A stretch of 40,911 nt of DNA from Myxococcales bacterium. GTDB lineage: Bacteria; Myxococcota_A; Polyangia; Haliangiales; Haliangiaceae. The notes beneath the pieces were generated by a model, which was not told where the DNA came from, did not search any database, and saw only the letters and a program-made list of their open reading frames with translations. Below are positions 1-40,911 of this stretch, one piece after another. Position 1 is the stretch's first letter. Every line of letters begins with the position of its first letter. The stretch covers positions 1-40,911 of the forward strand of contig SXJR01000052.1 of NCBI GenBank assembly GCA_005779305.1, written 5' to 3'. The position numbers and the translations under genes are program-made.

Positions 1-192
1 AATCCTCCGCATCCGCGCTGCTACGGCGCCTTTCCGCGCGTCCTCGGCCGGCTCAGGCGCGAGGTCGGCAACCTCACGCTGGAAGCGATGATCCATCGGA
101 TGACCGACCGCCCGGCCCGGCGCTTCGGGCTCACCCGCCGCGGGCGGCCTTGGCCAGCTGCTCGCGCAGGCTCTCGATCTCCCACGACGTGA
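1..192 (+). pseudogene. 3' fragment of N-acyl-D-amino-acid deacylase (D-aminoacylase), truncated
   Basis: The reading frame is open from base 1 to the TGA at 190-192. Its first ~45 residues (YGAFPRVLGR, LTLEAMIHRMTDRPARRFGL) match the conserved C-terminal part of amidohydrolase-superfamily D-aminoacylases, which remove the acyl group from N-acyl-D-amino acids. In that family the segment is followed by an 'RG.l..G..ADlvvfD' beta-sandwich tail of about 60 residues. Here the similarity stops after LTRRG (about base 137) and the frame runs into unrelated sequence. The 5' part lies outside the window. The loss of the tail coincides with the cut end of the DAHP synthase fragment on the other strand, so I read this as a gene broken by a rearrangement or an assembly joint. 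Family call is fairly sure; cause is inference. Confidence 0.6.
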
Positions 193-307
193 CCAGCGGC
201 GGCAGGAGCCGCATCTCGGTGACCACGCGCTCCAGCGCCGCAGCGTCGGGATACTGCACCTGCTGCTGCGCGGCCTTGGCCTGCCACGACTCGGGAGTCC
301 ACGACAT
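131..307 (-). pseudogene. 5' fragment of class II DAHP synthase
   Basis: The ~58 residues from ATG 307 (MSWTPESWQAKAAQQQ, then YPD and LPPLVTSWEIESLREQLAKAARG) match the N terminus of class II 3-deoxy-7-phosphoheptulonate synthase, the first enzyme of the shikimate pathway. The family start has W-T-P-x-S-W, Q-Q-x-x-Y-P-D and L-P-P-L-V. Full enzymes are about 450 residues and continue 'G.aFLLQGGDCAE', but this frame stops right after ARGG. So only the first eighth of the gene remains. An upstream in-frame ATG at 328 would add seven residues; ATG 307 fits the family better. The cut lies where the D-aminoacylase fragment also ends. Without its barrel and active site it cannot be functional. Confidence 0.65.
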
Positions 308-361
308 CTCGGGCGCAATGTACCCCATTGTGTCGACGACACCATCGGTGACGCCGCTTCG

Positions 362-589
362 CTACCTGGCGGCGACCCAGATCAGCAACGCGACCAGGCC
401 GAGCAGGACGGCCGACAGCGCGGGCAGCGACGAGCTGGACCGGCGTTCGGACGGCGTGGTGCGCGGCGGCTGCCAGGCGCAGCGCGGGCAGGTGCCCTGC
501 TCGGTGCCCTCGACGAAACGACGGCAGACCAGGCAGCGAAAGCGCGGCCGGACCTCAGCGCGCTCCTGGTACATCGGTCGCTCGGCCAC
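362..589 (-). CDS. Small zinc-ribbon, tail-anchored membrane protein (hypothetical)
   Basis: A 75-residue protein. C19-x2-C22 and C34-x2-C37 form a minimal zinc-ribbon (CLVC...CPRC), followed by a polar Ser/Arg stretch and one hydrophobic segment at about residues 55-73 ending in R. This is the layout of a C-tail-anchored zinc-ribbon protein with the ribbon in the cytoplasm. The start is GTG 589; an in-frame ATG at 574 would remove five residues and is equally possible. It lies 54 bases upstream of the DAHP synthase fragment on the same strand and is divergent from the CobS-like gene. The four cysteines and the membrane segment make it likely to be a real gene. Function unknown. Confidence 0.55.
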   Translation of the reverse strand: MAERPMYQERAEVRPRFRCLVCRRFVEGTEQGTCPRCAWQPPRTTPSERRSSSSLPALSAVLLGLVALLIWVAAR

Positions 590-641
590 AGCTCGATCCT
601 GGAGGCGACGCGGGCGCCCCGCAAGCGAGTATTATCGAGCC

Positions 642-1367
642 GTGGCCGCGCCCGCCCGCAACGTCCTGCGAGATGCCTGGAGCCAGGTCGGGCGCGTCAC
701 CATCGTGCCCGAGGGCGACACCGTCGCGGCGCCGTGGCCAGGCGCCCTGGTGGTCGCCACCGGCATCGCCATCGGCGCCGGAGCGTGGCTGTGCGCGCGG
801 CTCCTCGCCGCCATTGGCGTGGCGCCGGCGCTGGGGGCCCTGGTCGCCGCGGTCGGCGCGGTGGTCCTGGGCGCCGCGATCGTCGAGCGCGGCCTCCACG
901 CCGCCAGCGAGCGCTGGCTCGGCGCACGCTGGGCGTCGCTGGTGGTGGGCGCCATCGTGCTCGGCCGCGTGGTCGCGATCTGGTCGATCGCACCGGCGGT
1001 GTGGCTGGGCGCCTTGGTGCTCTCGGCCGCCGCCAGCCGCTGGGCGGCGGTCGCGCTGCAGCGCCTCGGTGACGTGGCCGCGCCCGGCCGGGGACGGACG
1101 TTCGTGGTCAGCGGGATGGGCTGGCCCGAGCTGGCGGTCACCAGCATCGTCGTCCTCGCCCTCGCCGTGCTGGTCGCCGGCTGGGCCGGCGTGGCCATCA
1201 TCATCGCCGCGGTCGTGGCCGCCGTCGCCATGGGACTGGGCGTGCAGATCCTCGATCGCGAGCTGGCCGGCGACTCGCTCGCCGCCATCGCCGCCGTGAT
1301 CGAGCTGATCGTCCTGGTCGGTCTGGCCGCGACCGACCCGGCGGCGCTGTCGCCGTTCGTGCGCTGA
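642..1367 (+). CDS. CobS-like integral membrane protein lacking the catalytic Asp motif
   Basis: A 241-residue, very hydrophobic protein with about six membrane segments. The C-terminal part (LDRELAGDSLAAIAAVIEL) and the central segment (ALVLSAAASRWAAVAL) resemble adenosylcobinamide-GDP ribazoletransferase (CobS), the last step of cobalamin assembly. CobS carries an essential G-x-x-H-x-D-G-L-A-D-T-x-D stretch. The matching place here reads AAIVERGLHAASERWLG: G-L remains but the acidic residues are lost, and the G-x-T-G-D near the C terminus is also altered. The GTG at 642 is chosen because upstream codons in the long frame lie antisense to other coding sequence. Either a decayed paralogue or a CobS-fold protein with another role. 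No other cobalamin gene is in the window. Confidence 0.45.
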   Translation: MAAPARNVLRDAWSQVGRVTIVPEGDTVAAPWPGALVVATGIAIGAGAWLCARLLAAIGVAPALGALVAAVGAVVLGAAIVERGLHAASERWLGARWASLVVGAIVLGRVVAIWSIAPAVWLGALVLSAAASRWAAVALQRLGDVAAPGRGRTFVVSGMGWPELAVTSIVVLALAVLVAGWAGVAIIIAAVVAAVAMGLGVQILDRELAGDSLAAIAAVIELIVLVGLAATDPAALSPFVR

Positions 1368-1434
1368 AGGATCTTCGATCAGGACGATCAGCCGCGCGGG
1401 ACCGGTACGACCAAGATCGTGCGGGACTGCCCGG

Positions 1435-2289
1435 TCAGGCCGGCCAGCCGGCGTCGGGCAGGAGCACCTGGGTGCGCGCGCGAAGCTCGGAGGGTAGGCG
1501 GGCGTCGAGGATCGGCGACACGTCGGCGGGCTGGTAGAGCTGCGAGATGTGCATCATCACCAGGTGCGGCATGGTGAACATGTCGGCGTGCTCGATCACC
1601 TCGTCGAGGTGGATGTGGCAGCCGGCGCGCGACGCCTCGAGCGACTTGCGGGCGTCGAGGAACGTGGTCTCCATGATCAGGACCTTGCTCTTCAGGAGCG
1701 CCGGCGAGTGCTCGAGCGCCGAGATCAGCGTATCGGTCACGTAGGCCAGCTCGGGGTGCTCGACGGTCTCGAACAGCTCGTCGGCGGTGCCGGCCTTGCG
1801 CCTGGCCCCGATCTCGGCGCCCGGCATGCCGGCGTGCTCGGGCTTGAGCTTCTGCACCCGCCGCACCACCTGGTAGGCCAGGGACGGCACCGGGTGGAAC
1901 GTGCGCAGCGCGCGGACGCTCAGGTCGCCCTTGAGCGGCACCACGTCCCCAGGCTCGACCCCGATCGGCTGGATGTCGAGCGGCCAGCGCTGCAGCTCGG
2001 TCATGGCGCGGAGCGCGACCAGGAGCGTGTCGACGATCTCGGCCGGCATGATCACGCGCAGCGGCGCCTTCACGCCTTGCAGCCCACGGATGCCCAGCAG
2101 CGCGTTGAGCGCTCCGATGTGATCGGCGTGGGCGTGCGACAGGCACAGCGTGCCCACCCCGGCCGCCGAGCGCAGCGGCACGCCGCAGTCGAACGCGACG
2201 TCGAGCTCGGGCACGTGCAGCGCGGTGTAGACGCCGCCCAGCGAGAGGCCGCGGACCGAGTACGGACCCGCCTTGACGGTGGTGATCAC
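1435..2289 (-). CDS. Ribonuclease Z-like metallo-beta-lactamase-fold hydrolase
   Basis: A 284-residue MBL-fold protein with the first metal motif H52-A-H54-A-D56-H57 (LSHAHADHIG), preceded by the FDCG strand typical of tRNase Z/arylsulfatase-type members, and later acid/His positions (YVTDTL, METTFLD, HISQLY). The pattern fits the RNase Z/ElaC-like group, which cleaves tRNA 3' trailers, although many bacterial homologues are uncharacterised phosphodiesterases. The start GTG 2289 overlaps the stop of the upstream lipoprotein gene by four bases (GTGA), indicating coupled translation. Function beyond metal-dependent hydrolase is inference. Confidence 0.7.
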   Translation of the reverse strand: MITTVKAGPYSVRGLSLGGVYTALHVPELDVAFDCGVPLRSAAGVGTLCLSHAHADHIGALNALLGIRGLQGVKAPLRVIMPAEIVDTLLVALRAMTELQRWPLDIQPIGVEPGDVVPLKGDLSVRALRTFHPVPSLAYQVVRRVQKLKPEHAGMPGAEIGARRKAGTADELFETVEHPELAYVTDTLISALEHSPALLKSKVLIMETTFLDARKSLEASRAGCHIHLDEVIEHADMFTMPHLVMMHISQLYQPADVSPILDARLPSELRARTQVLLPDAGWPA

Positions 2290-2981
2290 TGGACCTCGAT
2301 CTGGACCGCGCGCCACGCCACACCACCGCGCCCGTCGCGGACCACGACGTACAGCATGCGCATGCCGGGCTCCTCGGCGGCGATCATCTCGGTGGGCGTC
2401 GACTGGTAGTACGCGATCTCGCCGGCCGACGAGTACCAGGCAAAGCGAGCGTCGTCGCCAGCGGGCGGATCACTGGTGACGGCGAGCGCGACGGCCGCGC
2501 CGCGCGCCACCGTGACCGGCCCGGCCAGGGCGTCGCCGTCGCCGATGGTCAGGCTCGCGATGGTCGGGTTGGCGGCGGTGGTCGGCAGCACCGCCATCAC
2601 CTTGATCGCGGTCAGCGTCCCCTCGGGGCCGTCGATCGCGACCGAGACGCTGTCGAGCGGCGGCGCGTTCCCGGGCAGGGGCGGCACCGGATCGGGCGCG
2701 ATGTAGCGGGCGCCGCCGGCGTCCTCCTCGATCCGGCCGATCGGCGGCACACCGGGGTAGGTCTCGATCAGGGTGTGGCGCGTGGGCAGCGGGCCGAGCA
2801 CGCCGTTGGCGTCGACGACGATGGTCTCGAACGTGGCCTGGGCGCCCGGCTGTACCACCGGAGGATCGGCGATGACGGCCAGGATGGTCGGCTTGGTCAG
2901 CTCGGCGGGCGACGCGAAGTCGGTGCAGGCGGCGGCGGCGAGCGCGATGGCGGCCGCGGTGCAGGCGAGGAAACGGCTCAT
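2286..2981 (-). CDS. Secreted lipoprotein-like hypothetical protein
   Basis: A 231-residue protein starting at ATG 2981 with a signal peptide (MSRF, then an Ala-rich core ending AAAACTDF), probably lipidated at Cys19 though the lipobox is weak. The mature part looks like two Ig/PKD-like beta domains: PTILAVIADPPVVQPGAQATFE is the usual first strand pair of such extracellular domains, and a second similar segment begins near NPTIASLTIGDGDAL. No enzyme motif is seen. It is the first gene of a two-gene unit with the RNase Z-like gene (four-base overlap). The longer open frame upstream to 4310 is antisense to the UbiB-like gene and is not used. Confidence 0.65.
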   Translation of the reverse strand: MSRFLACTAAAIALAAAACTDFASPAELTKPTILAVIADPPVVQPGAQATFETIVVDANGVLGPLPTRHTLIETYPGVPPIGRIEEDAGGARYIAPDPVPPLPGNAPPLDSVSVAIDGPEGTLTAIKVMAVLPTTAANPTIASLTIGDGDALAGPVTVARGAAVALAVTSDPPAGDDARFAWYSSAGEIAYYQSTPTEMIAAEEPGMRMLYVVVRDGRGGVAWRAVQIEVQ

Positions 2982-3107
2982 GATCAGGGTGAGTCCTTGC
3001 CCACGCTCCCAACCGGCGGTGCAGAAAGCGATGCACGCATGCTGAGCATGGACGGCCCCAGTATAGCGGCCAACGCGGGGTGCGCTCGTGTACCATCGGC
3101 GGCCGTC

Positions 3108-4508
3108 ATGATCTGGTACGTCCTCGCCGCGCTGGGTGCGCTCTTCCTCCTCTCCATCGCGCTCCCCGTCCCCCGGCGGATGTGGGTCTTCACGCTGACC
3201 GCGTGGAAGTACATCGGGCTGTGGCTGCTCGACGTCACCCGCCTGCGCTGGATCACCTACAAGATCGCCGGCTGGGAGTACCGCCGCCTCGAGCGTCCGG
3301 TGTTGCTGCGCCGCTTCTGCGAGGACATGGGGCCGACCTTCATCAAGTTCGGCCAGATCATCGCGTCGTCGGCCGGCCTGTTCCCCGATCGCTACGTCAA
3401 GGAGTTCTCCAAGGTCCTCGACCGGGTGCGGCCGTTCCCGTTCCAGCAGGTCCAGCAGATCCTCGCCGAGGATCTCGGCCCCGACCGCGCCGCGCGCATC
3501 GTCAAGGTCGAGCCCAAACAGCTCGCGTCGGCGTCGATCGCCCAGGTCCACACCGCCGAGCTCGACGACGGGACCAAGGTCGTGGTCAAGGTGCAGCGCC
3601 CCGGCATCATCAAGCGCTGCGAGTCCGACATGAAGATCATGCGGTTCATGGCGGTGATCCTGTCCAAGGTCCGCCGTGACGCCGAGCTGGCCAACCCGGT
3701 CGGCGTGATCGAGGACTTCACCGCCACGCTCTCCGAGGAGCTCGACTTCCGCAAGGAGGCCGCCAACCTCGATCGCTTCAACGAGATCATGCGCGAGCTC
3801 GGCCACGAGAACATTCGCGCGCCGGTGCCGCACAACGACCTGACCACGCGCCGGGTCCTGGTCATGGAGCGCTACAGCGGCATCCGTGTCGATCAGTACG
3901 ACGTCATCCGCGAGCGCGGCATCGACGGCGAGCTGAAGCTGGTGGCGGGCCTGCGGGCCTGGTTCCAGTGCGTCGTCTTCTACGGCTTCTTCCACGGCGA
4001 CGTCCACGCTGGCAACTTGATGCTGCTCGACGACGGCGACATCGGCTTCCTCGACTTCGGCATCGTCGGACGCTTCGACGATCGCCAGCGCTTCCTGGTC
4101 ACCGACTACATGATCGCGTTCTCGTCGGGCAACTACCGCAAGCTGGCCGAGGTCATGATCGAGATGGGCGGCGCCGAGGCCGAGAAGCTCGACATGGAGG
4201 CGTTCGTGAAGGACCTGGGCGAGACCTACTCGCCGCTGCTCAAGCTCTCCTTCGGGGAAGTGAACTACGCCGAGTTCCTCCCCGGCATCCAGAAGACCGC
4301 CACTCGCCACCGGGTGAGGATGCCCAAGGAGTTCATCCTGATCACCAAGCAGCTGCTCTACTTCGATCGGTACGCCAAGGCGCTCGCGCCCAAGCTCAAC
4401 GTGTTCACCGATCCGCGGCTGATCTTCTCGCTCATGGCCGACATCCAGAAGGTGCGGGCGAGCATGCCGGCACCGGACCCGGCGGCGAAGTCAGCCGCGA
4501 AGGCCTGA
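3108..4508 (+). CDS. ABC1/UbiB-family atypical kinase-like protein
   Basis: A 466-residue member of the ABC1/ADCK/UbiB family, atypical ATPases that support isoprenoid-quinone biosynthesis at the membrane. Visible signatures: K80-F-G-Q83, which marks the family, in MGPTFIKFGQ; the Ala-rich loop ASASIAQVH that replaces the Gly-rich loop; VVVKVQRPG with the ATP lysine; the catalytic HGDVHAGN; and LDFG for metal binding. One membrane segment is at residues 2-20; the two C-terminal membrane helices of classical UbiB are not evident, so this may be a differently anchored subgroup. ATG 3108 begins this hydrophobic segment. It is divergent from the lipoprotein gene and followed by a hairpin terminator. 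A ubiquinone/menaquinone role is family knowledge; no quinone gene is adjacent. Confidence 0.85.
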   Translation: MIWYVLAALGALFLLSIALPVPRRMWVFTLTAWKYIGLWLLDVTRLRWITYKIAGWEYRRLERPVLLRRFCEDMGPTFIKFGQIIASSAGLFPDRYVKEFSKVLDRVRPFPFQQVQQILAEDLGPDRAARIVKVEPKQLASASIAQVHTAELDDGTKVVVKVQRPGIIKRCESDMKIMRFMAVILSKVRRDAELANPVGVIEDFTATLSEELDFRKEAANLDRFNEIMRELGHENIRAPVPHNDLTTRRVLVMERYSGIRVDQYDVIRERGIDGELKLVAGLRAWFQCVVFYGFFHGDVHAGNLMLLDDGDIGFLDFGIVGRFDDRQRFLVTDYMIAFSSGNYRKLAEVMIEMGGAEAEKLDMEAFVKDLGETYSPLLKLSFGEVNYAEFLPGIQKTATRHRVRMPKEFILITKQLLYFDRYAKALAPKLNVFTDPRLIFSLMADIQKVRASMPAPDPAAKSAAKA

Positions 4509-4541
4509 GCTCGAAGGTTCAGGTCGAGTGACCGAAAATGT

Positions 4542-4570
4542 GAGAAGGCGGGTGTTCGGCCCGCCTTCTC
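4542..4570 (+). terminator. Strong hairpin after the UbiB-like gene
   Basis: A perfect 11-base stem (GAGAAGGCGGG with CCCGCCTTCTC) around a seven-base loop lies 34 bases after the UbiB-like stop. There is no clear T-run after it (TCGTGAC), so it may end transcription inefficiently or protect the mRNA 3' end. Confidence 0.6.
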
Positions 4571-4882
4571 TCGTGACACTGCGCATGTTGTTGGTGACTC
4601 AGTCCCTTCCTCAGCTGCTCGTGTCGCGTAACCGGTCCATTCACCGCATTCGACCGCTGACGTCAGGTTGAACCTGATCGACGCGCACCGGGACAAGACC
4701 CGTAGACGTGATCCCGACCGATGGTCTGGGGATCTGCTGGGCTGGCGCTGGGACGCGCGGCCTTGGACCTCTCACGTTCGTCGTTTCGAAGTGATGGTTG
4801 CCCGACAGCTCTCGCTCCGCCGAACCTCCTGCTGGTGCCCCGTGCCGTGGCTTCCGTTGCGAGAGCTTCTATCGTCGCTGGC
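4571..4882. other. Intergenic spacer, nothing recognised
   Basis: Between the two convergent terminator hairpins lies about 310 bases of somewhat lower GC. Open frames here are short and lack recognisable start context or conserved motifs. No tRNA cloverleaf, repeat or attachment site was seen. Confidence 0.5.
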
Positions 4883-4912
4883 AATAAAACCCTAAGCCTC
4901 GCCGCAGAGGCT
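4883..4912 (-). terminator. Intrinsic terminator of the secreted hydrolase gene
   Basis: Read on the minus strand: six-base stem AGCCTC/GAGGCT with a six-base loop, then TAGGGTTTTATT. The hairpin followed by a T-rich tract, 25 bases after the hydrolase stop, is a textbook intrinsic terminator and one of few AT-rich spots in the window. Confidence 0.7.
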
Positions 4913-4936
4913 GGCAATGGAAAAACACCGCGGCAG

Positions 4937-6919
4937 CTAGTCGCACTTGTCCTGCGCGCAGAAGCACGCACCGGAACACTCGTTCCGAACTTCGCCGGTC
5001 TCGAAGAAGTGCTTGATCTGACGGCGTGACGCGGGCTGACCACGGGTGAGGTAGTGCATGCCGGTCTCGGGAGCGGGCTCGTTGGTGAGGGGTACGGGTG
5101 GGGCACCACCGTCCATGATGACGAGGGCCGAGCCGTTCGCGATCGGTCCGGCCATCGCGGTCATGCCGTAGGGGACGTAAGGACTGGGGTCGAGGACGGG
5201 GATGCCCATGGTGCGGGCCTGCCATTCGGTCGCGAGGTTGGGCACCTCGTCGTCGCCGATGGCCATGTGCAAGAGCATCTGACGCGGCGTGACACCGAGT
5301 GGCTGGCCGTCGAGGACGACGCTGGAGACCCCCGAGGTCTCGGTCAGATCCCAGCGGGCCTGGCACAGGTTGATGGCCAGCACCACGTCGAAGTGATCGG
5401 GATACGCGCCCTGGAGGATGGTCTTGTAGGTCGGCCAGTCGGTCGAGCGCTCGAGCATGACGCTGTAGTTGCCGCCGCCGACGCCGACCACGCCGCGGCG
5501 GATGTTGGGCGTGTACGCGACCACGGTGGTGCCGAAGATGTGGCCCTGCGAGAGGCCGTAGTAGTAGAGCTTGGTGGGATCGGCGAGTCGGGCGCCAGTG
5601 GTGCAACCGGTCGCGGTCGCGTCCTCGGCGCGGCACAGGAAGAGCTGGGTGGTGAAGGTGGTCTCGAGCGCCCGGCCGAGCGAGACGTGATTGGTGATGC
5701 CCTGGATCAGGGTGTCGAAGATCTCGGCTGCGTTGTTCAGATCGGTGAGCGTGCGCGCGATGTTGCCGATGTCGCGCTCGCTCATGCCGCGCATGTCGGT
5801 GCCGGCGGTGATCACGCAGGCGGCGGCGGCGGTGTCGCGGATGGCGCCCGACGCGGCCTGCTCGCCCGAGCCGTTGAGGCCGTGGCCGTAGATCATCATG
5901 CCCACGGGCGCGGTCGCCCGGTACGCGCAGTCGGGGATGATCACGGTGAACGGGATGTCATACATGCCGTGGGCCACGGCATCGCCGGCGGCGTCGATGT
6001 CGAGCACGGTGCCGGGCGCATAGGCGCCGCCCTGAGTGAGGAACAGCGGCACCTTGAGCGTGCCGTCGATGCGGCGGCGGATCTTCGAGCCGTCGTCGAC
6101 CGGGCCGTCGCTGACGACGGTGTAGGTGGCGGGCGTGGCGTCGAGCAATTGCAGCGCCTGATCGCGCGCGCTCAGCATGGTGCGGTGCACGTGATCGTCG
6201 GAGGCGACCGTGAAGTCCCAGGCCAGGGCCAGGTCCTCGCGCGGGAAGCCGGCGGTGGTGAGGGCGTCGAGGGCCTCGACCAGGCGGGGCCGCGCTCGCT
6301 CGAGCAGCGGGTGTGAGGTGGTCTTGCCGTCGAGGATGGCCTGGAAGCCGGGGCCGACGGGCAGATCGCCGCCGGCGGCAGACTTGACGGCCTTGCGGAT
6401 GGCCACGGCGTAGCGATGGCCGGGCGTGAGTCGGGCCGCCGGCCGCATGTAGAGGGCCTGCCGATCGGGCGTCGCCTGCGCGGTCATGTCGACCTCGGCG
6501 AAGTGGGCCACGCGCTCCATCGTGGTCATGTCGAGCAGCACCGTGGTCGCGCTGGCACCGAGCGAGTCGGCGAAGCGGGTCTGATCGATCAGGGTCCGGC
6601 GATCGACGCCGCCGGGGAAGATCGCGACCATCGGCGCCGCGGCCGAGAAGCCGTCCGCGCGGTTCCATCCAGCGGGATCGATCGGCGCCAGGTTGGCGTT
6701 GGTCAGCAGGCCCCCGGCGGGGATGGCGAGCTTGCGACCGGTCGGCGTCGATGGATCGGCGACCTCGTACACGCTCGACGGCCACGGCGCCATGCAGGCG
6801 CCGGCGCCGAGCGGGTTGCACTGGTCCTCGATCGGGAAGCCGGGATCGTCGCTACCGCAGGCGGCGAGCGTGAACAGCGCGAGCGAGGCTGAAGACAGGG
6901 AGACAGCGATGGCCCTCAT
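4937..6919 (-). CDS. Secreted lipoprotein alpha/beta-hydrolase
   Basis: A 660-residue exported protein from ATG 6919 with signal peptide and canonical lipobox (TLAAC, then GSDD). The C-terminal half has an alpha/beta-hydrolase layout: VGMMIYGHGLNGSG as the oxyanion-type HG strand, and G455-L-S457-Q-G459 as nucleophile elbow (G-x-S-x-G), with Asp/His candidates downstream (GDDEVPN, MHYLTRG). The N-terminal ~300 residues resemble the domain preceding the hydrolase in large myxobacterial lipase/esterase-like lipoproteins. The C-terminal tail contains a Cys cluster (NECSGACFCAQDKCD). Substrate unknown; an outer-membrane or surface esterase is the best inference. An ATG six codons upstream (6937) is possible but would lengthen the signal peptide. 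It is followed by its own terminator. Confidence 0.75.
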   Translation of the reverse strand: MRAIAVSLSSASLALFTLAACGSDDPGFPIEDQCNPLGAGACMAPWPSSVYEVADPSTPTGRKLAIPAGGLLTNANLAPIDPAGWNRADGFSAAAPMVAIFPGGVDRRTLIDQTRFADSLGASATTVLLDMTTMERVAHFAEVDMTAQATPDRQALYMRPAARLTPGHRYAVAIRKAVKSAAGGDLPVGPGFQAILDGKTTSHPLLERARPRLVEALDALTTAGFPREDLALAWDFTVASDDHVHRTMLSARDQALQLLDATPATYTVVSDGPVDDGSKIRRRIDGTLKVPLFLTQGGAYAPGTVLDIDAAGDAVAHGMYDIPFTVIIPDCAYRATAPVGMMIYGHGLNGSGEQAASGAIRDTAAAACVITAGTDMRGMSERDIGNIARTLTDLNNAAEIFDTLIQGITNHVSLGRALETTFTTQLFLCRAEDATATGCTTGARLADPTKLYYYGLSQGHIFGTTVVAYTPNIRRGVVGVGGGNYSVMLERSTDWPTYKTILQGAYPDHFDVVLAINLCQARWDLTETSGVSSVVLDGQPLGVTPRQMLLHMAIGDDEVPNLATEWQARTMGIPVLDPSPYVPYGMTAMAGPIANGSALVIMDGGAPPVPLTNEPAPETGMHYLTRGQPASRRQIKHFFETGEVRNECSGACFCAQDKCD

Positions 6920-6999
6920 CGCCGGGGACGGTATCAAAGCGAGGGAGGGCGGGAGCGGGAAAGCGGGGCGCGACAGATCATGTCCATGCGGGGCCCAGC

Positions 7000-7037
7000 G
7001 GCACGGGCACGGGCAAGGGCAAGGGCACGGGCAAGGG
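7000..7037. repeat. GGGCAC/GGGCAA hexanucleotide repeat
   Basis: About six imperfect copies of GGGCAM lie in the 130-base gap between the VWA pseudogene and the hydrolase gene. They are outside any gene and probably arise by slippage; no regulatory role is evident. Confidence 0.6.
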
Positions 7038-7049
7038 GCCTGTCAGGTA

Positions 7050-8630
7050 TCAGGGGGTGGTCGCGATCGGGGTCACGGCCTGGTCGCCGCCGGAGAGTTT
7101 CGCGGCCCTGGCGATGAGGTCGACCAGGGCCCGGCGGCGCGGGCTGCCGCCGGCCGAGGTCGCGGCCAGCTCGTGGGTCGCCTTCCAGGTCAGGCCGCCC
7201 TTGTGCTCGGAGTTGCGCAGCATCATCCCGAAGCCGGCCAGGGCAGCGGCGAAGCGGAAGTCGGCCGAGGCGTCGGCCATGCGGGCGGCCCCGGGCAGGA
7301 CGCGCTGGGCCAGCTCCTCGCCCTTGTCGTTGCCCGGCCGCTTGAAGCGCACGTGCACGGTGAACAGCGCGCCCGAGTCGCTGGCGTCGGTGAGCGTGCG
7401 CCCGGTCTGGTACTCGAGCGCGCCGGCGGTCGCGTCGGCGCCGGCCGCGGGCACCAGCTCGTAGAGCGCGGTCACGGTCTGGCCCACGCCCAGCTCGCCG
7501 GCGTCCTTGGTGTCGTCGCGGAAGTCCTGATCGCGGAGCAGACGGTTCTCGTAGCCGACCAGGCGGTACTGCGCGACTGTGGCCGGGTTGAACTCGACCT
7601 GGATCTACACGTCCTGGGCGAGCGTGACCAGCGTGCCGGCGGCCTCCTCGACCAGCGACTTCTTGGCCTCGTCGATCGAGTCGATGTAGCCGTAGTTGCC
7701 GTTGCCGTGCTGGGCCAGCTTCTCCATGGTGCTGTCCTTCAGGTTGCCCATGCCGAAGCCGAGCACCGTGAGGTAGACGCCGCTCTTGCGCTTCTCCTCG
7801 ACCAGGCGGACCAGCGAGCCCTGATCGCTAACGCCGACGTTGAAGTCGCCGTCGGTGCACAGGATGACGCGGTTGATGCCCTCGGGATCGAAGTGGGCCT
7901 GGGCGAGCTGGTACGCCAGCTTGATGCCGCCCTCGCCGTTGGTGGAGCCGCCCGACGAGAGGCCGTAGAGCGCGTTCTTGATCGCGCCGCGCTCCTCGCC
8001 CGAGGTCGGCGGCAGCATCACGCCGGCCGAGCCGGCGTAGGCCACCATGCTGACCGTGTCGCGCGGACCGAGTTGATCGGCGAGCGTGGCCAGCGACTGC
8101 TGCACCAGCGGCAGCTTGTTCTCGGCGCTCATCGATCCCGAGGTGTCGACGAGGAACACCAGGTTGCGTGGCGGCAACGCCTCGGTGCCGAGGGTCTTGC
8201 CCTTGATGCCGATCCGGGCCAGCAGCCGATCGGCGTGGAACGGCGACGGCGCGACCTCGGCCGACACCGCCAGCGGTTGGTCGCCCTTGGGCTCCGGGTA
8301 GTCGTAGCGGTAGTAGTTGATCATCTCCTCGACCCGCACCGCGTCGGCGGGCGGCAGCTCGCCCTGCTCGAGGAAGCGGCGCACGTTGGCCATCGACGCG
8401 GTGTCGACGTCGATCGAGAACGTCGACAGCGGCGCCTGGGCCACCGCCAGCAGCGGGTTGTCGGCGCGGTGTTCGTACTCCTCGACGCCGAGCGACTCTC
8501 CGTCCATCGCTCCCGCCGAAGGCGGGGGCGCGTACGCCAGCGGCGACGCCCGCTTGGACGCCATGCCCATGCAGGCAGCGAGCGAGGAGGCGACGAGGGC
8601 GGCGAGGCCGAGCGGGCGCAGGTGGCTCAT
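7050..8630 (-). pseudogene. YfbK-type VWA lipoprotein, split by an in-frame amber codon
   Basis: One continuous frame encodes a 526-codon protein interrupted only by TAG at 7605-7607. Before it (341 residues): signal peptide with lipobox SLAAC, the N-terminal YfbK domain (NPLLAVAQAPLSTFSIDVDTA) and a von Willebrand A domain with MIDAS motif DTSGSMS and TDGDFNVG. After it, the frame resumes with IQVEFNPATVAQYRLVGYEN and reaches VTPIATTP, the C-terminal domain (DUF3520-like) of the same family. Family members normally read 'AKDVKIQVEFNP' here, so TAG replaces a Lys codon (AAG to TAG, one base). This is a recent nonsense mutation, a sequencing error, or recoding; downstream codons show no decay. 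VWA/MIDAS proteins of this kind sit in the envelope and bind partners through a metal. Confidence 0.8.
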
Positions 8631-8684
8631 GCCACCGTAACGGCGGCCGCGCGCGCAGCTTACGCGGCGGGCCAGTCAGGCGGC

Positions 8685-9302
8685 CTACGCGCCGAGGCGA
8701 TCGACGGCGCGGGCCAGGTTCTCACGCGCCGCGGCATCGAGACGCTGGTGGAACAGATCCGAATGGAAGATGCGGGGCGCGGTCAGGAGCGACGCCAGGA
8801 AACGACGGCGACCGGCGCGGTAGGCGTCGCGCGGCACCGCCGCGTATTCGATCGCGATGGCGGCGTCGTAGGCGTCGAAGCGCGCCGGTGGCGCGCCGAG
8901 GATGGCCATGTCGCAATCGACGAAGTGGGCGGCGTCGCGGCCGAGCGCGGCGGCGTCGAGCGCGCCGTGGCGGGCGGTGAGCACGATCAACGCCTCGACG
9001 CGATCGAGGTCGAGCCCGGCGCTTCGCAGCCACGCGCCGGCGAGCCGCCGGGCCAGCACCGCGCTCCTCGCCTCGTTGTCGGGGCGGCCGGCCTCGTAGA
9101 TCGCGTCGTGGCAGAGGATCGCCCAGTAGACGTCGCGCGGATGATCCCAGCCGGCGGTGTCGGCGACCCATTCGTACTCGCCGATCACCTCGGCGACGTG
9201 TTCAGCGGTGTGATAGGTGCGCGGCGGGCGAGCGTACGCGGCGCGGAGCGCGGCCTCGCACGGTGCCGGCAGCGCGAACGGCGGCGGGCGCGTGGAGAAC
9301 AT
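8685..9302 (-). CDS. HD-domain metal-dependent phosphohydrolase (predicted)
   Basis: A 205-residue protein from ATG 9302. It has H31-T-A-E-H35 and C-H65-D66 (ILCHDAIYEAG), then a later D in VDCDMAILG, giving the H...HD...D set of the HD superfamily. YHTAEHV with FHDAIY/CHDAIY-like motifs is typical of the COG4339-type group of predicted HD phosphohydrolases, with no assigned substrate. The upstream open frame to 9689 is antisense to the next gene and is not used. It is divergent from the Cys-rich lipoprotein gene with 46 bases between starts. No partner gene suggests a pathway. Confidence 0.75.
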   Translation of the reverse strand: MFSTRPPPFALPAPCEAALRAAYARPPRTYHTAEHVAEVIGEYEWVADTAGWDHPRDVYWAILCHDAIYEAGRPDNEARSAVLARRLAGAWLRSAGLDLDRVEALIVLTARHGALDAAALGRDAAHFVDCDMAILGAPPARFDAYDAAIAIEYAAVPRDAYRAGRRRFLASLLTAPRIFHSDLFHQRLDAAARENLARAVDRLGA

Positions 9303-9348
9303 GAGGCGAACGTGGCACGCGCGCCCCGGCCGCGGTAGCTTCGACGGG

Positions 9349-9864
9349 ATGGTTCCTCGCGCTGCGATCCTCTGCCTCGCGCTCCTGGCGATGGCGGCGT
9401 GCAGCGGCGGCGACAAGCGCGGCGACAGCACGCTGGCGGGCGCCAGGAGTGGCAAGGGTGGCAAGGGCCATGGCGGGGGCGGCGGGAGCGGCAGCGGCAG
9501 CGGCTCGGCCTCTCCCGCCCGTGGCCCTGGCGTGGCGCTCACCGGCACGACGTGCCCGACGCCGGGTTGCTCGTTCCACGCCGCCGCCGGTGCGTACTTC
9601 ACGTGTCTCTCCGGCGGCGCCGGCGCCTGCTTCCACTTCGGCGCGCGCTGCGCGCCCGGCGACGGCTGCGTGTTCGACGCCGCCAGCAAGGGCTACCGGC
9701 GCTGCGAGCACATGGTCGAGGGCGCCTGCGCGGCCCCTGTGGGCGCGGCCTGCACGCCGGCGTCGACTTGCGCGTTCAACCCCGCCGACGGCCTCCATCA
9801 CACCTGCGAGGCGTGGTCGGGTGGGTCCTGTACGCGCTGGGGCACGACCTGCACTCCCGGCTGA
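9349..9864 (+). CDS. Small lipoprotein with GS linker and three Cys-rich repeats
   Basis: A 171-residue exported protein: signal peptide, lipobox LAMAAC, then a Gly/Ser linker (GGGGGSGSGSGSGS) that spaces the folded part from the membrane. The rest consists of three tandem units of about 34 residues, each of form C-x(3-6)-C-x-F-x-A-x2-G-x(3-5)-C-x-x-x-x-x-G-x-C, aligned at GTTCPTPGCSF, GARCAPGDGCVF and AACTPASTCAF. All cysteines are paired within units, so disulfide-stabilised small modules are likely. Not recognised as a named domain. A similar GS-linker lipoprotein occurs at the right edge of the window. Start ATG 9349 precedes the signal peptide directly. Confidence 0.7.
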   Translation: MVPRAAILCLALLAMAACSGGDKRGDSTLAGARSGKGGKGHGGGGGSGSGSGSASPARGPGVALTGTTCPTPGCSFHAAAGAYFTCLSGGAGACFHFGARCAPGDGCVFDAASKGYRRCEHMVEGACAAPVGAACTPASTCAFNPADGLHHTCEAWSGGSCTRWGTTCTPG

Positions 9865-9878
9865 TCTCTCGGGAGATC
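9863..9878 (+). terminator. Short hairpin overlapping the stop codon
   Basis: GATCTC-TCGG-GAGATC, a perfect six-base stem with a stable tetraloop, starts within the TGA of the Cys-rich lipoprotein gene. No T-run follows, so this is a weak terminator candidate. Confidence 0.35.
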
Positions 9879-10018
9879 CGAGGGGTTCGGCGCGTGCACC
9901 GGGCAGGGAAGAATCCGGTTTTCAGTTCCGTATACTGGATCGGAGCCTTTCGGACAGAACACACGCAATTCCAACAGGTTGCGATCGGGCGTGTCGATCG
10001 ACCTTGACGGAACTGTCG

Positions 10019-10035
10019 TTGAAAGGCATTTTCAA
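10019..10035. promoter_or_regulatory. 17-base palindrome upstream of bfd (candidate iron-responsive operator)
   Basis: TTGAAA-GGCAT-TTTCAA is a perfect six-base inverted repeat ending 15 bases before the bfd start codon. Its AT-rich arms stand out in GC-rich surroundings. Iron-storage genes are commonly controlled by Fur-family or similar repressors, and this is the only palindrome seen in the spacer. It does not match the classical Fur box well, so the regulator is unknown. Confidence 0.4.
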
Positions 10036-10050
10036 GTTCGAGCCCAAGCC

Positions 10051-10302
10051 GTGATCGTCTGCCTCTGCCATGCCGTCCGCGACCGCGACCTCGACGCCGC
10101 CATCGCCGATGGTGCGGACTCGGTGCAGGACGTGGGCAAGCAGTGCGGCGCAGGCACCGGTTGTGGCGCCTGCATCCCGGAGATCGAGGATCGCCTCGAG
10201 CGGGCCGGTCGCGGCTGCGATCGCGCGGCCGCGGGTGATTGCCCGCAGACGCTCGTCTCGGTAAGGTCGCGCAACCTGACCGAGCCACGCGACGCCGCCT
10301 GA
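10051..10302 (+). CDS. bfd: Bacterioferritin-associated ferredoxin
   Basis: An 83-residue protein with the [2Fe-2S] ligand set C4, C6, C38, C41 (VCLCH...GCGAC) at exactly the positions known for Bfd. It reduces the ferric core of bacterioferritin so that iron can be released. The GTG at 10051 is chosen because the family begins 'M.VCLCHAV'; no clear Shine-Dalgarno is present before it. About 20 residues beyond the usual ~64-residue length form an Arg-rich tail of unknown role. It lies 49 bases upstream of bfr on the same strand, which strongly supports the assignment. Confidence 0.9.
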   Translation: MIVCLCHAVRDRDLDAAIADGADSVQDVGKQCGAGTGCGACIPEIEDRLERAGRGCDRAAAGDCPQTLVSVRSRNLTEPRDAA

Positions 10303-10351
10303 TTCTCCTTCGGCGCACGCGGTCTCGGCACGACCGAGAGGCGCGCATTCG

Positions 10352-10822
10352 ATGAAGGGTCACGCCGAGGTCATCGACCTCCTGAACGAGCTCCTCACCA
10401 ACGAGCTCACCGCGATCAACCAGTACTTCATCCACGCCAAGATGCTGGCCAACTGGGGCTACGATCGGCTGGCTTCCAAGGTACGCGCCGAGTCGATCGA
10501 CGAGATGAAACACGCCGATCAGGTCATCTCGCGCATCCTGTTCCTGGAAGGCATCCCCAACCTGCAGCGGCTCAACAAGCTGCGCGTGGGCGAGAACGTG
10601 AAGGAGCAGTTCGAGTCCGACGTGCAGCTCGAGTACGCGGCGATCAAGAACCTCAACGGGTGGATCGCCAGGTGCCGCGAGCTCGGCGACAACGGCACCG
10701 AGGACCTCCTGACCAAGATCCTGGTCGGCGAGGAAGAGCACACCGACTGGCTCGAGACCCAGCTCGGCCTGATGGGCCAGCTCGGCGACACCGCGTATCT
10801 CGCCGAGCAGATGAAGGATTGA
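10352..10822 (+). CDS. bfr: Bacterioferritin
   Basis: A 156-residue protein of standard bacterioferritin length. The diiron ferroxidase ligands are all present at canonical positions: E18, E51, H54, E94, E127, H130; the haem ligand M52 is also present. It should assemble into the 24-mer that oxidises Fe(II) and stores it as a ferric core in the cytoplasm. Bfd, its electron donor, is encoded just upstream, so uptake and release functions are co-expressed. A hairpin follows the stop by one base. Confidence 0.95.
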   Translation: MKGHAEVIDLLNELLTNELTAINQYFIHAKMLANWGYDRLASKVRAESIDEMKHADQVISRILFLEGIPNLQRLNKLRVGENVKEQFESDVQLEYAAIKNLNGWIARCRELGDNGTEDLLTKILVGEEEHTDWLETQLGLMGQLGDTAYLAEQMKD

Positions 10823-10823
10823 A

Positions 10824-10842
10824 CGGGCCCGACCGGGGCCCG
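10824..10842 (+). terminator. Hairpin ending the bfd-bfr unit
   Basis: CGGGCCC-GACCG-GGGCCCG: seven-base GC-only stem starting directly after the bfr stop, followed by GTCAGTTT. The T-tract is short, so strength is uncertain, but position favours a terminator. Confidence 0.55.
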
Positions 10843-10889
10843 GTCAGTTTGCCAGCCTGGCACGGGGTTGGTCGTCGAGCGGGCAGGGC

Positions 10890-10905
10890 TGGCACGGCGT
10901 GCGCT
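10890..10905 (+). promoter_or_regulatory. Possible sigma-54 (-24/-12) promoter
   Basis: TGGCACGGCGTGCGCT has the full -24 half TGGCACG and GC at the correct ten-base spacing, although the -12 half reads GCGC rather than TTGC. It lies 70 bases before the PDZ-like gene. A second TGGCAC box follows at 10948. A chance match is quite possible in this GC-rich sequence. Confidence 0.25.
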
Positions 10906-10947
10906 GTGTCGCGGTCCCAAGTAGGCGCCGACGTGCGGGGACGGCGC

Positions 10948-10963
10948 TGGCACTGCGCTTGAT
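10948..10963 (+). promoter_or_regulatory. Second TGGCAC...TTGA box (sigma-54-like)
   Basis: TGGCACTGCGCTTGAT has TGGCAC and TTG in sigma-54 spacing but A in place of the -12 C. It closely resembles the element before the TauE gene at 39331-39346 (TGGCACCGCGCTTGAA). It lies 12 bases before the PDZ-like gene's first ATG. Weak evidence on its own. Confidence 0.25.
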
Positions 10964-10975
10964 GTAGCGGTGCCC

Positions 10976-11320
10976 ATGATGGTGTACCGGACGCTGGTGG
11001 TCGGGCTGCTCGGTGCGATCGCGCTCCTGGTCGCGGAGCGGCCGACCTTGGAGCGCGCGGAGGCCACGCCGGTGGCGCTCGCGGCGGCGCCCGCCAAGGC
11101 CGCCGTGGTCGACGTCTCCCGCGCCATCGCCGGGGCCGATCCCATCCCGTTGCTCGGCCTGCACCCGGGGGAGCGCGTGGTGGAGATCGACGGCGTCGCC
11201 GCAGACGCAATCGCGCTCGCCGACCGCTGGGCCCAGGCCTTCCCCGGCGAGTACGTCGATATCGGCGTGAGTCTCGCCGGCGGATCATCGCGCCGGATCC
11301 TGGTGGTGGTGCACCCCTGA
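10976..11320 (+). CDS. Small membrane-anchored PDZ-like protein (hypothetical)
   Basis: A 114-residue protein from ATG 10976 (a GTG two codons upstream is possible). Residues 1-20 form an uncleaved-looking hydrophobic signal anchor. The rest (LLGLHPGERVVEIDGVAADAIALADRWAQ, then GEYVDIGVSLAGGSSRRILVVV) resembles a PDZ half-domain: 'GL.pGD.v..IdG....' followed by a strand pair. A single PDZ-like unit on an anchor suggests a periplasmic scaffold; it could also be a remnant of a longer GspC or HtrA-like protein. It is 56 bases upstream of fabI on the same strand. Confidence 0.5.
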   Translation: MMVYRTLVVGLLGAIALLVAERPTLERAEATPVALAAAPAKAAVVDVSRAIAGADPIPLLGLHPGERVVEIDGVAADAIALADRWAQAFPGEYVDIGVSLAGGSSRRILVVVHP

Positions 11321-11376
11321 CGGTGCGCGCACCCTGAGCGCTTGACCCGGCGCGGGCCGCGGGCGATGACCCGGCC

Positions 11377-12285
11377 ATGCTCCACATCGATCTGCGCGGC
11401 AAGCGCGCGCTCGTCGCCGGCGTTGCCGACGATGGTGGCTTCGGGTTCGCGATCGCCAAGGCGCTGGCCGAGGCCGGCGCCACCATCTGTCTCGGCACCT
11501 GGCCGCCGGCGCTGGGCATCTTCCAGACCATGCTGGCGCGCGGCAAGTTCGACGCCTCGCTGGTCATGTCCGACGGCTCCAAGCTCGCCTTCGAGAAGGT
11601 CTACCCGCTCGACGCCGAGTACGATCGCCTCGACGAGGTCCCCACCGAGCTGCGCGAGTCGCGCCGCTACCGCGAGTGCGGCGACTTCACGATCCAGGGC
11701 GTGGCCGCCCAGATGAAGCAGGACTTCGGCGACGGCTGTCTCGACATCGTGGTCCACAGCCTCGCCAACGGCCCCGAGGTGAAGAAGCCGCTGCTCGAGA
11801 CCAGCCGCAAGGGCTACCTGGCCGCGGTCTCGGCCTCGGCCTACTCGTTGACCTCGATGGTCGCGGCCTTCTCGCCCATCATGAGGCGCGGCGGCGCGTT
11901 CGTGTCGCTCACGTACATGGCCTCGGAGCGCGTGGTCCCCGGCTACGGCGGCGGAATGTCGTCGGCCAAGGCCGCCCTCGAGAGCGACACCCGCACCCTC
12001 GCCTACGAGGCCGGGCGCGCCTACGGCCACCGCGTCAACACCATCTCGGCCGGCGCCTACGCGTCGCGCGCGGCCAGCGCCATCGGCTTCATCGATCAGA
12101 TGATCGACTACACCTCGCGCAACGCGCCCCTGACCGAGCCCATCACCGCCGCCGACGTCGGCGCCACCGCCGCGTTCCTGTGCTCACCGCTGGGCGCCGG
12201 CATCACCGGCACCACCGTGTATGTCGACAAGGGCTACTCGGTCATGGGCGTCGCCGTCGACCGCGAGGGCGCGGCGAAGAGCTGA
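11377..12285 (+). CDS. fabI: Enoyl-[acyl-carrier-protein] reductase, plant/chlamydial type
   Basis: A 302-residue SDR enzyme reducing trans-2-enoyl-ACP with NAD(P)H, the last step of each fatty-acid elongation cycle. The nucleotide loop [21 protein letters not shown] and the block [25 protein letters not shown] are near-identical to plastid ENR. Active-site Y180 and Y190 with K198 ([11 protein letters not shown]) show the plant-type Y-x7-K spacing, where E. coli FabI has Y-x6-K. An insertion at residues ~60-105 (GKFD...YPLDAEYD...[11 protein letters not shown]) is also the plastid/chlamydial form. ATG 11377 gives the usual start just before the first strand. Function is confident; whether it is the only ENR of the cell cannot be known here. 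Confidence 0.93.
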
Positions 12286-12459
12286 GAATCCGCGGGCTAC
12301 GACACCGCATCGAGTGGCGGGTTGCTCGTGGGATTCCGTGAAAGGCTGCGCCAGGCCGGTGGTACCTCGTACGCGCCGGCCTCGGGCGGCCGTGCGGCCG
12401 AGGGACCCCGCGCTCGCGGCGCCGACGGCCGGCGAGCCCGAGGTCTCCACCGGCCCTCC

Positions 12460-12511
12460 GGGTCTCTGGTCTCCGGGTCTGGTCTCCGGGTCTGGTCTCC
12501 GGGTCTCTGGG
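12460..12511. repeat. 13-bp tandem repeat (GGGTCTGGTCTCC)
   Basis: Two exact 13-base units (12475-12487, 12488-12500) flanked by partial copies fill the spacer between fabI and the next, convergent gene. It is not coding. It may be a slippage product; the GGTCTC cores recur four times. Confidence 0.75.
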
Positions 12512-12536
12512 TCGCCGCGCCGTCCGGCGATTGCCG

Positions 12537-13121
12537 TCAGGAGGCGCACCGTTCGAGCGCGGTCCGGAACCGGGCGGCGAAGGCCTGGACCAGCGGATGC
12601 TCGGCGACCGGGACCGCCGAGCGCTCGGTCGTGACCACGATGAGCAGGGTGACGCCGCCCATCCGGCGGGCGATCGCGAAGTCGAAGTCGGGGTGCGCGG
12701 TCCACGCCTCCGGCGTTGGTTTCGGGACCATGCCCTCGACTTCGAACGCGTAGGAGTCATCCGCCGCCATCGCGGCGAAGCTCCAGCTTCGGCCCGGATC
12801 GACGCGCTGGCTGGCGAACCCGACGAGCTCGTCGCGCTCACTCGCGCCCGTCTCGCCGATCGACTCGTCGTTCCACATCAGATCCGCATAGGGTGGGTAG
12901 ATCGTCGGCGCGTCCCGCCGGAACTCCGATGCTGCTGTGGCGAGTGCGGCGCGACAACCGGCCCAGCCGAGGGGTTCGTGGTCCGCGCCAGGCTCCGGAC
13001 GGTTGCCGACCATGGTGCCGTCATCGGTCGGGTCGACGACCAGTGGACCCGGCCGGCTGCACGAGAACTGCGAGATCGTCCAGCACGAACCCCACACCGC
13101 GGCCAGGAGCGTTGCGCGCAT
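12537..13121 (-). CDS. Secreted hypothetical protein
   Basis: A 194-residue protein from ATG 13121. Residues 1-22 (MRATLLAAVWGSCW, ISQFSCS) look like a signal peptide, perhaps lipidated at a Cys near 21-23. The mature part (SWSFAAMAADDSYAFEVEGMVPKP, then FDFAIARRMGGVTLLIVVTTERS) has alternating strands as in small beta-sandwich or PsbP/LpqN-like lipoproteins that end with a helix (EHPLVQAFAARFRTALERC). No catalytic motif. Not recognised. The long upstream extension of the frame (to 13313) is antisense to the kelch-like gene and is not used. Confidence 0.55.
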   Translation of the reverse strand: MRATLLAAVWGSCWTISQFSCSRPGPLVVDPTDDGTMVGNRPEPGADHEPLGWAGCRAALATAASEFRRDAPTIYPPYADLMWNDESIGETGASERDELVGFASQRVDPGRSWSFAAMAADDSYAFEVEGMVPKPTPEAWTAHPDFDFAIARRMGGVTLLIVVTTERSAVPVAEHPLVQAFAARFRTALERCAS

Positions 13122-13222
13122 GCGGACAGGACGCGGCGGCCGCGGCGCTTCATCCCCGGGGGCCGAGCGTCTTACTCGGCCGTGACGTGCGATCGCGAGA
13201 TCGCGATGGCAGGGTTTCGCTC

Positions 13223-14614
13223 GTGACGCACCTGCGAACCCAGCTCGCCGTAGGATTGCTCGGGGCCATCGGTTGTGGTGGCGGCGCGGGCCCGGTGGCG
13301 GCGCCGGCGGCACCGCCGATCGCCACGGCGCCCGTCCCCGCGCCCGATCCGTGCGCCAGCGTCGGGCACTGGGAGGAGGTGGCGCCGCTCCCTCTGCCCG
13401 GCCGTGTCGATCACACCGCGGTGTGGACCGGCCGCGAGATGGTGATGTGGGGCGGCACCGAGGGCGTGAGCAGCCCGAAACAAGACGGCGCCCGCTACGA
13501 TCCCGCGACCGACACCTGGGTCGCCACCCAGCTGCGGACCTCGCCGGGCCCCCGCGACGATCACGCCGCGGTATGGACCGGTCGCGAGATGATCGTGTGG
13601 GGCGGCAACTCGTACAACGAAGACGACTTCAAGCTCGCCGACGGTGGTCGCTACGATCCCGAGCTGAACCGATGGCGCGGTCTGGCGCCGGCCACGCTGA
13701 CACCTCGCGACGATCCGCGCGCGGTGTGGACCGGTCGCGAGGTGATCGTGTGGGGAGGCCGCGACGAGCGCGGTCACGCCGGCGACGGCGCCCGGTACGA
13801 CCCGGAGCGTGATCGCTGGACGCCGATGGCGGCGATGGGCGCGCCGGCGGCACGCGAGGATCACGCTGCGATCTGGACCGGCCGCGAGATGATCGTGTGG
13901 GGTGGCTGGAACGGCGATGACCGTGCCCGCAACTACGCGCTCGACGGCGCCCGCTACGACCCGGCGACCGATCGGTGGCGGCCGATCTCGTCGGTGGGCG
14001 CACCGCCGCTGCGCGAGGATCACGCTGCGATCTGGACCGGCCGCGAGATGATCGTGTGGGGTGGAGTGGTGCGTGAAGGCAAGGCGGGCGAGCGCCGCCA
14101 GCTCGCCAGCGGTGGACGCTACGATCCGGCGACCGACACCTGGTCAGCGCTGACCATGGACGGCGCGCCGACGCCGCGCGAGGACGGTGTGGTGGTGTGG
14201 AGCGGGCGGGCGATGCTGGTGTGGGGCGGCCAGCGCGACGAGACACCGGTGGCCACGGGCGCGCGCTACCTGCCCGCCATCGACCGCTGGTGTCCGCTGC
14301 CCGATGACGGAGCGCCGGCCGCGCGCCGCGATCACGCCGGCGTGTGGGCGGGCGACGCCCTGGTGGTGTGGGGCGGCCGCGACGCCGATGGCGCCTACAC
14401 CCCTACGGGCGCGGTGTGGGTCGCCGACGGCACGCGCCGCCATTCGCGCCCAGCGTCGGCGCGAGTCGGGGAGGTCGCCTTGGCGGAGGAATCAGGCGCG
14501 GTGGTGTCGGCGCGCACGGTCGACGGCGGAGCCGAGGCCCGCCGCGCCGGCTCGCGCTCGCAGGCCCCGGCCGCGCACGCGCACAACGCGGCCGTCAAGC
14601 CCACCCGCCGATAG
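13223..14614 (+). CDS. Seven-unit kelch-like beta-propeller lipoprotein
   Basis: A 463-residue exported protein. After a signal peptide (VTHLRTQLAVGLLGAIGC) come seven tandem units of about 50 residues built on R-x-D-H-x-A-V-W-T-G-R-E-M-I-V-W-G-G, variable loop, G-A-R-Y-D-P-A-T-D-T-W. The double-Gly strand end and the Y...W pair are kelch-repeat hallmarks, and seven units would close one propeller. Units 2, 4 and 5 are almost identical at the DNA level, pointing to recent duplication. The Ala/Arg-rich tail after residue ~400 is probably disordered. The GTG 13223 is chosen for the signal peptide. Role: likely surface protein-binding; partner unknown. Confidence 0.75.
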   Translation: MTHLRTQLAVGLLGAIGCGGGAGPVAAPAAPPIATAPVPAPDPCASVGHWEEVAPLPLPGRVDHTAVWTGREMVMWGGTEGVSSPKQDGARYDPATDTWVATQLRTSPGPRDDHAAVWTGREMIVWGGNSYNEDDFKLADGGRYDPELNRWRGLAPATLTPRDDPRAVWTGREVIVWGGRDERGHAGDGARYDPERDRWTPMAAMGAPAAREDHAAIWTGREMIVWGGWNGDDRARNYALDGARYDPATDRWRPISSVGAPPLREDHAAIWTGREMIVWGGVVREGKAGERRQLASGGRYDPATDTWSALTMDGAPTPREDGVVVWSGRAMLVWGGQRDETPVATGARYLPAIDRWCPLPDDGAPAARRDHAGVWAGDALVVWGGRDADGAYTPTGAVWVADGTRRHSRPASARVGEVALAEESGAVVSARTVDGGAEARRAGSRSQAPAAHAHNAAVKPTRR

Positions 14615-14721
14615 AACCAGCCTCGTCTGCCGGCTGGCGTGCTCATCGTCACCAAACCTACATCAGCCCCGACGGAAATTCGAAATTGACATGGCCCGCA
14701 GGCGGGCGATGCTCGGCACCG

Positions 14722-16524
14722 ATGACCCACACGCGCTGTCTGGTCGTGTTCTCGGTCCTGATGTGGGGTGCGTGCGGTGGTGACGACGGCAACAGCGGCG
14801 ACGATGCCCCGGCCGACGCGTCGGTCGACGCGCCCATCGACGCCGCCATCCCGCCGGTGTTCCGCAACCCGGTGGCGCTGCCCGATCTGGAGCTGGCCCA
14901 GCAGGCCGCGGCGCTGCTCGGCGAGGGCGGCGGCAAGATGTGCGACGCGTGCCACGGCCTCACCCGCACGCGCTTGCTGGACTGGGACGTCATGACCGAG
15001 GCCGGCGAAGGCACCTGCCTCACCGATCTCGCGCCCACCACGCCGGCCGCGGCGATGACCATCGTGACCTGCCTGCGCAGCTCGCTCGACTCGCGCTGGC
15101 ACCCCGACACGATCGGCATTTACGCCACCGCCGCCGGGCTGCCCTGGTTCGAATACGTCTTCCGCCTCGCCTACGGCGACGCCTGGCAGGATCCGTTCGA
15201 CGAGTGGACCGATCGGGTGTGGATGCCGCGCGGCGGCCGCCCGCCGTTCACCCAGCCCCAGTTCGACATCGTCGCCGAGTGGTTCGCGCGCGACCTGCCC
15301 AACATCATCGACGTCATCCCCAGCGATCCGGTGCCGCCGCCGTGCACCACCATGATCACGTCGGCGATCCCGACCCACGTCACCGCCATGGAGACCGGCG
15401 GCTGGCGCGCGATCAACCGCACCAACGGCATCCTCAACTTCGGCTGCCAGGGCGCGGCGACCATCCGCGACTGCCTGTCGACGTATCCGTCGTCGACGGC
15501 CAACACCTGGTCGCAGGGCTGGACCGCGGCCCAGCCGGGCCAGACCATCCGCATCCTGCGCGAGATCAACTATTCGTCGAGCTTCTGGACCCGCAGCTCG
15601 GCCGACGGCCGCTTCGTCTCTCACGGCGGTGGCTCGGTGATGAACTCGACCGTGATCGACCTCCAGCAAGATCGCGAGATCCCGGCTGACGCCCTCTACG
15701 ATCCCGGCTTCTTCCCCGACAACTCGGGGTTCATCATCCAGGGCGGCGGCGCCCAGTTCTGCAAGCAGAGCCTGCTCACCGGCTCGCCGACGTCGATCTC
15801 GTTCAACGAGCCCGAGTGCACCACCCTGGGACAGGTCGGCCTCTACCAGCACCTCGGCGCCGTGGCCGGCGGCGACTACTTCACGGTTCACGGCCAGTTC
15901 ACCAGCGACAACGGCGGTCACAACGTCACCGGCAACGATCCAGGGACCAGCTTCTCGGGCGGCGCCCAGAACACCTTCACGCCGATGATCCACAACGGCA
16001 CCGACTACGTGGCCAAGCCGCAGGTCCCGGTCGCCACCCCGTACGAGGGCGACATGGAGATGTCACCGTCGGCGAAGCTGGTCATCAGCCGCACCGGCAC
16101 CCAGGGTGGCAACGGCTTCGTGGTGCGCGCGGTCAACGCCGTGCCCAACGGTGGTAGCTACAACATCACCGTGCCGGTGGTGGCGCGTTACTGCGTGCGC
16201 GGCGGCAAGCCCGGCTTCAGCTACGACGAGCGCTGGCTGACCTATCATCATTACGTCGGCCCCAACGACTGGCAGGAGCTCGGCTACGCCAGCGCCAGCG
16301 ACGCCGCGTTCGTCGCGTTGCGCGCCCAGGGCGCCGCCAACTCCTACGTGCTCGATCTGGTCTCGGGCGAGACCCGCCGGGTCACCAACATGGGCCCGGG
16401 CCAGTACGCGCTCTACCCGCACTTCCGCAGCGACGGCTGGCTCTACATCCAGGTCCGCGACCGCGTCCGCGGCCGCGAGTACGTCGTCGCCAGCGACGCG
16501 GCGTTGGTCTTCGAAGCGCCGTAG
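14722..16524 (+). CDS. Exported CxxCH protein with C-terminal propeller-like region
   Basis: A 600-residue protein with signal peptide, probable lipid Cys18 (MWGACGGDDGN) and an Asp/Ala-rich linker. It has a single c-type haem attachment motif C74-D-A-C77-H78 (GGKMCDACHGLTR), preceded by an amphipathic helix as in cytochrome c folds. The remainder (FVSHGGGSVMNSTVIDL, DMEMSPSAKLVISRTG, RVTNMGPGQYALYPHFRSDGWLY) has strands of the TolB/WD40-like 'PxFSPDG' style. So it may be a haem-binding surface protein. Start: ATG 14722; a TTGACA box with AT-rich upstream sequence lies at 14686-14691. It is the last gene before the lower-GC AAA+ gene. Confidence 0.6.
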   Translation: MTHTRCLVVFSVLMWGACGGDDGNSGDDAPADASVDAPIDAAIPPVFRNPVALPDLELAQQAAALLGEGGGKMCDACHGLTRTRLLDWDVMTEAGEGTCLTDLAPTTPAAAMTIVTCLRSSLDSRWHPDTIGIYATAAGLPWFEYVFRLAYGDAWQDPFDEWTDRVWMPRGGRPPFTQPQFDIVAEWFARDLPNIIDVIPSDPVPPPCTTMITSAIPTHVTAMETGGWRAINRTNGILNFGCQGAATIRDCLSTYPSSTANTWSQGWTAAQPGQTIRILREINYSSSFWTRSSADGRFVSHGGGSVMNSTVIDLQQDREIPADALYDPGFFPDNSGFIIQGGGAQFCKQSLLTGSPTSISFNEPECTTLGQVGLYQHLGAVAGGDYFTVHGQFTSDNGGHNVTGNDPGTSFSGGAQNTFTPMIHNGTDYVAKPQVPVATPYEGDMEMSPSAKLVISRTGTQGGNGFVVRAVNAVPNGGSYNITVPVVARYCVRGGKPGFSYDERWLTYHHYVGPNDWQELGYASASDAAFVALRAQGAANSYVLDLVSGETRRVTNMGPGQYALYPHFRSDGWLYIQVRDRVRGREYVVASDAALVFEAP

Positions 16525-16533
16525 GCAGGCCTT

Positions 16534-16548
16534 CACACCTCCGGTGTG
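16534..16548. promoter_or_regulatory. CACACC/GGTGTG palindrome before the AAA+ gene
   Basis: A six-base inverted repeat with a three-base centre lies between the haem-motif gene stop and the AAA+ start; GGTGTG recurs 10 bases further on. It may be a weak terminator of the upstream gene or an operator of the AAA+ gene; there is no T-run. Confidence 0.3.
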
Positions 16549-16600
16549 ATTGATCGCGGTGTGTTGGTCCCCGTAGCGTCGCTCCGGGGGGGGAACACGC

Positions 16601-19273
16601 ATGGCCGATCTGTTGGACGAGATCGAGGTCTTGGCCGAGCTCGACGAGTTGCGAGCGGAAGCCATCGGATTGCGCGAAGACGCCATCAAGGGCGTGCTGA
16701 AGGTCGACTACCCAGAGGATGAACCCGGCGACCGGATCGAGCGGGCACTGTGCCTCCGCGTCGAGTACCTGGCGGGGAAGCTGGACCTCAAGCCCCAGAA
16801 ACCGCCCAACAGCCGTACGCGCTGGCTTGATCACGACACGCGCGGCGTTGCCAAGGTGACGCTCGAGAGTCTGTTCTCCATCCCGTCTGGCGCCGACGAC
16901 CTGGTTCCTGTCATGCGGGCGGCCAGAGGCCTCTGGGCACTCCTGGTGACCCCTTCGCACACGACCGGAGAGGCGCTGTGGACGTACCTGTATCGCGTGT
17001 GCTTCGAGCTTCGCCGCGCTGGCGGGCCATGGTGGACGCCCGGTGCGGGTTCCGCTGGGGGGGACGCACCCCTTTCCGCGTTCGTCACCAGCGAGTGCAC
17101 GCGGGCGATCCTGACCTTCGCCCGGGGCCTCGACCAGAGTGCTCGCCTGTTCGGTGAGGTGCGCACCCACGAGCGAGCCGTGTCGGTTCTCGAATCGCCT
17201 CCCTTCGATCACGAATGGGGGGCCGACTGGGCCAAGCAGGAGCTCGATCGCCGTGATCGCGCCCTCGAGATCTCGTGCCAGCGGCTCATGCCAGGCGTCT
17301 TCTTGCCGACGCGAATCGCTGCCAGGGATATTCCGACGCGCGCTCGGAGCGCAGTGCGGTCCGACGCGATCACACATCGAGCCGCGATCACGTCGGTCCT
17401 GTCGGCGGCACGGACGTTGCCTCGGCCTTCGAAGAAGAAGGCCAAGAGCGCGCTCGATGCGAGTGCGGCCGACTTTGCGCATTCCCAGGCTGCCCAGATG
17501 CTCGAGGACATGCGCGCGAGCAGCAAGCCACTGTCTCTCATCCGGGGGGCATCGCGCGACCCCGACGACTGGAAGATCGCCAAGGAGGCCTGCGAGGCAA
17601 TGGCTGGCCACCTCCGTCGGTTCCTGGCGCCGACGACTCGCTGGTTGCGCGCCGCGATCGACGAGCAGCTCGCGGCCGAGGCGGATCCCAACGGCCGTGT
17701 CGACGCGTTCGAACTCACGTTTGCCGCCGCCGCGCACGGCGCAATCACCAAGGAGTGGGATGACGCCCGGCTGCGTCGTGCCACCGATCTGCTGGCTCGA
17801 CTCCTCAGCGAACGCGGTCGCTTTCCGGTGGGACAGCCGATCCAGGTGCGCGAGAAGGGCTACAAGCTGCACGTCGCCATGGCGGAAGCGCTCAGGATGC
17901 TCGCCGATCTCCTCTCCGAGGTCGACACCTCCGTCGCCCCGGACTTCGTGCGCCGGATGCTCCGGCTGTTTCGCGACACTCACGTGAAACCGACGAAGGA
18001 GCAGAAGGAGTCGCGCTGGAAGCACGAGGACGCGGTCGACTCGAACAAGGGCGCCTGGTGGACGACGGCACTCGCGGCCCTAGCGCTCCATCGGATCGTC
18101 CGGATGCTCGACAAGACCATCAACGACCGGATTGCGCGGCATTTCTCGACGAAGCGCGCACGTGATATCGAGCTGAGCCTCGACCAGCTCTTCTACGCGG
18201 ACTACGGCCTATCGGCGTACGGATACCTTCCCGAGGCCGGCCAATCGGTCGCGATGGTGCTCCAGGACATGCGTCAGCACGTCGAGGGACTCGGGAGCAA
18301 GGGCAACTGGTCGCTGATCCTCCACGGACCGCCGGGGACCGGGAAGTCCACGCTGGTCGAAGCGCTGGCGCACTCGACGAAGTGCACCCTCTTCGAGATC
18401 ACCCCGAGTGACATCCTCGTCGGTGGCGCCGATAGCGTCGAACGGAGGGCCCGGGTCGTCTTCCGTGCGCTCTCGATGCTGACGGAATCGGTGATCCTGT
18501 TCGACGAATTCGACTCGATCGTGCGGGAGCGTGACATCGATGTGGGAGTTCCGGACGGCGTGTTCGAGTTCCTCACACCGGGCATGCTCCCCAAGCTCAA
18601 GACGCTGCATACGCGCGCGAAGAAGCAGCGTCTCGCATTTGTCCTGGCGACCAACCTGATCGGGACACTCGACGATGCGGCCATCCGAGAGGGTCGATTC
18701 GATCGGAAGGTCGGTGTCTATCCGCCTGATCGGCTGTCCAGAGCCGGGCGCCTCGCATGGGCGCTGTGCTTCACCAAGGGAGGAACATCAGAGGTTGGTT
18801 CCAGGCGATTCTGGGAGTGCGTCAACAAGTCGGTACGCGGTCCGATGAGCACATTGCCCCGACCAGGTTGGCTAACAGCGCAGAGCAAGAACCTCTTCGA
18901 CATCGAAAGACCGACCAAGGACGGCGCCCTCAAGTACATCGTCCAGGGTGGCGCTGCGCTCCGCTGGCCCGACCCCGAGGCTGAGCGCTGGCCACGACCC
19001 AAGGGGTACAACAACCACGCCCTGCGGGAGTGGCACGAGTGGCAGTGGGTGTGCGACTGGGACGATCTCCAGTCAGGAAGGACGCTGCTTTGTCCGTCGG
19101 TCCCGGTCCCCTCCAACTACCTCGACGCTCCCGTCGAGCAGCAATACGACGAGGAGCGCCGCAGGAGCCTGCAGAACCAGCTTCCCCGGACCCTGGAATG
19201 GCGGGAGCTGCTTCGTCTGGTCGAGTGGATTCACGGCGACCTGAAGCGCGCCACCACGTCCGCTCCTCCGTAG
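16601..19273 (+). CDS. Large solitary AAA+ ATPase with long helical N-terminal region
   Basis: An 890-residue protein. The AAA+ core is at about residues 545-720: Walker A GPPGTGKST (576-584), Walker B VILFDEFDS (631-639), sensor-1 VLATN (681-685) and arginine-finger region AIREGRFDRKV (694-704), as in FtsH/Cdc48/Bcs1-type ATPases. The ~540 residues before it are mostly helical and match no domain I recognise; a Trp-rich segment (KGAWWTTALAALALHRIVRMLD, near 485) precedes the core. The ~170-residue C-terminal part is rich in W, R and P and has no protease motif. ATG 16601 follows a strong G-rich ribosome site. GC is visibly lower than in neighbours (39/60 and 34/60 in two counted lines against 43/60 in the gene before), suggesting transfer. 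A defence or remodelling role is only a hypothesis. Confidence 0.8.
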   Translation: MADLLDEIEVLAELDELRAEAIGLREDAIKGVLKVDYPEDEPGDRIERALCLRVEYLAGKLDLKPQKPPNSRTRWLDHDTRGVAKVTLESLFSIPSGADDLVPVMRAARGLWALLVTPSHTTGEALWTYLYRVCFELRRAGGPWWTPGAGSAGGDAPLSAFVTSECTRAILTFARGLDQSARLFGEVRTHERAVSVLESPPFDHEWGADWAKQELDRRDRALEISCQRLMPGVFLPTRIAARDIPTRARSAVRSDAITHRAAITSVLSAARTLPRPSKKKAKSALDASAADFAHSQAAQMLEDMRASSKPLSLIRGASRDPDDWKIAKEACEAMAGHLRRFLAPTTRWLRAAIDEQLAAEADPNGRVDAFELTFAAAAHGAITKEWDDARLRRATDLLARLLSERGRFPVGQPIQVREKGYKLHVAMAEALRMLADLLSEVDTSVAPDFVRRMLRLFRDTHVKPTKEQKESRWKHEDAVDSNKGAWWTTALAALALHRIVRMLDKTINDRIARHFSTKRARDIELSLDQLFYADYGLSAYGYLPEAGQSVAMVLQDMRQHVEGLGSKGNWSLILHGPPGTGKSTLVEALAHSTKCTLFEITPSDILVGGADSVERRARVVFRALSMLTESVILFDEFDSIVRERDIDVGVPDGVFEFLTPGMLPKLKTLHTRAKKQRLAFVLATNLIGTLDDAAIREGRFDRKVGVYPPDRLSRAGRLAWALCFTKGGTSEVGSRRFWECVNKSVRGPMSTLPRPGWLTAQSKNLFDIERPTKDGALKYIVQGGAALRWPDPEAERWPRPKGYNNHALREWHEWQWVCDWDDLQSGRTLLCPSVPVPSNYLDAPVEQQYDEERRRSLQNQLPRTLEWRELLRLVEWIHGDLKRATTSAPP

Positions 19274-19896
19274 CGCCCGGGGCCGCGCAAGGCCCGCCGC
19301 ATCGCGCGGCGGGCGAGCAGCCACAACCCGACCGCGGCCACCACGGTCAGCGCGGCCGCCGACCACAGCGCCCAGGCCGGAGCGCCGCCGGTGGTCGCCG
19401 CGCCGGCGAGTTGATCGCGATCGGCCACCAGCGTGCCCATCCAGACGAAGAACAGGCAGGCGGGTGTGCTACCGACCAGCGACGCGAGCAGGTAGGTGCG
19501 CGTCGAGACGCCGGTGAGCCCGAGCAGGTAGTTCATGACGTTGAACGGCACGATCGGCGACAGGCGCAGGAGCGCAACCATGACGAAGCCGCGTCGACGC
19601 ACCAGCGCGTCGAGGACGTCGAGGTCGATGGCGCGGCGCTCGAGCGCGGCGCGTGCGCGCGTGCTGCCGTGACGGCGAGCCAGGGCGAACGGCACCCAGT
19701 CGGCGACCAGGCTCACGCCCTGGACCAGCACGGTGCCCCACAGGAGGCCCCAGATCCATCCCGCGGCCACGGTCAGGATCGCCGCCGGGATGACCAGCGC
19801 GGTCGACGCGCAGTAGAGCGCGGCGAAGCCGAACACGCCGAGGGCGCCGGCGTCCCGACACCAGGCCGCGGCGTCGACGAGCGCGGCGTCGATCAC
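19231..19896 (-). CDS. TVP38/TMEM64 (VTT/DedA-like) membrane protein
   Basis: A 221-residue polytopic membrane protein of the VTT/SNARE-associated family, proposed in several members to move or scramble lipids. Family features: a first hydrophobic pair with STALVIPAAILTVAAGWIWG, the glycine-rich LLWGTVLVQGVS re-entrant-like loop, the R/L-rich stretch, and LLRLSPIVPFNVMNYLLGLTGVSTRTYLLAS. It starts at GTG 19896, overlapping the acyltransferase stop by four bases. Its last ~14 codons overlap the 3' end of the convergent AAA+ gene by 43 bases, so the tail sequence may not be original. Confidence 0.85.
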   Translation of the reverse strand: MIDAALVDAAAWCRDAGALGVFGFAALYCASTALVIPAAILTVAAGWIWGLLWGTVLVQGVSLVADWVPFALARRHGSTRARAALERRAIDLDVLDALVRRRGFVMVALLRLSPIVPFNVMNYLLGLTGVSTRTYLLASLVGSTPACLFFVWMGTLVADRDQLAGAATTGGAPAWALWSAAALTVVAAVGLWLLARRAMRRALRGPGRYGGADVVARFRSP

Positions 19897-20993
19897 CGCG
19901 GCGCCGTGAAGGGCTGGCGCGCGGTCCACTGCGGCGCGCGCGCCAGGGTCCGCACCACCCAGCACAGCGGGTGGGCCAGGGGCGAGAGCGGGCGCACGTA
20001 ACAGGCGAGGTGCTCGGGTACCGCGCCGAGCTCGCTCTTGATGGCGTGGGTGGTGCGGCCGAAGTGGACGCTGCGGGCGCCGGTGGCGAGCGCGTGCTCG
20101 AGATCGTCGACCATCAGGTTGCGGAACAGCGCGAGGCCGTCGGCGCGTGTGCGGTCGAAGCCGAAGAAGCTCGAGGCCAGATCGTCGCCGACGCGGTAGC
20201 GGCTGTTCCACCCGATCAGCGCGCCGTCCTCGAAGTAGCCGATCAGCTCGTAGGCCGGCGCGGCCATCACCGCCGCCAGCGCGACGAAGTGATCGCCGCC
20301 GAGCCGGGGCCCGGCGTGGCGAGCTCGGCCGTGCACCGCGGCGTACAGGCGATCGATCGTCCCGCGATGCCGGCGGGCGGCCGCCGCGTCGAGCGGACGG
20401 CGCTCGAGGTGGGCCGCGGACTGCCGCATACCCCGCAGGCGCCGCCGGTACTTGCTGCGCAGATCGCGGGCGTAGTCGTCGAGGCGCTGCCACGACGGCC
20501 GCAGGTCGAGCCGCATCGAGGGCTCCACCGCCAGCGGTCGGAATCCGGCCCGGGTAAGGGTCCGAGCGCAGACGCCGTCGGGCACGTCCTTCAGCACCAG
20601 GGCGCCGAGGTGGCGACGCTCGTGGGACTGCGCGGCCTCGCACGCGGACACCAGCGCGGCGGCGGCGAGCTCGTCGCCGATGCCGTCCGCGGCGACCAGC
20701 GCCGGCGCGCCGGTCGTGACCAGGTTGCCGGCGACGAGCAGGGTCAGACCGAGACGCTCGACGCGCAGGACGTGGAAGGTGCACGCGGCCATCGGCGTGC
20801 CGCCGCGCCAGACCAGCGCGTACAGGCTGCGCACGCCCGAGGTCGCCAGGCTGCGCTCGAGCACGCCCAGGTAGGCGGCGCGGTTCAGCACCTGGGCCGG
20901 CGGCACCACCTGGTCCCAGACCGGGCCGTGGTCCGCGATCGAGCTGGCGAGCGCGACCTCGAGCGCCGGCGCGGCACGACGCGCGAGCCTCAT
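19893..20993 (-). CDS. GNAT/FemAB-like acyltransferase (BioF2-like)
   Basis: A 366-residue protein with two GNAT-like halves. The N-terminal half has VWDQVVPPAQVLNRAAYLGVLE and ALVLKDVPDG; the C-terminal half has DDYARDLRSKYRRRLRGMRQ, then YELIGYFEDGALIGWNSRYRVGD and a DGLALFRNLMVDDLEHALATGARSVHFGRTTHAIK stretch. This is the pattern of the Acetyltransf_6/FemAB-related group that transfers acyl or aminoacyl groups. ATG 20993 overlaps the oxygenase stop by four bases, and its own stop overlaps the TVP38 start likewise. Substrate unknown. Confidence 0.65.
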   Translation of the reverse strand: MRLARRAAPALEVALASSIADHGPVWDQVVPPAQVLNRAAYLGVLERSLATSGVRSLYALVWRGGTPMAACTFHVLRVERLGLTLLVAGNLVTTGAPALVAADGIGDELAAAALVSACEAAQSHERRHLGALVLKDVPDGVCARTLTRAGFRPLAVEPSMRLDLRPSWQRLDDYARDLRSKYRRRLRGMRQSAAHLERRPLDAAAARRHRGTIDRLYAAVHGRARHAGPRLGGDHFVALAAVMAAPAYELIGYFEDGALIGWNSRYRVGDDLASSFFGFDRTRADGLALFRNLMVDDLEHALATGARSVHFGRTTHAIKSELGAVPEHLACYVRPLSPLAHPLCWVVRTLARAPQWTARQPFTAPR

Positions 20994-21811
20994 GCGTCGC
21001 CTCGCGTGTCGGTCTCGGCCGGCCACCCCAGGTGCTGGCGGAGATCACCGTGGCCGCAGCAGGTGCAGCGGCCACGCCGGTACAGGCCGGCGCGGTGGGC
21101 GACGAAGCGCGCGGCCTCGCGCACGCGACGGGCGCCGACCAGCGCGCGCGGGCCCATCCACCAGCCGTTGATCGACACCGCCGGTTCGAGGCACCACACC
21201 GCGTGCCACCAGCGGGGCGGGACGAACACGACGTCACCGGGCTCGAGCACGGCGTCGTGGGCGACGGCGCCGGGCAGACGTGGATGGCGCTCGAGATCGG
21301 GCGCGCGCAGGTCGACGGTGCTGAAGGTCGTGCTCCACTCGTAGACGTCGGCGGGATAGAGCCGGTCGGAGTCCTCGGGCGCGAAGAAGCGGAAGCGCTT
21401 CTTGCCGCTCACCACCGCGTGCAGGTTGGGCGGCCCGTCGTCGAAGTGGAGCGGCGTGAACGCGCGCCGGCCGCCCATCCACAGCGCGGTGTGCACGAAG
21501 CCGAGCCACCACGGGAACAGCCCGCGCAGATCGACGTCGTCGGCGAGGGCGGGGTTGGCCGCGAGCACGCCGCCGTCCCACGCCAGGTAGCGATCACCCT
21601 GGTCGATCTCGGCGGCGAAGGCGGCGAGGGTGGAGCGCACCGCGCCGCGGTGGGTGAACGCGTGCAGCGACACCTCGACGTCGCCCATGGTGCGGGCGAA
21701 CCAGTCCGGGGTCCACCGCCCGATGGCAGGCCAGGTCCGCGCCAGCCCGGTCAACACCACCGGGCGACCCGCGGCCAGCGCGGCCGCGGTCGCGCGCGCG
21801 TCGCCGGGCAC
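20990..21811 (-). CDS. JmjC/cupin_8-type Fe(II)/2-oxoglutarate oxygenase
   Basis: A 273-residue protein with the JmjC-like double-stranded beta-helix. Iron ligands H122-x-D124 (TPLHFDD) and H203 (PPRWWHAVW) are present, with K137/K138 of SGKKRF near the 2-oxoglutarate position. The N-terminal segment AAGRPVVLTGLARTWPA matches the cupin_8 entry. Such enzymes hydroxylate proteins or small molecules. The C-terminal tail has a Cys cluster (RCTCCGHGD) that could bind metal. The start is uncertain: GTG 21811 is the only conventional start after the kinase stop, but similarity (RAVPR) seems to continue a few codons further up. Overlaps the acyltransferase start by four bases. Confidence 0.75.
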   Translation of the reverse strand: MPGDARATAAALAAGRPVVLTGLARTWPAIGRWTPDWFARTMGDVEVSLHAFTHRGAVRSTLAAFAAEIDQGDRYLAWDGGVLAANPALADDVDLRGLFPWWLGFVHTALWMGGRRAFTPLHFDDGPPNLHAVVSGKKRFRFFAPEDSDRLYPADVYEWSTTFSTVDLRAPDLERHPRLPGAVAHDAVLEPGDVVFVPPRWWHAVWCLEPAVSINGWWMGPRALVGARRVREAARFVAHRAGLYRRGRCTCCGHGDLRQHLGWPAETDTRGDA

Positions 21812-21850
21812 CCGAGGTACGGCGCGCGTCGCGTGCGGCGTCGAAATGGG

Positions 21851-22714
21851 TTAGCTCGCCTTCACGTGCTGCGAGGCCTGCTCGATGGCCGCGGCCATGA
21901 CACCCGCGTCCGTGTGGCGGTGGTCGGGCTCCTTGGCGAGGGCGCGCTCGACCACCTCGATGACCTCGGTCGGCAGCTCGACGGCGGCGGCCACCGACAG
22001 CGGCGGCGGATCGTCGTGGAGGTGGGCGCTGATCAGCTCGAAGTCGTCGGCGCCGGCGAACGGTGGGCGGCCGGCGAGCAGCTCGTAGAGACTCACCCCC
22101 ATGGCGTAGAGGTCGCTGCGGGGATCGGCGGGTTTGCCGCGCAGGCGCTCGGGCGCCAGGTAGGTCAGGCTGCCGACGACGTGGCCGCGCTGGGTGAGCT
22201 TGGCGCCGCCCTCGAACGCGGCGAAGCCGAAGTCGATCAGCACCACCCGCTCGACCACGCCCGGCGATGGCTCGAGCATCAGGTTGGCAGGCTTGAGATC
22301 GCGGTGGAGGATGCCGCGCTCGTGCACGGCGTGCAGGCCCTGCAGCGCCTGCCAGGTGTAGCTGAGCGCGCGTGACGGGTGGACCGCGCCTTGCTGCTTG
22401 AGCAGCGCGCGCAGCGAGTGGCCGCGCAGGAGCTCGACGACGATGTAGGGCTCGGCGGTGTCCGTGGCGCCGCCGCCGTAGATCGCGGCCACGTTGCGGT
22501 GGCGGATCTGGCCCTGGACCTCGGCCTCGCGCTGGAAGCGGGCCACGGCCTCCTGATCGCGGGCCTGCTGGCCGCGCAGGATCTTGACGGCGACCGCGGT
22601 GCGCTCGTGGGCGTCGTGGGCGCGATAGACGTCGGCCATGGCACCGCGGCCGATCAGCTTTTCGAGCTGGTATCGGCCGTCGATGACAGTGCCGGAGCGG
22701 TCCTGCGTGGCCAT
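21851..22714 (-). CDS. Ser/Thr protein kinase (Hanks type), soluble
   Basis: A 287-residue kinase domain with little else: Gly-loop IGRGAMADVY (21-30), VAVK with K44, catalytic HRDLKPAN (H137-R-D139), metal-binding DFG at 161-163, and LAPERL for the P+1 loop. There is no membrane segment or sensor domain, so it should act in the cytoplasm. Start ATG 22714; an ATG seven codons upstream (22735) is possible. Same strand and 39 bases upstream of the JmjC gene, so it may be co-transcribed and phosphorylate that set's products, which is inference. Confidence 0.9.
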   Translation of the reverse strand: MATQDRSGTVIDGRYQLEKLIGRGAMADVYRAHDAHERTAVAVKILRGQQARDQEAVARFQREAEVQGQIRHRNVAAIYGGGATDTAEPYIVVELLRGHSLRALLKQQGAVHPSRALSYTWQALQGLHAVHERGILHRDLKPANLMLEPSPGVVERVVLIDFGFAAFEGGAKLTQRGHVVGSLTYLAPERLRGKPADPRSDLYAMGVSLYELLAGRPPFAGADDFELISAHLHDDPPPLSVAAAVELPTEVIEVVERALAKEPDHRHTDAGVMAAAIEQASQHVKAS

Positions 22715-22789
22715 CCGCGATCCCGACGATAACATTGTCCAGACGCGCCAGCGCTTGACCGCCCGGACCCGGCGCGTTATCCGAGGTCC

Positions 22790-23770
22790 GTGGCCGGCCC
22801 CCGGACCTTCCCTCACCGCCACCTGCTAGGCATCGCCGAGCTTGCCCCCGACGATATCGTCCAGCTCCTCGACCTCGCCGACCGCCACCTGGCCCTGGGC
22901 CAGGAGCCGGTCAAGAAGCTGGCGACCCGGCGCGGTCGCACGGTCAGCCACCTGTGCGTCGAGGCCGCGACCCGCACCCGGACCTCGTTCGAGCTGGCTG
23001 CCAAGCGCCTCGGCGCCGACGCGGTCAACATCTCGCCGTCGACGAGCTCGACCACCAAGGGCGAGACCCTGCTCGACACCGCGCGCAACCTCGACGCCAT
23101 GGCGCCGGACGTGGTGGTGGTACGCCACGACAAGGGCGGGGCGCCCCACGTGCTGGCCCGTCACCTGCGCTGCGCCGTGGTCAACGCCGGCGACGGCCAG
23201 CACGAGCATCCCACCCAGGCCCTCCTCGACGCCAACACCATCCGCCGCCACAAGGGCCAGATCGATGGGCTCGAGATTGCCATCGTCGGCGACCTGGCCC
23301 ACTCGCGGGTGGCGCGGTCCAACGTCCTGCTCCTGACCCGGCTGGGCGCCAGCCTGCGGCTGTGCGCGCCCCGCACCCTCATGCCGCGCGGCATCGAGGA
23401 GCTCGACGGCGAGGCCAGCCGGGCCCGGGTGCGCTGCGTGCATCGCCTCGAGGAAGCGCTCGATGGCGCCGACGTGGTCATGATGCTGCGCACCCAGACC
23501 GAGCGCACCGCCGGCGAGGCGCCGCGGGTGCCGTCGGCCCGCGAGTACGCGCGCACCTTCGGCCTCAACGCCCGCACCGTCGAGCTGGCCAAGCCCGACG
23601 CCATCGTCATGCACCCGGGCCCGGTCACCCGCGGCGTCGAGCTGGCCGCCGATGTCGCTGACGGCCCGCGCGCCGTCATCCTGGAGCAGGTGAGCTGGGG
23701 CGTGGCCGTCCGCATGGCGGTGCTCGAGTTGCTGGGCGCGGCGCCGGCCGGCGCGAGCGCGGCGGCCTGA
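22790..23770 (+). CDS. pyrB: Aspartate carbamoyltransferase, catalytic chain
   Basis: A 326-residue transcarbamoylase joining carbamoyl phosphate and aspartate in pyrimidine synthesis. Landmarks: carbamoyl-phosphate loop A60-T-R-T-R-T-S-F, S-x-T-K-G-E of the 80s loop (STTKGET), H140-P-T-Q143-A-L-L-D, and [10 protein letters not shown] near the C terminus. The first residue of the usual S-T-R-T motif is Ala (EAATRT). In E. coli that Ser52 contacts the phosphate, so this is a notable substitution, though fold and other residues are intact. GTG 22790 is the only start giving the normal N terminus. It is divergent from the kinase (75 bases between starts) and 7 bases upstream of natA. Not ornithine type: aspartate-loop sequence MLRTQTER is ATCase-like. 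Confidence 0.9.
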
Positions 23771-23777
23771 GCCGGCG

Positions 23778-24760
<983 letters not shown>

Positions 24761-24764
<4 letters not shown>

Positions 24765-26026
24765 TCAGGCCGCGCCAGCGGGCCGGGCTGCCCGACTGGC
24801 TGGTGATCGCACGCCGCGAGCTGCTCGAGCGCCTGCGCACGCCGTGGTTCATCATCGTCACCCTGCTCGGGCCGGTGCTCATGACCGCGCTCATCGTGGT
24901 CCCGGTCGTGCTGGGCCGCGTCGGCGATCAGACCGCACGAGTGCAGATCGTCGATCACAGCGGCACCCTGGGCGAGCCGCTGCGGCTCGCGCTGACCGCC
25001 GAGAAGTGGCGCGCCGAGCTGGTGCCGCCCGACACCGACGAGAAGGAGCTGCGCCGCCGCATCGCCGACGACCGCATCGACGGCTTCCTCGTGGTCCCGG
25101 CCGAGGCGCCGGCCGCGGGCTCGTTCGTCTACAAGGGCGACAACGCCTCGGCCGAGCACATCATGCGCTCGCTCAACCGCGTCATCTACGGCGTGGTCCT
25201 GTCCACCCGCGGCGCAGCGCTCGACCTGCCCGAGGACAAGGTCAAGGCGCTCCTGGCTCCGGTCGACTTCACCACCCGCCACACCACCGGCGAGGACGAG
25301 GGTAGCTCGGGCCTGGCCACGTTCCTGGTCGGCTACGTGGTCATGTTCGTCCTCTACCTGTCGATCGTGCTCTACGCCGCCAACGTCCTGCGCAGCGTGG
25401 TCCAGGAGAAGACCAACCGCGTGGTCGAGATCATGGTGGCCGCGTCCAAGCCGCGGGCGCTGATGCTGGGCAAGATCCTCGGCGTCGGCGGCGTCGGCCT
25501 CATCCAGGTCACGGTGTGGGCGGTGATGGGCGTGGTCACGATCAACCAGCGCGGCGCCCTGCTCGGCATGTTCGGCGTCGACGCCGGCGGCTGGAGCGTT
25601 CCGCCCATGCACGCCATCGACGTGGTCGTGATCCTCACCTACTTCCTGCTCGGCTACTTCTTCTACGCCGCGATCTTCGCCGCCATCGGCGCCATGGTCT
25701 CGAGCGAGCAGGAGGCCCAGCAGGCCCAGACCCCGGTGATGATGATCCTCATCATCCCCATGCTGTGCGTGCAGCTCGTCGCCAACGATCCCCGCGGCGG
25801 CGTGGCCGAGTTCCTGACCCAGCTGCCGTTCTCGTCGGCGATCCTCATGCCCATGCGCTGGTCGCTGGGCGGCGCCTCGACGGTGAGCCTGGTGGTCTCG
25901 ATCGCGATCCTGGCCGGCTCGACCTACGTCATGGCCAGGCTGGCCGCCCGCATCTACCGGGTCGGCATCCTCATGTACGGCAAGCGCCCGAGCCTGCGCG
26001 AGCTGGCCCGCTGGCTCCGGTACTGA
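24761..26026 (+). CDS. ABC-2 type permease, NatB-like
   Basis: A 421-residue protein with one N-terminal membrane helix (LRTPWFIIVTLLGPVLMTALIVVPVVLG), a large extracytoplasmic domain of ~140 residues (VQIVDHSGTLGEPL to TTRHTTGEDEG), then five helices containing NVLRSVVQEKTNRVVEIMVAASKP, the family's cytoplasmic coupling motif. Partner of the preceding ATPase by the GTGA overlap. Export of an ion or amphiphile across the inner membrane is the family role. Confidence 0.88.
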
Positions 26027-26091
26027 CGGACGGATCCCGAGCGTGCGCGGCGCTCTCGCGGGTCGAACCGGGGCCCTGCTACCTTTCGCCG

Positions 26092-26970
26092 ATGCGATCG
26101 ATCGCCGTCGTGGTTCTGGTCACCGGTTTGCTGGCCGGCCTGCTGTCGTGCATGGCGACGCAAGGCTCTTCGGGTCGCGGCGGAGGATCCGCGCCGGCGC
26201 CGGAGGCGGCGTTCTACTGCGTCAGCGGCGGCGGCAGGTGTTACCCGAGCCGGGACGCGTGCGGGCAGTCGGGGTTCCAGATCGGGGGCGGCTGGCAGAC
26301 GTCCTGCGAGCCGAGCAACTCGGCGTGGTGCACGGGCCCGGATCGGAACCTTTGCGCGTCGAGCGAGGGCGGCTGCAACGTCGGAAACCAGTCGGGATGC
26401 CAGCTCTTCGAGGGCCCGCCGCCGCCGCCGCCGCCGCCGCACCGGCCCGACGGTCCGCCCGAGGTGCTCGCCGTGCTGGCCAGCTCGGTGCTCGATCCCG
26501 TGGCCCGGCCGCTGTTCTGCCGCTACGTCGACGGCACCCTCGACGCGGCCGGCCCGGCCCAGCTCTGCCCCGCGGCGCAGGCCGACCTCCAGCCGGCCAC
26601 GCTCGATCCCCGCTTCGCGCCCCCGCCGGACATGCGCAGCTGGTCGCTGCGCGTCCACCTCGACGAGTTCGTCGGCGATGGGATCGCGGGCTCGGTCTGC
26701 TCCGGCCCCGGCTGCATGCGGCTGTTCGAGGGCCTGGTCGAGTTGACCTGCGACGGCGGGCGGATCGGCATCCTCAGCTCCTACGAGGCCGACGGTGACA
26801 AGGGCACGGACCCGGTGGGCCCGTCGCTGGTGATCGCGCCCAGCAACCACTACCCGCTCGTCGCCGGCAGCACCTGCACCCTCGTCCTCGGCGACCGCAT
26901 CGTCGATCAGACCGGCGAGTCCATCCCGGCCGATCAGCGGAGCTACACGTTCGTGGTCACCGGCCCGTAG
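26092..26970 (+). CDS. Cys-rich lipoprotein with poly-proline hinge (hypothetical)
   Basis: A 292-residue exported protein: signal peptide with lipobox GLLSC, an N-terminal Cys-rich module (residues ~40-105: FYCVSGGGRCYPSRDACG, WQTSCEPSN, GCNVGNQSGC), a PPPPPPPP hinge encoded by a (CCG)8 tract, and a C-terminal Ig-like domain that ends GDRIVDQTGESIPADQRSYTFVV, resembling bacterial Big_5-type domains ('...D..G..l......F.t'). No enzyme motif. Probably a surface-exposed adhesion or scaffold lipoprotein. The gene is convergent with the phosphofructokinase gene, overlapping it by 14 bases. Confidence 0.65.
   Translation: MRSIAVVVLVTGLLAGLLSCMATQGSSGRGGGSAPAPEAAFYCVSGGGRCYPSRDACGQSGFQIGGGWQTSCEPSNSAWCTGPDRNLCASSEGGCNVGNQSGCQLFEGPPPPPPPPHRPDGPPEVLAVLASSVLDPVARPLFCRYVDGTLDAAGPAQLCPAAQADLQPATLDPRFAPPPDMRSWSLRVHLDEFVGDGIAGSVCSGPGCMRLFEGLVELTCDGGRIGILSSYEADGDKGTDPVGPSLVIAPSNHYPLVAGSTCTLVLGDRIVDQTGESIPADQRSYTFVVTGP
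26416..26439. repeat. (CCG)8 trinucleotide tract within the lipoprotein gene
   Basis: Eight uninterrupted CCG units encode the proline hinge. The length could vary in-frame among strains. Confidence 0.8.
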
Positions 26971-28132
26971 CGTCGTCGAGGTCGGAGGGTTCCCTCCGCA
27001 CCATGTACGCGCGCGCGACCTGGTAGTGCTCGCTGGTCACGTCGACCGCGCGGCGGCGGCCGCGGCCGGTCTCGGGATCGACGCAGTCGGCCAGCGGCAC
27101 GAAGCGGGGCGCGCCGGCCTGTGTGGTCACCACGGTGCCGCCGCCGCCGGCGACCAGGTGGCGGACCGCCGCGAAGCCGAGGTCGCGGGCGTACTCGGCC
27201 TCCATGGGCAAGGGCGTGGCGCAGCGCAGCTCGTAGCCGATGGTCTTGTTGACCACGCTGACCTTGAGGCCGCGCCGCTCCAGCCGCAGCATCACCTCGT
27301 TGCTCACCTTACGTCCGAGGTCGATCTCGGTGACCCGGATGTTGCCCTGGGCGTCGCGGTCCACGTCCTGGAGCTCCTCGACCTCGGCCGGATCGAACCG
27401 CTCGACCAACGCCTCGCTGAGCAGGGTCACGCCGTGCCCGCGGCCGAGCGCGCGCCGCTTCATGATCGAGCCCTCGACGATGTCGGCGATATCGGCCAGC
27501 CGGACCGAGCCGGGCGCGAACTCCTCGGGGATGATCGTGCAGGTCGCGCTCACCGCCTTGCCGATGCCCAGGGTCAGGTGGCCGGTCGGCCGGCCCATGG
27601 TCACCGCCAGGTACCAGCGGCCGGTGGTGCGGGCGTCCTCCATGAGGTTCTTGACCAGCTCCACGCCGACGTGGCGCGCGGTCTCGTAGCCGAGCGTGGT
27701 CACGTCATCGGGCAACGCCAGATCGTTGTCGATGGTCTTGGGCACCATCACCACCCGGATGCGGCCCTTGGACTCGCGCTCGATGGCCAGCGCGCTGCGC
27801 ATCATGTCGTCGCCGCCGATGGCCACCAGCCCGTCGATCGCCAGCTTGCGCAGGGCGTCGACGGTGTTGCGCAACAGCGCCGCGTCGCTGCCGACGTCGG
27901 TGCGGGAGGTGCGGAGCATGACGCCGCCGGCCAGGTGAACGTGCGACACCTCGTCGATCGTCATCTCGTGTTGCTCGTCGGTGTAGCGCTGCGCCAGCCA
28001 CTGGAAGCCGTCGTGGAAGCCGACCGCGACTCGGCCCAGCTTCACCGCCTCGATCACCGCGGCGGCGATCACCGCGTTGGTGCCGGGCGCGGGGCCACCG
28101 CCGACCACGATCCCGATGCGTCGCGTCGTCAT
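26957..28132 (-). CDS. 6-phosphofructokinase, PPi-type motifs (second copy)
   Basis: A 391-residue phosphofructokinase. GGGPAPGTN is the phosphoryl-donor loop. G106-G-D-D109 and P131-K-T-I-D-N-D137 carry Asp and Lys at the two positions that distinguish pyrophosphate-dependent enzymes (GGDD, PKTIDND) from ATP-dependent ones (GGDG, PGTIDND). MGRPTGHLTL and the catalytic TIDND are intact. Start ATG 28132 overlaps the stop of the upstream PFK by four bases. The two neighbours are about alike in length and motif order, a tandem pair. Reaction: fructose 6-phosphate plus PPi to fructose 1,6-bisphosphate, or another sugar phosphate. Confidence 0.85.
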   Translation of the reverse strand: MTTRRIGIVVGGGPAPGTNAVIAAAVIEAVKLGRVAVGFHDGFQWLAQRYTDEQHEMTIDEVSHVHLAGGVMLRTSRTDVGSDAALLRNTVDALRKLAIDGLVAIGGDDMMRSALAIERESKGRIRVVMVPKTIDNDLALPDDVTTLGYETARHVGVELVKNLMEDARTTGRWYLAVTMGRPTGHLTLGIGKAVSATCTIIPEEFAPGSVRLADIADIVEGSIMKRRALGRGHGVTLLSEALVERFDPAEVEELQDVDRDAQGNIRVTEIDLGRKVSNEVMLRLERRGLKVSVVNKTIGYELRCATPLPMEAEYARDLGFAAVRHLVAGGGGTVVTTQAGAPRFVPLADCVDPETGRGRRRAVDVTSEHYQVARAYMVRREPSDLDDATGR

Positions 28133-29385
28133 CGCACGGCCTCCTCGAACGGGCCGGCGAACCGGGTCCGAAGCGCCTCGCTGGTGGTCCCGCCGGCCTC
28201 GGCGAGTCGCTCGACCCAAGCCGGGTCGCGGAAGTCGTCCGGGTCGAGCCGCTCCATGTACTCGCGCGCCACCAGGTAGCTCTCCGAGCTGGGATCGACG
28301 TTGCGGACCCGGGTCCGGCCTTCGGCGGTGCGCATGGTGTCGAAGGCCATGGGGACCAGCCGGCCGCTCTGGACCGTCACCATGGCGCCCGAGCCGCCGC
28401 CGGCGAGGAAGCGGACCGCGTGGTAACCGAGATCGCGGCAGTACGCGGCATCGAAGGCGATGGGGTCGGCGCAGCGCAGCTCGTACCCGATGTCCTTGTT
28501 GGTGATGGTCAGCTTGATGCCGCGGCGCAGGAACCGGCCCTGCAACTCGACCTTCACCTTGCGCGCGAGATCGACCTCGGCCATGCGGATGTGGCCGTGG
28601 TCGTCGCGTTCGACGTCCTGGAGCTCCTCGAGCTCCTGGGGATCGAGCTTGCCGATCAGGCCCTCGGCGAGCACGGCCACGCCGTGGTGATGGCCGGCGG
28701 CCCGCCGCTTGATGATCGAGCCCTCGACGATGTCGCAGATCGCGCCGAAAGGCACCGACGGCGATCTGAACTCCTCGGCGATGAGCGTCAGCGTCGCCCC
28801 GGCGGCCTTGCCGATGCCCAGCGCGAGGTGGCCGGCCTGGCGTCCCATGGCGACGGCCACGTACCAGCGGCGCGACGAGCGTGCGTCCTCGGCCAGCGCG
28901 CGCACCGCCTCGGCGCCGACGTGGCGCGCGGTCTGGAAGCCGAAGGTCGGGATGTGGTCGGGCAGGGGCAGATCGTTGTCGATCGTCTTGGGGACGTGGG
29001 CGGTGCGGATACGCTGCCCGGTGCGGCGGTCGACGTGGCTCGACGACAGCGCGGTGTCGTCACCGCCGATCGTGACCAGGTGGGTGACACCGAGGGTGGT
29101 CAGCGTCTCCACCACGGTGGCCATCGCGGCCTCGTCCTTGGTCGGGTTGTCGCGGGCGGTGCCGAGCATCGAACCGCCGGTGAGGTGGATGCGGGACACG
29201 TCGTCGATGGCGAGCTCGCGGACGTGGCTGGTGTCGCCCTTCATCAACCAGCGGAAGCCCTCGCGGATCCCGAGCACGCGCAGACCTCGGTTGCGGGCCT
29301 CGATCGTCGCCGCCGAGATGACGGAGTTGATCCCGGGCGCTGGTCCGCCGCCCACGAGGATTCCGAGCGTACCGGTCAGGGACAT
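28129..29385 (-). CDS. 6-phosphofructokinase, PPi-type motifs (first copy)
   Basis: A 418-residue paralogue: GGGPAPGIN, G107-G-D-D110-T, P132-K-T-I-D-N-D138 and MGRQAGHLAL. The donor-site residues again predict PPi use. It is ~27 residues longer than its partner, mainly a C-terminal extension (FRDPAWVERLAEAGGTTSEALRTRF). The pair is coupled (ATGA overlap), so the two chains may form a hetero-oligomer as known for alpha/beta PPi-PFK of plants; that is inference. Start ATG 29385. Divergent from the EI24-like gene with 52 bases between the starts. Confidence 0.85.
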   Translation of the reverse strand: MSLTGTLGILVGGGPAPGINSVISAATIEARNRGLRVLGIREGFRWLMKGDTSHVRELAIDDVSRIHLTGGSMLGTARDNPTKDEAAMATVVETLTTLGVTHLVTIGGDDTALSSSHVDRRTGQRIRTAHVPKTIDNDLPLPDHIPTFGFQTARHVGAEAVRALAEDARSSRRWYVAVAMGRQAGHLALGIGKAAGATLTLIAEEFRSPSVPFGAICDIVEGSIIKRRAAGHHHGVAVLAEGLIGKLDPQELEELQDVERDDHGHIRMAEVDLARKVKVELQGRFLRRGIKLTITNKDIGYELRCADPIAFDAAYCRDLGYHAVRFLAGGGSGAMVTVQSGRLVPMAFDTMRTAEGRTRVRNVDPSSESYLVAREYMERLDPDDFRDPAWVERLAEAGGTTSEALRTRFAGPFEEAVR

Positions 29386-29437
29386 GACTGCCTCTGGGTC
29401 CCTGTATACACGCATGCGGTGCTGCTACGGTTGCACC

Positions 29438-30187
29438 GTGCAGGGCATCTCGCGCGGCGCCGGCGACCTGGCCAGCGGCTATCGCTTCCTCTCCGCCCAT
29501 CCGCGGCTGTGGGTGTGGGTGATCGCGCCGGCGCTGGTGACGCTGGTGCTCCTGGTCGCGGCGATCGCGGGCGTGCTGGCGCTGGCCAGCCCGCTGGTGG
29601 ACTGGGTGACCGGCTGGATGCCGGCTTCGATCGAACGCTGGGCCGGCGTCGTGGTCTGGCTGGTGGTGGTGGCGGCGCTGGGCTTCGCCGCCGCCCTCCT
29701 GTTCGCGACCGTGGCCGGCGTGGTCGCCGGGCCGTTCAACGAGCTGCTGTCGGCCGCGGTCGAGGCCCAGCTCACCGGCGTCCCGGCGCCGAGGTTCTCG
29801 CTGCTCGGGTTCGCACGCGACGCGCTGATCGGGCTCCTGCACGGCCTGCGCCGGCTGCTGGTGTTCGTGCTCGGCGCCGTGGCGCTGTTCGCGCTCTCGT
29901 TCATCCCGGTGGTCGGCACCATCGCCGCCATGGCGATCGGCTTCTGGCTGGCCGCGCGGGGCGCTGCCTACGACTGCTACGACGCGGTGCTCGCTCGCCG
30001 CAACCTGACGTATCAGGCCAAGCAGGCCTTCCTGGCCCGGCACCGCGGTCGCACCTTCGGCCTGGGTGCCGCCGTCGCCGGCCTCTTGCTGGTGCCCGGC
30101 GTCAACCTGGTCGCGCTCGGCCTCGGCGCCACGGGCGCAACCTTGGCCGTGCACGAGCTCGACGACGCGGCCAGGCCTCCGGTGTAG
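29438..30187 (+). CDS. EI24/CysZ-like membrane protein
   Basis: A 249-residue protein with about four to five membrane segments and the family's landmarks: an N-terminal amphipathic stretch (ISRGAGDLASGYRFL), the GPFNELLSAAVEAQL motif after the second helix, LSFIPVVGTIAAMAIGFW, and the C-terminal YQAKQAFLARHRGRTFGLG. CysZ members import sulfate; the wider EI24 family is mostly uncharacterised. GTG 29438 is preferred; ATG 29414 would add eight residues including an odd MRCCYGCT. It ends 10 bases before the Rieske gene and is probably in one unit with it. Confidence 0.8.
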   Translation: MQGISRGAGDLASGYRFLSAHPRLWVWVIAPALVTLVLLVAAIAGVLALASPLVDWVTGWMPASIERWAGVVVWLVVVAALGFAAALLFATVAGVVAGPFNELLSAAVEAQLTGVPAPRFSLLGFARDALIGLLHGLRRLLVFVLGAVALFALSFIPVVGTIAAMAIGFWLAARGAAYDCYDAVLARRNLTYQAKQAFLARHRGRTFGLGAAVAGLLLVPGVNLVALGLGATGATLAVHELDDAARPPV

Positions 30188-30197
30188 AACCGTAGCG

Positions 30198-31301
30198 ATG
30201 AGCTCCACCGACGATCGGCTGGCCCAGTTCGACGCGTCGCTGCCGCTGGCCGAGGCGTTCACGCTGCCCGGTAGCTGGTACACCGATCCGGCGATCGCGG
30301 CGCTCGAGCAGGACCGAGTCTTCGCGCGCAGCTGGCAGCTGATCGCGCGCACCGATCAGGTGGCGCGGCCCGGTGAGTTCGTCACCGCGGAGGTCGCCGG
30401 CGAGCCGATCCTGGTGATCCGGGGCAAGGACGGCGTGCTGCGCGCCTTCTTCAACGTGTGCCGCCATCACGCCGCAGCGGTCCTGACCGAGCCCGCCGGC
30501 TGCGCCGAACGGCTGCGCTGTCCGTACCACGGCTGGACCTACGCGCTCGATGGCACGCTCAAGGCCACGCCCGAGTTCGACGGCGTCCGCCACTTCGATC
30601 GCAGCCAGCACGGGCTGGTCCCGGTCCAGGTCGCGACCTGGGACCCGTTCGTGTTCGTCAACCTCGCCGCCGATCCGCCGCCGCTGATGGCGCACCTGGC
30701 GCCCATGGTCGAGCAGCTGCGGCCGCGCGCGATCGAGGGCATGCACTTCGTCGAGCGGCGCGAGTACGAGCTTGCCTGCAACTGGAAGGTCTTCGTCGAC
30801 AACTACCTCGACGGTGGCTACCACATCCCGTTCCTGCACGAGAGCCTCGACCAGGTCCTCGCCTTCAAGGAGTACACGATCGAGAACTTCGAGCGGGTGT
30901 GCCTGCAGTCGAGCCCGATCGCTCCGTCGAAGGTCGACCCGACCATCAGCGCGGTACGCAAGGGTCAGGCCCTCTACTACTGGGTCTACCCGAACTTCAT
31001 GGTCAACTCGTACGAGGGTTACCTCGACACCAACCTGGTGGTGCCGCTGGGCATCGATCGCATGAAGGTCATCTTCGACTTCTACTTCACGGACGTGAGC
31101 GAAGAACTCCGCGCGCTCAACCAGCAGAGCATGGACGTCGGGCAGCGCATCCAGGACGAGGACCACGCGATCTGCGAGTCGGTCCAGCGCGGTCTGCGCT
31201 CGCGCGCCTACCAGGCCGGCCGACTCTCGGTCCGCCGCGAGGCCGGCGAGAACCTCTTCCACCGCCTGCTCGCCGGCGACCTGGGTCAGCGGGAGCCCTG
31301 A
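30198..31301 (+). CDS. Rieske non-haem iron oxygenase, alpha subunit (choline/carnitine monooxygenase-like)
   Basis: A 367-residue oxygenase. Rieske [2Fe-2S] ligands: C88-R-H90 and C108-P-Y-H111. The catalytic iron site is D201-N...H209-x4-H214 within NWKVFVDNYLDGGYHIPFLH, closest to the choline-monooxygenase/CntA group by this segment. A third ligand Asp is likely in the C-terminal helix (QRIQDEDHA). These enzymes need a reductase; none is encoded next to it. Substrate unknown: quaternary amine or aromatic acid are the family's usual choices. ATG 30198. Confidence 0.85.
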   Translation: MSSTDDRLAQFDASLPLAEAFTLPGSWYTDPAIAALEQDRVFARSWQLIARTDQVARPGEFVTAEVAGEPILVIRGKDGVLRAFFNVCRHHAAAVLTEPAGCAERLRCPYHGWTYALDGTLKATPEFDGVRHFDRSQHGLVPVQVATWDPFVFVNLAADPPPLMAHLAPMVEQLRPRAIEGMHFVERREYELACNWKVFVDNYLDGGYHIPFLHESLDQVLAFKEYTIENFERVCLQSSPIAPSKVDPTISAVRKGQALYYWVYPNFMVNSYEGYLDTNLVVPLGIDRMKVIFDFYFTDVSEELRALNQQSMDVGQRIQDEDHAICESVQRGLRSRAYQAGRLSVRREAGENLFHRLLAGDLGQREP

Positions 31302-31349
31302 CGCTTCCAGCGCCTCCGGTGGTGGGCGGCGTGCGATACTCCCTCCCTC

Positions 31350-34300
31350 GTGTCGACCGAGTACCTCTTCGACGCCGGGGCGCGGTTCGAGATCCGTCGC
31401 GAGCTCGGGGAGGGCGGCATGGGCGCCGTGTACGAGGCGTTCGATCGCGACGTGGGCGAGCTGGTCGCGCTCAAGACCCTGCGTCACGCCGCCGGGCAGT
31501 GGCTGGCGCGCTTCAAGCAAGAGTTTCGTTCGCTCCACGACATCGCCCATCCCAACATCGTCGCCCTGGGCGAGTTCTTCGACAGCGGGTCCGAGCCGTT
31601 CTTCACCATGGAGCTGGTGCGCGGCGTGACCTTTCTCGAACACGTCCGCCCGACCCGAGGGGCCGACGTGGCCGCCACCTACGACGAGGCACGGCTGCGC
31701 GCCGCCCTCGGGCAGCTCGCCAGTGGGGTCTCGGCGCTGCACGCCGCGGGCATGGTCCATCGCGACATCAAGCCATCGAATATCCTGGTCGCGGACGACG
31801 GGCGCGTGGTCCTGCTCGACTTCGGTCTCGTGGCCGGGGCGGCCACGGCTCAAGAGTCCGTCGACGGCATGGTCGGCACCGTCGCGTACATGGCGCCCGA
31901 GCAGGCGCTCACCGGCGAGGTCACGCCTGCGGTCGACTGGTACAGCGTCGGCGTGGTGCTCTTCGAGGCGCTCACCGGCGCGCTGCCACACGACGGACAG
32001 ACCGCCTACGAGATCGTGCTGAACAAGCAACGGGACGCGGCGCCGCGGCCGCGGCAACTGGTCGACTCCGTGCCGTCCGATCTGGACGAGCTCTGCGCCG
32101 GGTTGTTGCAGCCAGACCCGCGCGACCGCCCACCGGCGCGCTCGATCCTCGATGCCATGAGCATCGCGGCGGGTCTCCCAGCCGCGGCGGCCCCGACCAC
32201 TGGCGCCGACCTGCGCGAGAGCTCGCCGTTCGTCGGCCGGGCCCACCAGCTCGCGCGGCTCCGCAGCGGTTATGACCGCAGCCGCGAGGCCGCGCTCATC
32301 TGCCTGATCGAGGGGGTCTCGGGCGTCGGCAAGAGTCAGCTGGCCGAGGAGTTCCTCAGGCGGCTGGTTCGGGACGACCCCGACGCACTGGTCCTCACCA
32401 GCCGCTGTTACGAGCGTGAGGCCGTGACCTACAAGGCCTTCGACGGTATCGCCGTCGAGCTCAGTCGCTACCTGACGCGGCTACCGTCGGCGCGAGCGGC
32501 GGCCCTGATGCCACGACGGCCCGGGCTCCTGGGGCGGCTCTTCCCGGTGCTCAAGCGGGTCGAGGCGGTCGCCGCGGCCGGGGAGGTCCCGACGGTGGCG
32601 GATCCACACCGTCAGCGGATCCGGATGTTCGCGTCGCTGCGCGAGCTGTTCCTGCGGATCACCGAGCGGCGCCGGCTGGTCTGGTACATCGACGATCTGC
32701 AGTGGACCGATGCGGACAGCCTGGTGCTGCTCCAGGAGTTGATCGCTCACGAGGACCAGCTGCCGGTGTTCATCATCGCGACGATGCGCCCCGCCGAGGA
32801 CACGCCCCGTCAGGCCCTGCTCGCCCGACTCGAGGAGCTGGCGCCCACCGAGCGGGTACTGCTCCAGGAGCTCCGCCCCGACGAGGCCCGCGCGCTCGCG
32901 GTCCTGCTCCTGCCCGGCCGCGACGCCGCGACGCTCGACGCGGTCGCGAGCGACGCCGGCGGACACCCGCTGTTCCTGCACGAGCTGGCCCGGCACACCA
33001 GCGCCGCGCATGGCGCGGCCTCGACCGGCGCGACCCTCGACGAGATGTTGACCGCGCGCATCGCCGAGCTTCCGGCTGCCGCCCAGCGACTCCTGGACGT
33101 GGTGTCCGTGTCGGGTGTACCCCTCGCGCAGGAGGTGGCGGCGATCGCGGCGGAGCAGTCGAGCGCCGAGCAGATCAGCGCGACCGCCGTCCTGCGCGCT
33201 GCGCACCTGGCTCGCACCGACGGAGTCCGCCGCTCCGATCGCATCGTCGCGTTCCATGATCGGGTTCGCGAGCACGTGGCGGCTCGCCTCGACGAGGCGA
33301 AGCGCCGGCACCTCCACGAGCGCGTGGCGCTGGCGCTCGAGCAAAGCGGCGCTGCCGAACACGATCCACGCGAGCTGGTCCGTCATGCCCGGGCCGCCGG
33401 GCGGGTCACGCTTGCCGCCGCGCGCGCGCAGTCGGCCGCTCGGCAGGCGATGACGGCGCTGGCGTTCGATCAGGCGGCTGAGTTCTTCGCGGTTGCGATC
33501 GAGCTGGGCAGCTACGACCCCGAGACCCTGCGCGGCCTGCGGATCGAGCTGGCCACCGCCCTCGTGCACGCGGGCCGGGGGCCCGAGGCCGCCACCCAGT
33601 TCCTCGCGGCCGCGGACGGCGCCGACCCGGCGGTCCGGCTCGATTGCCAGCGGCAGGCAGCCGATCAGTGGATCATCACCGGGCACCTCGAGCGAGGCAT
33701 GGCCGCGCTGCGCACCTCGCTGGCCGACATCGGCGAACCGCTGGCGGCGACTCCTCGGCGGGCCCTCGCGCGGGTGCTGTGGAACCGTGCCCGCCTGCGG
33801 CTGCGTGGCATCCGCCACGAGCGGCGCTCCGAGAGTCAGGTCCCGGTCGAGACGCTGCGCAAGCTCGACGTGCTCAAGGCGGTCGGACATGGCCTCGCCA
33901 TGGTCGACAACATCCGCGGCGCCGACTTCAACGGTCGGTTCCTGTTGCTGGCGCTCGAGACCGGCGAATCGCGTCGCCTGGTCGGCGCGCTGGCGACCGA
34001 GGTGGTGTTCCTCGCCAGCCAGGCTGGCCGCGCCGGGCGACGTGCCCGGCTGCTGTACTCGGAGCTGGTCCGGATCGCCGAGGATTGCCCGGATCACGGG
34101 TTCGCGCGCACCTGGCTGTCGCTCGCCGACGGCGCCGCCTGCTTCTTCGAGGGGCGGTTTGCGCCCGCGGTGCGGTCGCTGGAGACCGCGGAGACGGAGT
34201 CGGCGAATGCGCAGACGAGCCTGACCTACGAGCGCAATAACTCGCGCGTGTTTCGCATCCACGCGCTGCGCTTGCTGGGTGCGTTGCAGCAGCAGCACGC

Positions 34301-35012
34301 GTTGATCCGCGAGTTCGTGCGCAACGGGCGTCAGCGCGGCGATCGGTACCTGGAGACCACGCTGCGACTCCTTCAGGGGCAATCGTTGCTCGGGCGCGGC
34401 GACGTCGGCGGCGCGCGCGCGAGCCTCGAGGAGGCGACCTGGTCACCGCCCGAGCAAGGCTTCCATCTGCAGCACTGGTACGAGCTGCGAGCGCGGGTCG
34501 AGCTCGCCATCTACGAGCAGACGGCGCCGGCGGCGGTCCCCGAGCTGATGCCCCGCTTCGCCGCGCTGGATCGGTCGATGCTGTTGCGCGTGAAGCTGGT
34601 CCGGGCCGATGCCACCGCGCTCCGGGGCCGGCTCTTCTTGGCCGCGGCTGCAGCCGGCACCGACCTCGGATCCAGGCTCGATGAGGTCAGGAAGCTGGTG
34701 CGAAAGCTCGAGGGCGAGGGAACCGGGTACGCCACGGTGTACGCGCTGTTGTTGCGGGCCGGGCTCGCGGCGGTCGCCCCCGGGACCTCTCGCGAAGACG
34801 CGATCGCGCCGCTCCGCCAGGCGATCTCGGTCGCCGCGGATCACGACATGGCGCTGCACCTGGCGGCCGCCCGCGATCGGCTGGGTGGGCTGCTCGGCGG
34901 GGACGAGGGGGCCGCCCTGCGCGCCAGTGCCGCCGCGTACGTCTCCACGGAGGGCGTGGTCGCTTCGGACCTCCTGTTCGAGCTCCAGGCGCCTGGGATC
35001 GCCCGGCGCTGA
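31350..35012 (+). CDS. Multidomain Ser/Thr kinase with AAA-type ATPase and helical-repeat region
   Basis: A 1220-residue signalling protein. Kinase at ~10-270: Gly-loop [14 protein letters not shown] with K42, HRDIKPSN (137-144), DFG 157-159, MAPEQ. Then a predicted P-loop AAA/ATPase at ~290-560: [11 protein letters not shown], Walker A G-V-S-G-V-G-K328-S, Walker [11 protein letters not shown] (D448/D449), as in AAA_16/LuxR-MalT-like STAND ATPases. The remaining ~650 residues are helical repeats (TPR-like, e.g. [25 protein letters not shown]) for partner binding. This architecture is common in large-genome Myxococcota. No membrane segment, so cytoplasmic. GTG 31350 is used since it starts immediately before the kinase fold. 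Confidence 0.88.
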
Positions 35013-35018
35013 AGCGCC

Positions 35019-35747
35019 TCAGGTCGCCTTGGGCAGCGGCACCGAAAGCACCGGGCACATCGCGTCGCGGATGACGTGCTCGGTGCGGCTGCCGAGCAGG
35101 ACGTCGCCGAGACCGTCGTGAGCGTGGGTGGTCATGACGATCGCGCAGGCCTGGTCGGAGCGCGCGCGGGCGAGGATCGCCGCCACCACGTTGCCGCTGG
35201 CCACGTGCAGGACCTCGATCTCGGCGTGGACGCCGGCCAGCGCGGCCAGGGCCCGGGCGGCGGCCTTGCCGCGCTCGGCCTCGTCGTCGGTGCCGGCCGG
35301 GACCAGCAGGCGCCGGAGATCGATCGCTCCCGTGGACGGGTCGACGAAGCCGCGCACGTGGTTGGGCACGATCAGGGTCGGCACGGCGACGTTGCGCGCG
35401 ACCGCTTCGGCGACGCTGCCGGCCAGGAGCGCGGTCAGGCCGTGGCGGGCGTGGGTCCCCACCACCAGGAGCTGAGGATCGATCGAGCGCACGGCGTCGA
35501 TGAGGGTGTCGGCCACGTCGTCGCAGCACTCGTGGCAGATCCGCCGGTGGTCGATCGGCCGGTTCCAGCGCGCGCTCAGCGGCGCCGCATCGGGCAGGCT
35601 CGCCGCCTCGGCGGCTCCGGCGTTGCCGTGAACCGTGACCAGGCGGACACCGCTGGCGGCGGCCAGGGCCGCGGCGTGATGGAACGCGGCGACGTCGGCG
35701 CCGCTGAGGTCGGTGGTGTGGGCGATCGCCGCGGTGGTCATGGTCAC
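35019..35747 (-). CDS. Tandem universal stress protein with a CxxCC motif
   Basis: A 242-residue protein of two UspA-like domains (residues ~3-125 and ~140-240). Domain 1 ends [35 protein letters not shown]; domain 2 has [34 protein letters not shown]. Both have the G-x2-G-x9-G(S/T)-type ATP-binding region. Unusual for Usp: C71-H-E-C74-C75 in domain 1, which could bind metal or react with persulfide. GTG 35747 overlaps the MBL stop by four bases; ATG 35741 is the alternative. Last gene of the rhodanese-led unit. Confidence 0.85.
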
Positions 35748-36646
35748 CGCTCCTGCTGGCGGGGCGTAGGTTCGCCGAGCTCGTCGGCCGGGCGCAGTAC
35801 GTTGAGGGGGACCACGAGGTAGCGGTGGCCGTTGGCGTGGGGCGCGGGCAGCCGGCCGGCGTCGACGTTGACCTGGACGCTCGGGAACAGGAGCCGCGGC
35901 GCGGGCAGGCTGGCGTCGCGGGCGCGGCGCAGCAACACGAAGGCCTCGCGGGTCGTGGTCGCCGACAGCTGCGGGTTCTTCGCCTTCGAGGCCCCGATCG
36001 TGGTCTGCCAGCGGACCTCGCGGCCGCCGGGCTGGTAGTCGTGCCCGACGAAGACCCGGGTGTCGTCGGGCAGCGCGTACAGCCGCTGCACCGAGTCGTA
36101 GAGCGCCTCGGCGCTGCCGCGCGGGAAGTCGCAGCGGCCGGTGCCGTAGTCCTCGGTGAACAGCGTGTCGCCGGTGAAGACGGCGTCGCCGATCTTGAGG
36201 CTCACGCAGGCCGGCGTGTGGCCGGGCGTCGCGATCACCTCGATCGTCAACGAACCCGCGCCCAGCATCTCGCCGTCGGCGAGCAGATGGTCGAACTGCG
36301 AACCGTCGGTGGCGAAGCTGGCCGGCAGGTCGAAGATGGGCCGGAACGTGGTCTGGACCTCGCGGATCCGCTCGCCGATCGCGATCCGCGCATCGAAGCG
36401 CCGGCGCAGGAGCTGGGAGCCCGAGAGGTGGTCGGCGTGGGCGTGGGTCTCCACCGCGTAGTGCAGGCGCAGCTGCTCACGCTGGAGGTAGGCGGTCACG
36501 CGATCCACGGACTCGGTCCAGGTCGTGCCGTTGGCCGGGTCGTAGTCGAGGACCGGATCGATCACGACCGCATCACGGCTGACCAGATCCGCGACCACGT
36601 AGGTCAGGGTCGAGGTGCGGGCGTCGTAGAAGGGTTCGATGTGCAT
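35744..36646 (-). CDS. Persulfide dioxygenase-like MBL enzyme (Blh type)
   Basis: A 300-residue metallo-beta-lactamase-fold protein. Metal motif T-H68-A-H70-A-D72-H73, then [12 protein letters not shown] and [27 protein letters not shown]. The DYGTxRCDFPxG block is typical of the Blh/PDO branch of persulfide dioxygenases that convert GSSH-type persulfides to sulfite. ATG 36646 has the Shine-Dalgarno GAGAGGA 11 bases before it. It lies 10 bases after the rhodanese gene; rhodanese, dioxygenase and the sulfite/thiosulfate carriers form a sulfur detoxification set. Confidence 0.87.
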
Positions 36647-36656
36647 GGCGTTCCTC

Positions 36657-37016
36657 TCAGCGCTTCACGACCGGGAACCCGGCCGCGTTGTAGGCGAGCA
36701 TCCCGCCGGCGAGGTTCAGGACCTGGTGGAAGCCGGCGTCGACCAGGGTGCGCGCGGCGCTTCCCGAGCGCGCGCCCGAGCGGCAGACCAGCACGATGAC
36801 CTGGTCGCGCGGCCAGGACGCCGCGCGCGCCGCGACCGTCGAGAGCGGCGCCAGTTCGACGCCTGCGATGTGACCGAGTTCGCCGGTCAGCTCGTGCGGC
36901 TCGCGCACGTCGACGACACGCACGGTGCCCAGAGCTGACCGCAGCCCCTCGGGCGAGACGTCGCGATAGCCGGACGTGGTGGGCTTCGCGGAGGTGAAGA
37001 TCGCAGCGGTTTGCAT
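36657..37016 (-). CDS. Single-domain rhodanese
   Basis: A 119-residue sulfurtransferase with the active-site loop C78-R-S-G-A-R-S (VCRSGARSG) and the [10 protein letters not shown] entry. It carries sulfane sulfur on Cys78 and would pass it to glutathione, thiosulfate or a carrier. First gene of the minus-strand unit rhodanese-MBL-Usp, downstream of a sigma-54-like promoter (37049-37064). ATG 37016; the in-frame GTG further up (37037) lies at the predicted transcription start and is unlikely. Confidence 0.88.
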
Positions 37017-37048
37017 GGGGGCGCCTCGGGTGGACACACCGCCGGAGT

Positions 37049-37064
37049 TGCACGGGCGATGCCA
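37049..37064 (-). promoter_or_regulatory. Sigma-54 (-24/-12) promoter of the rhodanese unit
   Basis: On the minus strand TGGCATCGCCCGTGCA: TGGCA and TGCA with GG and GC exactly ten bases apart, as the sigma-54 consensus TGGCACG-N4-TTGCA requires. Transcription would start near 37038, about 22 bases before the ATG. The gene immediately upstream encodes a sigma-54 activator, which makes the match much more credible. Confidence 0.65.
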
Positions 37065-37080
37065 GCGCAGGACCCGTCAG

Positions 37081-37130
37081 GTTTCGCGGGCTACGGCCCC
37101 ACGTCCAGCGATGGCGAAACACCGTGAAAC
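37081..37130. promoter_or_regulatory. Candidate enhancer sites of the sigma-54 activator
   Basis: GTTTCGC (37081-37087), GCGAAAC (37114-37120) and GTGAAAC (37124-37130). The last two are direct repeats one helical turn apart; the first is inverted. They lie 16 to 66 bases upstream of the -24 element. The same GTGAAAC half-site recurs between the divergent TauE and PmpA-like genes. Confidence 0.5.
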
Positions 37131-37170
37131 AGCCGGTCCCGGCGTTCGGGTCTCGAACCGCTTCCGCGCG

Positions 37171-38520
37171 CTACGACGCGTCGAGGCCGTGGGCGCGCAT
37201 CCGCCGCCACAGCGTCACCCGGCTCCAGCCCAGCAGCTTGGCGGCGCGGTCGCGATTTCCGGCGGTGCGGGCCAGCGCGTCGCGGATCCGTCGCACCTCG
37301 GGCGTGAGCTCGGGATCGAGCACCGCCGCCTCGGCGACCACCGTCACCTCGGCACCGCCGGGGTCGGTGGCCGCGATCTCGGGCGGCAGGTGGCCGAGCT
37401 CGAGCACCGAACCCTCACCGATCGCGAAGGCGTAGGAGAGGGCGTTGCGCAGCTCGCGGACGTTGCCGAGCCACTCGTGACGCTCCATGGCCGCCTCGGC
37501 GGCGAGCGAGATGCTCTCGATCCGGCGCCGGCCGCGCTGGTTGAGCTCGTCGATGATCTTGCCGGCGATCAGCCGGACGTCGGCGGGGCGTTCGCGCAAG
37601 GGGGGCAAGCGGATCGGGATCACGCGCAGCCGGTACATCAGGTCGGCGCGGAAGCGACCGGCCGCGACCTCGGCGCGCAGGGCCCGGTGGGTGGCCGAGA
37701 CGACGCGGACGTCCACCGGCATCGGGTCGCGGCCGCCGACCGGCAGCACGGTCCGGGTCTCGATCACGCGCAGGAGCTTGGCCTGCAGCTCGAGCGGCAG
37801 CTCCGCGACCTCGTCGAGGAACAGGGGGCCGCCATCGGCGAGCTGGATGTGGCCGGGGGTGTCCTTGATCGCGCCGGTGAACGCGCCACGGACGTGCCCG
37901 AAGAGCTCGCTCTCGAGCAGGTTGGCCGGCAGCGCGGCGCAGTTGATGGCGCGGAAGGGGCCGGCGTGGCGTGGCGAGCGAGCGTGGAGCGCGTGCGCGA
38001 CCAGCTCCTTGCCCGAGCCGGTCTCGCCGCGGATCAGCACGGTGAAGTCCTCGGCGGCCACCTTCTCGATGATGCGGAACGCCTCCTTCATGCGGGGATC
38101 GCGGGTCCACAGCCCGTGGAACAGCTCGGGCGCGTCGTCGTCGCCGGCGACCGCGGCCACGAGCACGATCCACCCCTGGGTCGTGGCGCCGCCACCGAGC
38201 GGGATCGACCGTACCCGCACCTGCTCGCCACTGGCGTCGCCCGGCCTGCCGGGGCGCGGGATGACCGCCTGGAACCCGACGCCGCTCGCCAGCGCCTCGG
38301 CGAACGGACGCTTGGGCCGGTCACCACACAGGAGCGTCGCCGCCGAGCCTCCGAGCGGGACCTCGAAGCCGAGGACCTCGGCGGCGCCGTGTGAGGCGGC
38401 CCGGACCCGGAGCTGGTCGTCGAGCACCAGCACGGCGCCGACGAGCTCGTCGAGGGCCTGGGCGAAGAGCTCGCGATCGGGGTCGGCCGCGACCGTGCGA
38501 CGAGGGGCGCGAGGTTTCAT
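37171..38520 (-). CDS. Sigma-54-dependent activator (PAS, AAA+, Fis-type HTH)
   Basis: A 449-residue enhancer-binding protein. N-terminal PAS-like sensor (residues ~15-125: [28 protein letters not shown]) with a single Cys65; AAA+ core with Walker A GETGSGKE (165-172), the sigma-54 contact loop GAFTGA (212-217), Walker B LFLDEV, and R-finger region; Fis-type helix-turn-helix at the C terminus ([27 protein letters not shown]). Not a phospho-receiver. FisR, which senses polysulfide, uses three Cys in its sensor; here only one Cys is present, so sensing differs. It sits between the two gene sets it probably controls. ATG 38520. Confidence 0.9.
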
Positions 38521-38559
38521 CGACGCTGACACTACACGCTGGGTGGCGCGCGGCGGCGC

Positions 38560-39318
38560 TCAGATCAGGCCGAGCTGCTTGCTCAGCACGAACGCCGCCA
38601 TGACCAGGACGAAGACGCCGAAGCCGCGGCGGAGGGTCTCCCCGGGGATGCGACCGACGAGGCGCCCGCCGATCAGGCTGCCGACCACCGCCGCCGCGGT
38701 GACGGCGAGCGTGATCGGCCAGTCGACGTCGACGTGGCCGAGGTGACCGGCGAGGCCCGCGAACGACTTCATCGTGATCACCACCAGCGAGGTGCCGACC
38801 GCGACCTCCATGGAGAGCCCACCCAGCAGCACCAGCGCGGGCACCACCAGGAAGCCGCCGCCGGCGCCGACCAGGCCGGTCACCGCGCCGACCACGCCGC
38901 CCTCGACGAGGACCTTGCCCACCGGCAGCTCGGCGGGGGTGGTCCGGGCGGCGCCCAGGGGCGCGCGCCGGCCGCGCAGCATGGCGACGGCGGTGGCGAT
39001 CATCATCCCGGCGAACAGGAGCATCAGCACGCCGCCCGGCACGAACGCGGCCACGCGCCCGCCGGCGAACGCGCCGACCATGCCGGCGGCGCCGAACAGG
39101 AGGCCGGTGCGCCAGCGGATCCGTCCGGCGCGGGCGTGGGCGATGGCCCCGGTCGCGCTGGTCACGCCGACCACGAACAGCGACGCGGCGATCGCCGCCT
39201 TGGTCTCCATGCCGATCGCGTAGGTCAGGATCGGCATCGTCATGATCGAGCCGCCGCCGCCCAGGAGGCCGAGCGAGACGCCGATCAGGATCGAGAGCGA
39301 GAGGGCGAGGACCAGCAT
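38560..39318 (-). CDS. TauE/SafE-family sulfite/organosulfonate exporter
   Basis: A 252-residue polytopic protein with the two family repeats: GVSLGLLGGGGSIMTMPIL near the N terminus and TGLVGAGGGFLVVPALVLLGG at mid-protein, separated by a cytoplasmic loop. Eight or so membrane helices. Family members export sulfite or sulfoacetate. In this context, removal of the sulfite formed by the dioxygenase is likely. ATG 39318, divergent from the PmpA-like gene; the stop is 39 bases from the activator start. Confidence 0.85.
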   Translation of the reverse strand: MLVLALSLSILIGVSLGLLGGGGSIMTMPILTYAIGMETKAAIAASLFVVGVTSATGAIAHARAGRIRWRTGLLFGAAGMVGAFAGGRVAAFVPGGVLMLLFAGMMIATAVAMLRGRRAPLGAARTTPAELPVGKVLVEGGVVGAVTGLVGAGGGFLVVPALVLLGGLSMEVAVGTSLVVITMKSFAGLAGHLGHVDVDWPITLAVTAAAVVGSLIGGRLVGRIPGETLRRGFGVFVLVMAAFVLSKQLGLI

Positions 39319-39330
39319 GGCCGTCACCTC

Positions 39331-39346
39331 TTCAAGCGCGGTGCCA
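39331..39346 (-). promoter_or_regulatory. Sigma-54-like promoter of the TauE gene
   Basis: Minus strand TGGCACCGCGCTTGAA: -24 half nearly perfect, -12 half TTGA instead of TTGC. The predicted start falls about 2 bases before ATG 39318, so transcripts would be almost leaderless; this weakens the call. Confidence 0.35.
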
Positions 39347-39383
39347 CCCGTAGCTGTGCGGATCCAGGCTCCCTCGCGCGGGC

Positions 39384-39426
39384 GTGAAACGTCGAGCAAC
39401 ACGCGGTCGCGGCCGGTTCGTTTCAG
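39384..39426. promoter_or_regulatory. Shared enhancer candidate: inverted GTGAAAC / GTTTCAG
   Basis: GTGAAAC (39384-39390) and GTTTCAG (39420-39426) face each other over 29 bases, between the divergent TauE and PmpA-like promoters. The half-site equals the one upstream of the rhodanese promoter, and the gap from GTTTCAG to the -24 box of the PmpA-like gene (48 bp) equals the gap in the rhodanese promoter (49 bp). Confidence 0.5.
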
Positions 39427-39474
39427 CACCACCCCGGCGGCGCCCGAACCCTGCGATTGCCGCGACGGTCAGCC

Positions 39475-39490
39475 TGGCCCGCGGACTGCA
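39475..39490 (+). promoter_or_regulatory. Sigma-54 (-24/-12) promoter of the PmpA-like gene
   Basis: TGGCCCGCGGACTGCA: TGGC-CG and TGCA with GG and GC ten bases apart, one mismatch in each half of the consensus. The predicted start (~39500) lies just before ATG 39504, giving a very short leader. Confidence 0.45.
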
Positions 39491-39503
39491 ACGGCTCGAC
39501 CTC

Positions 39504-39920
39504 ATGCCCAGCTCCTGGTTGTTCGCGCTCGCCGGCGGATCGATGATCGGCGCCGCCGGTGCGCTCCTGCTCCTGACCCATGGGCGGATCGCCGGCATCA
39601 GCGGTGTGCTCGGGTCGCTATTGCCGCCGACCGCCGTGCGCGATCGCGGGTGGAGGGTCGCGTTCCTCGGCGGCCTACTCGCCGCCGGTGTCGTCGCCGC
39701 GGCGTTCGCACCCGCCGCGGTCGGCGCATCGGTGCGTTCGCTGCCGCTGGTGATCGTGGCCGGCGCGATCGTCGGGTTCGGGACCCGGCTGGGCAGCGGC
39801 TGCACCAGCGGACACGGCGTGTGCGGCCTGTCGCGCTTCTCCCTGCGCTCGATGGTCGCGGTCGTGACGTTCATGACCACCGGCGCGATCACCGCGTGGC
39901 TCGCCGGAGGTTGGTCGTGA
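39504..39920 (+). CDS. YeeE/YedE-family transporter half, PmpA-like
   Basis: A 138-residue membrane protein with four helices, the first half of a YeeE/YedE fold. LLLLTHGRIAGISGVLG and R-L-G-S-G-C100-T-S-G-H-G-V-C107-G-L-S are the conserved cysteine-bearing motifs; in YeeE these cysteines relay thiosulfate through the membrane. ATG 39504. Stop overlaps the GTG of the second half by four bases, so both halves are made together and should pair into one channel. Confidence 0.88.
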   Translation: MPSSWLFALAGGSMIGAAGALLLLTHGRIAGISGVLGSLLPPTAVRDRGWRVAFLGGLLAAGVVAAAFAPAAVGASVRSLPLVIVAGAIVGFGTRLGSGCTSGHGVCGLSRFSLRSMVAVVTFMTTGAITAWLAGGWS

Positions 39921-40387
39921 CCGCGGTCGCCGACTGCGGCCTGCGCTGCCGGCTGCTGTCGATCGTCCTCGCCGTCGTGGCCGGCGGGCTGTTCGGCGCC
40001 GGCCTCCTGATCTCCGGGATGACCCAGCCGGCGCGGGTCATCGGCTTCCTCGATGTCACCCGCGGCTGGGATCCCAGCCTGGCTTTCGTCATGGGTGGTG
40101 CGGTCGTGGTGTACGCGCTCGCGTTTCGCTGGATCCGCCGGGATCGCCGCGATCCGTGGTTCGACGTCACCTTTCACCTGCCCACCCGCCGCGACCTCGA
40201 CGCGCCCTTGCTCGTCGGGGCCGCGCTGTTCGGCGTCGGCTGGGGCCTCGGCGGCCTCTGTCCGGGCCCCGGCCTGGTCGCTGCCGCCTCCGGCAGCATC
40301 ACCGGGCTGGCCTTCGCTGCGGCGATGATCGCCGGCATGTTCCTCCAGCACCTGTCGGCGCGGGTCAGGGCTGGCGGGTCAGCGTGA
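39917..40387 (+). CDS. YeeE/YedE-family transporter half, PmpB-like
   Basis: A 156-residue membrane protein forming the second half: GLFGAGLLISGMTQPARVIGFLD, then FVMGGAVVVYALAFRW, and VGWGLGGLC115-P-G-P-G with the third conserved cysteine motif. GTG 39917 overlaps the PmpA-like stop. The 3' end overlaps the convergent frameshifted gene by 23 bases. PmpA/PmpB pairs are linked to persulfide dioxygenases in other bacteria. Confidence 0.88.
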   Translation: MTAVADCGLRCRLLSIVLAVVAGGLFGAGLLISGMTQPARVIGFLDVTRGWDPSLAFVMGGAVVVYALAFRWIRRDRRDPWFDVTFHLPTRRDLDAPLLVGAALFGVGWGLGGLCPGPGLVAAASGSITGLAFAAAMIAGMFLQHLSARVRAGGSA

Positions 40388-40911
40388 GCGGGCCACCCGC
40401 GGTGGCGCAGTTCCAGATGTCCTCGCTCTCGTCGGTCTCGACCACCACCTGGATCTGGGCCTTGGTGACGGTGCCGGTGATCTTGTCGCCGGCGAAGGTG
40501 AGCCTGGCGTCGAGGGAGTAGGCCTCGGCGGTGAGCTCGAGCCTCACCCCGCAGCCGGTGCGGGTGACGGTCTCGCCCGGGCTCGGGTCATCTGACCCTT
40601 GACCGCGCCGGTCCTGGCGTCGAGCTCGAGGGCCAGCGCGACTTCGTCGGACGCCTCGCCGTGGAGCTTCGCGGTGAGCGTGCACGCCGATGGGTCGAGC
40701 GCGACCGCGGTGAGTGGCCCCTTGTCGACGCCGAGCATGCCCTGGCCCTCGGTGATCTCGCCCCTGGCGTCGGCGCCGGCACCGGTGATCGTGAAGCGCA
40801 GGAACCAGCCGTCGGCGCCGTTGGTGCGGAAGCGAATCCTGTAGTCGCCGGCGAGCACGCAGGCGGTAGCCCCCGTGCCCGAACCCGAGCCCGAACCCGA
40901 ACCCGAACCCG
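40365..40911 (-). pseudogene. Secreted protein gene with GS linker, frameshifted, 5' end outside the window
   Basis: Reading minus-strand from the window edge: (GS)5 linker, GTGATACVLAGDYRIRFRTNG, then GWFLRFTITGAG, TEGQGMLGVDKGPLTAV and LELDARTGAVKGQMT. At about 40585-40587 the frame is lost, and the sequence continues in another frame as PSPGETVTRTGCGVRLELTAEAY to the stop at 40365. Adding one base in the short G/C run joins the two into one smooth protein, so a one-base deletion or read error is likely. A Gly-Ser spacer after a presumed signal peptide suggests a lipoprotein like that at 9349. The fold looks like an all-beta sandwich; function unknown. Confidence 0.6.
40878..40911. repeat. 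CCCGAA hexanucleotide repeat coding for the GS linker
   Basis: Five near-perfect CCCGAR units plus a partial one run to the last base of the window. Slippage here could alter linker length in-frame, and the window ends inside it, as contigs often do at such repeats. Confidence 0.8.

Follow-up and report, generated by a model that had tools for sequence, protein, structure and literature searches.

What controls a compact group of apparent sulfur-handling genes, at positions 35019–40387 of a Haliangiaceae contig, is the question raised by this locus; 'the window' here denotes the whole stretch analysed (40,911 nucleotides). An earlier note on this DNA had proposed that these genes form a sulfur-detoxification module with a dedicated sigma-54 activator and −24/−12 promoters at three transcription units, and comparison with related loci supports that proposal. 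Our reading, which we regard as likely on the basis of sequence comparison, is that a sigma-54 activator of the FisR family switches on a three-unit module for reactive-sulfur detoxification, the units being tauE–activator, pmpAB, and rhodanese–dioxygenase–usp.

Gene families were assigned by Pfam/NCBIfam profiles, and the genes, together with all three −24/−12-like boxes, lie where the earlier note had placed them. The minus strand carries a universal stress protein gene (Usp; 35019–35747; PF00582, 96 bits in two matched stretches), which is the last gene of the rhodanese operon and is also found near the module in relatives, and a Blh-like persulfide dioxygenase of metallo-beta-lactamase fold with an HAHADH motif (35744–36646; NF040641, 338 bits). 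The latter scores under the NF040641 cut-off of 625 bits because the dioxygenase half alone matches (profile positions 143–423); the window thus does not encode the fused bifunctional Blh protein, the rhodanese being a separate neighbouring gene (minus strand, 36657–37016 with an ATG at 37016, or extending to an in-frame GTG at 37037; PF00581, 47 bits) with a single cysteine, Cys78, within the sequence VCRSGAR. The activator follows on the same strand (37171–38532; PF00158, 220 bits; PF25601; PF02954, 49 bits), as does a TauE/SafE transporter (38560–39318; PF01925, 174 bits); only 27 nt separate the end of tauE from the activator gene, which makes cotranscription of the two probable. On the plus strand are the PmpA-like (39504–39920; PF04143, 31.5 bits against a cut-off of 27) and PmpB-like (39917–40387; PF20398 (DUF6691), 139 bits) halves of a YeeE/YedE transporter. 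The genome, which is 75% complete, encodes RpoN; a search of it with A. baumannii SQR at E 1e-20 found nothing.

The FisR clade comprises at least 31 loci, with 79 loci of other, mostly generic activators (3 to 15 kb in length) serving as controls. At least one module gene is present in the stretch fetched for 24 of the 31 clade loci (window included), compared with one of the 79 controls; the clade loci are mutually related, and statistics drawn from them therefore overstate independence. Four loci (L031–L034) have the order PmpBA|TauE–activator–PDO–Rhod–Usp, and SQR occurs in or near the module in L036, L047 and L052. In the DNA fetched for seven clade loci (L041, L042, L046, L049–L051, L059), none of the sulfur genes tested for is present; among ten proteins scanned beside loci without module genes, only the sulfate permease at L059 and the thioredoxin at L041 are suggestive.

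The activator consists of a PAS-like sensor (residues about 1–137), an AAA+ domain (143–307) and a Fis-type HTH (412–447), i.e. the N-terminal regulatory domain, AAA+ and Fis-type HTH expected of FisR. Linkage to dioxygenase and TauE genes in the window, and to SQR in the three relatives named above, is likewise as expected, as are the sigma-54 promoters predicted from sequence before its putative targets. In a tree of the AAA+/HTH region, Acinetobacter FisR (two rows, the only FisR references used) is sister to the 31 clade rows plus L064 (support 99/99; bootstrap not settled), and this group stands apart from 78 other activators, L122 having been omitted as too short. The A. baumannii FisR locus was identified from its genes and their arrangement rather than through a locus tag. 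The statement in the earlier note that FisR is absent was thus wrong in substance, given this sister relationship and the GTTTCA word common to both. A phage search gave 65 records; the five listed comprise generic activators and, in two records from Acinetobacter, a FisR-like match.

The kinship does not extend to the sensor. BLASTP against Acinetobacter FisR gave no significant match outside the AAA+/HTH part, and the cysteine set of the Cupriavidus-type regulatory domain was not found, Cys69 being the sole cysteine of the sensor. According to PMC7315123, in excerpt, A. baumannii FisR too lacks the response cysteines of Cupriavidus FisR, so this set does not define the whole family. Cys69 is invariant in 18/18 aligned sequences, selected because they possess the sensor domain (L043, with an in-frame stop, and the sensorless loci were left out), while much of the rest of the domain has diverged among them. 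As signal for the circuit, a persulfide or polysulfide is the most probable candidate, which the PAS-like domain would perceive, perhaps via Cys69.

A different signal is the strongest competing account, albeit an improbable one: the activator would drive these promoters via the repeats described below, with the PAS-like domain perhaps binding heme, flavin or a metabolite, and the genes belonging to a broader response to redox conditions or stress. The sensor model does resemble PAS domains that include heme- and flavin-binding ones (27 matches at E 0.001 or better), with modest TM values of 0.44–0.60, and some clade members adjoin genes without a known sulfur role, such as the thioredoxin gene at L041. 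Against this stand the sulfur genes at 24/31 clade loci, the status of Cys69 as the only invariant cysteine of the sensor, and the response of A. baumannii FisR to sulfide, as reported in the excerpted text of PMC7315123.

Somewhat more doubtful is the idea that the AAA+/HTH part alone, or another protein, gives the response, and that the role of the PAS-like domain is limited to tuning it. A sensor domain is absent or nearly so in several clade members (L049–L051, L055, L056 and L058 among them), as it is in the annotated A. junii FisR (327 aa), which excludes Cys69 as a sensor common to the entire clade; L055, L056, L058 and the A. junii protein nonetheless adjoin dioxygenase or transporter genes, and the A. 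baumannii protein, as noted, lacks the cysteines used in Cupriavidus. Retention of the PAS-like domain with its cysteine in all 18 sequences, despite divergence elsewhere in the domain, speaks against this idea. A single invariant cysteine is put forward as a candidate sensor in a family of which one member, that of A. baumannii, lacks the Cupriavidus cysteines.

The putative promoters are TGGCATCGCCCGTGCA before the rhodanese operon (37049–37064, minus strand), the sole TGGCAY-N6-TGCA within the window; TGGCCCGCGGACTGCA before pmpAB (39475–39490, plus strand; 13 nt before the ATG); and TGGCACCGCGCTTGAA before tauE–activator (39331–39346, minus strand; 12 nt before the ATG). The −12 element of the TauE box is GA rather than GC, a non-consensus yet recurring variant (TTGAA in 7/9 listed TauE boxes); chance was ruled out for this box since the distance to the ATG is constant at 12 nt in all nine. 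Candidate enhancers are a direct repeat, GTTTCACGGTGTTTCG (37115–37130, minus strand), 50 bp upstream of the rhodanese-operon box, and a second copy with two mismatches, GTTGCTCGACGTTTCA (39385–39400, minus strand), which is separated from the TauE box by 38 bp and from the PmpA box by 74 bp. An extra single GTTTCA (39420–39425, plus strand) precedes the PmpA box by 49 bp, and a single degenerate copy, GTTTCGC (37081–37087, plus strand), lies between the first repeat and the rhodanese box. The earlier note had described GTGAAAC half-sites, one set being common to the divergent TauE/PmpA pair. The sharing is borne out by the second repeat, and the words exist (37124–37130 and 39384–39390), but the conserved element is a direct repeat, GTTTCA-N4-GTTTCA, of 10-bp period.

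Evidence from the window alone is suggestive only. TGGC-N8-TGCA occurs three times against 1.36 expected, and GTGAAAC three times against 1.45, either count being reached in 15/100 shuffles; as these are not above chance, the case rests on comparison. Direct repeats of 16 bp (≤2 mismatches) number two where 0.29 would be expected (4/100 shuffles reach two), and both fall within the two promoter regions. Exact GTTTCA/TGAAAC occurs twice in the TauE/PmpA intergenic region (reached in 5/5000 shuffles) and once in the activator–rhodanese region (287/5000). A GTGAAAC pair as operator was considered and rejected: the spacing of the one pair between the divergent genes, TGAAAC-N29-GTTTCA, gives three matches at 3/31 clade loci and three at 3/79 controls, with no clear excess.

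Comparison singles out the N4 repeat. At ≤1 mismatch there are 30 matches with spacing 4, in 19/31 clade loci, whereas each other spacing from 0 to 25 gives 0–8; the controls, with 2.2 times the DNA, give nine in 7/79. The repeat is absent anywhere at this threshold from 12/31 clade loci, and stands beside module genes in 15 of the 24 loci that have them. A box (≤1 mismatch) next to module genes is likewise found in 15/24. In 321-bp stretches drawn at random from these loci, a box occurs in 83/3100 cases and a repeat in 59/3100 (≤1 mismatch), rates that are not comparable with those observed on equal terms, because several module genes were inspected per locus. The earlier note had named orthologous loci devoid of both half-sites and boxes as evidence against its proposal, and such loci form a minority: 13/24 have both elements (box ≤1, repeat ≤2 mismatches) and 6/24 have neither (L035, L048, L055–L058). 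The genome of L035 carries the module and its elements on another contig, which accounts for that locus; L048 and L055–L058 have no such explanation, unlike the genome of L035.

A case outside the motif definition is provided by this last-named genome, G006, in which the activator gene (contig C16) and the module (contig C69) are apart; C69 has boxes before its PDO and PmpA genes, and a repeat with no mismatches 48 bp before a box. GTTTCA-N4-GTTTCA may thus serve as a testable operator for FisR-clade activators, one that finds targets even when the regulator gene is elsewhere. The exact 15-base repeat occurs at two places in the window's own genome, the module and contig C74; the C74 copy lies inside an ORF (L143:7701-8477), beside what appears by eye to be an ABC permease, and was put down to chance rather than to a second regulon site. 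A further 12 one-mismatch matches were found in this genome, against six for a reversed-pattern control.

Gaps between repeat and box favour a single face of the helix (R=0.76 for 20 forward cases, taking 10.5 bp per turn; approximate permutation p=0.0006 for the 12 distinct gap values; R=0.80 for the seven PmpA-side gaps), a count from which four boxes marked '?' and an L039 'PDO?' gap of 93 are omitted. The box list itself has 32 entries, or 28 without the four '?' boxes, which adjoin no identified module gene; L037 'PmpA?' and L039 'PDO?' are kept. In 24 of these 28 promoters (11 loci) the ATG lies 12–15 nt after the box, placing the predicted start 2–5 nt before it; the rhodanese GTG is 11 nt after its box. 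That the boxes are chance occurrences, with ordinary sigma-70 promoters in use and another regulator bound at the repeats, is very improbable: the box counts within the window are compatible with it, as are the 9/24 loci with module genes and no box at one mismatch, whereas the 12–15-nt ATG spacing, seen again in the out-of-sample G006, and the phasing with the repeats speak against it.

The near-leaderless predicted starts of the module are part of a genus-wide leaderless habit. Leaderlessness special to sigma-54 was rejected, as sigma-70-like TTGAC/TANNNT sites in the same seven genomes have an ATG 5–10 nt on in 66/121 cases (3/124 rows dropped as further ATGs of one box; 9/122 matches were dropped likewise from the sigma-54-like listing). 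Sigma-54 promoters may suit leaderless or nearly leaderless mRNAs throughout the genus, which bears on the prediction of start sites and start codons there.

In the circuit that we favour, the FisR-type activator would bind the GTTTCA-N4-GTTTCA repeats 38–106 bp upstream of the boxes, loop to sigma-54 polymerase on the preferred helix face, and open the promoter, a single repeat serving the divergent TauE/PmpA pair. Transcription is predicted to start near 37038, 39320 and 39501. With the activator gene downstream of tauE, the circuit should be self-amplifying. Rhodanese and dioxygenase would convert sulfane sulfur to sulfite, TauE would export sulfite or thiosulfate, and PmpAB would move a sulfur compound.

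Among known systems, the closest is the FisR regulon of Acinetobacter baumannii (and Cupriavidus), where a sigma-54 activator controls pdo–sqr–tauE; the AAA+/HTH clade is common to both, as are persulfide dioxygenase and TauE among the targets. The 191-bp FisR–PDO intergenic region of A. baumannii contains four exact GTTTCA/TGAAAC words (0/5000 shuffles reach four) and a −24/−12 box, TGGCATCTTATTTGCA, toward PDO; in A. junii the words are weaker evidence (two; 64/5000 shuffles). The window differs in its single-cysteine sensor, in having tauE and activator probably in one operon, and in adding PmpAB, rhodanese, a Blh-type dioxygenase and Usp. Its module lacks the PDO1-type gene that relatives carry (A. 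baumannii PDO1 is 47–51% identical to a module dioxygenase in L031–L034 and L036–L038). Box-to-ATG distances are 37 and 40 nt in two Acinetobacter loci, in contrast to the near-leaderless promoters of the window.

The split YeeE/YedE transporter and dioxygenase also recall the BigR operon, yeeE–yedE–pdo2 in A. baumannii, with BigR known too from Xylella and operons of this type from Serratia (citations in PMC7315123, in excerpt); BigR represses, whereas the module here is proposed to be activated. A BigR-type ArsR repressor encoded elsewhere as main regulator is highly unlikely, for while this gene pair is BigR-regulated in A. baumannii and the genome has four HTH_5 (ArsR) matches, none by that model falls on the window's contig (C309).

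A survey of leaderless transcription (PMC3160421) deals with starts that, like those predicted here, lie at most a few nt from the start codon, and reports leaderless genes in 8/33 delta-proteobacterial genomes; here the putative promoters are of sigma-54 type, a term ('sigma54') that occurs nowhere in its text. The word 'leaderless' does not occur in the 15 papers listed out of 976 on myxobacteria.

Tentatively, these likenesses may be drawn together as follows. A FisR-lineage activator would have kept the ATPase, HTH and GTTTCA word known from Acinetobacter while reading reactive sulfur through another, PAS-like sensor with one cysteine; the FisR pdo–tauE and BigR yeeE–yedE–pdo2 regulons of A. 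baumannii would here be merged into one self-amplifying circuit, with leaderless sigma-54 mRNAs, like those predicted at most sigma-54-like sites near an ATG in the genus.

The sulfur module (35019–40387) belongs to an 8.1 Mb genome assembled in 611 contigs and 75% complete (the window being contig C309), which is probably myxobacterial, judged by its relatives. It encodes one RpoN, and the sigma-54 activator domain is matched 101 times, often by fragments. Reading downward from 40387, pmpAB (+) is followed by the divergent tauE, activator, rhodanese, Blh-type dioxygenase and usp genes (−). Since the gap between tauE and the activator gene is only 27 nt, transcription from the tauE promoter probably runs on into the latter. 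The dioxygenase matches the dioxygenase half of Blh only, the rhodanese being a separate gene. The Usp protein (35019–35747) contains a cysteine cluster, CHECC (residues 71–75), a possible site of redox chemistry or metal binding; adjoining the module on the opposite strand, with its 3′ end towards usp, is a gene for a large serine/threonine kinase with an AAA ATPase domain (31350–35012, +). The earlier note had placed −24/−12-like elements (boxes) before rhodanese (37049–37064), tauE (39331–39346) and pmpA (39475–39490), together with GTGAAAC-type words; all of its coordinates hold on inspection of the window sequence, although the counts of boxes and words within the window do not rise above chance. 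The direct repeat GTTTCA-N4-GTTTCA (37115–37130 and 39385–39400), a predicted enhancer, exceeds chance weakly within the window.

Among the 30 records listed of 2425 from a plasmid collection, four from A. baumannii score highest for the activator (246–249 bits). The A. baumannii plasmid record H10 encodes a homoserine dehydrogenase, TauE (TSUP), an SQR-type oxidoreductase, a persulfide dioxygenase (PDO) and a divergent activator; by gene set and order it is the A. baumannii FisR locus, for which such an arrangement is described in the available text of PMC7315123. Across 306 residues of their AAA+ and HTH parts, the window activator and A. baumannii FisR share 49% identity; their N-terminal domains show no significant match. 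A tree of 112 activators unites two Acinetobacter sequences with 31 FisR-clade sequences and L064 (support 99/99, values which are rough because the bootstrap had not settled), the other 78 lying apart. The A. baumannii intergenic region (191 bp) contains four exact GTTTCA/TGAAAC words (shuffle mean 0.15; 0/5000 shuffles reach four) and a sigma-54 box toward PDO; the A. junii region contains two such words, a number reached by 64/5000 shuffles. In A. baumannii two TGAAAC copies stand 11 bp apart, alongside a GTTTCA-A-TGAAAC palindrome, so the word is shared with the window, but not its exact arrangement.

The 31 clade loci comprise the best activator matches, the window and L063, and were picked by their activator, not by their neighbours. 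Seventeen aligned activators are 51–81% identical to that of the window, and at least one module gene is present at 24/31 clade loci versus 1/79 other activator loci. The order PmpB-PmpA / TauE-activator-PDO-Rhod-Usp is found at L031, L032, L033 and L034, where the first gene after the activator encodes another dioxygenase type, 48–51% identical to A. baumannii PDO1; both types are present at L036, L047 and L144 (genome G006). The PDO1-type gene appears either to have been lost from the window module or never to have been there. Because it is absent, the module's promoter now precedes rhodanese, and this may explain why the box is separated from the rhodanese ATG by 32 nt, while an in-frame GTG is found at 11 nt.

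Boxes resembling TGGCAYCG-N4-TGCA precede pmpA and the first gene downstream of the activator, and the −12 part of the TauE box is TTGAA in 7/9 listed loci and TGCT in the other two. The repeat GTTTCA-N4-GTTTCA stands upstream of the boxes; when spacings of 0–25 were scanned, a spacing of 4 gave 30 matches in 19/31 clade loci, the second best (6) giving eight matches in six. The expectation that both elements recur near orthologous activators is borne out in part: within 300 bp before module genes at the 24 clade loci that have them, the box (≤1 mismatch) occurs at 15 and the repeat (≤1 mismatch) at 15, but six (L035, L048, L055, L056, L057 and L058) have neither. Box (≤1 mismatch) and repeat (≤2 mismatches) occur together at 13/24. 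Among 3100 stretches of 321 bp drawn at random from these loci, 83 contained the box and 59 the repeat.

L035 is the activator locus of G006, a genome of the same genus, and lacks the elements; there the activator gene is on contig C16 and the module on C69, where a repeat free of mismatches stands 48 bp ahead of a box, and two boxes have an ATG 12 nt on. L048 is a second, diverged TauE/PmpAB/activator locus (contig C508) in genome G009, of which L031 is the main locus; it has neither box nor repeat, and its activator match (67% identity) spans the AAA+/HTH part only. At L059 a sulfate-permease gene (3638–4976, −) adjoins a FisR-clade activator and has a −24/−12-like box starting TGGCCC, with the ATG 12 nt on. 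Exact copies of the 15-base repeat are present at two sites in the genome of the window, one in the module and one inside an open reading frame elsewhere; as 12 further sites match with one mismatch, and this pattern would miss the window's second repeat, other targets are possible.

On the TauE/PDO/Rhod side (20 cases) the repeat lies 38–40, 48–52, 57–59 or 70–72 bp from the box, and on the PmpA side (seven cases) 73, 74, 85, 85, 96, 103 and 106 bp. Both sides are phased at approximately 10.5 bp (R = 0.76 and 0.80, respectively), with an approximate permutation p of 0.0006 on 12 distinct forward distance values, the p-values being too small because the loci are related and some repeats carry two mismatches. 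The telling feature is nevertheless that repeat-to-box distances have shifted between species by about whole helical turns.

Transcription from sigma-54 promoters usually starts some 12 nt downstream of the −12 element. The predicted start is thus 2–5 nt before the ATG in 24/28 module promoters listed, the exceptions being the window rhodanese, the L039 rhodanese (GTG at 12), a doubtful PDO at L039 and the L045 PDO. Across seven genomes of the genus, TGGCAY-N6-TGCA with an ATG 4–34 nt on occurs at 113 sites, of which 81 have a box-to-ATG distance (N) of 12–15, peaking sharply at 12 and 13. Of 140 genomes sampled across the phylum, the 29 from the same class (the window's own among them) gave 108 matches at N = 12–15 versus 18 for the reversed pattern used as control, and the other 111 gave 115 versus 44; at N = 20–35, a range four times as wide, the 29 gave 122 versus 69. 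Sigma-70-like promoters of the genus share the habit (66/121 with N = 5–10), so the predicted near-leaderless starts are a lineage trait that includes sigma-54 promoters. In G000–G006 both patterns peak at an ATG distance leaving almost no 5′ leader, and leaderless mRNAs are apparently widespread in the genus. Leaderless genes are reported in 8/33 delta-proteobacterial genomes in the available text of PMC3160421; in the accessible literature joining leaderless mRNA and sigma-54-dependent promoters, work on S. meliloti treats both, without this pattern.

An AlphaFold2 model built from two sequences (mean pLDDT 71) arranges the elements of the activator's N-terminal 137 residues in a PAS-like order, and PAS and LOV domains make up most of its best PDB matches (E 8e-5 and above, TM 0.44–0.60); a Pfam search of the activator gave no PAS match at 0.001. 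Cys69 is invariant in 18/18 aligned sensors, within the motif (L/M)CG(D/S/E/Q/T)...(R/K)PxA(E/D)A, and is the sole cysteine of the aligned stretch in 14/18, some stretches being without the first 20–35 residues. A universal sensing role for Cys69 is counted against by the near-absence of an N-terminal domain in several clade members and in the annotated A. junii FisR. The sensor is little or absent at L049–L051, L055, L056 and L058, some of which adjoin dioxygenase or Pmp genes; the annotated A. junii plasmid activator (L061, 5956–6939; 327 aa) is likewise among the FisR-clade activators with little or no sensor.

Alongside the gene set, boxes, repeats, phasing and kinship, which comparison of the loci establishes, we infer each biochemical step of a mechanism in which reactive sulfur would alter the PAS-like domain, and the activator, on the direct repeats, would loop to the sigma-54 polymerase and open three promoters. 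The tauE promoter would yield more activator, and sulfane sulfur would be oxidised to sulfite and then exported.

FisR regulation of pdo-sqr-tauE and BigR control of yeeE-yedE-pdo2 are already known, as described in the available text of PMC7315123. The mainly non-subscription literature searched describes no FisR operator of this kind and no such sulfur module in Myxococcota. What appears to set the present module apart from these systems is its sensor, the merging of the regulons into one, a defined direct repeat and promoters that are near-leaderless.
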